Assembly (NCBI GenBank): GCA_011321815.1
Contig: DROS01000053.1
Location: 1-64,000 of the forward strand
DNA from: Gammaproteobacteria bacterium
GTDB lineage: Bacteria; Pseudomonadota; Gammaproteobacteria; SZUA-152
DNA: 64,000 bases
Direction: 5' to 3'
In this document: piece after piece, positions 1-64,000 of the stretch
Layout: each line of letters starts with the position of its first letter
How positions within the stretch are numbered: position 1 is the first letter of the stretch
The notes under the pieces: generated by a model
Seen by the model: only the letters and a program-made list of their open reading frames with translations
Told to the model about the DNA's origin: nothing
Database searches by the model: none
Translations under genes and position numbers: made by a program

Positions 1-133
1 ACATCGAACCTGTTCGGGCTCGAATAAATTCCCCACATCTGGTATAAAGCCGCTGCTCGTAGCGGCGTGCTTTAACGTGCACGTCACGATTACATATTCA
101 CTGTTCCATATTTTTCATGTGGTGATTAAAAAA

Positions 134-625
134 ATGACCTTCAAAACCCCGTCCCCCACTGTTTATTTTGGCAGTCTGCTCATTACAATACCCGTCGCTG
201 GTCTGGTTTACTGGATTCTGCAAACACAAAACCTGATAGGCAATGGCTTGCTCGTATTGGGTGCAGGGCTGCTCATCGGGCATCTGATTGGCACTTGCAG
301 CCGGGCTGCTGTATCGACACCACGCCGCGCACCCACGGCAGACCACACCTCACACACTACCGCCGCCCAGCCTGGCAACACCACCAGTCTCTATGTTGGC
401 AATCTCGCCTACCGTGCAAAACGTGGTGAACTGCACGCATTATTTTCACAGTATGGACAGGTCAATTCCGTGCGCATCATGATGGACCGCACCACTCACC
501 GGCCACGGGGTTATGCCTTCGTGGAAATGGAAAGCAACGCCGCGCACGAAGCCATCAGTCAACTGGATAACACCGAGTTTTGTGAACGCAATTTGCGCGT
601 CAGCGAAGCAAAACAGAGGCAATAG
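134..625 (+). CDS. Membrane-anchored RRM-type RNA-binding protein
   Basis: About 163 residues from the ATG at 134. An in-frame GTG at 77 would add 19 residues but has no visible ribosome-binding site, and neither does the ATG, so the start is uncertain. Two hydrophobic segments at the N-terminus (roughly residues 10-30 and 34-53) look like a helical hairpin. A Ser/Thr/His/Pro-rich linker follows, then one RNA recognition motif (about residues 84-160) with RNP-2 LYVGNL and RNP-1 RGYAFVEM both intact. RRM proteins bind single-stranded RNA through the aromatic residues of these motifs. The likely job is an RNA-binding module held at the inner membrane, but no target can be read from the sequence. 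It converges on the HD-GYP gene 18 bases downstream. The RRM assignment is firm; the membrane anchoring is inferred from hydrophobicity. Confidence 0.85.
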   Translation: MTFKTPSPTVYFGSLLITIPVAGLVYWILQTQNLIGNGLLVLGAGLLIGHLIGTCSRAAVSTPRRAPTADHTSHTTAAQPGNTTSLYVGNLAYRAKRGELHALFSQYGQVNSVRIMMDRTTHRPRGYAFVEMESNAAHEAISQLDNTEFCERNLRVSEAKQRQ

Positions 626-643
626 AAACCGCACCAGCCATAT

Positions 644-2701
644 TCAGACATGCTTGAGTCGCTCGTAAACATCCAGCATGCGTGGCAGTGATCGCTCAGC
701 AGCGGCAATCACCAACGGATCAAAATGCCCGCCGGCGTCTTCGCGCAACACGGCCATGGCCTTTTCGATGGACCATGCCTCTTTGTAAGGACGCTTGCTG
801 GTGAGTGCGTCAAATACGTCAGCAACAGCAACGATGCGTGCGGACAAGGGAATATCCTGCCCCGCAAGTCCGTTGGGATAGCCACTGCCATCAAATTTTT
901 CATGGTGGCACTCAGCAATCTCAATACCCACTGTAAAAATACTATGGCCATGGGCATTCATTTGCGCCTCGCTGCGTCGTAACACCTGCCCCCCAATACC
1001 GGGGTGTTTTTCCATCTCGGCACGCTCTCCGGCGGTCAACCGACCCGGCTTAAGCAGAATTTCATCCTTGATACCCACCTTACCGATATCATGCATGGGT
1101 GCAAAACGAAAAATATCACGAATGGTATTGCTGTTTAATTGCGCCCCGTATTCACTGTCACCCGCCAGCTGCTCGGCAATAATGACCGAGTACAGGCTCA
1201 TGCGCACCAGGTGATCACCGGTTTCCGGGTCACGGCTTTCCGCCAGTTTGGCCAGACCCGATACCGCAGAAATCACCAGATCTTCCATTACCACAGTGCG
1301 CTCCACACTGTGCGCCACCTGACCTGCGATATTCGTCAGCCATTCCAGATGCTCCTCCGTATACGCACAGGGCTGGCGCGTGGCAAATACCAGCATCATG
1401 CCACCGTCCGGCGTACTGGAAAGCGGTAAATATACCGCCGCACCAAAACCTTCCTGCTGTAACTGCATTGCAAATTCAGCTTCCGGGTGTTGCTGCGCAT
1501 ACTCATCCAGGTGAGGGATCGGCAGAGGCCGGGCAGCCCGCAGTAACACGTCAAAATCCGCCGCAGGATCAGCAAACATTTTGCCTTCACGTAACAGGCC
1601 CGCTTGTGGGTGCGCAACGGCAACCGTGTGCATGCGCTCCAGTGACACGCTACGTTTGTCCGGCAAAACCGATAACATACCCACCCAGTCCAACGGCAGA
1701 AATCCCCGGAATTCTTCAAAAATAAAACACAGGGTATCGCTGAGACTGGTGCCATGATTTATACGGTCGGTGAGTCGGAACAGGGTATCCAGCCGCCGTG
1801 ACAAATGATTGAACCCCTGTGTCATCTGGCCGATTTCGTTGTCCGTGGTAACCGGCACCTGATACCCCAGTTCCCCTCGCCATACCCGGTTGAATCCGGC
1901 CAAAGTCAGCTTCAGCGGGTGCAGCACCTTGCGATACAACAGCGCCAGGATAAACGCCAGCAACATGACCATGAATAACAACGCGGCCTGATTAACCTGC
2001 TTCAGCAGGCGCAATTTGTTTTCCATCATATGCTGAAAGGCATGGGTAAGATCCGTGGCCGCACCTTGCAAAGCTTCATCATGGTCCAACACATATTGCG
2101 CGGTCAGTTGTAAAGTCTCACCCATCTTCGAACGGGATTTTCCCCATACCCGTAACAACTTCTGGCGGTAGGTCCGCCAAAAACGCGCCGTGGTTTCGAG
2201 CTGCGCAACGGCCTCCTCATCCCAGTTGCAGTCGAGAACCTCCGCACGCCCCGTCAACTCCGGCGGCAGGCTTCGCTCTTCGAAGGCTTTGATGATCCTG
2301 TCAAACAGTTGCACTTGGTGATTCAGGTCACGCGCAAACGTCGATGGCCCGCCATTGGCCACAGCGTTTTCTGCCAGGCTGCCGGTGGCCTGTCGATAAT
2401 GCAACGCCTGCCCGGCCATGGACTGACTGGTTACACGCAACTGCCCGGCCAGATTAAGAATGGCGTAATCATGCTTGCGCAATCCGACTTCGTACAGTGT
2501 AAACACCACCGTACTGGTAAACGCAGCGGCCAGCAAAGCCAGCGCCAAACTGATCTGGGTACGCAAAGAACTAATCCAGCGAATCGGCTGTACCTGGGCT
2601 GCCCCAACATCTGTCGTCGCGTCTGCTGTATCCACTTTTATACCGGTCATAGCACCATTTGTAGGCATCCCCTTTTTCCGCATATCATTGCAACGGCTCA
2701 T
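644..2701 (-). CDS. HD-GYP domain cyclic-di-GMP phosphodiesterase with PilJ-like sensor, HAMP and GAF-like domains
   Basis: A 685-residue membrane sensor. The start at 2701 is chosen because AGGA lies 7 bases upstream; the open frame continues further 5' but into the next gene's coding region. Order: TM1 (about 50-70), a periplasmic sensor whose opening (NLAGQLR near residue 85) resembles the PilJ/NarX type, TM2 (about 239-257), HAMP (about 258-306), a GAF-like region (about 316-471), and a C-terminal HD-GYP domain. The metal-binding HD pair is in MHDIGK (His537-Asp538), and the signature HHEKFDGSGYP is at about 599-609. HD-GYP enzymes hydrolyse c-di-GMP to pGpG or GMP in the cytoplasm, so this gene probably links a periplasmic signal to lower c-di-GMP. 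The signal is unknown. It is divergent from the DUF3549 gene across 155 bases. Confidence 0.9.
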   Translation of the reverse strand: MSRCNDMRKKGMPTNGAMTGIKVDTADATTDVGAAQVQPIRWISSLRTQISLALALLAAAFTSTVVFTLYEVGLRKHDYAILNLAGQLRVTSQSMAGQALHYRQATGSLAENAVANGGPSTFARDLNHQVQLFDRIIKAFEERSLPPELTGRAEVLDCNWDEEAVAQLETTARFWRTYRQKLLRVWGKSRSKMGETLQLTAQYVLDHDEALQGAATDLTHAFQHMMENKLRLLKQVNQAALLFMVMLLAFILALLYRKVLHPLKLTLAGFNRVWRGELGYQVPVTTDNEIGQMTQGFNHLSRRLDTLFRLTDRINHGTSLSDTLCFIFEEFRGFLPLDWVGMLSVLPDKRSVSLERMHTVAVAHPQAGLLREGKMFADPAADFDVLLRAARPLPIPHLDEYAQQHPEAEFAMQLQQEGFGAAVYLPLSSTPDGGMMLVFATRQPCAYTEEHLEWLTNIAGQVAHSVERTVVMEDLVISAVSGLAKLAESRDPETGDHLVRMSLYSVIIAEQLAGDSEYGAQLNSNTIRDIFRFAPMHDIGKVGIKDEILLKPGRLTAGERAEMEKHPGIGGQVLRRSEAQMNAHGHSIFTVGIEIAECHHEKFDGSGYPNGLAGQDIPLSARIVAVADVFDALTSKRPYKEAWSIEKAMAVLREDAGGHFDPLVIAAAERSLPRMLDVYERLKHV

Positions 2702-2856
2702 TTTTATTCCTGTAAAAACAAGATGCGCAACATTACTGTTCGTTACCAACCCCAACCCACGCCACGGCCAACAACAGAAAGGCCCGTTTGAGAAAAAAAC
2801 CGGCCTCAACTCAAACAGACCAGCAGAATGCGCATACGTTTGATAAAATCGCACCC

Positions 2857-3960
2857 ATGACTGACAGAAATCCTCTTCCGCAGACTCTGAGTGAGTTTCT
2901 GCAACAAACCGGCGCCTTGGTACAATTTTACGACATGGGCCGTCGCCTGGTGAAAATCCCGGCTGCCGACATGCTGGCCATCGAACGCCAGCAGCAAGCC
3001 TATCCGCAGCCATTTTTGCGCAGCGCCTCATTGGCTGTATTGTTTTATTACGAAAACAGCGATACCACCAACAGCGACCAGCAAATCTGGTTTCTGAAAT
3101 TTCCACTGGACGAACAGGGACTGCTGCAACAGGCCGCGCGTGATGATTTTCTGCGGCGCATGGTGGAACGGCTGGCGGAACAGGCGCTCGCCAAACATAA
3201 TCCCGAATCCACGCAAAGCCCACCCAACATGCCGGAAGACAACCCCCACGGTTTCACCCCGCGTGAAGACCGCATGGCCTGCTTTCACGCCAGGGTCGCC
3301 AAACAGCTCGGCCAGCCGGCCAGTCAGTTTTACGCCCACGCCGCTGATTATTTCACCGGCAGCAATGGCTTCGAGCAATGGAATTTTGTTGGCCTGCAAG
3401 GCATCGCCGATGTCGCCACCCGCCTCGACGAAAACGACAATCTGGCGACCTTGATCAAAGCCATTCCACAATTGCCCATCACACCGTTTGCAGCATTATG
3501 CAGCTGCCTGGAAAACGAAGTCATCGACCCTGCCCTGAGCGCCGCCTTATCGGCGCGCATAACAACGGCCCTGCAAGAGACCGATGCCGACATTGCCGCC
3601 AATACCGTTGCCGCCGCTATTCGTGGCCTGTCCCACGGCAGTGATCAACAGACACTCATCACCGCCCTCCACTCTGTGCTGGGCAGCAATAGTGGGCGCA
3701 ACGTGGAAGTGCTGGCCACCATTGCCGGACGGGCCTGGCAATGTCTCGCACAGGAAGACATCCGCCGTGCTTTTTTATGTAACCTGGCCCTTTGTGATGC
3801 CGGCCAGGGGGCTTTTGACAACATCATGGCCGACTTGATGTTTATGCCCGGTCTGCGTCAACCATTACTGGATGAATTGCACAACCTGCGTGACACTGAT
3901 AGTTGTACGCAACCACAGACCGATGTTATCAACCATTTTTTTCGGTCATTACAAACCTAA
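2857..3960 (+). CDS. DUF3549 family protein
   Basis: 367 residues from the ATG at 2857. Further upstream in-frame starts would extend toward the divergent HD-GYP gene and are not supported by family length. The N-terminus (TLSEFLQQTGA followed by FYDMGRR) is the hallmark of DUF3549, a family of gammaproteobacterial proteins of unknown function. No signal peptide or membrane segment is visible. The C-terminal half is alpha-helical and Ala/Leu-rich with repeat-like helices, suggesting a soluble scaffold. It lies 24 bases upstream of purT on the same strand and may share its transcript. Function is unknown; the family assignment rests on recognising the N-terminal pattern. Confidence 0.8.
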   Translation: MTDRNPLPQTLSEFLQQTGALVQFYDMGRRLVKIPAADMLAIERQQQAYPQPFLRSASLAVLFYYENSDTTNSDQQIWFLKFPLDEQGLLQQAARDDFLRRMVERLAEQALAKHNPESTQSPPNMPEDNPHGFTPREDRMACFHARVAKQLGQPASQFYAHAADYFTGSNGFEQWNFVGLQGIADVATRLDENDNLATLIKAIPQLPITPFAALCSCLENEVIDPALSAALSARITTALQETDADIAANTVAAAIRGLSHGSDQQTLITALHSVLGSNSGRNVEVLATIAGRAWQCLAQEDIRRAFLCNLALCDAGQGAFDNIMADLMFMPGLRQPLLDELHNLRDTDSCTQPQTDVINHFFRSLQT

Positions 3961-3984
3961 ACTGAAAAAAAACCAGGGCCCCAC

Positions 3985-5199
3985 ATGAAAATAGGCACCC
4001 CTCTTTCCCATAGCGCACTGCGCGTAATGTTGCTGGGCAGCGGCGAACTGGGCAAAGAAATCATCATCGCCCTGCAACGCCTGGGCGTGGAAGTCATTGC
4101 CGTGGATCGCTACGACAATGCGCCGGGACAACAGGTGGCACACCGTGCATATACCGTTGATATGACCGATGGTAACGCATTGCGCACACTGATTGAGCAG
4201 GAAAAACCCCATTTTATCGTGCCGGAAATCGAGGCCATCGCCACCGGCATGCTGGCAGAAATCGAGGCCGATGGCCTGACACAGATAATACCCACTGCAC
4301 GCGCCACACAATTGACCATGAATCGCGAAGGCATTCGCCGACTGGCCGCGGAAGAACTGGAAATACCCACTTCACGTTATGCCTTTGCCGATTCGCTGAA
4401 TGAATTACCGCTAGCCATTGAGGGTGGCGTAGGTTATCCCTGCATCATCAAACCAGTGATGTCATCATCAGGCAAGGGTCAGTCCACCATACACACCCGG
4501 GACGATGTGGCCGCAGCCTGGGACCACGCCATCAGCAGCGGTCGTGTGTCGCAGACCCGGGTGATTGTGGAAGAAATGATCCGCTTTGATTTTGAAATCA
4601 CCCAGCTCACCGTGCGCGCACTGAATGCACAAGGCAAGCTGCAAACCTATTTTTGTGACCCCATTGGCCACCTGCAACAACAAGGTGACTACGTGGAAAG
4701 CTGGCAGCCCCAGCTCATGAGTGAAATAGCCCTGGCGCGCTCCCGGCAAATAGCCAAAGACATAACCGACAATCTTGGTGGCCGTGGCCTGTTTGGGGTG
4801 GAACTGTTCATCAAGGGCGACGAGGTCTGGTTCAGTGAAGTCAGCCCGCGGCCGCACGACACCGGCATGGTCACCATGGTGACCCAGGCGCAAAATGAAT
4901 TTGAACTGCATGCCCGCGCCATTCTCGGCCTGCCGGTGGACACCCGCCTGCGCGAGCCCGGAGCCAGCGCAGTTATTTATGGCGAGCACGAACAGGCCGG
5001 CATTGCTTTTGAAGGCCTCGCCGACGCATTGCGCGTTCAGCAAACCGAATTACGTTTGTTCGGTAAACCCGAGGCCTTCATGCGCCGCCGCATGGGTGTG
5101 GCTCTGGCTTACGGCGGTGGCGGCACCACCCACAGCGCCAATGATGCCCGCCAACGCGCCAAACAGGCCGCATCGCTTATCAGACCCGTACCCAAATAA
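3985..5199 (+). CDS. purT: Formate-dependent phosphoribosylglycinamide formyltransferase (GAR transformylase 2)
   Basis: 404 residues, the usual length. PurT uses formate and ATP to formylate GAR in the third step of purine synthesis, independently of the folate-dependent PurN. The N-terminal nucleotide-binding fold shows LGSGELGKE (about residues 16-24). A central ATP-grasp domain includes the glycine-rich MSSSGKGQS loop and the metal-binding [25 protein letters not shown] region, which is broken here only for description. AGGG precedes the ATG at 3985. It follows the DUF3549 gene closely and is followed 8 bases later by a membrane J-domain protein. No purine-regulator site was recognised. 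Confidence 0.97.
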
Positions 5200-5207
5200 C
5201 CTCTTCC

Positions 5208-5957
5208 GTGTCCCGTCTTGTCATCCTCATAGCCGTTATCCTCGTCGCCTGGCTGCTGGTGCGTTGGTTTGTGCGCACCCCTCCCAAACAGGTGATCACC
5301 ACGGCCAAGCGTGCCGGACTGCTTCTCGCTCTGCTCGTGCTTGCCTTTCTCGCCCTCACCGGCCGTCTCAACTGGATATTTGTCATCGGGGCGGCAGCCC
5401 TGCCCTTCCTGAGGCGGGGATTGACGCTGCTGCGTTTTCTGCCCATGGTGCGGGGTCTGCTGGGCGGAGCGGCCGGCCAGGCAGGTGGCGCCTTCGGTCA
5501 GCAACGCAGCCCGTTTTCCACACTGGAAACCCGCTTCCTGAGAGTCAGCCTGGATATTCGCACAGGCAATCTGGATGGCGAAATACTGGACGGCGCTTTC
5601 GAAGGGCAGTTTCTCAGCAAACTGACGCTGGATGAACTGCTGCGTCTGCTACAGGAATGCAGCACCGATCCACGCTCCGCCGCCCTGCTGGCAGCCTACC
5701 TCGACCGCCATCACAGCGGCTGGCGCACACAAACAGACAGTGGCGGCCCCCGTGAAACCCCGCCGGAACACGGCATGTCCGCCGCCGAAGCCTGTGACAT
5801 TCTGGGCGTGGAAGCCAAAGCCAGCAAAGCGGAAATTATCCAGGCCCACCGACGGCTGATTCACAAGCTTCACCCGGATCGTGGCGGCTCCACCTATCTG
5901 GCCACTAAAATCAATCAAGCCAAAGACTACCTGCTCAAACACCAGAATGCGCCATAA
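5208..5957 (+). CDS. Membrane-anchored J-domain (DnaJ-like) protein
   Basis: 249 residues from a GTG at 5208, eight bases after the purT stop. Two to three N-terminal hydrophobic segments (about 3-21, 36-50, 54-68) precede a Gly-rich linker, a helical middle domain and a C-terminal J domain (about 190-249). The co-chaperone HPD tripeptide is at 222-224 within KLHPDRGG. The arrangement recalls Tim14/Pam18-type and related bacterial proteins, in which a membrane-tethered J domain stimulates a DnaK ATPase. There is no Gly/Phe-rich or zinc-finger region, so it is not a canonical DnaJ. A local role at the inner membrane is inferred; substrates are unknown. Confidence 0.88.
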   Translation: MSRLVILIAVILVAWLLVRWFVRTPPKQVITTAKRAGLLLALLVLAFLALTGRLNWIFVIGAAALPFLRRGLTLLRFLPMVRGLLGGAAGQAGGAFGQQRSPFSTLETRFLRVSLDIRTGNLDGEILDGAFEGQFLSKLTLDELLRLLQECSTDPRSAALLAAYLDRHHSGWRTQTDSGGPRETPPEHGMSAAEACDILGVEAKASKAEIIQAHRRLIHKLHPDRGGSTYLATKINQAKDYLLKHQNAP

Positions 5958-6054
5958 ACCACCCCGCAGCAAACTGAAAAGAATGCAGGTTTGCGATGGT
6001 TTTTTCCGGTTTTTGACCGGGCATTTTGAGTCCTTAATTCACGCCGACCCTTCA

Positions 6055-6064
6055 CCCCCCCCCC
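6055..6064. repeat. Ten-base poly-C tract upstream of tusE
   Basis: An uninterrupted run of about ten cytosines lies between the J-domain gene and the tusE-like gene, about 94 bases before the latter's start. No gene or known signal is attached to it. Such runs can vary in length by slippage, and they are also common places for assembly errors. Confidence 0.7.
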
Positions 6065-6157
6065 AACAGGGATAGTTGACTAAATCGCTAGGTTATCTAA
6101 AATGGCGAACAAAGCCCTTTATGTTGCCCCGGCAACGCAAAACCGTTGGAGCCAATC

Positions 6158-6490
6158 ATGCAGGTAGAGATAAACGGCAGGATCATTGAGCTTAGCGAAG
6201 CCGGATGGTTGGAAAATCTAAGCGAATGGAGCGAAGCTCTCGCTTACGAAATTGCCAAAAATGAAAAAGTGGAACTCACCGACGAACACTGGGACATCAT
6301 CAACGAAGCCCGTAATTTTTTTGAAGAAAACGGCAAGGTATGTGAGCCCCGCGCCTTTTCCAAGATCATGAGAAAAAAATACGGCAAAGACCGCAGTGAC
6401 AGCAAATACATCTACTCCCTGTTCCCTTACGGCCTGGTAAAATCGGCCAACAAAATTGCCGGACTGCCACGTCCCAAAGGCTGTAGCTAA
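6158..6490 (+). CDS. tusE: TusE/DsrC/DsvC family sulfur-relay protein (single C-terminal cysteine type)
   Basis: 110 residues from the ATG at 6158, which has GGAG seven bases upstream. The sequence follows the DsrC fold throughout and ends in IAGLPRPKGCS. The penultimate Cys109 corresponds to CysA, the persulfide-carrying residue. The second redox cysteine of true DsrC (CysB, 11 residues earlier) is replaced by Asn98. That pattern fits TusE-like proteins, which pass sulfur from TusBCD to MnmA for tRNA 2-thiouridine, or other single-cysteine relatives, rather than the dissimilatory sulfite reductase partner. No tusBCD or dsr gene lies nearby. The family call is strong; the TusE role is inferred from the missing CysB. 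Confidence 0.88.
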   Translation: MQVEINGRIIELSEAGWLENLSEWSEALAYEIAKNEKVELTDEHWDIINEARNFFEENGKVCEPRAFSKIMRKKYGKDRSDSKYIYSLFPYGLVKSANKIAGLPRPKGCS

Positions 6491-6661
6491 CCACCTTCTT
6501 GGCCGGACATACCACACCCACCCCTGCCCGGCAGATACAATCGGCGGGACAGCCCCATTTCCCCAAGCGTGCCGCAAACCAGCACAGCACAAATTTTTGA
6601 ATCGGTCGTCATTCCACCGTAGGCTTGGAATCTGCTCCAGTCATTAGAGAATGCACAAAAC

Positions 6662-7666
6662 GTGGTACAACCGTCCTCCGCCAATACCGTATCACTGTCG
6701 ACCATCACCCACTATTGCGTGGCTCTGTTTTTTTCGCTCCCCCTTTTTTATTCATCACCGCTGCATGCCAGCGAGGAAAGCAATAAAGACCCAACAGAAA
6801 ATACGACAGAACCGCATATTTCCCTGCTGGAACCCCTGGACAGCACACGTAACGCTGTTTCACACCGGGTAACCGAATTTGCCAACTGGCTGGACAATTT
6901 TTTTGGTGATGACCGCATCTACGATGAATCACAAAACAGCCGCCTCAAGCTGAATCTGTTGCAAATCAGTGAAGAAGGCTATGAACCACGTTATAAAACC
7001 AGCCTGCAAGGCAAACTCACCCTGCCCAATACACAAAAACGGTTGAAACTTCTATTCGAAAGCGACCCCGAAGAAAATGCAAACGCCGACAACACAGTAA
7101 TAGAAGCCGTGCAGGCACAAGAACAATCCCTCGGCCTGCGTTACATCCAACTCTCCACCGAATGGCTGCGCGCCAATACCGATGTCGGTGTCCGTGTTCG
7201 CTCCGGCCTGGATACGTTCGTACGTTTTCGCCTGCGGGGATTATTCAATTTTGGCCATTGGAATCTGCGCGCCACCGAAACCTTGTTCTGGCGTGACTCA
7301 ACCGGCCCCGGTGCAAGCACACGACTGGATATCGAACGCCGGTTTGCCGAAACCTGGTTGTTCCGCGCCACCAGCAGGGCCACCTGGCTGGACAAAACCC
7401 GTCAGTTCGACATGGGGCAGGATTTTTTCCTGATCCACACCATCAACAAATACCGCGCCATCATTTATCGCGCCGGACTGACCGCCGTCAGCGAACCAAA
7501 AATGCAGACTACCGGCTACATTCTCTCTGTGCGCTTACGTCAGCAAATTCACCGTGACTGGCTGTTCTTCGAAATCAATCCCAAGGTGCTGTATCCGCAG
7601 GCTGAGGATTTTCATGCCCGGCATTCGTTAACATTCAAGCTGGAAGTTGTCTTTGGAGGAGTTTGA
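6662..7666 (+). CDS. Unrecognised exported protein
   Basis: 334 residues from a GTG at 6662, with AGAGA some 11 bases upstream. A hydrophobic stretch (about 14-34) ends in PLHA-SEE, a plausible signal peptidase I site. The mature part begins acidic and polar, then from about residue 90 shows alternating polar and hydrophobic segments rich in Arg, Trp and Phe (for example LRLRGLFNFGHWNLRATETL, spaced like beta strands). This suggests a beta-rich envelope protein. I recognise no family motif. It stands alone, 171 bases after the tusE-like gene and 464 bases before the oxygenase-PKS pair. There is no sign that it belongs to either. An outer-membrane location is only a guess. Confidence 0.75.
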   Translation: MVQPSSANTVSLSTITHYCVALFFSLPLFYSSPLHASEESNKDPTENTTEPHISLLEPLDSTRNAVSHRVTEFANWLDNFFGDDRIYDESQNSRLKLNLLQISEEGYEPRYKTSLQGKLTLPNTQKRLKLLFESDPEENANADNTVIEAVQAQEQSLGLRYIQLSTEWLRANTDVGVRVRSGLDTFVRFRLRGLFNFGHWNLRATETLFWRDSTGPGASTRLDIERRFAETWLFRATSRATWLDKTRQFDMGQDFFLIHTINKYRAIIYRAGLTAVSEPKMQTTGYILSVRLRQQIHRDWLFFEINPKVLYPQAEDFHARHSLTFKLEVVFGGV

Positions 7667-8130
7667 CCCGCGCTTTCCGTAAAAATCAACATACACGCCT
7701 GAACCGCGATCCAGAAAACCCTTTCCCGATGAATTCAAGCCGATATAACAGAAGCAGAACCCGGCCTGTTATCTTATGAAAAAACAATTCGCGTAAAACA
7801 TAATATAAAAAAGCAACCCTGAAAAAACCAAAGACCGGCCACAAACAAATAAGGATTGGCGTGTTACAAAAAAACACCTATACCCGCGCAATACATCTGC
7901 CAGGGTAATTTTAACGATATTTATAAGTGGTTTCCCTCTTGTATAATATTTTTATATGTTTGCCGGGCAAGCATTCCTTGTTTTAAGTCTATTATTCACA
8001 TTCCTTTAAAAAATATTTTTTTCATGACCTTAAATGTGACAACATAGAACCAATCCATGGGTACTGACAAGGAACCCCGCACGCCAATTTTTTCAGGTGG
8101 CAACAGGGACATAACAGGGAAGTTATTATC
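7667..8130. other. AT-rich intergenic region upstream of the oxygenase-PKS pair
   Basis: No convincing gene. Short open frames occur, but none has a placed ribosome-binding site. A weak inverted repeat (ATAACAG / CTGTTAT, 7745-7772) and a TATAAT box at 7942-7947 are the only structures seen. The stretch looks clearly more AT-rich than the flanking genes, though composition was not computed. Confidence 0.6.
7942..7947 (+). promoter_or_regulatory. Candidate -10 element upstream of the oxygenase-PKS pair
   Basis: A perfect TATAAT lies about 184 bases before the GTG start of the oxygenase gene. The region 17 bases upstream has only a poor match to a -35 box, so an activator might be required. 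This is a single-motif prediction. Confidence 0.3.
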
Positions 8131-9579
8131 GTGGGCACTAAGCCATACTACTATGGTTGGATAAACGCCAACCCCTCTGAAAAAGAGAAACGCATTGATA
8201 CCGGTAATAAATTACCAGCAGACTTTCAAGGCGTGTTATATCGCAGCGGCCCTGCTTTATTCGAACGAAACCACCAAAAAAAATCCTATTTTGTTGATGG
8301 CGACGGCATGGTTCACAGCTTTGCTTTTGATGGAAACAAAGTTCGTTATACAAATCGTTTTGTCCGTACAAAAAAATTCATGGAAGAATCCCAAAAAAAG
8401 GAATTCATTTATGACACCTGGACTTTCAGAGCCGGCCTGGACGAGTTTGATGAAGTTGAGCCACCCAAATATGAAAGCCAGGCTTATATCGCATCCGTCT
8501 TTCATCATGGAAAACTGTTCGCATTTGATGAGTCATTCAGCCCTTACGAGCTGGAGCCCGACAGCCTGGAAACGATTGGCCGATCAACATTGGGGGTACT
8601 GGACCCGCAGGCATCCTTTTCAGCACACTCTAAAATTCACACCTTCCAAAACCAATGGCTGCATTTTGGTCTGAAGCATGGAAAGCAGGCAGAGGTCTAC
8701 TTTACCATTTTTGATGGTGAAGGAGAGTTATTGAACAGCTTTTCACAAACCCTCCCCCGGGCGGTATATGTTCATGATTTTTTTACCACTGAAAATTATG
8801 TCGTGATGTGCCTGCACCCGGCGTTCGTACGCATTCAGTCGGTATTGGCGGGCACCAGAAGCTTTATCGACGCTATAAAGTGGCGTCCTGAAGAAGGAAA
8901 TCTGATCGTCGTCTATCACAAATCAGGAAAGGAAGCGCCCAAATATTATGAAGCACAAACACGCTGGTGGCTGCACTCAATTAATGCCTGGGAGGAACAC
9001 GACAGGATCATAATGGACTTTGTGGGCCATTCATCACCCGACCATCTCATGGGCAGTGCGCCTATGTACAAGAATGCACTGACAGGTACAGCTGATGGCC
9101 CCTATGCGCCTGGTGAAATCTGGCGATATGAAATTGACATAAACGGTCACAGTTTACGTGAAACACGCTTGTTTGAAGGAAATCATGAATTTCCCACCGT
9201 GCATCCCGGCCGTGTTGGTTTAAAAAACAAATTCAGCTACATGGTTAAAGGCGACGCCCAAAACCCTTTTTGGAATACTGTCGTTCAAGTTGATATGGAA
9301 TCAGGAACACAACAGGCGCATTGTTTTGGCGAAGGGGTTTATTGCTCTGAACCAATACTTGCGCCCAATACGCAGGAAGTAAGCTTTGGCATAAAAGAGG
9401 CTGGCGGCTTACTAATGTCATTAATTCATGACGGAATAAACAAACGCAATTATCTGGCGGTTTTTAGAAGTGGAGAGGTGGATCAGGGGCCTCTGACATT
9501 AATACACATTGAAAATGAAATACCGCTGACGTTTCATGGCTGCTGGAGAAGCACCCGTAAAAAGGAGTTGTCAAAATGA
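8131..9579 (+). CDS. Carotenoid oxygenase family (CCD/RPE65-type) non-haem iron dioxygenase
   Basis: 482 residues, the normal family length, from a GTG at 8131 with an AGGGA-like site about 9-11 bases upstream. These seven-bladed propeller enzymes use Fe(II) held by four histidines to split a conjugated C=C bond with O2, giving two carbonyl products. All four ligands are visible: His166 (SAHSK), His215 (VHDFF), His282 (LHSIN) and His469 (FHGCW). The early LYRSGP and VDGDGMVHSF motifs and the SEPILAPN stretch are also typical. Substrates in the family include carotenoids, apocarotenoids and stilbenes; this one cannot be read from sequence. No carotenoid biosynthesis gene (crtB, crtI) occurs in the window. 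The stop codon overlaps the start of the polyketide synthase (ATGA), so the two are probably translated together. Confidence 0.93.
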   Translation: MGTKPYYYGWINANPSEKEKRIDTGNKLPADFQGVLYRSGPALFERNHQKKSYFVDGDGMVHSFAFDGNKVRYTNRFVRTKKFMEESQKKEFIYDTWTFRAGLDEFDEVEPPKYESQAYIASVFHHGKLFAFDESFSPYELEPDSLETIGRSTLGVLDPQASFSAHSKIHTFQNQWLHFGLKHGKQAEVYFTIFDGEGELLNSFSQTLPRAVYVHDFFTTENYVVMCLHPAFVRIQSVLAGTRSFIDAIKWRPEEGNLIVVYHKSGKEAPKYYEAQTRWWLHSINAWEEHDRIIMDFVGHSSPDHLMGSAPMYKNALTGTADGPYAPGEIWRYEIDINGHSLRETRLFEGNHEFPTVHPGRVGLKNKFSYMVKGDAQNPFWNTVVQVDMESGTQQAHCFGEGVYCSEPILAPNTQEVSFGIKEAGGLLMSLIHDGINKRNYLAVFRSGEVDQGPLTLIHIENEIPLTFHGCWRSTRKKELSK

Positions 9580-12500
9580 AAAGGAATGCAAACAAGGAAC
9601 CAATCGCAATTGTCGGAATGTCATGTCGTTTACCCGGCGGTGGCAATACCCTTGACGGATTCTGGAACAATCTCATCGCAGGTAAGGACACTGTTGTTCC
9701 TGTACCCGATGATCGCTGGAACACGAAAAAATTCTATGACCCGGACCCTGATAAACCCGGAAAAATGTACATGCGTAATGGCGCTTTTCTCGATACCGAT
9801 ATCGCCGCTTTTGACGCATTGTTTTTTGGTCTGTCACCTCGTGAGGCACAAATCCTGGACCCACAACAACGTCTGGCCCTGGAGCTGGTCATTGAGGCCG
9901 CTGACGATGCCGGCATTCGCCTGGAAGACCTGTCTGACAGCGACACCGGTGTATTTATGGGTGGCTTCTTCATGGACCACCTTAGTCTGCACACCCATTA
10001 TCTGAATCGCAGGGAAATTTCTGCCGTATCCTCCACCGCTGTTTCCTGTACTTTGTTATCCAACCGGATTTCTTACTCCCTCAACCTGAAGGGGCCGAGT
10101 GTTACGATGGATACCGCATGCTCCTCTTCACTGGTTGCGACCCATTATGCCTGCAACAGTCTATGGCATAACGAATGCCGCGTTGTTATTACAGGCGGTG
10201 TAAGCCTGATGATAAACCCGACGACAGCGATCACTCTGTCAAAGGGCCGGTTTTTATCCACCCACGGGCGCTCCATGAGCTTTGATCATCGTGGCGATGG
10301 GTACGGTCGCGGAGAAGGTGGTGGTATCGCATTTTTAAAACGGCTGAGTGACGCCGAAGCCGATGGTGATAAAATATATGCCGTTATCAAAAACACTGGG
10401 GTTAACCAGGATGGCCGAACAGCGGGCATCACTTTACCAAACCCCGCTTCACAAAAATCACTTATTGAAAAAGTATATGCCGAGGCAGGTGTTGGTTATG
10501 CTGATGTGCAGTATATTGAGGCCCATGGCACCGGCACCAAGGCAGGTGACTCCACCGAACTGAGTGTCCTGCATGATTTAATGAATCAGCGCAATGCGGG
10601 TGCCGCAGAAAAGGAAAAAGTCTTTGTTGGCTCGGTTAAATCCCACATCGGTCACCTGGAGGCCGCTGCGGGCATCGCTGGCCTGATCAAAACCACGTTA
10701 TCCTTACAGAACAGTATTATCCCGCGCAATATTAACTTTGAAGAGGGTAACACTGAGATTGATTTTGATAACCTTGCCGTACAGGTGCCGCTGGAAAACC
10801 GGGACTGGCCAGAGTGTGACGTCCCCCGCGCCAGCATTAACTCCTTTGGCTTTGGCGGCACCAACGCCCATGTCATTGTTGAAAAATACCGGCCTGCAAT
10901 AACGCCGAAGGCCCAAAAATCTGAATCCACTATCAATTGGCCCATTTTATTCCCCCTGTCTGCCCGCAGTGAAAGTGCGCTAAAAAAAGGCGCAGCCATG
11001 ATGGCAAACCGTATCGCATCCGCAGATGACTTCGATGATGTCTATTATTCTGTGCGGTACAGACGCAGCCATTACAGCAAACGACTGGCCATATACGCCG
11101 AAAACCTGCACGACTTACAAACAAAACTGCGCCATTATGCCGAGGACGAATTATCCCCCTATATCGCCTCCGGCGACTGTGAAGAAGATGTAAAAACCGC
11201 ATTCGTCTATACCGGCATGGGGCCACAATGGTGGGCCATGGGCCGTGAACTGATGGAAACGCAGCCGGTGTTCAGAAATGCACTGGAAGCTTGTGATACT
11301 GTATTCAAACCGGTTTCCGGCTGGTCATTGATTGAGGCGCTTTCCCGGAGCGAAGAAACCTCCAACATCACTCAAACAGACATTACCCAGCCAACCAATT
11401 TTGCCATACAGTATGCATTAACGGTGTATTGGCAGTCGCTGGGTGTCGAACCCGACATGATTGCAGGCCATAGCCTGGGCGAGGTTGCGGCGGCTCACGC
11501 GGCAGGTGCTCTTAATCTGGAAGATGCGTTGAAAGTAATTTATCACCGGGGCCGGTTACAACAGCGCACCGATGGTGAGGGTGGAATGCTGGCCGTCGGC
11601 TTGAGCGCAAGTGATATTGCCGCTTATATCGAACCCTATGGTGACCGCTTATGCATAGGCGCCATCAACAGCCCAGGGGCCGTTACACTTTCCGGCGACC
11701 TGGCGGCTATTGCCACGCTTTCGGAAACGCTGGAAGACGAAGGGATTTTCCACCGTAAATTACATGTAAAAACCGGCTTCCACAGTTTTGTTATGGATGG
11801 TTTGGAAACAGAGCTGCTCGAAAGCCTAAAAGACATTCAAACCGCCAACACAACAAAACCGCTGTACTCCAGCGTCACCGGCAGACTTGAGGATGGCCAC
11901 CGGTTTAATACCGAATACTGGTGGGAAAATGTTCGCCGCCCTGTTTCCTTTGCGCAAAGCGCCATGGCCATGATCAGGGATGGAGCCAATGTGTTTATAG
12001 AAATCGGGCCTCACCCCGTATTGGGCACCTCCATCAAGCAGTGCTTACAGGCAGAGCAAAAACGTGGGCATACTGTCAGCTCGCTGGTGCGCAAAAAACC
12101 CGAACATGAAAACCTTTTGCTGAGCCTGGGGCAATTGTATTGCGTGGGTTATGACATTGACTGGTCAAAATTCGGTGGCAACAACGGAAAACTCACCGGT
12201 CTGCCCATGTACCATTGGGACAAGGAAATTTACTGGGGCGAAGACCCGTATACCCGGGAGGACCGCCTGGGAAATTCCGGGCATCCTGTTTTTGCGCTGG
12301 ATTTACGCCTGCCCCACCCTGCCTGGGAAGTGGATTTCAGTCTGAACTACTTTCCCTGGTTAACCGATCACAAGATAGAAGGCTTGGTGTTGAACCCAGG
12401 CGCCGCCTATATCGAAGCTGGCCTGATGTTGTGCAAAAAAATATTTGGCGACAAACCCTGTATTCTGGAAGATGTTCAATTCACCACGCCACTGATCTAT

Positions 12501-15500
12501 CGTGAAAAAGACAGCCAAAAAATACAAATACATTACAGTCACACGAGTCAGCGTTTTTCCGTTTATAGTCAAAATCATCAGGCAAACCACTCATGGACTT
12601 ACCACGCCGGCGCCAAAATGAAGGTGTATCAAGGAGTCTTCAGTGACATCAAGCATGATATTGGGGCTTTAAAAAACAGACTGGGCAATCCGTTCAATGT
12701 GGATATTTTCTACACCATGCTCGCCAATGTGGGGTTGCAATACGGCCCCACTTTCCAGGGTGTACAGGAAATATACCTTGGAAGTGACGAAGTACTGGTA
12801 AAAATTAAAACGCCTGCGGATTTGCTGACGGAAGATTATTATTTACACCCTTGCCAGCTTGACCCCTGCTTTCAAACCCTGGCCATTCTGCAGATTGATT
12901 CAGAGCGGCCATATTTGCCCACTGCGCTCGAACAACTCGTCATCAACGCCAGTCCGCAGGAAGAGTTTTGGTGCCATTTGAGGATAACAACAAGAACAGA
13001 AAGAGAGCTGAAGGCTGATTTTGATATTTTTGATACCGATGGAACACCGTTGATCCAGGTGAATGGCATTATTTGTCGAGAAGTGCCAGCCATGCAGACC
13101 ACTGATGAAAAATACGGAGGAAATCTGTATAAAATGGTTTGGCGCGAAGAACAAAATCACAGACCAGGAAAACAGGACGCCGTAAACTCTCTGGTTTTTT
13201 TAAGGCATGACCAAAAGGATATCGCCAAGGCCTGGAGAGAACAGGACCCTGGCTGTATACAGATCTTCTGGGGCGATGATTATAACGCGCTTGGCAACAA
13301 TAACTATTCTGTTAACCCGAGCGATAAACAACACTGGGAACGGTTGTGGCAGGATCTGTCGGGCCTGGCGTTCTCCGCCATGGTGTATTTGTGGCATTTG
13401 GGGGCAGACACCCCCGTGGACAATTATGAAAATGGTGATATTTTTTTATTATCACTGTTTTCCATGTCGCGGGAAGATATTCTCAGAAGACCGTTTAAAA
13501 TAGGGCTGGCGGTCAGTCACGCCAATCATGTTGTGCCTTCCGATAAATGTGAAGGTCTGGGTTTGTCCACGCTGTGGGGCATCAAGCGTGTATTGATGAG
13601 CGAGATTGTTTCAAAGCGGTGCAAGTCTGTTGATTTTGACCGGGCGAACAACCTGAGCACCAGTGACATTGACTTGCTGATCAAAGAATTCCTGTTTGAA
13701 GATGTAGAGTCCGAAATTGCCTACCGTGATGGAAAACGTTATATCCACCGGCTGGAACGGGTGGAGGAAAAATCCCTGCAACCTCAGGACCGGTTGGCGG
13801 AAACGACGCTGGAAACCCCGTTAAGCTATACCCCAAAACTAAACCTGTTCAGCAAAATACCGGCTCCTGAGGCCCAGTCCGGCCAATGCATTGTGCGCGT
13901 TATCGCGTACTATATCAGTGACACAATAAAACAGACGGTTGATCTCAGTTCAGGGAAAGGCCAGTGGGAAGGCTGGGGTGAGGTTATTGCCTCCGCTAAC
14001 AGCACTGAATTCAAACCCGGCGATAAAGTCAGCTTTCTTGGCCTTGATCAAGAACTGGCCACATTTATGGCCGTGGATAAAAAGTGGTTAACACCCTGTG
14101 AATCACAACAGGCCTGGGTACCATTATCATTGATATTACCTGTATGTGCCGCTTTTGATGCACTTCACCTGGATAAAACCCAGTCAATCCTGATCGCCGG
14201 TCAAAATAATGAAACGGGTAAATTAGTCAGCGCGCTACTTAAACACCAAGGATTAAACTTTGATGTTCTGGGCACGGATCATCAGAAGCTGGAAACCTGC
14301 GAGATCTTGATCGACTGCGGTGACCCCGGCCTTGGCTTTGCGGCGTACCAACAAATCAAACACTATGGAAAGCTGCTGATATTAGGGGAAAACACAGCTT
14401 ATAACGAAGTGCTTTGGAAAATACTGTTGGAACGAAACATTACCTGCCTGTCATCAAGCGCCAAAGGCCTGAATGAGCCACAATCATCCGGGGTATTATT
14501 GCGGGCAAAAATGCTCATGGAACAAGCACCCGTCCGCTTTGATTATGCCGGCTCATTAACCCACTACACACATAACCAACTGCCGGATATTTTTGAGGCC
14601 CTCAACAGCGGACAGAACATTGCGCCAGGCTTACTGACGTTTTCAGCGGGCGCCATGGTTGAGTCCAATATCCCCTATGTTGAAAAACCCCTGTTTGTAC
14701 CGGATGCCAGCTATCTTATTACCGGTGGAACCCGGGGGCTGGGGCTGGAGCTTGCAAAGTGGGCCGCAACGCAGGGCGCCAGACATCTGATCTTGTTAAG
14801 TTTGCGGGGCCTGACAAGCGATTATGCCACCGAGGCAGTAAAAGAGATTGAGGCCAATGGCTGCCAGGTAAAAGTACTGGCCGTGGACATTGCTGACAGC
14901 GAAGCATTAAACGAAGCTTACCGCTCGGTCAGTGGTGACATTCCCGCACTGAAAGGGGTGATACATGGCGCCATGGTCCTGGACGATGATTTTTTACAGT
15001 CGTTGTCGCCTGAGCGTATGGAAAAAGTACTGGCGCCCAAAGTGCGTGGAGCCTGGAACCTTCACCAACTGACCCTGGAAATGCCATTGGCGTTCTTCTT
15101 CAGCTTTTCATCCGTGTCCTCTTTAATAGGCAATCCCGGACAGGCAAATTACGTTGCTGCAAACTGTTTTCTGGATGTTTTCTCCCACTACCGTCAGGGT
15201 CTGGGTTTACCTGCGACGACAGTAAACCTTGGTGTGGTTTCTGATAGCGGCATCGTTTCTGAACGAAAAGAGGTTGAAGATTTTTTCGCCAATGCGGGGT
15301 TCTCAGGTATCAAGCCTGTTCAGGTGGGTGAGTTTTTACAGTTTGCCTACCAGACATCACCGGCACAAATCGCTTATTTTGACCTGGATTGGACAAAATG
15401 GAGTGCAATACTGCCCACCGACTGGGTACCACCAATATACGAAGGCATTATGAGTGACGCCAAGGGCGGAAACTCCGACGCATTGCTTCAAACCAAAAGC

Positions 15501-15770
15501 AGCATTAAAGACCTTAATGAAGAAGAACAGCAGGACTTTTTCAAAGAACTGGTCAGGAATGAACTTTCTGAGTTATTGAAAATGCCTGCCGAAAAAATTG
15601 AAATGCATACACGAATTGTGGATATCGGCGTCAACTCGCTTATGGCCGTTGAATTCTCCGGCGCCATGGGCGAAAAATATGGCCTCATGATGCCAATACT
15701 GGACATCATGAGTGGAGCGACGGTGGAACAGGCGGCCCTGCTGACACTTAACCACATTCGCAATGATTAA
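9576..15770 (+). CDS. Type I polyketide synthase, KS-AT-DH-structural KR-degenerate ER-KR-ACP
   Basis: 2064 residues, starting at the ATG inside the oxygenase stop (ATGA overlap); AAAAGGAG lies just upstream. KS (about 7-440): Cys182 in DTACSSS, His317 in EAHGTGT and His360 in SHIGH are intact. AT (about 540-850): Ser633 in GHSLGE; TGFHS around 733-737 is nearer the malonyl-type than the methylmalonyl-type motif. DH (about 900-1180): His932 in the HxxxGxxxxP motif and Asp1096 in DPCFQ are intact. Residues 1200-1400 look like the structural half of a KR. Residues 1415-1695 follow an ER fold but lack the glycine-rich NADPH loop. KR (about 1705-1890): TGGTRGLG, LDD at 1802-1804 (B-type), Tyr1859. 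ACP (about 1985-2050): Ser2021 in GVNSL. There is no thioesterase, methyltransferase or loading module. The layout matches single-module iterative synthases such as the Mas type; with no working ER, unsaturated products are expected. Confidence 0.95.
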   Translation: MKRNANKEPIAIVGMSCRLPGGGNTLDGFWNNLIAGKDTVVPVPDDRWNTKKFYDPDPDKPGKMYMRNGAFLDTDIAAFDALFFGLSPREAQILDPQQRLALELVIEAADDAGIRLEDLSDSDTGVFMGGFFMDHLSLHTHYLNRREISAVSSTAVSCTLLSNRISYSLNLKGPSVTMDTACSSSLVATHYACNSLWHNECRVVITGGVSLMINPTTAITLSKGRFLSTHGRSMSFDHRGDGYGRGEGGGIAFLKRLSDAEADGDKIYAVIKNTGVNQDGRTAGITLPNPASQKSLIEKVYAEAGVGYADVQYIEAHGTGTKAGDSTELSVLHDLMNQRNAGAAEKEKVFVGSVKSHIGHLEAAAGIAGLIKTTLSLQNSIIPRNINFEEGNTEIDFDNLAVQVPLENRDWPECDVPRASINSFGFGGTNAHVIVEKYRPAITPKAQKSESTINWPILFPLSARSESALKKGAAMMANRIASADDFDDVYYSVRYRRSHYSKRLAIYAENLHDLQTKLRHYAEDELSPYIASGDCEEDVKTAFVYTGMGPQWWAMGRELMETQPVFRNALEACDTVFKPVSGWSLIEALSRSEETSNITQTDITQPTNFAIQYALTVYWQSLGVEPDMIAGHSLGEVAAAHAAGALNLEDALKVIYHRGRLQQRTDGEGGMLAVGLSASDIAAYIEPYGDRLCIGAINSPGAVTLSGDLAAIATLSETLEDEGIFHRKLHVKTGFHSFVMDGLETELLESLKDIQTANTTKPLYSSVTGRLEDGHRFNTEYWWENVRRPVSFAQSAMAMIRDGANVFIEIGPHPVLGTSIKQCLQAEQKRGHTVSSLVRKKPEHENLLLSLGQLYCVGYDIDWSKFGGNNGKLTGLPMYHWDKEIYWGEDPYTREDRLGNSGHPVFALDLRLPHPAWEVDFSLNYFPWLTDHKIEGLVLNPGAAYIEAGLMLCKKIFGDKPCILEDVQFTTPLIYREKDSQKIQIHYSHTSQRFSVYSQNHQANHSWTYHAGAKMKVYQGVFSDIKHDIGALKNRLGNPFNVDIFYTMLANVGLQYGPTFQGVQEIYLGSDEVLVKIKTPADLLTEDYYLHPCQLDPCFQTLAILQIDSERPYLPTALEQLVINASPQEEFWCHLRITTRTERELKADFDIFDTDGTPLIQVNGIICREVPAMQTTDEKYGGNLYKMVWREEQNHRPGKQDAVNSLVFLRHDQKDIAKAWREQDPGCIQIFWGDDYNALGNNNYSVNPSDKQHWERLWQDLSGLAFSAMVYLWHLGADTPVDNYENGDIFLLSLFSMSREDILRRPFKIGLAVSHANHVVPSDKCEGLGLSTLWGIKRVLMSEIVSKRCKSVDFDRANNLSTSDIDLLIKEFLFEDVESEIAYRDGKRYIHRLERVEEKSLQPQDRLAETTLETPLSYTPKLNLFSKIPAPEAQSGQCIVRVIAYYISDTIKQTVDLSSGKGQWEGWGEVIASANSTEFKPGDKVSFLGLDQELATFMAVDKKWLTPCESQQAWVPLSLILPVCAAFDALHLDKTQSILIAGQNNETGKLVSALLKHQGLNFDVLGTDHQKLETCEILIDCGDPGLGFAAYQQIKHYGKLLILGENTAYNEVLWKILLERNITCLSSSAKGLNEPQSSGVLLRAKMLMEQAPVRFDYAGSLTHYTHNQLPDIFEALNSGQNIAPGLLTFSAGAMVESNIPYVEKPLFVPDASYLITGGTRGLGLELAKWAATQGARHLILLSLRGLTSDYATEAVKEIEANGCQVKVLAVDIADSEALNEAYRSVSGDIPALKGVIHGAMVLDDDFLQSLSPERMEKVLAPKVRGAWNLHQLTLEMPLAFFFSFSSVSSLIGNPGQANYVAANCFLDVFSHYRQGLGLPATTVNLGVVSDSGIVSERKEVEDFFANAGFSGIKPVQVGEFLQFAYQTSPAQIAYFDLDWTKWSAILPTDWVPPIYEGIMSDAKGGNSDALLQTKSSIKDLNEEEQQDFFKELVRNELSELLKMPAEKIEMHTRIVDIGVNSLMAVEFSGAMGEKYGLMMPILDIMSGATVEQAALLTLNHIRND
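13818..14660 (+). other. Degenerate enoylreductase domain within the PKS
   Basis: Residues about 1415-1695 of the synthase align by landmarks with an MDR-type ER: a start like PEAQSGQCIVRVIAY, then EFKPGDKV, LPVCAAFDAL, and an ending like FEALNSGQNIAPG. The NADPH-binding AAxGGVG loop is replaced by IAGQNNETGK (about 1540-1549), and the usual NFRD region is changed. The fold is probably kept for structure, but reduction is unlikely. Confidence 0.7.
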
Positions 15771-16049
15771 CGCTTCCCGCATTAACGGGGGTTCCTGACA
15801 AGGTAAAACGGGGGATAAATACATTTGCACAAAACAAATGGACATTTTGAACCCGGTTTTAACACCACCATCGGGTCGATAATGCGGTTATCAATAAACA
15901 ATGCGCCAACACAATAAATGCCCGCGCAATGACAACAACGCTTTAACAAGCACTGCTTCTCTGCTTTTAAAAAATCACTGGATATTTAACGCAGAGCTTT
16001 CAGTGTTTTCCCCCATGCCTTCCGCATCTCTGCACCCATCGGTTTAAAC
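15771..16049. other. Intergenic region between the PKS and the phosphofructokinase gene
   Basis: The two genes converge here. Only a short GC stem (CCCGC / CGGGG near 15777-15792) is seen, with no T-run, so no terminator can be called. No thioesterase, phosphopantetheinyl transferase or transporter gene follows the synthase. Confidence 0.6.
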
Positions 16050-17315
16050 CTATTTCACCCGGAATGGTTTATTCAGCTTCTTTTTCACGGCAACATTTTT
16101 CAGGGCAACATATTGGGGCAAGCCATTTTTGAAGGGTGGATAATCCTCCCCCTGTATCAACGGTTGCAAATACTGGCGGCAGCGCGGGGTAATATGGAAA
16201 CCATCTTTGCTGATGTAGTTGCGTGGCATCATCTTCTCTACATTGGCTACCCGCGCCAGCCTGGCTTCACCAACTTTCCATTTATATGGCTTATTGGAAA
16301 CACGCTTTATGGCAGGCATTACTGCATTTTTTCCTTGCAACACCATCTCCACAGCAGCCTTACCGACTGCGTAAGCCTGCTCGACATCGGTCTTGGAGGC
16401 AATATGTCGCGCGGCACGCTGCAAATAGTCAGCAACGGCCCAATGGTATTTGTAGCCATGCTTGGCCTGAATCATCTGCGCCACCATGGGGGCAACACCA
16501 CCCAGTTGAGCATGACCAAAGACATCACGAGCACCCGACTCGGCAAGAAAAGTGCCGTCCTTGTAACGCACACCCTCGGAAACAACAATGGCGCAGTAGC
16601 CATGGTCATCCACCACCTGTTTTACCCGCGCCATGAACTTGCGCTCATTAAAGGCAACCTCCGGGAACAGAATAATCTGCGGTGCATCACCCTCGTTCTC
16701 TGCCGCCAGGCCTCCCGCAGCGGCAATCCAACCAGCATGACGCCCCATGACCTCCATCACAAATATTTTGGTTGACGTTTTAGCCATGGAAGCCACATCA
16801 AACGCTGCTTCACGAATGGAAACAGCCACATATTTGGCCACTGAACCAAAGCCGGGGCAATTATCGGTAAGCGGCAGATCATTATCGACAGTCTTGGGTA
16901 TGTGAATCGCCTGAATGGGATAGCCCAGCGACTTGGAGATCCGCGAGACCTTTAAACAGGTATCAGCGGAATCACCGCCGCCATTGTAAAAAAAATAACC
17001 GATATTATGCGCCTCAAACACCTCGATCAGACGTTCATATTCGGCACGGTTGTCATCCAACCCTTTAAGCTTGTAGCGACAGGAGCCAAATGCACCAGAC
17101 GGTGTATGGCGAAGCGCAGCAATGGCACGCACAGAATCCTTACTGGTATCAATCAGATCTTCAGTCAAGGCACCGATGATGCCATTGCGACCAGCATAAA
17201 CCTTGCCGATTTTGTCTCTATGCTTGCGTGCAGTTTCAATCACACCACACGCACTCGCGTTAATTACCGCTGTCACACCACCCGACTGCGCATAAAAGGC
17301 ATTTTTTTTTATCAT
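16050..17315 (-). CDS. pfp: Pyrophosphate-type 6-phosphofructokinase
   Basis: 421 residues from the ATG at 17315, which has GGGAG nine bases upstream; an ATG at 17324 abuts that site and is less likely. The enzyme interconverts fructose 6-phosphate and fructose 1,6-bisphosphate. The phosphoryl-donor motifs point to PPi rather than ATP: GGGDSADT has Asp where ATP enzymes have Gly (GGDGS), and PKTVDNDL has Lys where ATP enzymes have Gly (PGTIDND). Other family motifs, GRHAGW and SEGV, are present. PPi enzymes work in both directions and can replace fructose bisphosphatase in methanotrophs and sulfur-oxidising autotrophs. The gene is alone, convergent with the PKS. A soluble pyrophosphatase at 50.7 kb competes for the same substrate. 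Confidence 0.92.
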   Translation of the reverse strand: MIKKNAFYAQSGGVTAVINASACGVIETARKHRDKIGKVYAGRNGIIGALTEDLIDTSKDSVRAIAALRHTPSGAFGSCRYKLKGLDDNRAEYERLIEVFEAHNIGYFFYNGGGDSADTCLKVSRISKSLGYPIQAIHIPKTVDNDLPLTDNCPGFGSVAKYVAVSIREAAFDVASMAKTSTKIFVMEVMGRHAGWIAAAGGLAAENEGDAPQIILFPEVAFNERKFMARVKQVVDDHGYCAIVVSEGVRYKDGTFLAESGARDVFGHAQLGGVAPMVAQMIQAKHGYKYHWAVADYLQRAARHIASKTDVEQAYAVGKAAVEMVLQGKNAVMPAIKRVSNKPYKWKVGEARLARVANVEKMMPRNYISKDGFHITPRCRQYLQPLIQGEDYPPFKNGLPQYVALKNVAVKKKLNKPFRVK

Positions 17316-17766
17316 GTCGTTCATCTCCCGGAATTCATTAACCCTATCATCAACACATGTACAACGGCCCGAAATTGTCCTCAATCAAACCTGACATGTC
17401 AGTCATACTTGTTTTCAGACGCCAGATACCGCATTGAAATTATCATCCCTCATTTTCACAGACTGCGCACGGTGCACCGACAAATACTCATCAGCGTTGT
17501 CTGTCCTGAAAAATACACCCATAGCATGCCCCTTAACAGCAAAATTCATTGCACAAACTATTGACTTACCTAATAGCTTAAGAGTAGGTTTAGCGCGGGC
17601 ATGAATGAATGTACTATCATTGTTCGTATCCTGTCGTGTTTTGATAACGAGCCGTAAAAAGATGGTTTGCTGTAACTTTGCTTAACATGCCGTCTGTACG
17701 CAAACGTGCATTGAAGTGACTATTAACGAATACAGCCAGCTTATATAATAAAGGGAGGCTGCCGAG
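17316..17766. other. Divergent intergenic region between phosphofructokinase and adenylate kinase
   Basis: No gene supported. It holds a perfect 12-base palindrome, CTGACATGTCAG at 17391-17402, about 76 bases before the phosphofructokinase start, which could be an operator. Near 17744 an AT-rich TATAAT sits directly against the adenylate kinase ribosome-binding site, too close to act as its promoter in the usual way. Confidence 0.5.
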
Positions 17767-19020
17767 TTGAGAATCGTACTGATCGGCGCGCCTGGGTCCG
17801 GCAAGGGCACACAAGCAAAAAAACTAGCTGCCAAATACGGGGTTCCACAGATCTCCACCGGTGATCTGCTGCGTGCCGCCGTCGCAGCACAAACACCACT
17901 TGGATTACAGGCCAAAGCCGCAATGGATGCAGGCCAGCTGGTATCTGATCCGATTGTGCTGGGCATGATGGAAGAACGGCTAAACGACAAAGATACACAA
18001 AAAGGCTTCATTCTTGACGGGTTCCCACGAAACTTACCTCAGGCAGCGGCACTCGATACCATTTTGAATCGCATGGGTCGTCCGTTACAATCCGCCATCC
18101 TGATTAACGTGGACTTCGACCTGCTGATACAACGTATCACAGGGCGACGTACCTGCAAATCCTGCGGACAAATGTATAACATATATACATCGCCGCCAAA
18201 AATAGATAACCACTGTGATTTATGCGGTGGGGCACTGCATCATCGTGCAGACGATAACGAAGATACCATCAGCCATCGTTTGCGCGTGTTTGAAACGCAA
18301 ACCGAGCCCATGGTCAGGCACTACCAGATACAAGGAAAATTAATGAGCATAGATGGAAACGATAACATTGACAGGATCTTTATCCGCTTGTGTAAAGCAC
18401 TGGAGCAATCAACATCAAGTAATCCGGAAACATCAGGCCTTGATAAAACGCCAAAAGATTCATCCCCAAAGGTGGAAACTTTTGAAAAAACAACTAAATT
18501 AGAGCAAAAAGCTAAAGAAGTTTTGAACACAACCGAAACAGATCCAGAAGTACCACCATTACAATCAAGCAGCGGTGCCATTAAGGAGGCAAGAACCATG
18601 GCGGTGAAAAAGAAAGCTCGCAAGAGTGCGGCCAAAAAGAAGGTCGTTAAAAAGAAAACCACGGCTAAGAAAAAAGCCGTGAAAAAATCAGTCAAGAAAA
18701 AGGCGGTGAAAAAGAAAGCTGTGAAGAAAAAAGCTGTGAAGAAAAAAGCCGTTAAGAAAAAAGCCGTTAAGAAGAAAGCGGTAAAGAAAAAAGCAGTAAA
18801 GAAGAAGGCAGCCAAAAAGAAAGCGGTAAAGAAAAAAGCCGCCAAGAAAAAGGCCGTCAAAAAGAAGGCCAGAAAGAAAAAGACAGCTAAAAAGAAGGTC
18901 TCCAGAAAAAAGACCACCAAGAAAAAAGTAGCCCGGAAAAAGAAAACGACCAAAAAGAAGGTCACCAAGAAAAAATCCGTCAAGAAAAAGGCCAGAAAGA
19001 AAAAAGCAAAGGCCAGGTAA
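17767..19020 (+). CDS. adk: Adenylate kinase fused to a lysine-rich histone H1-like tail
   Basis: 417 residues from a TTG at 17767; AAGGGAGG eight bases upstream fixes this start. Residues 1-212 are a complete adenylate kinase (ATP + AMP to 2 ADP): P-loop GAPGSGKGT at 7-15, STGDLLR, DGFPR and the TGRRTC lid start. The lid carries four cysteines (130, 133, 150, 153), a zinc-binding set more typical of Gram-positive enzymes. An acidic, polar linker (about 213-277) follows. Residues 278-417 are a five-residue repeat of the AVKKK/AAKKK type, over half lysine, like AlgP and chlamydial or Bordetella H1-like DNA-binding tails. Normal Adk is about 215 residues. The frame is open throughout, with no stop between the parts. 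A strong internal ribosome-binding site precedes the tail (see the nested entry). Joint nucleotide-kinase and DNA-binding activity is inference. Confidence 0.9.
   Translation: MRIVLIGAPGSGKGTQAKKLAAKYGVPQISTGDLLRAAVAAQTPLGLQAKAAMDAGQLVSDPIVLGMMEERLNDKDTQKGFILDGFPRNLPQAAALDTILNRMGRPLQSAILINVDFDLLIQRITGRRTCKSCGQMYNIYTSPPKIDNHCDLCGGALHHRADDNEDTISHRLRVFETQTEPMVRHYQIQGKLMSIDGNDNIDRIFIRLCKALEQSTSSNPETSGLDKTPKDSSPKVETFEKTTKLEQKAKEVLNTTETDPEVPPLQSSSGAIKEARTMAVKKKARKSAAKKKVVKKKTTAKKKAVKKSVKKKAVKKKAVKKKAVKKKAVKKKAVKKKAVKKKAVKKKAAKKKAVKKKAAKKKAVKKKARKKKTAKKKVSRKKTTKKKVARKKKTTKKKVTKKKSVKKKARKKKAKAR
18598..19020 (+). CDS. Possible nested histone H1-like protein translated from an internal start
   Basis: In frame within the adenylate kinase gene, AAGGAGG (18583-18589) lies eight bases before an ATG at 18598. 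Translation there would give a free 140-residue protein that begins MAVKKKARK and consists of the lysine-rich repeats alone. This matches stand-alone bacterial H1-like nucleoid proteins. The site is as good as any ribosome-binding site in the window, and it falls exactly at the domain boundary. That is hard to explain if only the fusion is made. The reading frame is certain; independent translation is not proven. Confidence 0.5.
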   Translation: MAVKKKARKSAAKKKVVKKKTTAKKKAVKKSVKKKAVKKKAVKKKAVKKKAVKKKAVKKKAVKKKAVKKKAAKKKAVKKKAAKKKAVKKKARKKKTAKKKVSRKKTTKKKVARKKKTTKKKVTKKKSVKKKARKKKAKAR

Positions 19021-19057
19021 ATACCGTTAGCCGGCTGATGACCTTTTAGCGCGACAA

Positions 19058-19134
19058 GCGCCCCTGGCTTGTTTCCAGCAGGGGGCGCTATTACAATCGG
19101 GCACACAAGCGATCTTGTGTGCCCGTTTTGTTTT
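19058..19134 (+). terminator. Tandem hairpins with Rho-independent terminator after adk
   Basis: The second hairpin is a perfect 12-base stem (CGGGCACACAAG at 19098-19109, CTTGTGTGCCCG at 19114-19125, loop CGAT) followed by TTTTGTTTT. A first, bulged GC stem lies at 19058-19088. Together they close the adk transcript and separate it from hemB. Confidence 0.92.
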
Positions 19135-19177
19135 CAGGCATTTTCCATCGGCAATTGCAAAATACAATGGTTTTTAG

Positions 19178-20305
<1,128 letters not shown>

Positions 20306-20311
20306 CCCTGT

Positions 20312-20350
20312 TCAGAAATGTGCATGGAACAATTTGTACAAATATGACGC
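20312..20350. repeat. Intergenic repeat, family 1, copy 1 (degenerate)
   Basis: 39 bases starting seven bases after the hemB stop match 39607-39645 at about 30 of 39 positions, sharing TCAG, GTGCA, GGAA, AATTTGT and ATAT blocks in register. The right palindromic arm seen in the other copy is missing. Both copies lie just 3' of a gene. Confidence 0.55.
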
Positions 20351-20456
20351 TGGATTTTGCTTTTACTCAAGCCCTCTCAAAAGCCGCAAGTGGGCCTGCG
20401 CAAAACGATTGAGGCTGTTTGAGCAGGCGCCAGAAAACAAGAAACGTGTACGCTCC

Positions 20457-21170
20457 TCAGTCACTCGCCTCTTTCGACAGCTCCTCCAGACTGATGTGAC
20501 GCACATCTTTGCCCTTTACCAGATAAATCACATATTCACAGATATTGCGTGCATGATCACCAATACGTTCCAACGCACGTGCCGACCACATGGTATCCAG
20601 GGTACGCCGTACATTGCGCGGATCTTCCATCATAAAGGTAATCATCTGTCGCATGATGGCGTCGTATTCCGCATCCACCTTGAGATCTTCCTGCGCCACA
20701 TTGGCCGCGGCTTCTGCATCCATGCGCGCAAAGGCATCCAACGCGCCACGCAGCATTTTGCGTACCTGCTCGCTCAGGTGCTCCAGTTCGCTGTATTGGT
20801 TTTTGGGTCGTTCCATATCGGCCAGATGAATTGCCATACGCGCCACTTTTTCTGCCTGATCGCCCATGCGCTCCAGATCGGTAATGGTTTTAATCACCGC
20901 GACAATCAAGCGCAGGTCACCCGCTGCCGGTTGTCGTCGCGCCAATATCTGTATTGACTCTTCATCGACAGCCACTTCGAAGGCATTCACCTGATAATCA
21001 CGACTGATCACACCTTCCGCCTGGTCAACATCACCAGACACCAGTGCGGTGGTTGCATTTTCGATCTGCTCCTCCACCAGACCGCCCATGGTCAATACTT
21101 TGTGACGAACAGCCTCCAGCTCTTCGTTGAATTGTTGCGAAATGTGATGACTGATATTTCCTGTTCCCAT
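20457..21170 (-). CDS. phoU: Phosphate transport system regulator PhoU
   Basis: 237 residues, the normal length, built of two three-helix bundles with the family metal-binding pattern (LERMGDQAEKVAR about residue 98, and ALERIGDHARNICEYV about 200). PhoU binds PstB and the PhoR PAS region and holds PhoB signalling off when phosphate is plentiful. It is the last gene of pstC-pstA-pstB-phoU, 18 bases after pstB. No terminator with a T-run was found in the 150 bases before hemB, which converges. Confidence 0.97.
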   Translation of the reverse strand: MGTGNISHHISQQFNEELEAVRHKVLTMGGLVEEQIENATTALVSGDVDQAEGVISRDYQVNAFEVAVDEESIQILARRQPAAGDLRLIVAVIKTITDLERMGDQAEKVARMAIHLADMERPKNQYSELEHLSEQVRKMLRGALDAFARMDAEAAANVAQEDLKVDAEYDAIMRQMITFMMEDPRNVRRTLDTMWSARALERIGDHARNICEYVIYLVKGKDVRHISLEELSKEASD

Positions 21171-21188
21171 GTGTAATCCCTCTGCGCT

Positions 21189-22055
21189 CTAGCCGTAACG
21201 ACCCGTAATATAATCTTCGGTCTGCTTTTGATGTGGATTGGTAAACAACGTATTGGTATCACCATATTCAATCAGTTTGCCCATGTACATAAAGGCCGTG
21301 TAATCCGACACCCGCGCCGCCTGCTGCATGTTATGTGTAACGATGACAATGGTGTATTTGTTTTTCAGTTCATAAATCAATTCTTCGATTTTCAGCGTGG
21401 AAATGGGGTCCAGCGCCGAGGCTGGCTCATCCAGCAGCAACACTTCCGGCTCAATGGCAATGGCGCGCGCAATCACCAAACGCTGTTGCTGGCCGCCGGA
21501 CAAACCAAAAGCACTGTCATGCAACCGGTCCTTCACTTCATCCCACAATGCCGCACTCTTGAGTGCATTTTCCACCACCTCATCCATAGTGCGACGATCT
21601 TTTATACCCTGTAAACGTAGCCCATAGGCCACATTCTCATAAATGGATTTGGGAAATGGGTTGGGTTTTTGGAACACCATGCCCACCCGACGACGCAAAT
21701 CGGCTACGTTGACTGATTTGTCATAAATATTCTGCTCGTCCAGCAAAATTCGGCCATCTATCTGCACACCATCCACCAGATCATTCATACGATTAATGCA
21801 GCGTAGCAGGGTGGATTTACCGCAACCACTGGGGCCAATGTAGGCAGTTACCCGCTGTTTGGGGATTACCATATCGACATCATACAACGCCTGTTTTTTA
21901 CCATAAAACAGATTGAGTCCCTGTACTTGCAGACACGGTGTTTCATCGGCCATTTGCCGTGCATTGCGGCCACGCGACAATACTTCGATATCAATAGCAT
22001 GCGTTGGCGTGTTACCGTCCACTGATGTATTGGGCATTTGTTTTGTATCAGTCAT
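21189..22055 (-). CDS. pstB: Phosphate ABC transporter ATP-binding protein
   Basis: 288 residues. All ABC ATPase motifs are present: Walker [11 protein letters not shown]-loop VFQKPNPFP, signature LSGGQQQR, Walker [13 protein letters not shown] and the switch His in VTHNM. PstB powers the Pst high-affinity phosphate importer at the inner face of the membrane. The first 40 residues are a poorly conserved extension, so a later start (for instance the Met at residue 35) is possible. It lies 30 bases after pstA in the same operon. Confidence 0.97.
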
Positions 22056-22085
22056 ACGTTATTTCAACCAGAAGAAGGGGTCGGA

Positions 22086-23738
22086 TTAATTCTCAAGCGC
22101 GCGATATTTTTCACGCAAGTGATTGCGAATGGCAATGGCCGCCAGATTCAGCGCGACAATCACCAGCACCAGTAATAATGCCGTGGCATACACCAGCGGC
22201 CGTGCCGCCTCAACGTTGGGGCTTTGAAAACCCACATCGTAGATATGAAAACCCAGGTGCATAAATTTTCGATCCAGATGCAGGAAGGGTGCATTGCCAT
22301 CCAGTGGTAACGAAGGCGCCAGCTTCACCACGCCCACCAGCATCAGCGGAGCCACTTCACCGGCGGCACGGGCGATCGCCAGAATCAATCCTGTCATAAT
22401 CGCCGGACTGGCCATGGGCAATACGGTACGCCATAACGTTTCGGCCTTGGTCGCCCCCAGGGCAAGGCTGCCCTCACGCACGGATTTGGGAATCCGTGAC
22501 AAGCCTTCTTCTGTGGCCACTATCACTACCGGCACGGTCAGCAATGCCAATGTTAATGATGCCCACATCAGGCCGGGGGTACCGAAGGTCGGGGTCGGCA
22601 ATGCCTCGGGGAAAAACAGTTGATCCAGATTACCACCCAGAAAATACACAAAGAAACCCAGGCCAAATACGCCATAAACAATGGATGGCACACCAGCGAG
22701 ATTGTTCACGGCGATACGGATCAACTGTGTCAACGGGCCCTGCTTGGCATATTCACGCAGGTACACTGCGGCTACCACACCAAAGGGTACCACCATGATG
22801 GACATGATAATCACCATCATCACCGTACCAAAGATGGCCGGGAAAATACCGCCTTCAGTATTGGCCTCACGAGGCTCATCGCTCACAAACTCCCATACCT
22901 TGGCTACGTAAAAACCCAGTTTCTCGGGTAACGACATGGCGTTAGGCCGGTAGGCATGCACTACTTTGGCCAACGGCACTGTCACTGTTTCCCCGGTGGA
23001 TACCGTGACGGTCATCTGATCCCGGTTAATGGCTTTGTATAAATCCGTGAGACGCTGTTGCAGACCCGCATAGTCGGCATTTAATGCGGCACGCGCCTGC
23101 TTGATGCTTTCCCGTTCCGCCGGGTCGGTATTGTTTTCCAATTCCAGGCCACGCTCACGCAAACGCAAACGTTCCAGCCCATAGTTAATGGAACCGATCT
23201 TACCTTTTTCCAATGCGCGAATTTGTGCAAACAGTGCCGTCGCACGTTGCAGACGTTGTTGCAGGCTTTCCCATGCATTCCTGCCCTCCGCCACTGTCTG
23301 CCCGTCTTCCTGCACGGCATTGAGATAGCCATACAAATTGCCCCATTCACGGCGCTCTACCGTCATCAGGGTTTCCGGCGTGCGTGCTTCCTGAATAGCG
23401 GGTTCCAACACCCAGCGAAAATCCTGACCCAAAACATCACGGTTACCTGTCTTGAGTAAATAACGGGTAACGTCTGCATCACCGTCGACAGCCAATCCCG
23501 CTTCGCGCAAACGCTGCGCTCCGACGGTTTCTTCATCATGAACTTCACCCACAAGGCGTGTTACGCTATTGTCCGGGTTTTTATAATCGTATTCCCATAT
23601 TGTGGCCGGCCAAAAATGCCCAAGACCCCGCGCGGCAATCAGCAACAACAGACCAAACACCAGAATCAGGCTCACACTCACCGCACTGGCAGTGAGCCAG
23701 ATCCAGGGATTGCCGGACTTGAACCATTGTATGATCAT
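22086..23738 (-). CDS. pstA: Phosphate ABC transporter permease PstA, long form
   Basis: 550 residues from the ATG at 23738, seven bases after the pstC stop; the open frame extends upstream only into pstC. One N-terminal transmembrane segment (about 13-35) is followed by a long soluble region (about 40-285), partly coiled coil (RLRLRERGLELE region), and then the usual five- to six-helix permease domain. The ABC-coupling EAA loop is visible as the GSLALGATKAETLWRTVLP region. Standard PstA is about 280-300 residues; the long form is paired with long PstC in many gammaproteobacteria. The extra domain probably faces the periplasm. Confidence 0.95.
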   Translation of the reverse strand: MIIQWFKSGNPWIWLTASAVSVSLILVFGLLLLIAARGLGHFWPATIWEYDYKNPDNSVTRLVGEVHDEETVGAQRLREAGLAVDGDADVTRYLLKTGNRDVLGQDFRWVLEPAIQEARTPETLMTVERREWGNLYGYLNAVQEDGQTVAEGRNAWESLQQRLQRATALFAQIRALEKGKIGSINYGLERLRLRERGLELENNTDPAERESIKQARAALNADYAGLQQRLTDLYKAINRDQMTVTVSTGETVTVPLAKVVHAYRPNAMSLPEKLGFYVAKVWEFVSDEPREANTEGGIFPAIFGTVMMVIIMSIMVVPFGVVAAVYLREYAKQGPLTQLIRIAVNNLAGVPSIVYGVFGLGFFVYFLGGNLDQLFFPEALPTPTFGTPGLMWASLTLALLTVPVVIVATEEGLSRIPKSVREGSLALGATKAETLWRTVLPMASPAIMTGLILAIARAAGEVAPLMLVGVVKLAPSLPLDGNAPFLHLDRKFMHLGFHIYDVGFQSPNVEAARPLVYATALLLVLVIVALNLAAIAIRNHLREKYRALEN

Positions 23739-23745
23739 AAGTAAC

Positions 23746-26064
23746 TCACAATGAACTGTATTTGGCACGCAGGCGCTGGCGCACAATCTCCGCCAGGGTG
23801 TTAAACACAAAGGTAAAGCCGAACAGCACCAGTGCTGCAAGGAACAGCACCCGGTAGTGCGTGCTATCGACCTCCGCCTCCGGCATCTCCACTGCGATAT
23901 TGGCTGACAAGGTGCGCATACCTTCAAAAATACTGAAATCCATCACGGGCGTATTGCCGGTCGCCATCAATACAATCATGGTTTCTCCCACGGCGCGCCC
24001 CATGCCAATCATCACCGCCGAAAAAATACCGGGGCTGGCGGTAAGTATGACCACCCGCACCAGGGTCTGCCACGGCGTAGCTCCCAATGCCAGGGAACCA
24101 AACGATAAATGTTTGGGCACACTGAACACGGCGTCTTCAGTAATGGAAAATATCGTCGGGATTACCGCGAACCCCATGGCCAGGCCCACCACCAGAGCGT
24201 TGCGCTGATCAAACCCCACACCCAGTTCGCTGCTCAGCCAGTGGCGCATATCACCATCAAACAACATGGCTTCCAGGGGCTCACTCATACCAAACGACAC
24301 GGCACCCAAAACCAGCACCACAGGCAACAGCAATGCGGCATCCCAGCCTTCAGGTATAAAGTGGCGAATACGCGCGGGTAACTGCTGCCAGAGGAAAGCA
24401 AACAACAGCACGCCCAGCGGCACCACAATCAACAAACTGAAAATACCCGGCAGGTTGGCTTCCAGCAATGGCGCTAACCACAGCCCGGCAAGAAAACCAA
24501 GAATCACCGTAGGCAGGGCTTCCATGGTTTCGATGCTGGGCTTCACAATCTGTCGCATTTTCGGGGCCATAAAATAAGCGGTATAAATCGCCCCGCAAAT
24601 GGCCAGCGGCACCGCCAACAACATGGCATAAAACGCGGCCTTGATGGTGCCGTACACCAACGGCGTAATACTCAGTTTGGGCTCAAAATCATCACTGGCA
24701 GAAGAGGACTGCCAGGCATACACCGGCTCTTCGTAACTTTCGTACCATACCTTGCCCCACAGCGAAGACCAGGAAATTTCCGGGTGCTCGTTTTCCACGC
24801 GCCAGAACGACAACCGTCCCCTGGCATCTTCCACCAGCAAGGCATTGGCACGCGGAGCGATGGCCAGTTTGTTAATCGCAACCTCACTGCTGCGCTGCGC
24901 CAACAACAAACGCTGGGCCGTGGCATGATAAATCGCAATCAGACCACTCTCATCAGCGGCGATAAATCCTTTGCGGGAAAATTCCGGAGCCAGATCACTC
25001 ACGGCATGCGACTGTTCGGTAAACTCACGAATCGGTTTCAGTGTCTGGTTACCACGCTCATCACGCACACTGAACCACTGCACGACCCGGCCACTGCTGT
25101 CTCCCACCAACAGCGACACATCGCCGGTTAAAAACTGCACGCTGGTAACGCTCAGCCCAACATCCACCAACCGCAATTGTTGCACCTGACGGGGCTCACT
25201 CTTGTCACTGACATCTACGTGAATCAAACTGCCGTCGGCGTAGATAATGTAGAGATTGGACTGTTCTTTATCCAGCAACAGTTGCACAATATCCGCCTGC
25301 GTCCCCTGCTGTTCCACGAACGATAGCAACACCTGCTCACGCTCCAGCTCGGGCGCATCATCAGTAAAGGACTCCTCTTTGAGAAAGTGGGTCAGCAACA
25401 AACGGCCATCTGCTGTTTGCGCCACCACGGTGGCCTCTTCCTCGCCGTCCTGAAAAGCGATCTGCACCAAAGCCTCGCCGTCTTCGTCAATCTCCAGCGG
25501 CTCTTCACCCAAAGGATATCCAATCTCTGGCGTGATCAGGCGTTTATCATTGGGATAACTGACGTTATAAATGTGCCGGGCAATAAGGGCGGAACCATTG
25601 GACAAACCCAAAGCAAACCGTGCCGGCCCCGGATCACCTGCGACAAAACTGCTGATTCCCGCACCTGCCGGCAACGCCAGCATTTGCTCATCAATCGGCT
25701 TGCCATTTTGCAGATCAAAAAAAACGGCGCGGCCACCGCCTGTCAAACGAAAACCGATTTCCACCTGCTCTTCCATGGCCAAATACAGCGATGGACGGCT
25801 ACCGCGATTCCCCTCACTGCCCGGCAAATCATAGTCCGCCACACGCTCCATCCTGGCCGGACTGAACAGTGGCAACACCACAAACAGCAAATAGAAAAAA
25901 ATCAATACAATGGCAAGAATGACGCTCATGCCACCCATGGCCACACCATAAGATGCCAGGCAGTCCTTCAACATACGCCAACGGCGACGGCGACGGTTCT
26001 CGGCACTGCCCGTTGCGGGCAGGACCGGACTGGGAGGCGGATTGGACGCGGTACTGTCAGACAT
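23746..26064 (-). CDS. pstC: Phosphate ABC transporter permease PstC, long form
   Basis: 772 residues, against about 310 for the short form. A cytoplasmic N-terminus and one transmembrane helix (about 42-65) lead into a large region (about 75-440) with propeller-like repeats such as FLTGDVSLLVGDSSGRVVQW and IAADESGLIAIYH. The C-terminal permease domain (about 475-765) has the ABC-coupling loop GSLALGATPWQTLVRVVIL. The propeller-like part is presumably periplasmic and may touch PstS. It heads the pstC-pstA-pstB-phoU operon and has a Pho box 23 bases upstream of its start. Confidence 0.95.
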   Translation of the reverse strand: MSDSTASNPPPSPVLPATGSAENRRRRRWRMLKDCLASYGVAMGGMSVILAIVLIFFYLLFVVLPLFSPARMERVADYDLPGSEGNRGSRPSLYLAMEEQVEIGFRLTGGGRAVFFDLQNGKPIDEQMLALPAGAGISSFVAGDPGPARFALGLSNGSALIARHIYNVSYPNDKRLITPEIGYPLGEEPLEIDEDGEALVQIAFQDGEEEATVVAQTADGRLLLTHFLKEESFTDDAPELEREQVLLSFVEQQGTQADIVQLLLDKEQSNLYIIYADGSLIHVDVSDKSEPRQVQQLRLVDVGLSVTSVQFLTGDVSLLVGDSSGRVVQWFSVRDERGNQTLKPIREFTEQSHAVSDLAPEFSRKGFIAADESGLIAIYHATAQRLLLAQRSSEVAINKLAIAPRANALLVEDARGRLSFWRVENEHPEISWSSLWGKVWYESYEEPVYAWQSSSASDDFEPKLSITPLVYGTIKAAFYAMLLAVPLAICGAIYTAYFMAPKMRQIVKPSIETMEALPTVILGFLAGLWLAPLLEANLPGIFSLLIVVPLGVLLFAFLWQQLPARIRHFIPEGWDAALLLPVVLVLGAVSFGMSEPLEAMLFDGDMRHWLSSELGVGFDQRNALVVGLAMGFAVIPTIFSITEDAVFSVPKHLSFGSLALGATPWQTLVRVVILTASPGIFSAVMIGMGRAVGETMIVLMATGNTPVMDFSIFEGMRTLSANIAVEMPEAEVDSTHYRVLFLAALVLFGFTFVFNTLAEIVRQRLRAKYSSL

Positions 26065-26086
26065 CAGCGCATGATAGGGAAGAAAT

Positions 26087-26104
26087 ATGACAGTTTTGTG
26101 ACAA
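26087..26104 (-). promoter_or_regulatory. Pho box upstream of pstC
   Basis: On the minus strand this reads TTGTCACAAAACTGTCAT, a near-consensus pair of PhoB half-sites (CTGTCAT-type, 11-base repeat). It ends 23 bases before the pstC start, so the promoter overlaps it or the leader is very short. Confidence 0.85.
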
Positions 26105-26197
26105 TATTTTTTTGTGGCAATAGGCCCGCTGCAAGGAATCTCAACACCGCCCTGTTGCAGAAAAAGCGCGCAATCACTGCCTGAATATCAGGGCCTG

Positions 26198-27085
26198 CTA
26201 TACCATATTCAGAAACAGGCCCTCACGCTTGCAGTATTCCAGTGCAAAATCAATATATGCCCGCGACAGGGGTGAAAGATATTTTCGTGAAGGGTAAAGC
26301 AGATTAAGCGACTGTCTGGGAAATGGCTGATCGGAAAACAATGGAAGCAGTTCTCCCGAGTCCAGATAAGGTTTGGCTAACAGTGGCGGCAGCTCGGTGA
26401 TGATGTCACCTCCCAATGCCAACATGCACAGGTGGGCATAGTCATTCACCCGCACCTGCGGTTCAAGCGCATAGTCTTTACCTGCCAGATTCCAACTTAC
26501 GTTGTCATGTTCACTGCTCCAGACCCCACACGGAAATGCAGCCAACTGTTTTGGGTGTCGGGGCAAACCATGCTTTTCCACATAAGCCGGGGCATAAACA
26601 AGCACATGCCGGTATTCGGTAATTTTCCGGGCGATTGCCGTCTGTGTTTTTAAATCACCAATGCGCACCGCAACATCAATACCATCTTCCACCAGGTCGA
26701 TGCGGCGCTCAGTGGTAAAAATATCCAGGGAAATATTCGGATAACCACGTTGAAACGCCCTGAGCAAAACCCACCAAAAACTCAGATTTCCAGGGATGGA
26801 TAACCGCAGTCTGCCTTTTAACTGCCCGTCGGCGTCAATCAATGCCAGCCTTCCCGCATCAATTTCATCCAGCCCCCTGGCGGCAAACTGATACAACACA
26901 GCACCTTCGCGGGTGGGTCTGATTTGCCGGGTGGTCCTCTCCAGCAGCCGAATCCCCAGCTGCGCTTCCAGTTCATTCACATTACGGCTCAAGGTGGCAA
27001 CCGGAATATTGGCTTTGCGCGAAGCCTCGGAAAACCCGGCATGCCGCACCACCAGCACAAACATATTCAGACTGTTTAAATTCAT
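26198..27085 (-). CDS. LysR family transcriptional regulator
   Basis: 295 residues. The N-terminal winged helix-turn-helix (about 1-60) contains the usual FSEASRKANIPVATLSRNVNELEAQLG pattern in two parts, and the effector-binding domain runs from about 90 to 290. The HTH has Pro-Val-Ala-Thr-Leu-Ser in the recognition helix, as in the AaeR/DhcR-like group that acts on nearby oxidoreductases. It is divergent from the quinone-oxidoreductase-like gene, the classic LysR arrangement, so that gene is the likely target. A palindrome of LysR-box type lies 17 bases before its start. The effector is unknown. Confidence 0.92.
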   Translation of the reverse strand: MNLNSLNMFVLVVRHAGFSEASRKANIPVATLSRNVNELEAQLGIRLLERTTRQIRPTREGAVLYQFAARGLDEIDAGRLALIDADGQLKGRLRLSIPGNLSFWWVLLRAFQRGYPNISLDIFTTERRIDLVEDGIDVAVRIGDLKTQTAIARKITEYRHVLVYAPAYVEKHGLPRHPKQLAAFPCGVWSSEHDNVSWNLAGKDYALEPQVRVNDYAHLCMLALGGDIITELPPLLAKPYLDSGELLPLFSDQPFPRQSLNLLYPSRKYLSPLSRAYIDFALEYCKREGLFLNMV

Positions 27086-27101
27086 AGCCTTGCACCAGCC
27101 T

Positions 27102-27115
27102 TTCCATTTATGGAA
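27102..27115. promoter_or_regulatory. Candidate LysR operator
   Basis: TTCCATTTATGGAA is a perfect six-base inverted repeat around TT that contains the T-N11-A pattern of LysR boxes. It lies 17 bases upstream of the regulator start and about 120 bases upstream of the divergent oxidoreductase. Confidence 0.5.
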
Positions 27116-27234
27116 TAGACATTACTGAAAAACGTAGATTATCACCATTTGCAGACAGGTGTAAGGTAATGCTCCACAGTCTGTTTTATTCGTAATAACA
27201 CAAGATTCACACCACCAAACACGAGGATACCAAA

Positions 27235-28221
27235 ATGAAAGCAATCACCATCAGCGCAATCGGCGGCCCGGAAGCTCTGAAACTGAGCGAACGAGCGGAG
27301 CCAAAAACAAAAGAAGGCGAGGTAAAGATCAAGGTTAAAGCGTTTGGGCTCAACCGGGCTGAAGTCTATTACCGTAGCGGCAATATGGGCGCCGTGGAAA
27401 CCGGTCGCGTACCCGGCATCGAAGCTGCGGGTGAAATCGTTGCTGACCCATCCGGCACGTTTACGCTTGGGCAAAAAGTTGTTACGGCAATGGGTGGAAT
27501 GATGCTGGCTCGTGATGGCAGCTACGCGGAATATGTCACCGCGCCACTGAGCAATGTAGTGGCCATCGACAGCGACATCGGCTTTCCCGAACTGGCCAGT
27601 CTGCCGCAGGCCTACCTGACCACTTGGGGCGCATTGGACCTTAACCTGCACATTCAGCCGGAACAGACAATTCTGGTTAGAGGCGCCACATCCTCTCTGG
27701 GACTGGCCGCCATTACCTATGCAAAGACCCGTGGCCTGACCGTCATCGCCACCACCCGTGACAGCAAACGGCAACAACGCCTCAAACAACTGGGCGCAGA
27801 TCATGTGCTGGTTGATGACGGTGAAATTGCAGACCAGGTACGGGAAATTTTTCCCGATGGTGTCGACAATGCCATCGAAGTGGTGGGGGCTGCGACATTA
27901 AAAGATACCGTGTTGGCAGTCAAAAACTGGGGTGCAGTGGTGGTTGTCGGTTTGCTGGGCGGATCAACCATTGTTGAGCAATTTAACCTGATGGGTGACC
28001 TGTCCAACTCCGTGAAATTGAGTTTTTTTGGGAGTGGCGTTTTTGGCACAACGGATATGCCACCGCTGAGCGATTCACCGCTCAACTGGATTGCCCAACA
28101 GGTGCACAGCGGAAAGATGCCTGATATCACCAGTGAGATTTTTCCCTTTGAAGACATCCGCGAGGCCCATGGCCGCATGGAAAAAAACCAGGCCTTTGGC
28201 AAGCTGGTTGTTACCCTTTAA
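27235..28221 (+). CDS. Quinone-oxidoreductase-like MDR family NAD(P)H-dependent enzyme
   Basis: 328 residues. A GroES-like N-terminal half (FGLNRAEVYYRSG, then PGIEAAGEI) is followed by a Rossmann half with VRGATSSLGLAAI at about 142-154. The usual zinc ligands of alcohol dehydrogenases are absent, so it belongs with QOR-type NADPH:quinone or enone reductases. It is the first gene of a short plus-strand pair and is divergent from the LysR gene. The substrate is unknown; by analogy with similar LysR-linked pairs, a small reactive carbonyl or quinone is possible. Confidence 0.9.
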   Translation: MKAITISAIGGPEALKLSERAEPKTKEGEVKIKVKAFGLNRAEVYYRSGNMGAVETGRVPGIEAAGEIVADPSGTFTLGQKVVTAMGGMMLARDGSYAEYVTAPLSNVVAIDSDIGFPELASLPQAYLTTWGALDLNLHIQPEQTILVRGATSSLGLAAITYAKTRGLTVIATTRDSKRQQRLKQLGADHVLVDDGEIADQVREIFPDGVDNAIEVVGAATLKDTVLAVKNWGAVVVVGLLGGSTIVEQFNLMGDLSNSVKLSFFGSGVFGTTDMPPLSDSPLNWIAQQVHSGKMPDITSEIFPFEDIREAHGRMEKNQAFGKLVVTL

Positions 28222-28284
28222 ACATTTGTATGCAGCAAATACAGCTGACTGACAACGTTAAACCCCAATGAAAAAGGACATGTT

Positions 28285-29298
28285 ATGAAAATATCAACGC
28301 TACTGTACAACACACTGTACGCCGTAACATTCTGTCTCGGCGCCATCAACATCACGCACGCCAAGCCCTTGCAGGATTATGTGCCCGTACTGGATCAGGT
28401 AAAAAACAATGCCTTTCAGATCGATCAGAAAAAAGGCTATCTGGTAAAGAAGGTCAAACCTCATGTGTATGTCATCACCGATGGCATCTGGCAATCGGCA
28501 TTCATCACAACAGGCAAAGGCGTCATCCTGCTTGATGCGCCACAGTCTTTCGGCCAGCACATTACCCAGGCCGTGGCCGAAACCACTGACGAGCCCATCA
28601 AAATGCTCGTCTACACCCACAGCCATGTGGACCACATCGGCGGTTCTCAACATCTGAAGAATATCCCCGGCCTGAAAATCATCGCCCACCAGGCGGTCGC
28701 GGACTTTCTGAAAGAAAAGAATGATCCACGCCGGCTGCTGCCCACACAAACCTATTCTGGCGACCATGTTATCAACATGGGTTCGGAAACCATCCATCTC
28801 GACCATCACGGCAATTACCACTCCACAGAAAGCGACACGTTTGTCTACCTGCCCCAACGCCGGTTTCTCATGGTCATTGACTCACTGGCGCCAGGTTATG
28901 TGCCATTTCGGGATTTTGATTTGACCCACAATTTCCATGAATACCTGAAGATGTTCGACGCCATTCTGGATTATGACTTCGACGTATTCGTCGGCGGCCA
29001 CCTGACCCAGATCGGTACGGCAAAGGATGTACGCACCACCCAGGCCTACGTGCAGGACGTTTACCAAACCGTCAAGCGCATGCACTCACAAGCCAATCAG
29101 TTTGAGATTATGAGCGCCGCCGCGAAAAAGATTGGCTGGGACAACAAGTTTGCGCTGTTCAATGTCTTCCTCGAACACATCGTTGAGGAAAGCGCCAGGG
29201 AAATCGAGGCCCGCTGGATCGACAAACTGGCAGGTGTGGATGTATGGGCAAAAAGCCATGCCCGCACAGCGCTGATTTATGTTCGCTGGGATGATTAA
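28285..29298 (+). CDS. Exported metallo-beta-lactamase-fold hydrolase
   Basis: 337 residues with an N-terminal signal peptide (cleavage likely after THA at 24-26). The metal-binding motif HSHVDH is at 112-117, with further metal-ligand candidates in HHGNYHS (about 175) and FVGGHL (about 237). The beta-lactamase fold spans about 60-245, followed by a helical tail. AAAGGA precedes the ATG at 28285. It follows the oxidoreductase by 63 bases and is likely in the same transcript. The family covers lactonases, thioesterases and lactamases; this periplasmic member's substrate is unknown. Confidence 0.88.
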   Translation: MKISTLLYNTLYAVTFCLGAINITHAKPLQDYVPVLDQVKNNAFQIDQKKGYLVKKVKPHVYVITDGIWQSAFITTGKGVILLDAPQSFGQHITQAVAETTDEPIKMLVYTHSHVDHIGGSQHLKNIPGLKIIAHQAVADFLKEKNDPRRLLPTQTYSGDHVINMGSETIHLDHHGNYHSTESDTFVYLPQRRFLMVIDSLAPGYVPFRDFDLTHNFHEYLKMFDAILDYDFDVFVGGHLTQIGTAKDVRTTQAYVQDVYQTVKRMHSQANQFEIMSAAAKKIGWDNKFALFNVFLEHIVEESAREIEARWIDKLAGVDVWAKSHARTALIYVRWDD

Positions 29299-29355
29299 TT
29301 TAGGATTAAGGGGTAAAAACAGGCCGGATGCAGCATGACAAAATCCGGGCTATAA

Positions 29356-29379
29356 AAAACCCCGCGAAAGCGGGGTTTT
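29356..29379. terminator. Bidirectional Rho-independent terminator
   Basis: AAAACCCCGC - GAAA - GCGGGGTTTT is a perfect ten-base stem with a GNRA-type tetraloop. It has T-runs in both directions and lies between the convergent hydrolase gene and pstS. Confidence 0.95.
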
Positions 29380-29405
29380 CGCTTATCCATATATGACACG
29401 CAGGC

Positions 29406-30407
29406 TTACTGAATCCTGGCCAATGCTTTTGCAGCCACCTTGGCTGGTAATGGAATGTAACCATCTTTCACCACCACTTCCTGTCCCACTTTCGACAAAA
29501 CCAGTTTGATAAACTCGCGTTCCAGCGGAGCCAATGGCTTGTTGGGGTGTTTGTTCACATACACATAGAGAAAACGTGACAGCGGGTATTTTTTGCTGAC
29601 GGCATTTTCCGGTGTAGCGGCGACAAAAGGCTTGCCGGATTTTTTCGCCAGCGGTACAGATTTCACGCCAGAGGTTTTGTAACCGATACCGGAATAGCCA
29701 ATACCATTCAGCGAGCTGGATACCGACTGCACCACAGAGGCTGAACCTGGCTGTTCATTCACGTTGTTTTTGAAATCACCTTTGCACAGTGCCTTTTTCT
29801 TGAAATAACCATAAGTACCGGACACGGAGTTACGGCCATAGATTTGAATCTTGCGATTGGCCCAGGTTCCGGTCAAACCCAAACCACCCCATTTGTTCAC
29901 ATTTTGTTTGCCACCGCATTTACGGGTGGAGGAAAAAATGGCGTCAACATCAGCGATGGTCATGCCTTTGATGGGGTTGTCTTTGTGTACGTAAACAGCC
30001 AGGGCATCAATTGCCACAGGAATGGCCGTCGGTTTATAACCAAATCGTTTTTCAAATGCAGCGATTTCCTTGCTTTTCATTTTGCGGCTCATGGGACCAA
30101 GAGCCGCTGTTGATTCGGTCAGCGCGGGAGGGGCTGTGGATGAACCGGCCGCCTGAATTTGAATATTGACGTTGGGATATTCACGCTTAAACTCTTCGGC
30201 CCATAATGTCATCAGGTTGGCCAACGTATCAGAACCCACGCTGGACAGATTGCCGGATACACCACTGGCTCGCTGGTAATCAGCCAAACCAGCATCCAGT
30301 TTGGCGCCGGCGGCAGAAGCAGCACTGGTCACCAAGACACTGGCAACAGCCACACCGGTGAGTGTTTTACTGATGATCTCTTTAATGCAAAAACGCGCTG
30401 TATTCAT
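29406..30407 (-). CDS. pstS: Phosphate ABC transporter substrate-binding protein
   Basis: 333 residues from the ATG at 30407; an in-frame GTG four codons upstream is also possible. A signal peptide ends near SAASAAGA. The phosphate-binding loops are visible: [18 protein letters not shown] and [14 protein letters not shown]. PstS captures phosphate in the periplasm and delivers it to PstCA. It is transcribed alone, from its own Pho-box promoter and with its own terminator. It lies between phoBR and the LysR module, apart from the permease genes. Two cysteines in the mature chain (in RKCGGK and ALCKGD) may form a disulfide. Confidence 0.96.
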
Positions 30408-30500
30408 TTGCTCTTTCACTCCAGGAATTTAAATGTTGCGGTTCGTCAAAAACATTCATTCATTATTGTTGTTGCCGGGTTAATAGTATCGCGCGCAAAA

Positions 30501-30518
30501 ATGACAGTAATATGACAA
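30501..30518 (-). promoter_or_regulatory. Pho box upstream of pstS
   Basis: On the minus strand this reads TTGTCATATTACTGTCAT, both half-sites close to the CTGTCAT consensus. It lies 94 bases before the pstS start, leaving room for a promoter and leader. Confidence 0.9.
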
Positions 30519-30623
30519 CAATACGACCCAGTTTTTTGCTTCTGATCAAACGGTTTCAAGAGATGCGCAGTGAGCGCAACGATTGAGATCATTTGGTCAG
30601 GGGTAAAAAATACGTCAGATTCC

Positions 30624-31937
30624 TTAACGATTTGTTGATTCGTCACGCTGTAACAATACCTTTGGCGAAAACGTACAACGAAACACACTGCCTTCACCCA
30701 GCTCACTTTCAATACCCAGCCATGCCTCATGCCGGTCAAGCACATGCTTGACGATGGCCAGCCCCAGTCCCGTGCCGCCATGTTCACGCGACCGCCCGGC
30801 ATCCACACGATAAAATCGTTCCGTCAGCCGGTGTACGTGTTGTATGGCAATACCGATACCGTCATCCTGCACTTCAAAGCAGGCGTTATCACCATCACGG
30901 TACCAGCGCACGGTAATGTGTCCTTGCTCTGGCGTATATTGCACAGCATTGAATAGCAAATTGGAAAAAGCACTGGTGAGTTCTTTTTCACTGCCGCGCA
31001 ACCAGAGATTGTCATCACATTCCAGGCTGATGTGATGCTGGCGCTCATCGCTAAGCACGCGCGCGTCGTCCACCAGAGAGACCAGTAATGCAGGCACTGC
31101 CACGGGGTCACGCACAACGGTTTTATCCTCATCTTCCAACCGTGACAGCATCAGCAAATCCTCCACCAGCCGGGTCATGCGTTGTGTCTGCCCTTGCATC
31201 TGTTGCAGGCATTTGTCCCACTGTTCGCTCCGCTCATTGTCAGCTGCCGCCATATTTTCCAGGTAACCGGAAACCACCGTCAACGGTGTGCGCAACTCAT
31301 GTGACACATTGGCAACAAAATCACTGCGCATGCGCTCCAGGCGCTTGATACGACTGATATCACGCACCACCAACAGTTTTTGCTGATTACCGTAGGGCAC
31401 AACACGAAAGGAAAAATATCGTTGTTCATCCAGCGGTGAAACCATTTCCAGGGGTTCCGAAAAATCACCACGGGCAAGAAATTCGCTGAAACGTGAATGA
31501 CGAATCAGGTTGTCGATGCGTTGTCCTATATCCTGTTTGGTTTGCAGGCCCAGATAACGTTTTGCCGCCTTGTTGAACCATTCGATGTAATCGTCTTCGG
31601 TAAGCACCACAGTGGCGTCCGGCATGGCCGCTGTGCTTTCCTTGAATCGTGAAAGGATCGTCGCCAGCTTTTTTTTACGTTGGCGATCACTGCGCTGCAA
31701 CTGATAAATATGCTCGAAAGCCTCACCCCAGATACCCGCAGCATTCGGTGGTTCGGTTTTTTTACGCCGGTAGTACCAACGCTCCAGCCGATAAAGATTA
31801 TAAAGATGCCAGCCCAGGTAGATAATCAGGGCCAGGGTAAACGCACCATGCGGTGCGCCCAGCAACCAGCCCACAAACAGTGCGCCACCAAACAACGCCG
31901 CCATACGCCACAATTCACGAAGCCAGGGATTGGACAT
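30624..31937 (-). CDS. phoR: Phosphate regulon sensor histidine kinase PhoR
   Basis: 437 residues. Two closely spaced transmembrane helices (about 11-28 and 31-47) with almost no periplasmic loop, a charged linker, PAS (about 98-190), a phosphoacceptor domain with His213 in VSHELRTPL, and an HATPase domain with NLLFNAVQ, DDGIGI and GGTGLGLAI. PhoR phosphorylates PhoB when PhoU and Pst report low phosphate. It follows phoB by eight bases in the same transcript. Confidence 0.97.
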   Translation of the reverse strand: MSNPWLRELWRMAALFGGALFVGWLLGAPHGAFTLALIIYLGWHLYNLYRLERWYYRRKKTEPPNAAGIWGEAFEHIYQLQRSDRQRKKKLATILSRFKESTAAMPDATVVLTEDDYIEWFNKAAKRYLGLQTKQDIGQRIDNLIRHSRFSEFLARGDFSEPLEMVSPLDEQRYFSFRVVPYGNQQKLLVVRDISRIKRLERMRSDFVANVSHELRTPLTVVSGYLENMAAADNERSEQWDKCLQQMQGQTQRMTRLVEDLLMLSRLEDEDKTVVRDPVAVPALLVSLVDDARVLSDERQHHISLECDDNLWLRGSEKELTSAFSNLLFNAVQYTPEQGHITVRWYRDGDNACFEVQDDGIGIAIQHVHRLTERFYRVDAGRSREHGGTGLGLAIVKHVLDRHEAWLGIESELGEGSVFRCTFSPKVLLQRDESTNR

Positions 31938-31945
31938 ACTTGCGC

Positions 31946-32635
31946 CTATGTCTGCACAGAAAAGCGATACCCCGCGCCACGCACGGTCTGGATCAGCCTC
32001 GCAGCCCGATGAGGTTCCAGCGCCTTGCGTAAACGGCGAATATGCACATCGACAGTGCGGTCATCAATATAGACATTACGCCCCCACACCCGGTCCAACA
32101 GTTGCTCACGGGCAAACACCCGCTCCGGGTGCTGCATGAAAAACTGTAACAAACGATACTCCGTGGGCCCCAGTACAATTTTTTCCTTACCTGCGCGTAC
32201 CCGGTGGCTGGAAGGCTCCAACGTCAACGGGCCGATAGTGACAGGAGCCTCATCCCCCCCACCAACACGCCGTAACACTGCTTTAATACGCGCAACCAAC
32301 TCCCGGGTGGAAAAGGGTTTGGTGAGGTAATCATCCACCCCGCCCTCCAGGCCACGCAGCATATCCTCTTCAGCATCCCGCGCGGTGAGCATGATCACCG
32401 GCAGATCACGGCTGCTGGCATCACGCCGCAGCTGGCGTGCAAAATCCAGCCCACTGGTACCGGGCAACATCCAGTCCAACAGCAACAGGTCCGGCGCATT
32501 ATCGGCCAACAAAGCACGCGCCTCCTCCACACTGCCCGCCGCCAGCCAGCGAAAACCGGCGCGTTCCAGGCTCATGCCGATCATATCGCGGATCGCCACT
32601 TCATCCTCTACCACCAGTATTGTGCTGTCGCTCAT
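31946..32635 (-). CDS. phoB: Phosphate regulon response regulator PhoB
   Basis: 229 residues. The receiver domain has the acidic pair Glu10-Asp11, the phosphoacceptor Asp54 (LLLDWMLPG) and the switch Lys in LTKPFS. An OmpR-type winged helix follows, with the DRVWG and DDRTVDVHIRRLRK landmarks. PhoB binds Pho boxes, three of which lie in this cluster. A diverged box before phoB itself suggests autoregulation. Confidence 0.97.
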   Translation of the reverse strand: MSDSTILVVEDEVAIRDMIGMSLERAGFRWLAAGSVEEARALLADNAPDLLLLDWMLPGTSGLDFARQLRRDASSRDLPVIMLTARDAEEDMLRGLEGGVDDYLTKPFSTRELVARIKAVLRRVGGGDEAPVTIGPLTLEPSSHRVRAGKEKIVLGPTEYRLLQFFMQHPERVFAREQLLDRVWGRNVYIDDRTVDVHIRRLRKALEPHRAARLIQTVRGAGYRFSVQT

Positions 32636-32677
32636 CGCTGCCCCCTGCTGTGCATGATGGCATTAAACCGGGGCAAT

Positions 32678-32695
32678 GTTACCATTTTATGACAT
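32678..32695 (-). promoter_or_regulatory. Diverged Pho box upstream of phoB
   Basis: On the minus strand this reads ATGTCATAAAATGGTAAC. It matches the two-half-site consensus at about 14 of 18 positions; the first half is strong, the second weak. It ends 43 bases before the phoB start. Confidence 0.6.
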
Positions 32696-32734
32696 TCACC
32701 ACCGCACAGCTCGACTCAATTCCCAAAACCGATT

Positions 32735-32848
32735 AGCTTGGTTTTTAGAAATGTGTCATACCATCAAGCCAAGTGTTGTAAACGCAAAGGGCGCAAAGCT
32801 TGCGTTAAATACTCAGCAATAAATACTGGATTAAATTCCGGGATAACC
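32735..32848 (+). repeat. Intergenic repeat, family 2, copy A
   Basis: Shares AGCTTGG-TTTTAG, ATCAAGCCA-GTGT-GTAAACGCAAAG--CGCAAA (described in parts) and GGATTAAA blocks, in the same order, with the complement of 45841-45934. The core of about 65 bases is highly similar, and a 20-base insertion separates the last block. It lies between phoB and the DUF748 gene and is not part of any supported gene. Confidence 0.7.
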
Positions 32849-33028
32849 ATCATGCATTTCCAAAACCCGCTACTTGAAAAATAAGCCATTGATTTATATT
32901 TAAAAAATCAGCCTGAACCGTTACAAAAAGCCCATATTTTTTGTGGCATGCCGAAGGAGAGCAAAGCAAGCAAACCGAAGCTTGCGTGGTATGTTAAGCA
33001 CACCGTGAAGCCATACAATGGAAGAGGC

Positions 33029-35431
33029 ATGCCTGACCCGTTAAATAAAAATGCAACAAAAGTAAAGCCCACAGTAAAACAACGCAAATTGAAGTGGGGC
33101 ATCGCCTTCCTGGTTATCCTGCTGCTGTTTATTTTGCTGCTTCCCGTTGGTGTGCGCTATGGCGCCATTCAGGTGTTGAAACAACAGGGTATGCAGCAGG
33201 CAGAGATCGCCGACATCGATATCAACCTGTTCAGTGGTGAGCTGAGGGTGACAGGTATGTTGGTCAGTGGCGACGGCCAGGGGCGCGCCCGGCTCGATTC
33301 TTTATATGTGAATATTTCCATGTTGGCACTGCTGAAAAAGCAACTGCAAATAGAAAACATCCTGCTCGATGGCCTGGTGCTTGATGTCAAAAACGACATG
33401 GAGGGTGCATGGATTGTTGCCGGTTACCATCCACCGCCCGCAACGGAATCCACCGGCAGTGAAACAACAACAGCATCCACCTGGGGCATAGGTATAGACT
33501 CGCTTCAGCTGAAAGCGATCAAAACGCAACTTGATCTGCCACAACTGCAAACCGTCCTCAATCTGGATGCGTTACAGATTAAGCAACTCGCCAGTTGGCA
33601 GCCGCAGCAATCAACGCCGTTCAATATGCGGTTGCGTATTGATGAGTCACCTTTAAACATAGACGGCGAGGTGCAACCCTTTCTTGCCGCACCAACATTA
33701 AAAGCCAATGTGACACTGGATAAGTTGCCGCTGGCACTGGCCAAAGGCTTCGCCTCAGAGGCCAATATAAAAGAGCTGACAGGTACATTGACCCTCAGCA
33801 CCCATCTATCTGCAACGTTTAACGCAGACCAGCCGCATATTGAAGCAGCAACAACATTGACTCTAAACAAACTCTCGTTACAGCAAGCGCAATACAAAAT
33901 TGCCGCCAACCAGTTTGGCTGGCAAGGCGATGTGGCCTATGTGGCGCCCGTGTCACAACATGACCTGGGTGTGCGCGCCAGTGGTGATATCGCCATGGAG
34001 CAGTTTCAATTGTTTGATAACGATGCTGCGCTGGCATTGGTGTTGTTGAAACAGTTAACGATAAATGATATTCGCCTGATTGAAGACCAACAGGCAAGCA
34101 TCGTCACCATTCTGCTCAAGCAATTGCAGTTATTAAACAAAAGCAAAGATGATGAGTTACTTCATATCGCCAACACCACCATAAAAAAAGTCGATTACGA
34201 TGGTCTCACAACCGTCGCCATTGATAACGTCACATTGCAGGGGTTAGTGGCAAACACACAAGTGAAACAAAACGGCCAGCTACATTTGATGGACACATTG
34301 GCCAAAACACAAAACCCGGCAACGGAAGCAAAAACCACATCAGAAAAAACTGAAAACGAAACCCAGCCCTGGCGCATACAGCTGGCCAGATTCCACATCG
34401 ACAAAAGCGCCCGCATCACCTTTACTGACCAAAGCGTCAAACCGCCCTTTCACGCGGCGATATCCCCCTTTGAACTGACCATCGCCAACATCGACACCGG
34501 CGCAATCAATCAGGCCATGGATATCACCTTAAACAGCACCATTAACAAACATGAAAAGCTAAACATCAAAGCCACCGCCCAACCCTTTGATGAAAAACTC
34601 AACGCAAAGGCCGAGGTAAAAATCCGTTCCCTCGAACTGCCACCGCTATCGCCCTATGTTGAAAAACAGATTGGCTATTATTTAAAGCGCGGCCAACTGG
34701 ATGCCACCATTGATGTCAACGTGAACAATGATCAGCTCGATACCAAAGTGCTGGCCTATCTCAACAAATTCAATATCGAAGAAGGCGACCCTGCCAAAGT
34801 GGAGAGCATGACCGAAAAACTCGACATGCCGCTGGATGCTGCGCTGAACCTGCTACGCGACAAGAACGACAACATTAAACTGGAAGTCACCATTGACGGC
34901 AATATCAATGATCCGCAGTTTGATGCCAGCAAAGTCATCAACAAAGCCATGGCCAACGCCACCAAAATGGCCGTCGTCAGCTATCTTAAACATATGCTAC
35001 AGCCGTGGGGCACTCTGCTGACGGTGGTTGACATGGTCAGCAAGGCAACCGAAACACGTTTCGAGCCATTACAATTCACCGCAGGCAGCGCCGAGCTGAC
35101 CGACGACAACAAAGACTACCTCAACAAACTTGCCACGCTGATGCAAGAGCGGCCAAAGCTGGCGCTCAATATCTGCGGACGCTCATCAGAGCAGGATCGC
35201 AACGCCATTTTGCAACAACGCCAGGCAAACACCGATGGCCAGCAAACGGAAAAAAATACCGTCATACCCGAAGTAACAAACGCACAACTGCTCCAGTTGG
35301 CCACAGAACGCACCAACCGCAGCAAAGACTGGTTGATTAAATCCGGGGTAAAAAGCGACCGATTATTCGCCTGCTACTCCGATATGGAGGGCGTGGAAAA
35401 AAATGCCCCTATTGTTGATCTTTCCTTGTGA
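33029..35431 (+). CDS. DUF748 family AsmA-like envelope protein
   Basis: 800 residues from the ATG at 33029 (GGAAGAGG just upstream). An in-frame ATG at 32948 would add 27 basic residues and has no ribosome-binding site. One N-terminal transmembrane helix (about 21-42) is followed by a long beta-rich periplasmic region of the DUF748/AsmA kind, with repeats such as LDLPQLQTVLNLDALQIK. Near the C-terminus (about 700-760) FEPLQFTAGSAELTDDNK resembles the start of an OmpA-like segment. DUF748 proteins are thought to span the periplasm; their exact role is unresolved. It lies alone between the Pho cluster and the DUF47-Pit pair. Confidence 0.85.
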   Translation: MPDPLNKNATKVKPTVKQRKLKWGIAFLVILLLFILLLPVGVRYGAIQVLKQQGMQQAEIADIDINLFSGELRVTGMLVSGDGQGRARLDSLYVNISMLALLKKQLQIENILLDGLVLDVKNDMEGAWIVAGYHPPPATESTGSETTTASTWGIGIDSLQLKAIKTQLDLPQLQTVLNLDALQIKQLASWQPQQSTPFNMRLRIDESPLNIDGEVQPFLAAPTLKANVTLDKLPLALAKGFASEANIKELTGTLTLSTHLSATFNADQPHIEAATTLTLNKLSLQQAQYKIAANQFGWQGDVAYVAPVSQHDLGVRASGDIAMEQFQLFDNDAALALVLLKQLTINDIRLIEDQQASIVTILLKQLQLLNKSKDDELLHIANTTIKKVDYDGLTTVAIDNVTLQGLVANTQVKQNGQLHLMDTLAKTQNPATEAKTTSEKTENETQPWRIQLARFHIDKSARITFTDQSVKPPFHAAISPFELTIANIDTGAINQAMDITLNSTINKHEKLNIKATAQPFDEKLNAKAEVKIRSLELPPLSPYVEKQIGYYLKRGQLDATIDVNVNNDQLDTKVLAYLNKFNIEEGDPAKVESMTEKLDMPLDAALNLLRDKNDNIKLEVTIDGNINDPQFDASKVINKAMANATKMAVVSYLKHMLQPWGTLLTVVDMVSKATETRFEPLQFTAGSAELTDDNKDYLNKLATLMQERPKLALNICGRSSEQDRNAILQQRQANTDGQQTEKNTVIPEVTNAQLLQLATERTNRSKDWLIKSGVKSDRLFACYSDMEGVEKNAPIVDLSL

Positions 35432-35859
35432 GGGCGGCATTTTTAAGGGGCGCGCACGAAACAAACCACTAAGCTTGCACGGTGGCGGCCGCGTATCTTG
35501 CGGGTTGCAAAAGGGGGTCACCCCGCTGCACAAGCACTGTTTGCTTCCCCATGGACTCGGGAGCGCCTGGATTACTGACAGTGGATCAGCAACAGAAAGT
35601 CAGGCAGGCATTCCCACGCGGGGGAGCGGGGGAACGAGTAATGGTCAGATATTTTCCACACCGCCACGGCCCGATCACCACTTCATCCGGAGTCCGGTTC
35701 CCGAAACCGGCGGACCACGCTATCATAGCCACCTGCACAAGGGCGGGACCGGCAAACATTAAATTGACTGCCGGCCGCATTTGTCACAAAAACATAATAA
35801 AAAAACCGCCAGACACAACAGCCGATATCGTTGGCTTGGCATCCAATTGAGGAGTTATC
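35432..35859. other. Intergenic region before the DUF47-Pit pair
   Basis: No gene supported. It holds a GTTCCC-type palindromic repeat at 35611-35634. A single TTGTCACAAAA half-site near 35783 resembles half a Pho box but lacks a partner. The short frames here overlap one another and show no ribosome-binding site. Confidence 0.6.
35611..35634. repeat. GTTCCCACGC-type palindromic repeat
   Basis: TTCCCACGC and GCGGGGGAA form a nine-base stem with one mismatch around GGGGGA. The context GGCA-TTCCCACGCG...GGGGGAACGAG matches a palindromic element commonly scattered between genes in gammaproteobacteria. Confidence 0.55.
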
Positions 35860-36537
35860 GTGGCCTTTACCACTATTTCTGACATGTTCGGCAGCTCACC
35901 TGTCCGTCCCCTGCAAAAGCACATGAACAGCGTGCAAGTCTGCATTGCGCAACTCGCGCCCTTTTTTGATGCTGTGCTGGCCGGGGACTGGGACGCGGCA
36001 CGCAAGCAGCAGGCCGAGATCTCCCGTCTGGAAAATGCCGCTGACGATTTGAAGCGTGAACTGCGTCTCAACATGCCCAGAAGCCTGTTCATGGCCATGT
36101 CCCGTCGTGACTTGCTGGAAGTGCTCACCATGCAAGACAAAATCGCCAACAAGGCCAAGGATATCGCCGGGCTGATCACTGGCCGTGAAATGAGTTTTCC
36201 GGCTGATTTTGGCCCTTTGCTCAAGGAGTTCGTTACACGCTCCATTGATGCTTCTGCACAGGCACAAAAGGCAATCAATGAACTCGACGAGCTGGTGGAA
36301 ACCGGTTTCCGTGGCAACGAAGTGCAGCTTGTAGAGGCCATGATCCAGAAACTCGACGAAATTGAAAGTGAGACCGATACCATCCAGGTCAAAATCCGCT
36401 CTGCACTGTTTGCCATCGAAACCGAACTCAATCCAGTGGAGGTGATGTTTTTGTATCGCATTATCGACTGGATCGGCGACCTCGCTGATCTGGCGCAACG
36501 GGTTGGCAGTCGTCTTGAATTAATGTTAGCCAGGTAA
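35860..36537 (+). CDS. DUF47 (PhoU-like) phosphate uptake accessory protein
   Basis: 225 residues from a GTG at 35860, with GAGGAG seven bases upstream. The protein is all-helical and PhoU-like (TIGR00153/DUF47), with metal-binding acidic patterns ISRLENAADDLKRE and KLDEIESETDTIQ. It lies five bases before pit, the standard pairing, in which the DUF47 protein regulates or assists the Pit transporter. It has no visible Pho box of its own. Confidence 0.93.
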   Translation: MAFTTISDMFGSSPVRPLQKHMNSVQVCIAQLAPFFDAVLAGDWDAARKQQAEISRLENAADDLKRELRLNMPRSLFMAMSRRDLLEVLTMQDKIANKAKDIAGLITGREMSFPADFGPLLKEFVTRSIDASAQAQKAINELDELVETGFRGNEVQLVEAMIQKLDEIESETDTIQVKIRSALFAIETELNPVEVMFLYRIIDWIGDLADLAQRVGSRLELMLAR

Positions 36538-36542
36538 GCGAA

Positions 36543-37802
36543 ATGATCATGGAATATGGCGTGATTTTCATCGCACTTGCCTGCGTGTTTGGTTTTTTCA
36601 TGGCCTGGGGCGTGGGCGCCAATGACGTCGCCAATGCCATGGGCACCTCGGTGGGGTCGAAGGCGATCACCATCAAACAGGCAATCATCATCGCCACTAT
36701 CTTTGAGTTTGCCGGCGCTTTTCTGGCTGGCGGACAGGTTACCGCCACCATTCGCAAAGGCATCATTGAAACCAGCAGCATTTCGAATTCACCGGAGATA
36801 TTGATTTACGGCATGCTGGCGTCCCTGCTGGCGGCCGGCATCTGGTTGCTGGTGGCCTCACGCTGGGGATGGCCGGTTTCCACCACACACACCATCGTCG
36901 GCGCCATTGTCGGCTTTGCCATCGTCGGCATCGGCATGGATGCCGTGAAATGGGGAAAAATCGGCACCATTGTCAGTAGCTGGGTGGTCTCTCCAGTGCT
37001 GGCTGGCAGTATTGCCTATGCGCTGTTTTTCAGCGTACAAAAACTGATACTGGGCACCACCGACCCCCTCAAAAATGCCAAACGCTACGTGCCCTTTTAC
37101 ATTTTTCTGGTGGGTTTCATTATCGCACTGGTGACACTGATGAAGGGCCTGAAACACGTCGGCATTCACCTTGAAACCGGTGAAAATATCGTGATCGCAC
37201 TGCTTTCCGGCGCAATTGTGATGTTCATCGGCAAATATCTTATCCGCAAGTTAAAATTTGATCCCGCAGCCGACCGTGACTTCCACTTTACCAACGTCGA
37301 AAAAATCTTCGGTGTGCTAATGATGGTCACCGCCTGCGCCATGGCCTTTGCCCACGGCTCCAACGACGTAGCCAACGCCATCGGTCCATTGGCCGCTGTC
37401 GTCAGCATTGTTAACAGCGGTGGTGAACTGGCGCAAAAATCGCTACTCCCCATCTGGATATTACTGCTGGGCGGTGGCGGCATCGTCATCGGCTTGATTA
37501 CTTACGGCCACAAAGTCATCGCCACCATCGGTACCGGCATTACTGAACTGACGCCCAGTCGTGGATTCGCCGCAACCCTGGCTGCGGCGACCACCGTGGT
37601 CATTGCTTCAGGCACCGGGTTGCCCATTTCCACCACACATACGTTAGTGGGCGCTGTGCTTGGCGTGGGCCTGGCGCGTGGTATCGCTGCCCTGAACCTC
37701 AATGTGGTACGCACCATCTTTATGTCATGGGTTATTACCCTGCCAGCCGGAGCCATTCTGTCGATTATTTTTTTCTTTGTTCTGAAATCCATTTTCTCCT
37801 GA
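36543..37802 (+). CDS. pit: Low-affinity inorganic phosphate transporter, Pit family
   Basis: 419 residues with ten to twelve hydrophobic segments and the twofold repeat of the PiT family. The signature GANDVANAMGTSVGSKA occurs near residue 22 and its second copy GSNDVANAIGPLAAV near residue 266; TTHT motifs follow each. Pit imports metal-phosphate with protons or sodium across the inner membrane. It shares a transcript with the DUF47 gene, and aroE follows 25 bases later. Confidence 0.96.
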   Translation: MIMEYGVIFIALACVFGFFMAWGVGANDVANAMGTSVGSKAITIKQAIIIATIFEFAGAFLAGGQVTATIRKGIIETSSISNSPEILIYGMLASLLAAGIWLLVASRWGWPVSTTHTIVGAIVGFAIVGIGMDAVKWGKIGTIVSSWVVSPVLAGSIAYALFFSVQKLILGTTDPLKNAKRYVPFYIFLVGFIIALVTLMKGLKHVGIHLETGENIVIALLSGAIVMFIGKYLIRKLKFDPAADRDFHFTNVEKIFGVLMMVTACAMAFAHGSNDVANAIGPLAAVVSIVNSGGELAQKSLLPIWILLLGGGGIVIGLITYGHKVIATIGTGITELTPSRGFAATLAAATTVVIASGTGLPISTTHTLVGAVLGVGLARGIAALNLNVVRTIFMSWVITLPAGAILSIIFFFVLKSIFS

Positions 37803-37827
37803 CGCAGACAAATAACCTGGTAAAGAT

Positions 37828-38685
37828 ATGTCCTCCCTGTTTGATTTCGACAAACCCGCAGACCACTACGCGGTGATGGGCAACCCCATCAGCCACTCCC
37901 GGTCGCCGCAGATTCACGCCGCATTCGCGCAACAAACCGGGCAACGCATTGTGTATACCGCCACACAAGTAGACCCCGGCGGTTTTGAACAAGCGGTGGG
38001 TAATTTTTTTGCCCATGGCGGCAAGGGGCTGAACATCACCGTGCCCTTCAAGCGCGAAGCATGGGCGCTGGCCAGTGAGCTGGGGCCGGAAGCCAAACAG
38101 GCCGGAGCCGTAAACACCCTGCTGATGAATGCCGAAGGTCAATTAGTCGGACGCAACACTGACGGCGTGGGATTGGTGCGCGACATCCTGCAAAACCATA
38201 CGGGCAGCATTGCCGGAAAAAAAATTCTCCTGGTCGGCGCCGGTGGCGCAGCACGTGGCGTGTTGCAACCACTGCTGACTGAGGCGCCAGCCCAACTGCT
38301 AATAGTGAACCGCACCCCGGGCCGGGCGCATGAACTGGCGGCCGATTTCAGTGCATTGGGATCTGTCAAAGGCGCTGCTTTCGATGACCTGGCAGGACAA
38401 AACTTCGACCTCATCATCAATGCCACTGCCGCCAGCCTGCATGGCGAAGTCCCGCCCCTACCTGATGAAACCTGTGCCATAAACACCTGGTGTTACGACA
38501 TGATGTACAGCGCCGAACCGACCCCCTTTATGCGCTGGGCCGCACAACACGGCGCGGAAAAGTCCATGGATGGTTTGGGTATGTTGGTGGAACAGGCAGC
38601 AGAATCATTTTTTCTCTGGCGTGGCGTGCGACCGGAAACGGCACCGGTGATTCAAACTGTCCGTGCCCAATTGCTGGGCGCATAA
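37828..38685 (+). CDS. aroE: Shikimate dehydrogenase
   Basis: 285 residues. AroE reduces 3-dehydroshikimate with NADPH in aromatic amino acid synthesis. The substrate pocket MGNPISHSRSPQIH (about 15-28), the catalytic Lys in VPFKREAW and the Asp in NTDGVGL are visible; the NADP loop is GAGGAARGV, with NRTP after it. It follows pit by 25 bases, and its stop lies 14 bases from that of the convergent amidohydrolase, with no terminator visible between them. Confidence 0.97.
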   Translation: MSSLFDFDKPADHYAVMGNPISHSRSPQIHAAFAQQTGQRIVYTATQVDPGGFEQAVGNFFAHGGKGLNITVPFKREAWALASELGPEAKQAGAVNTLLMNAEGQLVGRNTDGVGLVRDILQNHTGSIAGKKILLVGAGGAARGVLQPLLTEAPAQLLIVNRTPGRAHELAADFSALGSVKGAAFDDLAGQNFDLIINATAASLHGEVPPLPDETCAINTWCYDMMYSAEPTPFMRWAAQHGAEKSMDGLGMLVEQAAESFFLWRGVRPETAPVIQTVRAQLLGA

Positions 38686-38699
38686 CAACAAATACCCGG

Positions 38700-39524
38700 C
38701 TACGACATCGAGCACCGAATCTTCCGATGCTCCAGCACGGGAAAATTCCGGCGCACTGATTGCTGATACGCCGGGTCCGTCTCCGCAATCACAAACCCTG
38801 AGCCACTCGGAAGGCGATCCATCACGGCACCCCAGGGGTCGACAATCATGCTGTCACCGTAGGTTTCCCGGCCATTGACATGATAACCACCCTGCGCGGC
38901 GGCAATCACATAACATAAATTCTCTATCGCCCGGGCCCGCACCAGCACTTCCCAGTGCGCTTTGCCGGTAATCGCGGTAAAAGCCGATGGCAGGGCAATA
39001 ATTTCCACCCCCTTGTCCAGCATACGGCGAAAAATACCGGGGAAACGCAGGTCGTAACATATTCCCAGCCCCAGGCGGCCAAACGGGCTATCGGCAACGA
39101 TGACATGTTCGCCATGCTCTATGGTTTCCGACTCCACATAGTTTTCATCGTTATCGGGCAGGTGTACATCAAACAAATGCACCTTGTCGTAACGGGCAAC
39201 CCGCTGTCCCTGGTCGTTATACAGCAAGCAGGCGCTGCGCACCTTGTCGGCAACATCCGTTGCCAGGGGAACGGTTCCACCCACCAGCCACAGTCCGTGT
39301 TTTTTGGATTGCTCGGCAAGAAAATCCTGAATAGGGCCCTGACCATCGGCCTCACGTACATCGACCTTGTCGGTTTCCGTTATGCCCATAATGGCAAAAT
39401 TTTCTGGTAATACGACGAGTTCGGCACCTGCCCCGGCTGCCATGGAGATCAGGCGCCCGGCTTCAATAAGGTTTGCGTTCACATTGGGCCCCGAGGCCAT
39501 TTGCACTGCTGCGATTTTTGCCAT
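38700..39524 (-). CDS. Nitrilase-superfamily amidohydrolase (Nit1/NitFhit branch)
   Basis: 274 residues. The catalytic triad is Glu in LPENFAIMG, Lys in YDKVHLFDV and Cys in GICYDLRFP. Members of this branch that sit beside yhdP/rng hydrolyse deaminated glutathione or omega-amides, acting as metabolite repair enzymes; that role is inferred from the family and context. It follows yhdP on the same strand, separated by a palindromic repeat. The tldD gene often found next in this block is absent. Confidence 0.93.
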   Translation of the reverse strand: MAKIAAVQMASGPNVNANLIEAGRLISMAAGAGAELVVLPENFAIMGITETDKVDVREADGQGPIQDFLAEQSKKHGLWLVGGTVPLATDVADKVRSACLLYNDQGQRVARYDKVHLFDVHLPDNDENYVESETIEHGEHVIVADSPFGRLGLGICYDLRFPGIFRRMLDKGVEIIALPSAFTAITGKAHWEVLVRARAIENLCYVIAAAQGGYHVNGRETYGDSMIVDPWGAVMDRLPSGSGFVIAETDPAYQQSVRRNFPVLEHRKIRCSMS

Positions 39525-39606
39525 GCGATTCCTTGGTGTTACTTTTTGTTTGAATTATTTTCGGGAAATCATAACACTACAACCTATTCTTCAACAGATT
39601 ATCCGC

Positions 39607-39655
39607 TCAGGAACGTGCACGGAATAATTTGTGCGCATATTCCGCGCACGTTCCT
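39607..39655. repeat. Intergenic repeat, family 1, copy 2 (palindromic)
   Basis: Arms of 18 bases, AGGAACGTGCACGGAATA (39609-39626) and TATTCCGCGCACGTTCCT (39638-39655), pair at 17 of 18 positions around an 11-base loop. The first 39 bases resemble 20312-20350. It lies six bases past the yhdP stop and 83 bases before the amidohydrolase start on the minus strand. There is no T-run, so it is probably not a simple terminator. Confidence 0.8.
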
Positions 39656-39661
39656 TGATGG

Positions 39662-42600
39662 CTACGGCTCGTCTTCATCAAGACTATCGGTTGCCGTCTC
39701 CGGGGATTTAACTTTTTTGATCACTGGCGCATTCCAGCGGCCGGTGATGGTGTACTGGTTTTTGGTGGCATCATCAATTTGTGGCTGAAAGAGCTTCTGG
39801 AATGCCAGAATGGCGGCTCCGACTTGCGGCGTCGCGGCCATAATACCCAGCACAGGCAGGCTATCGGCCACATGAGGCGTGACAGTCACCAATTGGTCAT
39901 AGTCCTGCTCGGCAAGCCCTGTGCGCCCGGCGATCTCGACACGTGCAGCGGGGCCTTCCATGTACAGGTTGTTTGTGTAGGCATCACCGTCTTCGATGGT
40001 GAAATTGCCTCTGATGCGATCAAAACCAAACCCCTTTTTAAACACATCGGAAAAGTCCAGCAACAAACGTCTCGGCAGGGCCTGAATACTGAGCATACCG
40101 AACATGCGGCCAGCACCGGGATCAACGTCCAGCAGGTAACCGTCTTTTAGTGACAGGCTCATTTTGCCCTGGATGTCATTAGCATCCACGTCGGCAAAAG
40201 AACCCGGCCACTTCAATTCGAGGTCCACCCTCCCTTTACCCTTGTTGATACCGCCCACATAATCCAGTGCTCTGAGCGTGTGTCCAATATTGCGGCTTTC
40301 AACATGTACCTGCACATTGGAATACTGTTGCTTGCCACGCACATACCAGCCACCGCGCGCCGTGATTGTGGTGGAGCGCGGTTTCAGTACCAATTGCTCA
40401 ATGCGCACACCATCCGCCACACTGGCCGTTTCCAGGCGCACGGAACCAAACTTACGATTTTTATAGCGAAAATCAGCAATATGAAAATCCAGTTCCGGAA
40501 TAGACCGTGGGTCCATTGCACCACTACCCTCACTTATTTCTGTGAGATAGCAATAGTCCAGATCTGCGCGAATAGGTTTGCCCCCCGCCTTGCGTGGTAA
40601 CAGAATACGACCTTTTAATTCCTTGCTATCAATGTCTGCCTGCAAGCCATTTTCCACAGTCGCAAATTTGAATCGCACATTGCGCAACTGCTGACCGTAG
40701 AGCTCCAATTTGCGCACAGCAATATCCGCAGAATGAAACAATGACATACTGGCATCGTCTGCTGTCGTCGTTGTCAGCTGTAGATTACGCCAGTCATCCA
40801 GTGATATGGCGTCCATCCACCCGGCCAGACGCAACCCCGGGGCTGCCGGCATTTCTGCGGCGCCACCATTGAGGCGTATCTCACCACGAAAACTGTTTTC
40901 AGCGACCGTAATATATGGCAAGGCTTTGTCTGGAGACATGGTACCCAGGGCAAAAACACCATCCACAAAACCTTCATAGTTGACACGTAATACAGGCGGT
41001 TTTTCCGGTGGAAAATCCACACGCAATTCCAGACTTCCGGTTTCTTCTGCGGTTTTGTCAAAAGGCGGTGGCAGGCGTGCTTCGACACCTTTGAGGTTGG
41101 TGCGCACCTGTAAAACGGCAACACGCTTGGCGTCAGCATCGCTTCCGCCAAGCGGAATATCAAAAGCAATATGCCAGTTCCCCTCCCCTGCCAATAACTC
41201 TTTAACAGGAGGCAAATAACGCGCCGCCAGATCCGGCGCATCAAACATGCCCTGCGCACGAATGCGGACTTTGGGATTAACGCTGGTTTCGTCGGTTGCG
41301 ATGTTTATTTGCGTTGCCTGCCCGAATAATTCAGCCTGTATGTTTTTAGCCCGTAAACCTGCCTGGAAAAATTCCAGCCGACCATTAACATCATTCAGCA
41401 CCTGACCCAGTGGTGGAACCGACAGGGTATTCTTTTTCATTGCCAGCCAGCCATTCACCTGCGGGGATTCATCCCCCCCAATGGGCAATGACAAATTCAG
41501 ATTCAGCAAACTGTTGCCTTTGGCCGTCATGCCTTCCAGGTGCTGTGCAAAAGCCCGGTAAAGCGGCGGACTGGTCACCAGATAATCGAGTTTTTCCTGT
41601 GTTGCCCCCTGTACTTCACCTTCAACGTTCAACAACATTGGCGTTACTGTCATATCGGCAATGCTCACTTTTGCCCACTTGATATCGTTCGAAAATATTT
41701 TGCCTTTTTGTGCCTCAATCGACATACTCCGACCAAAGAAACGCACGTTTGCCGCAATACCTGTAATCGGCGGCCAATTTTCTGCGTAATTCAGGCTGGC
41801 GTTTTCTGTGGAAAAATTCACTTCAAACCGCCCGTTCCCCTGATCAAAAGGAAATTCATCCAGCCTGCCATGAAAAAGCGCGCCGCCCGAAATAACGTGC
41901 GCACCAACAATGGCTTCATCCAGCCAGTTAACCGCATTCGGAGACATGATGCCCGTCGGCAAATAGCGCGCCACCTGACTGCCGTCACCGTCGCGGGCAT
42001 TGACCAACAGAGACATAAAGGGCGATTTTTTTGCATCGTCCCGCACAATATCCAGGGTTGCGGAAGCGGTAATATCTTCATTGCTTGCCTCCAGCCTGCG
42101 TCCGATAACGCGCCAGTTTTTCCCGTCCTGCTGCCAGGCAACATTGCCGCGCAGCGTATCCACAGCGAGAGGCCAACGAAACAGATCGGGGAAATCCAGC
42201 GTTACCGCAGCATTCTGTAGTACGACCTGCCCACCCTCAGAATCCAACCACAATTTGCCATCAATTTTTTGTGCCTCAGGAACAGCACGCCAGGCACTGA
42301 CGGAAGCATTTTTTAATCGGGTGTAGACATGATACTGGGGGGTATCACCCGCCTGCCAGACAATTTCAGTATCACGAATTTCACCACGCGGCCTGATTGC
42401 AAACAATGATTTCTGTACCGTTTCACCGCCAATGGAAAATAACGACAACAGCCGGGCAATATCCTCTAACTGTAAAAAACTGGCATAAACGTTAAACGCT
42501 GCTCCAGCTTCCGCCGTTTCCACAAACCGCAATGAGACACGTGATGGCTGCCACTGACGGGATTGTCGCGCAAGCAATAAATCATTGGCTTCAAATTGCC

Positions 42601-43618
42601 AGCCCTTGTCAGTTTTCTGCCAGTCAAAATTGGCGGCAACCCTGTCAAGCGGCAATGTCTTTTTGTCTGAGGCAGACTCAGCGGGCATCAATACCACGCC
42701 ACCCGCATCGGCATTACCTTTTATTTTTTGGAGCTGCCCGTCTTGCCATCCTGCCCATACCTGAAAGCTGGCGCTTTTTACTGAAACACCCACACCTGCC
42801 AAAGATTGCTCTTCAAACAATTCGGTCAGATGAACATGTTCACCCGCCAGATACAGTTGTGTGCGTCGTCCCTTTGCCTGCAAAGGATCACCGTGCATGT
42901 CAACGCGCAACATCAATGATTTGCCAAGATTACGTGGCAAGGCAAGCGAAGCATCCAGCTGGTGCCGGTCATCATCATTACGCAGGCTGATGTTGACCGC
43001 AGAAAAGTGCATCACCCGGCCAGCCCCCATTTCGTCACGCCAGGTGATATTACTGTTTTCCAAACCCAGCCGTCCCTGGGAAAACAGCCATTTCATCACC
43101 TTTGCAGTATCTTCCGGCTTTTGCCCGATTTCATCACTTCGGGCGGATATCCCTTCCACTGAAAACTCACCGAGTTTGCTGCGCGTCAGCACCAGATCAA
43201 CGCCCACCAGAGTAATGTGGGAAAATACCGGCTGCCACTGGCGCGCGGAACTGAGCAGATCAAAACCCAGGCGGATTTTTTCCAGTTGCAATACCGGGTG
43301 TTCGCCCATGGCATCCAGCAATGCGGCATCACGCAACACCAGTGATGGCCCCCAGCCATCCCATTCTGCATCCAGTGCACGCACCAGCACAGGTTGTTCA
43401 AGGTAGCTGCTGAGACGTTCGCCTATTTCGGCGTTATATTGATCAGCATAAGGTAGTAAAAGACGGGCGGCGGCAAACAACGTGGCCACCAGTACCACAA
43501 CAGCAGCAAATGCATACCAGGCACTCACCCAAACGAACCGATAAATTGTGTTTCCTTTGTTTGCCAAGAGGTTTGCCAAAATACTCAGGCTTCGGTACGC
43601 AAATGTTGGCGGAAACAA
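39662..43618 (-). CDS. yhdP: YhdP family AsmA-like phospholipid transport protein
   Basis: 1318 residues if the TTG at 43618 is used. One N-terminal transmembrane helix (about 35-57) is followed by a very long beta-rich periplasmic body and the conserved C-terminal AsmA-like region (LSLKDGYLLDVDPGAGRMFGML near 1180, the family hallmark, divided here). YhdP-type proteins form periplasm-spanning grooves that carry phospholipids to the outer membrane. The start is unclear: no ATG occurs before the helix, and only TTG or GTG codons are available. An AAAGGA site precedes an ATT codon at about residue 23. It begins next to the rng stop, so translation may be coupled. Confidence 0.93.
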   Translation of the reverse strand: MFPPTFAYRSLSILANLLANKGNTIYRFVWVSAWYAFAAVVVLVATLFAAARLLLPYADQYNAEIGERLSSYLEQPVLVRALDAEWDGWGPSLVLRDAALLDAMGEHPVLQLEKIRLGFDLLSSARQWQPVFSHITLVGVDLVLTRSKLGEFSVEGISARSDEIGQKPEDTAKVMKWLFSQGRLGLENSNITWRDEMGAGRVMHFSAVNISLRNDDDRHQLDASLALPRNLGKSLMLRVDMHGDPLQAKGRRTQLYLAGEHVHLTELFEEQSLAGVGVSVKSASFQVWAGWQDGQLQKIKGNADAGGVVLMPAESASDKKTLPLDRVAANFDWQKTDKGWQFEANDLLLARQSRQWQPSRVSLRFVETAEAGAAFNVYASFLQLEDIARLLSLFSIGGETVQKSLFAIRPRGEIRDTEIVWQAGDTPQYHVYTRLKNASVSAWRAVPEAQKIDGKLWLDSEGGQVVLQNAAVTLDFPDLFRWPLAVDTLRGNVAWQQDGKNWRVIGRRLEASNEDITASATLDIVRDDAKKSPFMSLLVNARDGDGSQVARYLPTGIMSPNAVNWLDEAIVGAHVISGGALFHGRLDEFPFDQGNGRFEVNFSTENASLNYAENWPPITGIAANVRFFGRSMSIEAQKGKIFSNDIKWAKVSIADMTVTPMLLNVEGEVQGATQEKLDYLVTSPPLYRAFAQHLEGMTAKGNSLLNLNLSLPIGGDESPQVNGWLAMKKNTLSVPPLGQVLNDVNGRLEFFQAGLRAKNIQAELFGQATQINIATDETSVNPKVRIRAQGMFDAPDLAARYLPPVKELLAGEGNWHIAFDIPLGGSDADAKRVAVLQVRTNLKGVEARLPPPFDKTAEETGSLELRVDFPPEKPPVLRVNYEGFVDGVFALGTMSPDKALPYITVAENSFRGEIRLNGGAAEMPAAPGLRLAGWMDAISLDDWRNLQLTTTTADDASMSLFHSADIAVRKLELYGQQLRNVRFKFATVENGLQADIDSKELKGRILLPRKAGGKPIRADLDYCYLTEISEGSGAMDPRSIPELDFHIADFRYKNRKFGSVRLETASVADGVRIEQLVLKPRSTTITARGGWYVRGKQQYSNVQVHVESRNIGHTLRALDYVGGINKGKGRVDLELKWPGSFADVDANDIQGKMSLSLKDGYLLDVDPGAGRMFGMLSIQALPRRLLLDFSDVFKKGFGFDRIRGNFTIEDGDAYTNNLYMEGPAARVEIAGRTGLAEQDYDQLVTVTPHVADSLPVLGIMAATPQVGAAILAFQKLFQPQIDDATKNQYTITGRWNAPVIKKVKSPETATDSLDEDEP

Positions 43619-43619
43619 A

Positions 43620-45095
43620 TCACATCAGCACCACATCAAATTGTTCCTGGGTGTAGAGGCTTTCCACCTGAAAACGAATCGGTCTACCGATAAACTCTTC
43701 CAGTTCCGCCACACCCGCCGACTCTTCATCCAACATCAAATCGACAACCTCTTGTGAAGCCAATACGAGAAACTGCTCGGTTTCATACTGGCGTGACTCA
43801 CGAATAAGCTCACGAAACACTTCATAACATACCGTTTCCGCCGTGCGTACCGAGCCTCTGCCGTCACAACAGGGGCAGGGTTCACACAACACATGTTCAA
43901 GGCTTTCACGAGTTCGTTTGCGCGTCATTTCCACCAATCCCAGACCGGATACTTCACAAATATGGCTCTTGGCCTTGTCCCGTTCCAGGTTTTTTTCCAG
44001 CGCGCGCATCACCTGTTCACGGTGGCTGGGATCTGTCATATCAATAAAATCGAGAATAATAATACCGCCCAGGTTGCGCAACCGCAGTTGCCGGGCAATG
44101 GCCAGTGTCGCTTCCAGGTTGGTTTTAAAAATGGTTTCTTCGAGATTGCGGTGCCCCACAAAGGCCCCGGTATTCACATCAATGGTGGTCAGCGCCTCGG
44201 TTTGATCCACAATAAGATAGCCGCCTGACTTCAGCTGTACTTTGCGACTCAGCGCCTTTTGTATTTCATCTTCAATACCATAAAGATCAAAAATGGGCCG
44301 CTCGCCCGGATAGTATTCAATACGATCCACTATGGCCGGAATAAATTTACCCGCAAACTTTTTCGCCCGCTCATAGTTTTCACGCGAGTCGATACGTACT
44401 TTTTCAATATCAATATCCACCTGATCACGCATGGTGCGCATTACCAGCGACAGATCACCGTGCACCAGGGTACCGGCACCACAGGCTGTTTCACGTTCCT
44501 GGATTTCTTCCCACAGTTTATGCAGAAACTCCACATCGGCACGCAATTCCTGCTCACTGACACCTTCCGCCACAGTGCGCACGATGTAACCCCCTGTACC
44601 CAGTTCATCGGACAATGCCGCCAACAGGTCGCGCAAACGTTGCCGCTCGGCTTCATCTTCAATTTTTTGCGAAATACCGATGTGGTCTTCACCCGGCATG
44701 TACACCAAAAAACGCGCGGCAACAGAAAGATGCGTGGTCAGTCGTGCGCCTTTGCTGCCCAGGGGGTCTTTCACCACCTGTACCAGCAGTTCCTGCCCCT
44801 GATGCAACAGATCAACAATGTTGCCGGTGGGTTTGCCGTTTTCCGTATTACCGGTACCATTTTTTGCGCGGCCAATGATGTCAGAAGCATGTAAAAATGC
44901 CGTACGCTCCCGCCCGATGTCGATGAAAGCCGCCTGCATACCCGGCAATACCCGCACCACCTTGCCGCGATAAATATTGCCCACCAGACCGCGGCGGCTG
45001 GTGCGTTCAATGAATAACTCTTGCAGCACGCCATTTTCCACCACCGCCACCCGGGTTTCGCGGGGCGTCACATTAATCAGAATTTCTTCATTCAT
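43620..45095 (-). CDS. rng: Ribonuclease G
   Basis: 491 residues, the normal RNase G length and without the long C-terminal scaffold of RNase E. The S1 RNA-binding region is at the N-terminus (about 38-125). The catalytic Asp residues lie in TTIDVNTGAF (about 304) and LDFIDM (about 347), and the zinc-link motif is CEPCPCC (about 404-410). RNase G matures the 5' end of 16S rRNA and decays some mRNAs. It lies between maf and yhdP in the conserved order. Confidence 0.97.
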   Translation of the reverse strand: MNEEILINVTPRETRVAVVENGVLQELFIERTSRRGLVGNIYRGKVVRVLPGMQAAFIDIGRERTAFLHASDIIGRAKNGTGNTENGKPTGNIVDLLHQGQELLVQVVKDPLGSKGARLTTHLSVAARFLVYMPGEDHIGISQKIEDEAERQRLRDLLAALSDELGTGGYIVRTVAEGVSEQELRADVEFLHKLWEEIQERETACGAGTLVHGDLSLVMRTMRDQVDIDIEKVRIDSRENYERAKKFAGKFIPAIVDRIEYYPGERPIFDLYGIEDEIQKALSRKVQLKSGGYLIVDQTEALTTIDVNTGAFVGHRNLEETIFKTNLEATLAIARQLRLRNLGGIIILDFIDMTDPSHREQVMRALEKNLERDKAKSHICEVSGLGLVEMTRKRTRESLEHVLCEPCPCCDGRGSVRTAETVCYEVFRELIRESRQYETEQFLVLASQEVVDLMLDEESAGVAELEEFIGRPIRFQVESLYTQEQFDVVLM

Positions 45096-45106
45096 GGTGC
45101 TGTTTG

Positions 45107-45721
45107 TTAATCCTTACTTTCGCGTAACACTTTGATGCCGAACCGACATAAGAGTTCGCTGGTTTCAAATAGCGGCAATCCCATCACGCCTGAATAACTG
45201 CCTTCGAGACGTTCGATAAATACCGCTGCCAACCCCTGGATTCCATAGGCTCCGGCCTTGTCAGCGGGCTCGCCCGTGCGCCAGTAGGCCTGACGTTCCT
45301 GTTCACTGACGCCCCGAAAAGACACCCGGCTCTGGCTGAGACAAACCTCAACCCTATCTTGCCCGAGATTGTCTTTGCCCACCACGGCCACTGAGGATAA
45401 CACCCGATGGGTGCGTCCCGACAATTGCTCCAACATAGACAGTGCAGTGGCCGCGTTTGCGGGTTTACCCAAAATACGGTCATCCACCACGACGGCGGTA
45501 TCAGCCCCCAATACAGGGCGTTGCTGACATTCGTCAAGCACAAGCAACCCTGCCTGCGCCTTTTCCAAAGCCAGACGTTGCACATAATTTTCGGGAGACT
45601 CATTGTTGAGCGGGCGTTCCTCCACCGACTGTGAAACAATCTCAACTTTTAAGCCGATTTGTAATAACAACTCGTGACGGCGAGGGGAAGCAGAGGCAAG
45701 ATACAGATCAGGCAGAGGCAT
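45107..45721 (-). CDS. maf: Maf-family nucleoside triphosphate pyrophosphatase
   Basis: 204 residues. The opening LYLASASPRRHELL holds the phosphate-binding SxSPRR motif, and GADTAVVVDD holds the catalytic Asp. Maf enzymes hydrolyse dTTP, UTP or modified nucleotides to monophosphates. The YhdE-like (dTTP/UTP) type is likely from the maf-rng context but was not separated by specificity residues. It lies 11 bases upstream of rng. Confidence 0.95.
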   Translation of the reverse strand: MPLPDLYLASASPRRHELLLQIGLKVEIVSQSVEERPLNNESPENYVQRLALEKAQAGLLVLDECQQRPVLGADTAVVVDDRILGKPANAATALSMLEQLSGRTHRVLSSVAVVGKDNLGQDRVEVCLSQSRVSFRGVSEQERQAYWRTGEPADKAGAYGIQGLAAVFIERLEGSYSGVMGLPLFETSELLCRFGIKVLRESKD

Positions 45722-45840
45722 GGGTCGCTGTTCAGGTGTGACGGTATTTTATGTTGTCTGGCGGATTGGCAACTCGGCCTGATTTTTTAAAGACAAACCC
45801 AAGTGTTGATTCTGCAAGCATCTGGCTTTAAAGGACATGT

Positions 45841-45934
45841 GGCTATTCCTGGGTTTAATCCAACATTGATTTTTGCGTTCTTTGCGTTTACGACACCTGG
45901 CTTGATGATGTTGTAAACGTCTAAAAGCCAAGCT
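45841..45934 (-). repeat. Intergenic repeat, family 2, copy B
   Basis: The minus strand matches 32735-32848 over most of its length. Both copies lie between unrelated transcription units. This one separates the nadD-rsfS-rlmH block from maf-rng-yhdP, which otherwise could be one long minus-strand run. Both copies keep an open frame with an IKP-x-VVNAK-x-AK pattern, but no start site supports translation. Confidence 0.7.
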
Positions 45935-45985
45935 GAATAGCTACGCAGATTATTGATATGGCGTATCATAAATCATCTGTGCTTT

Positions 45986-46453
45986 TTACCGGTGGTAAGG
46001 GTGGTTCTGCAAAATACTCCAGGCCCGATAAAGTTGCTCGGCCACCACAATGCGTACCAGCGGATGCGGCAGGGTAAGACGGGACAATGACCAACGTTGC
46101 CCAGCCCGCGCCACACACTCCGGCGCCAGACCTTCCGGACCACCCACCAACAACACTACATCACGACCGTCGTGCAGCCAGTTATCCAGCTCGGCCGATA
46201 AGTTTTCGGTGCTCCAGGCACGCCCGGTAACTTCCAGGGCAACAATATGTGCGCCTTTGGGCACAGCAGCCAACATCTTTTCGCCTTCCCGCCGGGTGAT
46301 CCGGGCAATATCCGCACCTTTACCCCGTTTGCCTGCGGGAATTTCCACCAACTGCAAGGTGCAATCCGCAGGCAGTCTGCGTGCATATTCCTGATAACCC
46401 TGCTCCACCCAGGCAGGCATTTTGCTGCCGACGGCGATCAGCACAATACGCAT
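45986..46453 (-). CDS. rlmH: 23S rRNA pseudouridine-1915 N3-methyltransferase
   Basis: 155 residues from the ATG at 46453. The SPOUT-fold landmarks are LVGGPEGL (AdoMet-binding knot) and the C-terminal [22 protein letters not shown] pattern (split), ending in PYHR, the signature YHR terminus. RlmH methylates pseudouridine 1915 of 23S rRNA. It follows rsfS by ten bases, the conserved order. Confidence 0.97.
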
Positions 46454-46463
46454 GGGCAATGCA

Positions 46464-46817
46464 CTAACCGTTAGATGACTCGGATTGAATCACAGGCTCC
46501 GTGTCCCATAATTTTTCCAACTGGTAAAAATCACGGATTTCCGCCTGCAAAACATGCACCACGACATCCCCCAGATCCACCAACACCCATTCTCCCGCAT
46601 CTTCGCCCTCGATACCCATGGGTGACACGCCACCCTGTTTGGCTTTGACGATCACATTATCCGCCAGTGATTTTACATGCCGGGCCGATGTGCCAGTGGC
46701 TATCACCATCACATCGGTAACATTGGTTTTTTCACGTACGTCCAGCACTCGTACATCCACCGCCTTCAAATCATCCAGCGCATCAAAAGCAAGTTGAGTC
46801 AATTCATCTACCGTCAT
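46464..46817 (-). CDS. rsfS: Ribosomal silencing factor
   Basis: 117 residues. RsfS binds uL14 on the large subunit and blocks subunit joining when nutrients are low. The fold landmarks are the [10 protein letters not shown] strand, [16 protein letters not shown] and the C-terminal [14 protein letters not shown] with FYQLEKLW. It lies nine bases after nadD in the conserved nadD-rsfS-rlmH order. Confidence 0.97.
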
Positions 46818-46826
46818 TTGTGTATC

Positions 46827-47555
46827 CTAAATATCAGTCCCGGTGTTTACCCTGAGGATTCTGTTGTTGCTGATTTTGTTTTTTGCTGCATTGTTTTTCG
46901 TATTGTCCACCGCAGTGAAACCATACAAGCCATGCATGCGAATCAGATTCCACACCGCATCGGGTAACAAATAACGCGGGCTATCGCCGGCTGCCACCAA
47001 AGCCCGAATCTGTGTCGCAGAAATATCCAGCGGTGTCACTGCCTGCAAAATGATCCTGCCTGCCGGGTTGGCGGCAAGTTGGGAACGGTCCGTCACCTGT
47101 CGTTCACGCCATAGCGCCTGTAACGCCGGGCTTGCCATATTCATATCCAGCTGCCAACCGGGGCGATGGGTAACCACGACATGCGCCAGTTCCGGAATAT
47201 CCCGCCAATGATGCCATTCATCTAACGTCAAAAAGGCATCCGCCCCCAATACCAGACACAGCGGCGCATCGTCACCAGACTCGCTACGCAGAGACGCCAG
47301 GGTGTCCACCATAAAAGACGTCCCTTCACGCAACATTTCACGATTGTCGACCTGTAGATCCGGCTCATCACCCACGGCGGCACGCAGCATGGTCAGGCGT
47401 TGCCCGGGATTGGCTATCGGCTGCATCCGGTGCGGCGGCTGAAAGGCGGGAATCATGCGCATCTCATCCATCCCCAGCGCCTGTTTCACATCCAGCGCGG
47501 GACGCAGGTGGCCGAAATGCACGGGATCGAAGGTACCACCGAAAATACCGATCAT
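46827..47555 (-). CDS. nadD: Nicotinate-nucleotide adenylyltransferase
   Basis: 242 residues. The nucleotidyltransferase motif GGTFDPVHFGHLRP is at 6-19, and the C-terminal ISATQIRAL corresponds to the ISSTxIR motif. NadD makes nicotinate adenine dinucleotide in NAD synthesis. The last 25 residues (an Asn/Lys-rich stretch) extend past the usual end at about 215. Confidence 0.96.
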   Translation of the reverse strand: MIGIFGGTFDPVHFGHLRPALDVKQALGMDEMRMIPAFQPPHRMQPIANPGQRLTMLRAAVGDEPDLQVDNREMLREGTSFMVDTLASLRSESGDDAPLCLVLGADAFLTLDEWHHWRDIPELAHVVVTHRPGWQLDMNMASPALQALWRERQVTDRSQLAANPAGRIILQAVTPLDISATQIRALVAAGDSPRYLLPDAVWNLIRMHGLYGFTAVDNTKNNAAKNKISNNRILRVNTGTDI

Positions 47556-47620
47556 GAGCGGTACCGGATGGCGAATGTAGCGTGGCTAGATTTCAAGATG
47601 ACACATTCTGACGGTTTGAT

Positions 47621-48877
47621 TTAACTCCTGATATGCCCATCCCCAAGCACAATGTATTTTTGCGACGTGAGGCCTTCAAGCCCCACCGGCCCGCGTACGT
47701 GAATTTTGTCAGTGCTGATACCGATTTCGGCACCCAGCCCATATTCAAATCCATCGGCAAATCGCGTGGAAGCATTAACCATCACCGACGCCGAATCCAC
47801 TTCAGCGAGAAAACGCCGCGCCCGTGTGTAATTTTCAGTGACAATGGCTTCGGTGTGTTCGGAACTGTGCCGATGTATGTGTGCAATGGCTTCATCCAGA
47901 CCATCCACCACTCGGATTGATAAAACCGGTGCAAGGTACTCCTCGTCCCAATCCTCGTCGCTGGCCGCATGAATGCCGGCAAGGATATCCCGCGTGCGTG
48001 GACAACCACGCAACTCGACATTCTCTTTGGCATACTCGGTGGCCAGGCGTGGCAACACCTCGGCGGCCACCGGCTCATCCACCAGCAGGGTTTCCATGGC
48101 ATTGCACACACCATAACGATGACACTTGGCGTTGAAGGCAATGGCTACCGCCTTGTCGAGATCGGCCTCGGCGTCGATAAACACATGACACACGCCATCC
48201 AGATGTTTGATTACCGGCACCTTGGCATCAGCACTGATGCGCGCAATGAGTCCCTTGCCGCCGCGTGGCACGATCACATCCACATATTGCGGCATGGTGA
48301 TCAGCTCGCCCACTGCGGCGCGGTCGGTGGTGGTAACCACTTGCACCGCATCCCGGGGCAAGCCAGCTTTTTCCAGCCCGGCATGAATGACTGTGGCAAT
48401 CGCCTGGTTGGAATGTCTGGCCTCGGAACCTCCGCGTAAAATCGCGGCATTGCCAGACTTCAGACACAATGCCGCAGCGTCCGCCGTCACGTTGGGACGC
48501 GACTCATAAATGATACCGATAACACCCAGCGGTACACGCATCTTGCCTACCTGGATACCTGTGGGGCGATAGCTGAGGTCAGTGATTTCGCCCACGGGAT
48601 CAGGCAATGCAACGATCTCGCGCAAGCCCTCAGCCATACCGGCAATACGTTCAGCAGTGAGTTCGAGTCGATCCAGAAATGCGGCATCAAGTCCGTTCTG
48701 CCTGCCCTGTTCCAGATCCCGGGCATTTTCGGCAATGAGCACAGTCTGCGCCGCCATCATCGCATCAGCAATGTGCATCAACGCAGCATTCTTTGCCCCG
48801 GTGTCGGCACACGCCAGGGCATGCGAAGCGGCGCGAGCCTTTTCGCCCACCTCAGTCATGTATTGTTTAATATCCAT
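47621..48877 (-). CDS. proA: Gamma-glutamyl phosphate reductase
   Basis: 418 residues from the ATG at 48877; a longer frame from 48928 lacks support. ProA reduces gamma-glutamyl phosphate with NADPH in proline synthesis. The catalytic Cys is in [10 protein letters not shown], and [14 protein letters not shown] and PRGGKGL are family landmarks. Only a weak AGAG site is seen upstream. It lies between holA and nadD, a common gammaproteobacterial order. Confidence 0.97.
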
Positions 48878-48970
48878 CGTTTCGATTCTCTTACCCGCAG
48901 GGTGGGCGCTGCCCACCAATTGCACCAAGCCAAACCACGCCGGTGGGAAATGCCCACCCTGCGACCTGCT

Positions 48971-49990
48971 TCAGCCAGCCACCCGGAAAAGTCGCACCCC
49001 GGCCATCAATAAGGTCAATTGTAACAACTCATCCCAGGCATTGCCCGGTGTTGCGCCTTTTATTACGCGATCCAGGCGCGCGGCACGGCGCAACATCTGC
49101 TGCCAACGCACACGATTATGGCGTTGCAGCCCGGCCTTTACCGGCCCTTTGCGCTTGCCCCAAACACGCACCAGCACCCCGTCCACGTTCTTGCCGCCTT
49201 CAATTTGCGCCGCCATATCGGCAAGATTGCGCAACTCACGGGTCAGTGCCCACAGCACTAATATGGGCTCCACACCCTCGCCGCGCAAACCATCCAGCAT
49301 GCGTGTCAGCCGTGGCGCATCACCAGTCAACGCTGTATCCACCAATCCGAACACATCAAAGCGGGCACTATCGGCTACCGCCGCTTCCACCTGCCCGGCA
49401 GACAGCGGGCCCGTACCGTTGAGCAACACCAGCTTGTCCACCTCTTGCGCCGCGGCCAACAGATTGCCCTCCACCCGTTCAGCGATGATGCGCACAGCAT
49501 CCCGGTCTGGTTGCAGGCCACGGGAACGCAGGCGTTGTTCCAGCCAGCGCGGCATTTCCGCCGCCTCCACCGGCCACACTTGCAGAGTCACACCCACGTT
49601 GTCCAGCGCCTTGTACCATTTTGCCGACTGCGAACGTTTGTCCACCTTACCACTGCTGATGAGTAATACCGTATCCTCCGGCGGACGTCCGGCATACTCC
49701 GCCAGCGCCGCGCCGCCATCCTTACCCGGCTTACCCGAGGGCAGACGCAAATCAATCACCCGTTTTTCCGCGAACAGTGACATGGCATTGCTGGCCACCA
49801 GCAGCTCGTTCCAATCGAAGCCTTTTTCGACGTGCATCACTTCGCGCTCACTAAAACCCTGCTCACGGGCATGGCGGCGCACGGCGTCGGCAGCCTCACC
49901 CAACTGCAAAGGCTCGTCACCACTGAAAAAATAAACGGGTAACAGGGCGTTTTTTAACTGGGCTTCGAGTTTATCCGGGAAAATCTTCAT
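48971..49990 (-). CDS. holA: DNA polymerase III delta subunit
   Basis: 339 residues, normal length. HolA opens the beta clamp in the clamp loader. The early PVYFFSGDEPLQ and the AAA+-like fold with a degenerate P-loop fit the family, and the C-terminal helical part ends in the LIKGATPG-like region (VIKGATPGNAWDELLQ). Its ATG overlaps the lptE stop by four bases (ATGA), so translation is coupled. Confidence 0.95.
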   Translation of the reverse strand: MKIFPDKLEAQLKNALLPVYFFSGDEPLQLGEAADAVRRHAREQGFSEREVMHVEKGFDWNELLVASNAMSLFAEKRVIDLRLPSGKPGKDGGAALAEYAGRPPEDTVLLISSGKVDKRSQSAKWYKALDNVGVTLQVWPVEAAEMPRWLEQRLRSRGLQPDRDAVRIIAERVEGNLLAAAQEVDKLVLLNGTGPLSAGQVEAAVADSARFDVFGLVDTALTGDAPRLTRMLDGLRGEGVEPILVLWALTRELRNLADMAAQIEGGKNVDGVLVRVWGKRKGPVKAGLQRHNRVRWQQMLRRAARLDRVIKGATPGNAWDELLQLTLLMAGVRLFRVAG

Positions 49991-50499
49991 TCTGATTGCG
50001 GCACTGGCTGATGTATTTTGGCTTTCTGTAATCGACGCAAAATCTGCAACACGGCATCACGGCGCATTTCCGCCTTTAGCAGCCCCTCTTCACTGGCGGT
50101 ACCCAGCACAGCATTGGCGTCAAAACGCAGATCCCGGGATTCGGTAACGGCCTGTTCCGTCAGCCATACCGCCCCATCTTCGCCCTGTATGGCCTCTTTT
50201 TTCAACAAAAAGCGCACCGTATAACTCAGGCCATATTCCTGCGCACGGCCGGATGAATCCACCGACAGCACCCGCTTGCCATATTGCTCAGCCTTTAATT
50301 GCAGCACCAGCGGTGCGGTTTCGCTGAGACGGATATTTTCATTTTTCAGGGCGCGACGCAGCTCAGGCAGAATGTCCGTCGCCGGGCTGGCATCACGCAG
50401 GGCCATTTCAGCCAACGCGGGAGGCAACTGTACCGAACCACGCAAATGGAAACCGCAGGCGGTAAGCGATAACAGAGTGAATAGCAGTAAATAACGCAT
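49987..50499 (-). CDS. lptE: LPS-assembly lipoprotein
   Basis: 170 residues. Lipoprotein signal with lipobox LTAC (Cys15) and the family start CGFHLRG. LptE plugs the LptD barrel in the outer membrane and helps place lipopolysaccharide. Overlap with holA is conserved, but leuS, which normally precedes lptE, is missing. The next 250 bases upstream hold no gene. Confidence 0.95.
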   Translation of the reverse strand: MRYLLLFTLLSLTACGFHLRGSVQLPPALAEMALRDASPATDILPELRRALKNENIRLSETAPLVLQLKAEQYGKRVLSVDSSGRAQEYGLSYTVRFLLKKEAIQGEDGAVWLTEQAVTESRDLRFDANAVLGTASEEGLLKAEMRRDAVLQILRRLQKAKIHQPVPQSE

Positions 50500-50680
50500 G
50501 CGGGGATTGTACGTGGTTCAGCAGGCGGGGGGGAGTGCCTGGAAAATCTGGCGGCATATTAACCGGAACGGCAGATTTCAGCCTGTCAGATGTGAAAGGA
50601 TTCCCCAGGAGATGCTAGCAATCATTTTGACGGCCCTGTTGTGCCTGAAAAAATGCCCACTAAAATGGTTATTAGCCCCC

Positions 50681-50723
50681 TAAAAACAAAGGCTGCCGAA
50701 AAACAAAATTTTCCAGCAGCCTT
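50681..50723 (-). terminator. Rho-independent terminator of ppa
   Basis: On the minus strand AAGGCTGC pairs with GCAGCCTT, extended by GAAAA/TTTTC, and is followed by TGTTTTTA. It lies 27 bases past the ppa stop. Confidence 0.85.
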
Positions 50724-50749
50724 CAAGTCTTCATTGGGATTTTTCAATC

Positions 50750-51298
50750 TCAGAAAGCGGGCTTTTCCGGTGCAGCATTATAACGTTCCACCGATGCCAT
50801 GATTTCTGCTTTGGCTTCATCCAGACCAACCCAGCCATCAATTTTCACCCATTTGTTGCTTTCGAGGTCTTTATAATGCTCAAAGAAATGGGCAACCTGC
50901 TCCAGCAACAGTGACGGCAAATCATCCAGTGTTTTTACATCCCGGTATTGCACGGCGAGCTTGTCCACAGGTACAGCAAGAATCTTGGCATCAATGCCGG
51001 ACTCATCGGTCATTTTCAGCATACCGACAGGGCGGCAACGAATCACCGAACCACTGATCAGCGGCGTAGGCGTTACCACCAATACATCAGTTGCATCGCC
51101 GTCTTCGGACAGGGTATTTGGGATATAACCGTAATTACAGGGATAATACATGGCTGTGTTCATGAAACGGTCCACGAACATAGCACCCGTTTTTTTATCC
51201 ACTTCGTATTTCACCGGATCACTGTGTGAGGGGATTTCAATAATGACATTGATGTCGCTGGGGACATCAGCACCTGAGTTGACTCGCTCAAGATTCAT
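50750..51298 (-). CDS. ppa: Family I inorganic pyrophosphatase
   Basis: 182 residues from an ATG with AAGGAG eight bases upstream. The metal-binding signature DGDATDVLV is intact, as are [11 protein letters not shown] and VDRFM. Ppa hydrolyses PPi from biosynthesis to 2 Pi in the cytoplasm. It competes with the PPi-type phosphofructokinase at 16-17 kb and supplies Pi to the phosphate-sensing system. It is a single-gene transcript with its own terminator. Confidence 0.97.
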
Positions 51299-51746
51299 TG
51301 CTTTTTGCTCCTTAGTAGTTACTTATAAAATCATCATTCAACGCTGTCGGCGGTTACCCTGTCCCGGTAACAACATTGTGCAGCATCTGAAAAAACGCAC
51401 GAGGGGCCGACATGTCGGCCCCTCAAAAACGGGTACACAATCAACTATTGCGCGTATTATCGCGTGATTGTACCGCAATTAAGATACGCGAGAAACCAGG
51501 ATATTCCTGAGGTTTAGTACCACTTTCACCCGTTTTACAAAAAATAACGGGGTTGTGAATCAAGGACTAAAAACGCACTGGCCAAAAATCAGAAAAGCCA
51601 CCGCAAAGGCGTGAACTGGATTAAAAAACGGATGGGAGTGCAATGAACAATGCCCCCGGCCATAAACCCTGGGGCAAACATTGGACATACTCTACAGAAA
51701 TGGTCGGGTAAACTCAGCCTGAGTTCGATGGCTCATAAGCACCGCA
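51299..51746. other. Intergenic region between the Sel1 gene and ppa
   Basis: No secure gene. It holds the perfect palindrome at 51401-51424 and a 22-codon frame at 51643-51711 on the plus strand with GGGAG four bases upstream of its ATG. Nothing else was recognised. Confidence 0.5.
51401..51424. terminator. Perfect 24-base palindromic terminator
   Basis: GAGGGGCCGAC and its exact complement form an 11-base stem with a two-base centre. On the minus strand it is followed by GTGCG and then six T; on the plus strand by five A. It probably ends the Sel1 transcript. Confidence 0.75.
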
Positions 51747-52502
51747 TCAACAAAAAGCACAATTACGTGCGCGATACTTTGCCTTGACATGTCCCTGATC
51801 GGCAGCAGCTTTGTACCATTTTTGCGCTGTTTTTTTATTCTTTTTGACACCCCGGCCTTTGTTGTACAGTTCGCCCAGATTATACTGCGCGTCAGCATGA
51901 CCTTGCTCAGCAGCCTTGCTAAACCACTCAGCAGCCTGCCGGTAGTCACGATCAACGCCTCTGCCTTTCAGGAAGTTCAGTCCTGTTTCGAAGGCAGCTT
52001 GCGCATCTGTCACTGAACCCGTCTCACTGGAAAGCTCCGCCAGCATTTTTTTGGCCTGTTGATGGCCCTGGCCTGCGGCCAGCTTGAACCATTTCAAAGC
52101 CGCTGACGGGTCTTTGGCGACCCCTTGCCGCCCCGTCTGATACAACGTCCCCAACAAATACTGAGAAGGGGAATATCCTTTTTGAGCAGCCATGGTAATG
52201 TATTTGATGGCCATTTCCGGATCAGCCTTGGTTATCTCACCACTCAGATAAATTTTGCCCAGGCTGTGCAAAGCCAGGGAATAACCTTGATCCGCCGACT
52301 TTTTCAGCCAGGACAGCGCCTGCTCTTTATCTTTCTCAACACCCTGGCCGCCCTGCAAATACATTTGCCCCAGCGTGTACTGGGCACGTGCAGATTTCTC
52401 ATACTTGGCCGCGTCAAAAACATCGTCAGTCAAATCATAATCCGCCATGACGAAAAAAGGGAGCGCGCTCATTAATACACCCAATACTATCTTCTTCATC
52501 AT
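51747..52502 (-). CDS. Exported Sel1-repeat protein
   Basis: 251 residues from the ATG at 52502 (AGGG nine bases upstream). A signal peptide with likely cleavage after VMA is followed by about six Sel1-like repeats of 36 residues, for example AQYTLGQMYLQGGQGVEKD, then SLGKIYLSG, LLGTLYQTG and NLGELYNKGRGV. Sel1 repeats form curved helical solenoids that bind proteins. The C-terminus ends in two cysteines (RNCAFC). A partner cannot be identified; it is a single-gene unit. Confidence 0.92.
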   Translation of the reverse strand: MMKKIVLGVLMSALPFFVMADYDLTDDVFDAAKYEKSARAQYTLGQMYLQGGQGVEKDKEQALSWLKKSADQGYSLALHSLGKIYLSGEITKADPEMAIKYITMAAQKGYSPSQYLLGTLYQTGRQGVAKDPSAALKWFKLAAGQGHQQAKKMLAELSSETGSVTDAQAAFETGLNFLKGRGVDRDYRQAAEWFSKAAEQGHADAQYNLGELYNKGRGVKKNKKTAQKWYKAAADQGHVKAKYRARNCAFC

Positions 52503-52776
52503 TGATTGAAACCCTGTCATCTCGTGTACAATCTCGTATGTTCGTTAGGGTATCGCAACAATACCCGACATGTGTAAAACAAGCACTGCCTGTTTTCATT
52601 ATTTAAAAAATATGCTTACCTCAAACTGTCGGGAAAAATAATCGAAACTTTAGCCAAACGGCACATTAAAGATCACCAAACACAAAGAACCTCTTGGTTT
52701 GCACCAAATTATCGTAATCAGAACAGCGTTTGTCTACAACACGGGAATTTTAATCCGCCATTGGCCGATTCTAAAA

Positions 52777-53658
52777 TTAATCAGGCAGCAGTGGTGATGC
52801 CAACACTTCTTTTCTGTTTTTTTCAAAGAATGAAAGCAATACCGCCCGGTTGGCGGCTTCGTTGAATGTGCCACCGTGCAAGCCGCGAGTCTCCAGGAAT
52901 TGTTTCGGTGAAGCCGCTGCCTGATACAACCGTTCCCCATACTGATAAGGGATAACCTTGTCATCGCGACTGTGAATCAATAACAGTGGCAACGGTGTGA
53001 TCCGTGCAATGTAATCAATGGGATCATATTGTTTGACCACCATCCAGCTTGCGGGATATTGAAACAGCCAGGTTAACCAGCTGCCCGCAGCCACATGGCG
53101 AACAATATCGCGATAACGGGTAAACGCCGCATCACTGACGACCCCGCTTAAGTGCTGCCTTGCCTGTTCATCCGTCGCCGCAAAATAGATTGCCAGGCTT
53201 GCGCCAAGGCTTTGGCCTAACAGGTAAAGAGGTTTGTCGGCTACATTGCGCTGCTCAAGCAACCATTGTAAACCGGCTTTGATATCCCACAGCGCACCGG
53301 GCAGTGCCGCTTCCCCTTCTGACAACCCATAACCGCGATAATCAAGCAGTAACACGTTGTAACCTTCATCCGGTAACCAGCGCACACTGTAAATATGGGT
53401 GCTGATGTTTTCAGCATTGCCGTGAAGAAAATAGACTGTGCCCCGTGCCGGGCCTGCTGCGGGCAAGAACCACGCATGCAATTGAACGCCGTCCGCCGCT
53501 TTCAGGTAGATATTCTCATAAGCCAGGCCGAGCCGGTCCGGCGTTTGCAAATGGCCCCGGTAGGGATAGAAAAAGATTCCTGAACAACTGGCCAGCATGA
53601 CAATCAGAAAAACAGAGATGGCGATCTGCGCCATGCGTTTTGGTGTTTGTCTACACAT
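52777..53658 (-). CDS. Alpha/beta hydrolase lipoprotein
   Basis: 293 residues. A hydrophobic N-terminus with lipobox-like LASC (Cys25) suggests a lipoprotein. The fold is that of the YfhR/ABHD13-like serine hydrolases: oxyanion region FLHGNAENI, nucleophile Ser in GQSLGAS, acid in HSRDDKVIP and His in RGLHGGTFN. The substrate is unknown; an envelope esterase or peptidase role is possible. It follows the DUF4105 gene by five bases in the same direction, so the two are probably co-transcribed. Confidence 0.9.
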   Translation of the reverse strand: MCRQTPKRMAQIAISVFLIVMLASCSGIFFYPYRGHLQTPDRLGLAYENIYLKAADGVQLHAWFLPAAGPARGTVYFLHGNAENISTHIYSVRWLPDEGYNVLLLDYRGYGLSEGEAALPGALWDIKAGLQWLLEQRNVADKPLYLLGQSLGASLAIYFAATDEQARQHLSGVVSDAAFTRYRDIVRHVAAGSWLTWLFQYPASWMVVKQYDPIDYIARITPLPLLLIHSRDDKVIPYQYGERLYQAAASPKQFLETRGLHGGTFNEAANRAVLLSFFEKNRKEVLASPLLPD

Positions 53659-53663
53659 TCGTT

Positions 53664-55592
53664 TCAGAAATAGTAACGATAAGCCAGACTGAATTGCGAA
53701 TACTGGTCATCACGGTTGTGGTTGTAATCCGCACTGAAATTTATGCCGTGATTTCTTGCCATAACAAAGTTCTGACTATAACGAACCCGTGTGCGATAAT
53801 AATCGTTCAAAAAACGTTCTCCACTTAATTCCAGGCGCGTGGTGCTTTTACCAAAATGCCACAGAAGCCCACTGTCCACACCCAGGGCCGGTTCAATCCC
53901 GCCGCCCGGCAAGCCCCTATTGTGCTCCAGGCGCCCCGTTGCCAGTGTATAAAGCAACCCGTTGCGGGCAAGTGAATAACTCGCTCCCCAGCCAGCTGTC
54001 ACATGAGCAGTCAGGCGATCTTTTCCATCCGTTATCTGACGCTCAAAACCGGTATAGACTTTCCATGACATTGGTTGAAAAAAACGGGTCCGCGGCGTGA
54101 GCGAAACAATATCGATCGCATCCAGTTGTTGTAAACGAACGTCACCGGAGTCCGCAACACGCAACTGTACATTGGCCATATTGATTTGTGCACCGCGCAA
54201 AAATCCGCGTTCATTATCTTCCAGGCTATGAAATGCCATGCGCATTGCCACTTCGGTAAAACCTTCATTATTGCGCTCCCCCATTGACACTGAGGCCCGC
54301 CGGGAGTGGTGACCCAGCTCCGGAGGTGTAGGCTCCACAACCGGCGGTGGCATGATGTTACCCGGATAACGGTTTAACAGTGCTAACAAACGGTGACTGT
54401 TCCGCGCCTGTTCATCACTGCGTACTTCACCACCCTGTTGATAACGCTGGTAGCGATAGGCCGCGTCAATAATACGGGCTTTGCGTTCATCATTCAGGGC
54501 AGCAAAATCAGCGCGCTCAAATACACTGGGATCAGCAGCAAGCTGCTGCATGAGCCGCTGCTCCGTACTGGACAAGGTTTTCATCAATGCAGACAGCTCA
54601 GTCACACGGGCGGGACGAAAGCGCCGTGATTCAATCATGCCCACCCGTTCGATGGCTTTCACCGTATCAATGGGAATAGCCGTAACACCAAACTCATCAG
54701 TCAACTCAATTCCCGGACGGGCCACTTCCAGCAGTTCCAGCAGCCGGTATGAGCAGTTTTCATCAAAAAAGTAGTAATCAAAGTTGATTTCTTTCAGCTC
54801 CCACAAATGGGTTACCATGCGATCCACCTCTTCCGGGCTCAGGTTCAACTGATATTCCCAGATATCGCGTTTTTCAATGCGATTGTATTCCTGAATTTTT
54901 TTAAAATAGGGGGCAACGATAAAAATTCCGGGATATCCCCCGGTTAATCCTTTGAACGCATAAAAAAGCGAGTTATCTTCTGCGTTGGTATTAGCGCCAA
55001 AGTTAACGGCAAAGGAGAGCCAGCTTGAATCTTCTATAGAGGTGGAATGATCCAGGCGTAACAGCGTGTGACCAAACATGGAGGAAGGACTGTTAAGGTG
55101 GTAGGTGGGAAAAATCAATGTTGCACGTTGCGCTTTAACCATGGCGTACCACTCAGCATAATCAGGGCAATGGACATCAGGCAGCGTTGCCGCATCAAAT
55201 AACAATTGTTTCTTGAGCCAGTGCAATCGGGCCACAAACCGGCACTGGGCGTGGTCATTGCCTGATACATCCCGACGATACAACGCCGACAACGTCGCTC
55301 GCAGCTCTGCCTCGGGACTGATTGCACCATCAGTGGCGTTAAAGAAACGCGCATCATCAACGGCACTGGTATAGCCACTTGGGCTGCCGCTGTCTTTATC
55401 ATAATGCAAAAGATTGAGCCACTCCTGATGCTGCCACAGTCGTATTTGCTGTGCCTGTTGTTGCAAATGCTGTAGAACATCCACCCGTCTGGCATCAGGC
55501 GGTGTAGCGCTGGTTACACCGGACATCAATACCAAAAACAAAAAACCACTGAATTGGCTGTTAGCATTCTGTATTCGTTTAAACACATTCAT
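53664..55592 (-). CDS. DUF4105 protein with C-terminal outer-membrane barrel
   Basis: 642 residues from the ATG at 55592; an upstream in-frame TTG lies inside a terminator hairpin and is rejected. After a signal peptide (near TSATPP), the DUF4105/Lnb-N region (about 100-320) has conserved FDENCSYRLLELLE with Cys and the HTLLRLDH/FAVNFGAN pattern, suggesting a cysteine-dependent hydrolase fold. From about residue 415 the chain becomes alternating, ending in YRYYF, typical of outer-membrane barrels. It is likely an outer-membrane protein with a periplasmic enzyme domain, but its activity is unknown. Confidence 0.85.
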   Translation of the reverse strand: MNVFKRIQNANSQFSGFLFLVLMSGVTSATPPDARRVDVLQHLQQQAQQIRLWQHQEWLNLLHYDKDSGSPSGYTSAVDDARFFNATDGAISPEAELRATLSALYRRDVSGNDHAQCRFVARLHWLKKQLLFDAATLPDVHCPDYAEWYAMVKAQRATLIFPTYHLNSPSSMFGHTLLRLDHSTSIEDSSWLSFAVNFGANTNAEDNSLFYAFKGLTGGYPGIFIVAPYFKKIQEYNRIEKRDIWEYQLNLSPEEVDRMVTHLWELKEINFDYYFFDENCSYRLLELLEVARPGIELTDEFGVTAIPIDTVKAIERVGMIESRRFRPARVTELSALMKTLSSTEQRLMQQLAADPSVFERADFAALNDERKARIIDAAYRYQRYQQGGEVRSDEQARNSHRLLALLNRYPGNIMPPPVVEPTPPELGHHSRRASVSMGERNNEGFTEVAMRMAFHSLEDNERGFLRGAQINMANVQLRVADSGDVRLQQLDAIDIVSLTPRTRFFQPMSWKVYTGFERQITDGKDRLTAHVTAGWGASYSLARNGLLYTLATGRLEHNRGLPGGGIEPALGVDSGLLWHFGKSTTRLELSGERFLNDYYRTRVRYSQNFVMARNHGINFSADYNHNRDDQYSQFSLAYRYYF

Positions 55593-55615
55593 CCACCAGA
55601 TAAAAATCAAGCAAA

Positions 55616-55648
55616 AAAAACTCCGTGCCAAACGGCACAGAGTTTTTT
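55616..55648 (-). terminator. Rho-independent terminator after the DUF3015 gene
   Basis: AAAAACTC-GTGCC pairs with GGCAC-GAGTTTTT around AAAC with one mismatch. On the minus strand it is followed by a run of T. It separates the DUF3015 gene from the DUF4105 gene. Confidence 0.9.
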
Positions 55649-55686
55649 ACTGATATAACAATCCTGTTTGGTAAAAACAGAAACCG

Positions 55687-56163
55687 TTATACGGCGTATT
55701 TCGCCAGACGTGAGTCAGCTTTCATCAAGGCATTCAATGCTGCAGTTACTTCTCTGGCAGTCACATTCTCGCTGGGGAAAATAACGTTAAAATTGTCATG
55801 GGCAACTTTGGCAAACAGCTCTCTGTCTGCTTTTTCAACACCCATGGATGCAGCCACTGCGTTTAATGCATCACCATGGCCACGTGCCACATCTTCGGAA
55901 AATTCGTCCATCATATTGGAAACCAGCGATGTGCCACCATAAGTCAGTGCGCCATCCGTTGAGCAACCATTGGTTCCCGAGGTCATGCCGAAGGTTTTGT
56001 TCCCCGAGGTGCCATTGGTGGTAGTTGCGACAAAATGAGGCCCCAAACCGGACTGGCCTTCAAACAACATATTGCCCCACCCACAGTCCGGCCCCCCTGG
56101 CGCCACAGCCAATGCCGCAGAAGATGAAACCAGCAAAACAGATCCTACTATCAGTTTTTTCAT
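55687..56163 (-). CDS. DUF3015 family exported protein
   Basis: 158 residues. A signal peptide (MKKLIVGSVLLVSSSAALAV) is followed by the family landmarks CGWGNMLF, GMTSGTNGCS and the helical C-terminus. Two cysteines (in DCGWG and NGCST) may form a disulfide. DUF3015 proteins are periplasmic and of unknown function. Single-gene transcript with its own terminator. Confidence 0.9.
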   Translation of the reverse strand: MKKLIVGSVLLVSSSAALAVAPGGPDCGWGNMLFEGQSGLGPHFVATTTNGTSGNKTFGMTSGTNGCSTDGALTYGGTSLVSNMMDEFSEDVARGHGDALNAVAASMGVEKADRELFAKVAHDNFNVIFPSENVTAREVTAALNALMKADSRLAKYAV

Positions 56164-56355
56164 ATTTAACCCCCCTTAATGTATTTTACACAGTGACTAC
56201 GCCTAAAACTGCAAGCTGATGCTAAACCAAACAAACAACGCTGGCAATTTTGTCTTTCTGCACCAATATTCTGTCGCTATGGTTTTCAATACCTGCTCTT
56301 TCACGGCAATCAATCACAGAAAAAGACTCAACGTTACAAACCGCACGACCGTTCC

Positions 56356-57234
56356 TCAATAAAACTTACCCTCCCCTTCGGGTCTTGTTTTAAATCGTTT
56401 ATATGACCATTGATACTGAGCGGGCTGCTGCAACACACACTGTTCAACAGCCTGATTGAGGCGGGTTGCTTTTTGCACCTCGTCACCCTCTGCCAGTGCT
56501 GCATCCGTTTTCTGAATATGCAGGTGATAGCCCTCGCCCTTTGGTAAACGCTCCGCATACACCATAAATACCATCGCCCCGCTTTTCGCCGCAAGACGGG
56601 AAACCAGAGTCATCGTATTGGCCTGCACACCAAAAAAAGGCGCAAATACACCAGAGGCCCGGTCCGGCTCCTGATCAGGCAGGATGGCCACCAACTCCCC
56701 GCGCCCCAAGGCTTTATAGAGCGCCCGCACACCGCTGGCATCAGTGCGCACCAAAGTAGCGCCAGCCCGTCCACGGGCGGCTCGAATCAGGCTGTCCAGT
56801 TCCTGAATCCGGGGTGGCCGATATAGCGTGGTCATGGGTCCACAGAGCGAACAATAAAGCCCGGCAACTTCCCAGGCACCCAAATGGGGCGCCGCCAGAA
56901 TCACACCCTTGCCATGTGCTATAACCTCTTCCAGCAAAGGCAGGCCGCTGACTTTTTGTATTTTGGCCAGAATATGTTCCGTTGGCCATAACCAAAGCCC
57001 TCCGGTTTCCAATGCTGCCTTGGTGGTTTCCTGCAAACTTTCCCGCACCAGCTGGCTGCGTTGCTGTGGCGTCCACTGGGGGAAACACCGGTCAATATTG
57101 CGCCGGGCAACATATCGCATCTGATTGTTAAAGCGGTTAAACAGGCTTCCCAGCCCGGCGCCCAGGGCATGGGTAACCGGCAGAGGCAACAGGGACGTAA
57201 GCCGCAACAGCAGCTTGAAAACAATAACACGCAT
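56356..57234 (-). CDS. LpxL/LpxM-type lipid acyltransferase
   Basis: 292 residues from the ATG that shares its A with the ttcA stop (TGATG). One N-terminal membrane helix and the catalytic HxxxxD/E motif in APHLGAWE (about 116-123), followed by the LPDQEP and FGVQANTM landmarks of the family. These enzymes add secondary acyl chains to lipid A at the inner face of the membrane. The exact chain position (LpxL or LpxM or a relative) is not resolved. Confidence 0.92.
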   Translation of the reverse strand: MRVIVFKLLLRLTSLLPLPVTHALGAGLGSLFNRFNNQMRYVARRNIDRCFPQWTPQQRSQLVRESLQETTKAALETGGLWLWPTEHILAKIQKVSGLPLLEEVIAHGKGVILAAPHLGAWEVAGLYCSLCGPMTTLYRPPRIQELDSLIRAARGRAGATLVRTDASGVRALYKALGRGELVAILPDQEPDRASGVFAPFFGVQANTMTLVSRLAAKSGAMVFMVYAERLPKGEGYHLHIQKTDAALAEGDEVQKATRLNQAVEQCVLQQPAQYQWSYKRFKTRPEGEGKFY

Positions 57235-58067
57235 CACGACGGACCGGCTTCCCGTGAAGCAAGCAGGGACTTGTCCAAGGCGCTTGGCCAGGCATTGCCT
57301 TCCTGGTCCTCGCCTCGTGAATAAAATTGTGAACTCATCAACGGCTTGAGTGTGCTCAATAAACTTTTAAACAGCTGTTTGTTATCCGCCTCTTCAGCGG
57401 CCAGCAGCGTTTTCATGTGCTGGCGCTGTGTGGGCATTTGAAAACACGCAGGACAACTGTCAGGAATCACTGGCAGACCGGCGGCGTCGGCAAAGGCGGC
57501 TGTCTGGTGCTCACGCACATAAACCAGGGGACGGATAACCCGCACATCACCCGCATCATTCTGGTAACACGCCTTCATGGTGCGCAACTGTCCACCATAA
57601 AAAGCCGACAGCAAAAAGCTTTCAGCAAGATCATCCAGATGCTGGCCCAATGCCAGTACGTTGTATCCTTCATCACGCAGAATGCGGTACATGATGCCGC
57701 GTTTGATACGCGAGCAAAACGCGCAATAGGAGGGCTTGCCCATGTGCTTTTTGGCCTGTTCCATAATGGGCTGGGCTTCAAAAAAATACGGCACACCCAA
57801 CCTGGCCAGATAAGGCTTAAGGCGTGCGGGTTCAAAACCCTCCACCATTGGGTCCACCGTCAATGCGCCCACCTCAAAACGCACCGGGGCACATCGCTGA
57901 AAGTGCAATAATAAATGCAGCAGCGAAAGTGAGTCTTTACCTCCAGAGAGTCCCACCAGAATACGGTCACCTTCACGGATCATTTCATGATCACTTATCG
58001 CTTGCCCCACTGGATGCAGCAAGGACTTGGGAAGGCGCGCCCCAGGAAGGGGAAATACTTTTTTCAT
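57234..58067 (-). CDS. ttcA: TtcA-family tRNA 2-thiocytidine synthetase
   Basis: 277 residues. PP-loop SGGKDS (about 41-46) for ATP, CAFC (about 115-118) and a C-terminal Cys-x-x-Cys in SCPACFQMP supply the iron-sulfur ligands. LGQHLDDLAESFL replaces the usual GHHRDD motif, as in some members. TtcA thiolates cytidine 32 in certain tRNAs. It is translationally coupled to the acyltransferase by a one-base overlap, an unexpected pairing. Confidence 0.9.
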   Translation of the reverse strand: MKKVFPLPGARLPKSLLHPVGQAISDHEMIREGDRILVGLSGGKDSLSLLHLLLHFQRCAPVRFEVGALTVDPMVEGFEPARLKPYLARLGVPYFFEAQPIMEQAKKHMGKPSYCAFCSRIKRGIMYRILRDEGYNVLALGQHLDDLAESFLLSAFYGGQLRTMKACYQNDAGDVRVIRPLVYVREHQTAAFADAAGLPVIPDSCPACFQMPTQRQHMKTLLAAEEADNKQLFKSLLSTLKPLMSSQFYSRGEDQEGNAWPSALDKSLLASREAGPS

Positions 58068-58261
58068 GGGTGCGTAGTGTACCTTGTCCGCTATAAAATC
58101 AGGAAATTACTGATCCAGCCCCGGAATAAAAAGTTGAGATTCAGCCTCTCATCGCTAAAAATTCGCCATACATTACATGACTTTATTTTGTATATATAAT
58201 GAAGCGCGCGGCGATACTCCTGTCACGCAGAATAAATATGGTGAGAAAAGGCAGCGCGCTA

Positions 58262-58525
58262 ATGGAAATGTTTTATATTCTGAACCACTGGCACTGGTGG
58301 GCGCTGGGCGCGCTATTTGTACTCGCTGAATTTCTGGCCCCCTGTGTCTATTTTGTCGCCATTGGCATTGCCGCCGTGCTGGTTGGCCTGGTAACCCGGT
58401 TTATGCCCGAAATGGCGGGGCTGTGGCAGCTGGGCCTGTTTATTGGCCTGACATTGATCAGCACCGGCATTGCGCGCAATATCCGCAATAAACGGAGCAA
58501 CCCCCCTCCTCAACAAAAAGCCTGA
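58262..58525 (+). CDS. Short NfeD-like membrane protein
   Basis: About 87 residues from the ATG at 58262; earlier in-frame starts exist, and none has a clear ribosome-binding site. Three hydrophobic segments (about 10-28, 32-47, 55-72) with the NfeD-like WWALGALFVLAEFLAP start. NfeD proteins normally pair with an SPFH protein (stomatin/QmcA), which is not adjacent, and this one lacks the soluble OB domain. It is followed 45 bases later by the rhodanese. Confidence 0.75.
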   Translation: MEMFYILNHWHWWALGALFVLAEFLAPCVYFVAIGIAAVLVGLVTRFMPEMAGLWQLGLFIGLTLISTGIARNIRNKRSNPPPQQKA

Positions 58526-58569
58526 CAAAGCACCGCTGGCAACAAACCCTACCGACAAAGGATGGCACC

Positions 58570-58998
58570 ATGAGCACCAACAAACAGGTTAAAAGCATCA
58601 CCCCCATCGAAGCGCAAAAGCTGCTGGAAGCGAACCCCAGTGCAGTATTGATCGATGTGCGCTCTGCCATGGAATTTTTGTTTGTGGGACACCCCAAAGG
58701 TGCCGTGCATGTGGCATGGATTGATGAGCCCGACTGGAAGGTGGACCCTGCTTTTTCTTCCCATGTCCGCCAGGTGATGCTCGGTGGGCTCAACTGCGAC
58801 GATGGCGGCTGCACACCAGTGGTATTGATTTGCCGCAGCGGCAAACGCTCTCACGAAGCAGGGGAAGCCCTGCTCAAAGAAGGTTTCAATGATGTCTACA
58901 ATGTGTTAGAGGGTTTTGAAGGCGAGCTGGATGAAGAGCACCACCGCTCCACCCTGGGTGGCTGGCGTTTTCATAACCTGCCCTGGGAACAATGCTAA
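58570..58998 (+). CDS. Rhodanese-like sulfurtransferase
   Basis: 142 residues. A single rhodanese domain with the active-site loop ICRSGKRS (catalytic Cys about 92) and the DVRSAMEFLFVGHPKGAVHV entry region. It transfers sulfane sulfur or binds a partner by its persulfide. AAAGGA precedes the ATG. Together with the TusE-like protein at 6.2 kb and TtcA it hints at sulfur relay, but their genes are unlinked. It runs in the same direction as metH, 84 bases upstream. Confidence 0.93.
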   Translation: MSTNKQVKSITPIEAQKLLEANPSAVLIDVRSAMEFLFVGHPKGAVHVAWIDEPDWKVDPAFSSHVRQVMLGGLNCDDGGCTPVVLICRSGKRSHEAGEALLKEGFNDVYNVLEGFEGELDEEHHRSTLGGWRFHNLPWEQC

Positions 58999-59082
58999 AT
59001 TCCAATCCAAAAACCAAAAACTGAACACTCGGCACTTCGTGCTAGAATGCTCGGCCATTTTTCCCCGTATACCGGTATCTCC

Positions 59083-62000
59083 ATGACTGAATTCGAAAAA
59101 CGCCTCAAAAACCAAATCCTTATTCTGGACGGTGCCATGGGCACCATGATCCAGCAACACAGTCTGGATGAGGCAGGCTATCGCGGCGAACGTTTTGCCG
59201 ACTGGCACAGCGACCTCAAAGGCAACAACGACCTGCTATCGTTAACCCAGCCACAGATCATTCGTGATATTCACGAACAATATCTGGACGCCGGCGCCGA
59301 CATTGTCGAAACCAATACCTTCAGCGCCAACGCCGTGTCCATGACCAATTATCATATGCAGGACATGGTCTACGAACTGAATCTGGAGTCCGCCAAACTG
59401 GCCCGCGCCGCCTGTGATTCACGCACAACGACCGACAAACCCCGCTTTGTGGCCGGAATACTCGGCCCCACTGACCGCACCGCCACCCTGTCACCGGATG
59501 TCAACCGCCCCGGTTTTCGCAACATCGATTTCGACACCCTGTGTGAAACCTATCTGGAGGCCACCAAAGGTCTGGTGGACGGTGGCTCCGATATCATCCT
59601 GGTGGAAACCATCTTCGATACACTCAACGCCAAAGCCGCGCTGTACGCCATCGAAGATTATTTTGAAACCAGCGGCAAACGCCTGCCGGTAATGATTTCC
59701 GGCACCATTACCGACGCCTCCGGACGCACCCTGTCCGGGCAGACTGCCGAGGCCTTCTGGAACTCGCTGCGCCATATCGATCCCATCAGTTTCGGGTTCA
59801 ACTGTGCATTGGGCGCCGCAGAATTGCGCCAGTACGTGGAAGAAATTGCGGGCATTGCCAACTGTCACATCAACAGCCATCCCAACGCCGGCCTGCCCAA
59901 TGAATTTGGTGAATACGATGAAACGCCGGAAGAAATGGCGACAGAGATCGAGGAATGGGCAAAAAGCGGTTTTGTAAACATCATCGGCGGCTGCTGTGGC
60001 ACCACGCCACCACACATCAAGGCCATCGCCAATGCTGTGGAAAAATACGCACCGCGCACAGTACCGGAAGATGACCACACCTGCCGTCTGGCCGGGCTGG
60101 AGCCACTGAACATCACCGCCGATTCGTTATTTGTTAACGTCGGCGAGCGCACCAACGTCACCGGCTCCGCCAAATTCAAACGACTGATTCTTGAAGAACA
60201 ATTTGACGAAGCACTGAGTGTGGCCCGCGAGCAGGTGGAAAACGGCGCACAGGTCATCGACATCAACATGGACGAGGCCATGCTCGATGGCGTCGCCGCC
60301 ATGCGCGACTTTCTCAACCTCATTGCCTCAGAGCCGGACATTTCCAAAGTGCCGGTGATGATCGACTCGTCCAAGTGGAAAATCATCGAAGCCGGTCTCA
60401 AATGCAATCAGGGCAAAGGCATCGTCAACTCCATCTCACTGAAAGAAGGCGAAGAAAAATTTATCGCCCACGCGAAAAAAGTGCGTCAATACGGCGCGGC
60501 GATGATCGTCATGGCCTTTGACGAAGAAGGACAAGCCGACACCGAAGCACGCAAAATTGAAATCTGCACACGCTCATACAAAATTCTAACGGAAACTGTT
60601 GGCTTTCCGCCAGAAGACATCATTTTCGACCCTAATATTTTTGCCGTGGCCACCGGCATTGAAGAACACAACAACTACGGCGTGGACTTCATCAAAGCCA
60701 CGCACAGAATCACCGAGACCCTGCCCTACGCCAAGGTGTCTGGCGGTGTATCCAACGTGTCATTCTCTTTCCGCGGCAACAACCCGGTGCGCGAAGCAAT
60801 CCACTCGGTATTCCTGTATCACGCCATCAAGGCGGGTATGAACATGGGCATCGTCAACGCAGGCCAGCTCGCCGTATACGACGACTTGCCCGCCGAACTG
60901 AAAGAGCGAGTGGAAGATGTGGTGCTTAACCGCCGCAACGACGCCACCGACCGCTTGCTGGAAATCGCAGAGCAATACCGTGGCGACGGTACCACCGCCA
61001 AAAAAGAAAATCTCGAATGGCGGGAGCTGCCCGTCGCCAAACGTCTTGAACACGCATTAGTAAAAGGTATCGACACTTACGCGGAGGAAGACGCCGAAGA
61101 AGCGCGTTTGAATTTTGCTCGTCCCATTCATGTTATCGAAGGTCCACTGATGGACGGCATGAACGTGGTGGGCGACCTGTTCGGCGAAGGCAAAATGTTT
61201 TTGCCACAGGTGGTAAAAAGCGCGCGCGTGATGAAAAAGGCCGTAGCCCATCTCATTCCCTTTATCGAAGCCGAAAAAAAAGAAGGCCAAAAAGCCGCAG
61301 CCAAAGTGCTGATGGCCACCGTCAAAGGCGATGTGCATGACATCGGCAAAAACATCGTTGGCGTGGTTTTGCAATGCAACAATATTGAAGTCATTGACAT
61401 CGGCGTAATGGTGCCCGCACAAAAAATTCTCGATGCCGCAAAAGAACATAAAGTGGATATCATCGGCCTGTCCGGTTTGATTACACCATCGCTGGAAGAA
61501 ATGGCGCATATTGCCAACGAAATGCAACGCCTGGGCATGAACATCCCGTTAATGGTGGGCGGCGCCACAACATCCCGCGCTCACACCGCGGTAAAAATCG
61601 AGCCTAACTATAAAAATGGCCCCAGCGTATGGGTAAAAGACGCCTCGCGTGCCGTAGGTGTCGTGCAAAACCTGATTTCCCCTGAGCTGAAAAAAGACTT
61701 TGTTGCCAAGCTGCAAGCTGATTACGAACAAGTCCGCGAGAATCACGCCAACCGCCAGCGCGCCATCAAGTGGCTGACCCTGGAGCAAGCACGCGCCAAC
61801 AAGACTCAAATAGACTGGAGCGGCTACACACCGCCCGCCCCCGAAAAAACCGGCGTACAGGTATTTGATGATTTCCCGCTGGAAGAACTGCGTGACTACA
61901 TCGACTGGACACCTTTTTTCCATTCCTGGGAATTGAAAGGCAGCTACCCGAAAATTTTTGATGATCCCCAAAAGGGTGAAGAAGCCCGCAAACTGTTTGC

Positions 62001-62751
62001 AGACGCAGAAAGCATGCTGGATAAAATCATCAGCGAAAAATGGTTACAGGCGAAAGCCGTGGTGGGTATCTTCCCCGCCAACAGCGTGGGTGACGACATT
62101 GAAATTTACACCGATGAATCACGCAGCGAAATCCAGACCGTCTTTTATAATCTGCGTCAGCAACAGCAAAAAGCCAAAGGCAAACCCAACCGCTGCCTCG
62201 GTGATTTTATCGCACCCAAAGACAGCGGCAAAATCGATTACCTCGGCGGTTTTGCTGTCACTACCGGTATCGGTATCGACGAACATATCGCCGAATTTGA
62301 AAAAAATCACGATGACTACCATGCCATTATGATCAAGGCGCTGGCCGACCGTCTAGCCGAAGCTTTTGCTGAACGCATGCATGAAAAAATACGTCGTGAG
62401 ATATGGGCTTACAATACCGAACAACTCAGCAAGGAACAGCTCATCAAAGAGCAATACAAAGGCATACGCCCTGCCGCCGGTTATCCTGCCTCCCCTGACC
62501 ACACCGAAAAAGACAGTTTGTGGGCACTGCTTAACGTGCAAGAAAATACAGGTATCTGGCTCACTGAAGCCAAAGCCATGGTACCCACCGCCGCAGTCAG
62601 TGGCCTGTACTTTGCGCACCCGGAGTCCTGCTACTTTGCCGTGGGCAAAATCAACCAGGACCAGGTAAACGATTACGCCAAGCGTAAAAACATGGATTTG
62701 CAGGATGCTGAATATTGGTTGGCGCCGAACCTGGGTTACAACAAAAGCTGA
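59083..62751 (+). CDS. metH: Cobalamin-dependent methionine synthase
   Basis: 1222 residues from the ATG at 59083. Homocysteine-binding domain (about 1-330) with zinc Cys in FNCALG (241) and GGCCGTT (304-305); methyltetrahydrofolate domain (about 345-600); B12-binding cap and fold (about 640-880), whose lower axial His752 is in [12 protein letters not shown]-terminal activation domain (about 900-1220) with [11 protein letters not shown]. All four modules are present, so the enzyme is complete. No cobalamin riboswitch fits the short upstream gap. A strong hairpin follows the stop. Confidence 0.98.
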
Positions 62752-62785
62752 TTTTCAGATTGCAGACCTGTACCTGCCTCTGACC

Positions 62786-62815
62786 AAGGGCGATGGTATC
62801 CTGCCCATCGCCCTT
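62786..62815 (+). terminator. Hairpin after metH
   Basis: AAGGGCGATGG and CCATCGCCCTT form a perfect 11-base stem with an eight-base loop 35 bases after the metH stop. No T-run follows, so efficiency is uncertain. Confidence 0.6.
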
Positions 62816-62933
62816 CCGGCGGGTCTCAGTTAGACCTGAATCCGCACCTTCATCGAATCAGGATGCTCTGTACCGGCAAACGCTTGGCGTGCATTGGGGA
62901 AGTCGTCGCCGTCGGCACCCTAAGGGTGGTTTG

Positions 62934-62966
62934 AACCCGGGCGGTGGTGGTTCTGCCGCCCGGGTT
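62934..62966. repeat. GC-rich inverted repeat
   Basis: AACCCGGGCGG and CCGCCCGGGTT form a perfect 11-base stem around an 11-base loop, just past the stop of the minus-strand FG-GAP gene. It may end that transcript, though no clear T-run accompanies it. Confidence 0.5.
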
Positions 62967-62996
62967 GTCCGCCCCCTTTACATTCTTTCCAGAGTC

Positions 62997-64000
62997 TCAG
63001 TAGAGATAAACCGCGCCGGCGCCGGGGGCTGTAACGTCGGTCTGGTCGCCATTGAGGCCGGTGGCGGCGCTGGTTTCCTCGTAGGCCCCCACGGCCAGGG
63101 TGTCGCCGTTGTCAGACAGCGCCACGGTGATGCCGAACCTGGCATTGGCATCGGTGTTGGAGGCCTTGACATAGGCTCTTTGCCCCCAGGCGCCGTCGTC
63201 GTAGCGATAGAGATAGACCGCACCGGCACCATTGCCAGTGGCGCTGTTGTCCGAGGCATCGCCATTGATCCCGTTGGCAGAACTGTCTTCCCTGGAAGCC
63301 CCTACAGCCAGGGTATTGCCATCAGCGGACAGGGCCACAGCACCCCCAAAGACATCGCTGCTATCGGTATTCGATGCCTTGATATAGGCCTCCTGGCCCC
63401 AGCTTTGCCCATCGAAGCGGTAGAGATAGACTGCGCCGGCACTGCTGAAAGAATTGGCGTCCTCGTTACCGTTGACACCGGTAGCCCAGCTGTCTTCCCT
63501 ATTGGCGCCCACGGCCAGGGTTTTGCCGTCGGCGGAGAGGGCCACGGCGGTACCGAACGCGTCAATCTTATCGGTGTTGGATGCCTTGACGTAGGCCTCC
63601 TGACTCCAGGTTTCACCATTGCGGCGATAGAGATAGACCGCGCCGGCACTGTCTGCGTCATCATTACTCATGGCCAGGTTGGCCCCCAGCCCCGGCGGCG
63701 AGACCCCCGTGGCGTTGCTGGCTTCCCCAGTGGCGCCCACGGCCAGAAGGTTGCCATCGGCGGAAAGGGCCAGTGATCCGCCGAACCAATCATTGGTATC
63801 GGGAAAGGCGGCCTCGAGATAGGCCTGCTGACTCCAGGGGCCGCTGCCCTCATTGGGCGCATTATTATCGCCTAGGTTCAGCCAGAGGCCGTCATCGCGC
63901 GTGAAGACATAAACGGCACCGCTATTGGTGTTTTTATAGCGTGCGCCCACGGCCAGGGTGGCGCCATCGGCGGACAGGGCCACAGACCCGCCAAACCTGT
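62997..64000 (-). CDS. FG-GAP repeat protein, N-terminus cut by the window edge
   Basis: At least 334 residues; the frame stays open to base 64000, so the start lies outside. The visible part has about five imperfect repeats of about 65-75 residues: VALSADGxTLAVGA, then a Thr/Asn/Asp-rich loop, GAVYLYR and WxQxAYxKASNTD. These are FG-GAP blades, which build beta-propellers; the acidic loops may bind calcium. Such proteins are usually secreted or surface exposed. The chain ends after a last GAVYLY without any extra sorting domain. The near-identical repeats make this region liable to recombination. Confidence 0.88.
   Translation of the reverse strand, partial: RFGGSVALSADGATLAVGARYKNTNSGAVYVFTRDDGLWLNLGDNNAPNEGSGPWSQQAYLEAAFPDTNDWFGGSLALSADGNLLAVGATGEASNATGVSPPGLGANLAMSNDDADSAGAVYLYRRNGETWSQEAYVKASNTDKIDAFGTAVALSADGKTLAVGANREDSWATGVNGNEDANSFSSAGAVYLYRFDGQSWGQEAYIKASNTDSSDVFGGAVALSADGNTLAVGASREDSSANGINGDASDNSATGNGAGAVYLYRYDDGAWGQRAYVKASNTDANARFGITVALSDNGDTLAVGAYEETSAATGLNGDQTDVTAPGAGAVYLY

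Follow-up and report, generated by a model that had tools for sequence, protein, structure and literature searches.

Background

Two kinds of described systems come close to the locus analysed here. In P. fluorescens MYb115, the chain built by the iterative polyketide synthase (PKS) of the SgaAB system is taken up by an alpha-oxoamine synthase (AOS), leading to sphingolipids (PMC12134224). The oxidative cleavage of a polyketide polyene is known from the biosynthesis of fumagillin (Fma-ABM), and has been proposed for that of limocrocin (Lim18) and simocyclinone (SimC4) (PMC11727611). In a literature search that lay mostly outside subscription journals, we found no paper describing an enzyme of the Pfam family PF03055 paired with a bacterial PKS.

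The window, i.e., the whole stretch of 64,000 nucleotides analysed here, is part of contig 53 in a genome of 3.58 Mb and 99% completeness (G000), and encodes a carotenoid-cleavage-oxygenase family protein followed directly by a single-module type I PKS. The presence of this oxygenase-PKS pair in two groups of apparently carotenoid-free bacteria suggests an undescribed pathway in which a polyene is made and subsequently cut or altered.

Organization of the gene pair

The oxygenase and PKS ORFs have four base pairs in common (ATGA), and a Shine-Dalgarno-like AAGGAG is located shortly 5' of the ATG of the PKS gene, within the end of the oxygenase gene (Table 1). A sequence-only reading of this DNA had called the two genes translationally coupled; the four-base overlap is indeed present, but coupling itself is at most suggested by it. 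As that reading also stated, the pair stands alone between unrelated units, with a gene for a 334-aa protein (up334) and a DnaJ-like gene upstream, and the genes for phosphofructokinase and adenylate kinase downstream. The up334 protein (window positions 6662-7666) has no Pfam match, has a homolog in all of the 12 genus genomes searched, and its gene adjoins the insertion site of the pair. A promoter-like TTTATA-16-TATAAT is found at positions 7920-7947 of the upstream intergenic region, where the match count is not above chance; likewise, our scans for promoters and terminators gave about as many matches as expected by chance.

Table 1. Features of the oxygenase-PKS locus, in window coordinates
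Feature	Coordinates	Strand	Characteristics
AT-rich intergenic region upstream of the pair	7667..8130	.	39% GC
Carotenoid-cleavage-oxygenase (RPE65, PF03055) family protein	8131..9579	+	482 aa, GTG start; Pfam 326 bits (cut-off 27)
Single-module type I PKS	9576..15770	+	2064 aa, ATG start; KS-AT-DH-psiKR-psiER-KR-ACP, without release domain
KS	9576..10895	+	C182, H317, H360; Pfam, motif table
AT	11202..12134	+	GHSLG and xxFHS, malonyl-type motif
DH	12282..13094	+	H932, D1096
Degenerate enoylreductase (psiER)	13806..14675	+	NADPH motif GGVG absent; not matched by Pfam ADH models; evolves faster than the other domains
KR	14706..15242	+	LDD motif (B-type); catalytic S/Y/N retained
ACP	15549..15734	+	Phosphopantetheine Ser2021 in GVNSL, N for the usual D

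Conservation and distribution of the pair

We identified orthologs of the oxygenase in two other species of the genus (G018 and G020, with 85-86% identity) and in a Chromatiaceae MAG belonging to another order (G389, locus L004/L053, with 57% identity). The PKS gene directly follows the oxygenase gene at every ortholog locus, with PKS identities of 84% and 84% in the genus and 59% in the Chromatiaceae MAG; the same adjacency and gene order are found in four of the four orthologous loci, down to 57/59% identity (oxygenase/PKS). The 4 bp overlap, with the exact ATGA, is shared by the window and locus L002, and the two genes are separated by 2 bp at L003 and by 1 bp at L004. According to the counts of synonymous and non-synonymous changes, dN/dS is about 0.09 for the oxygenase and for the PKS alike, which indicates strong purifying selection on the pair. 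The possibility that the pair is a one-off artefact or has decayed is ruled out by its conservation across loci and by these dN/dS values. Since a second order keeps the pair with 57-59% identity, the oxygenase and the PKS appear to be functionally linked, which strengthens a link that the sequence-only reading had drawn from gene order.

Within the genus, the pair has a patchy distribution, being present in 3 of the 12 genomes. In G019, a genome without the pair, sulP, a 5'-nucleotidase gene and up334 flank the site as well, but only about 166 bp occupy the place where G018 and G020 hold the pair. As this is an empty site between the same flanking genes, both members of the pair are gained or lost together. 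The window genome has another downstream flank, with phosphofructokinase, and has therefore undergone a rearrangement in this region.

Many distant oxygenases are present in our samples of 369 genomes of the class and 398 genomes of the phylum; none of the CCD homologs that these samples gave as loci has a PKS gene beside it, and no ortholog of the PKS was found in the class sample. The oxygenase occurs in 1 of the 20 genomes of the order to which L004 belongs, namely, the genome of L004 itself. The plasmid homologs of the oxygenase all have less than 28% identity among the matches listed, a search of viral contigs returned one short match of 32 residues, and a contig scan by short peptide patterns, which would miss distant relatives, returned the three known loci only. 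Wide recurrence of the pair was thus not found in the class, phylum, L004-order and plasmid samples: the pair is conserved but rare, with a narrow spread of four genomes in two gammaproteobacterial orders. It is therefore not peculiar to this genome, a case in which the sequence-only reading would have been in doubt, and it does recur elsewhere, but only weakly so in terms of the distant taxa that this reading had in mind, both orders being Gammaproteobacteria.

The oxygenase and its possible substrates

The oxygenase of the pair is the only PF03055 protein encoded in the window genome. Its four iron-ligating histidines (H166, H215, H282 and H469), which the sequence-only reading had already found to be kept, do not vary among 53 aligned family members, and neither does E407; in the alignment, E134, E353 and E407 match the second-sphere glutamates of Synechocystis ACO. 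This enzyme (2biw/5kja) is the nearest solved relative of the oxygenase (172 bits), and is not close to it in the tree. The oxygenase scores below the cut-offs of the NCBIfam lignostilbene dioxygenase equivalog (140 vs 800 bits), the NOV2 model (124 vs 650 bits) and NF052295, the model of the bacterial apocarotenoid 13,14-cleaving dioxygenase (111 vs 675 bits). The AlphaFold model of the oxygenase (pLDDT 49) was too poor for use. The phylogenetic tree of 60 rows indicates that the four PKS-linked oxygenases form a fully supported clade with a stem of 1.47 changes per site; judged from this tree, they are an isolated clade, far from the characterised carotenoid and lignostilbene enzymes. The comparison with the CCD and lignostilbene clades, which had been proposed as a check of the sequence-only reading, thus places the oxygenase outside any known carotenoid clade.

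No CrtI-type desaturase was found above the cut-off in G000, G018, G020 or G389 in a search confined to the CrtI type. PF00494 (phytoene-synthase-like) matches occur in these genomes and were typed in that of the window, where the two genes encode HpnC and HpnD, enzymes of hopanoid synthesis. Because no CrtI passes the cut-off and the PF00494 genes are HpnC and HpnD, no endogenous carotenoid substrate is expected, and this candidate was ruled out for the window genome. What we found, an isolated clade in genomes without CrtI above the cut-off, is hence the opposite of a known carotenoid clade with crt genes elsewhere, which would have spoken against a polyketide substrate.

As the clade is isolated on its long stem, a changed reaction of the oxygenase is possible: it might isomerise double bonds of the PKS polyene or hydrolyse an ester of it, leaving the chain uncut, and this could even be the release step. 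RPE65, which belongs to the same Pfam family, acts on retinyl esters, and the operon is without a release enzyme. However, the iron ligands and all second-sphere glutamates of the oxygenase match those of cleaving enzymes such as ACO, and to our knowledge isomerohydrolase activity is confined to the animal RPE65 branch. We therefore consider such a reaction unlikely, and prefer cleavage of the PKS polyene.

The enoylreductase domain of the PKS has decayed

Turning to the synthase that would supply the polyene for cleavage, Pfam and the motif table agree with the sequence-only reading in that the KS, AT, DH, KR and ACP residues are kept and a release domain is missing; no thioesterase was found in the PKS by Pfam. 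With its KS, AT, KR and ACP and their catalytic residues, the protein is a type I single-module PKS. That reading had left out about 500 residues between DH and KR, which contain a psiKR and a degenerate enoylreductase (ER). Neither Pfam nor phmmer gave a match for the ER part; a predicted structure of modest quality (mean pLDDT 56) was matched by Foldseek to the DH-ER-KR of mycocerosic acid synthase (MAS) and fatty acid synthase. The NADPH motif GGVG, which is replaced by GQNNETG in the window PKS, is absent in all four oxygenase-linked PKSs, but is kept in all eight reference PKSs, which were taken from plasmid records (GGLG in one of them). Thus, the window PKS is not highly reducing in the sense of having an ER with an NADPH motif. 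The psiER has 33% identity to that of L004, compared with 49-75% for the other domains (75% for KS), and its dN/dS is 0.14, compared with 0.05-0.10 for the other PKS domains. In a tree of the KS-AT sequences, whose root is meaningless owing to one misaligned row, the oxygenase-linked PKSs group together, all four in one clade with full support. We also noted that the ACPs of all four read GVNSL, where GxDSL is usual, and share the Asn before the phosphopantetheine serine.

When KR and DH are active and an ER is lacking, each added unit contributes a trans double bond, and an iterating module produces a conjugated polyene. Since the ER has decayed while KS, AT, DH, KR and ACP are intact, a conjugated polyene is the expected chain of the window PKS, and the earlier suggestion of such a product can, from these sequence features, be regarded as likely. 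From the single module per operon and from the relatives of the PKS, we infer that it works iteratively.

The ER is active in MAS, and the dead ER of LovB is served in trans by LovC. If a separate enoylreductase served the window PKS in a similar way, the product would be partly saturated, and the oxygenase would cut a short conjugated end. The psiER fold appears to be retained, as in LovB-type synthases, according to the Foldseek comparison of the predicted structure; however, none of the annotated neighbours at the four loci is an ER gene, and a docking role of the psiER is not suggested because it is the domain that evolves fastest. This possibility is improbable in our judgement, and an unsaturated chain that is cut by the oxygenase remains the reading that we follow.

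A possible pathway

We give an even chance to a two-gene operon in which an ER-less iterative PKS builds a polyene, and the oxygenase acts on this polyene, most likely by cleaving it. A PKS of the highly reducing type, minus its ER, would perform iterative malonyl addition, ketoreduction and dehydration, so that an all-trans conjugated polyenoyl chain would form on its ACP. The partner, a non-haem iron dioxygenase, would act on one double bond of this polyene, which we infer to be its substrate; cleavage is a plausible outcome, and if oxidative, as is most likely, would give an aldehyde-ended polyene. The lipid-like product would probably be sent to the cell envelope. The idea that cleavage frees the chain is unsupported, because part of the chain would stay attached to the ACP as a stub and the surrounding genes include none for a release enzyme. 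The small number of genomes with the pair, four in two orders, and the lack of HAE3/LolA genes beside it in the window genus also weigh against this pathway. Somewhat more tentatively, and short of an even chance, we propose that a CCD-family enzyme cuts a non-terpenoid polyketide polyene, possibly on the PKS as part of its release, to yield 'apo-polyene' aldehydes with a role as envelope lipids or signals.

That the oxygenase uses an external substrate (a lignostilbene-like compound or an imported apocarotenoid) and has the PKS as its neighbour through a broader stress or envelope response would fit its weak matches to the models of lignostilbene as well as apocarotenoid enzymes, and an apocarotenoid would have to be imported given that no carotenoid route was found in its own genome, but we hold this to be very improbable in view of the 1-2 bp gap or 4 bp overlap kept between orders, the scores of 111-140 bits against equivalog cut-offs of 650-800, and the Asp found in all four PKS-linked proteins at position 133, which we take to be the site of the lignostilbene catalytic Lys.

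If the PKS polyene is indeed cleaved by the oxygenase, the carotenoid-oxygenase family reaches polyketide polyenes, beyond its terpenoid and stilbene substrates, and the two-gene units of bacterial iterative PKSs have a new class of partner. In that case, the synthase alone should give a coloured polyene in a heterologous host, and co-expression of the oxygenase should result in a bleached or shortened product.

Export genes and related clusters

Downstream of the pair in the Chromatiaceae MAG (L053, G389:C16, 237-4148, minus strand) are genes encoding an 810-aa HAE3/MMPL exporter, a 294-aa LolA-like protein and a 192-aa thioredoxin-fold protein; in the window genus, HAE3/LolA genes are not located beside the pair. 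An envelope lipid product is suggested by the occurrence of HAE3/MMPL exporter and LolA-like genes in this operon as well as in a cluster on contig 9 of the window genome.

The contig 9 cluster is a second single-module PKS cluster (L049, G000:C9, 1633-13399; also found as L051 in G021). It encodes a PKS with a degenerate ER (33% identity to the window PKS, motif lost), a BioF/SPT-like AOS, an HAE3/MMPL exporter, a LolA-like protein, and a 404-aa protein without a Pfam match which by eye resembles an outer-membrane barrel; this content suggests an unsaturated sphingoid-type lipid as the product of the cluster. An AOS of the window genome is thus located in a separate cluster, and none was found beside the pair in the window, in L004, or among the L002 neighbours tested. 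In another genome, a related PKS of 2106 aa (L050, G016:C155, 6594-13672, minus strand; 35% identity) has a weak ADH_zinc_N match and no GGVG, and its gene adjoins that of an af470-like monooxygenase. Contigs 23 and 77 of the window genome carry large PKS-type clusters with many KS domains.

Comparison with known systems

The lignostilbene-alpha,beta-dioxygenases belong to the same family as the oxygenase, and their profile matches it weakly (140 bits against a cut-off of 800). Synechocystis ACO is also a member of this family, and has the Fe ligands and second-sphere Glu residues in common with the oxygenase; however, several of the ACO tunnel positions differ, and the oxygenase falls into a separate, long-stemmed clade from genomes without CrtI above the cut-off. 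The PKS has the same domain order, KS-AT-DH-psiKR-ER-KR-ACP, as the mycocerosic-acid-synthase-like and LovB-type PKSs.

As we propose for the window pair, a polyene of polyketide origin is shortened and oxygenated by cutting or oxidation in the fumagillin, limocrocin and simocyclinone systems, but the enzymes are from families other than that of the window oxygenase, Fma-ABM being a monooxygenase and the others CrtP-like, and limocrocin is made with discrete ketosynthases. On plasmids, the window PKS is best matched by an AOS-linked PKS from Pseudomonas; in such AOS-linked plasmid relatives the ER is intact, whereas in the window PKS it is dead. Like the window pair, systems of the SgaAB type consist of a single-module, iterative-type PKS and a partner enzyme in a two-gene unit; their partner is an AOS, whereas in the window pair a carotenoid-oxygenase-family protein stands in its place.
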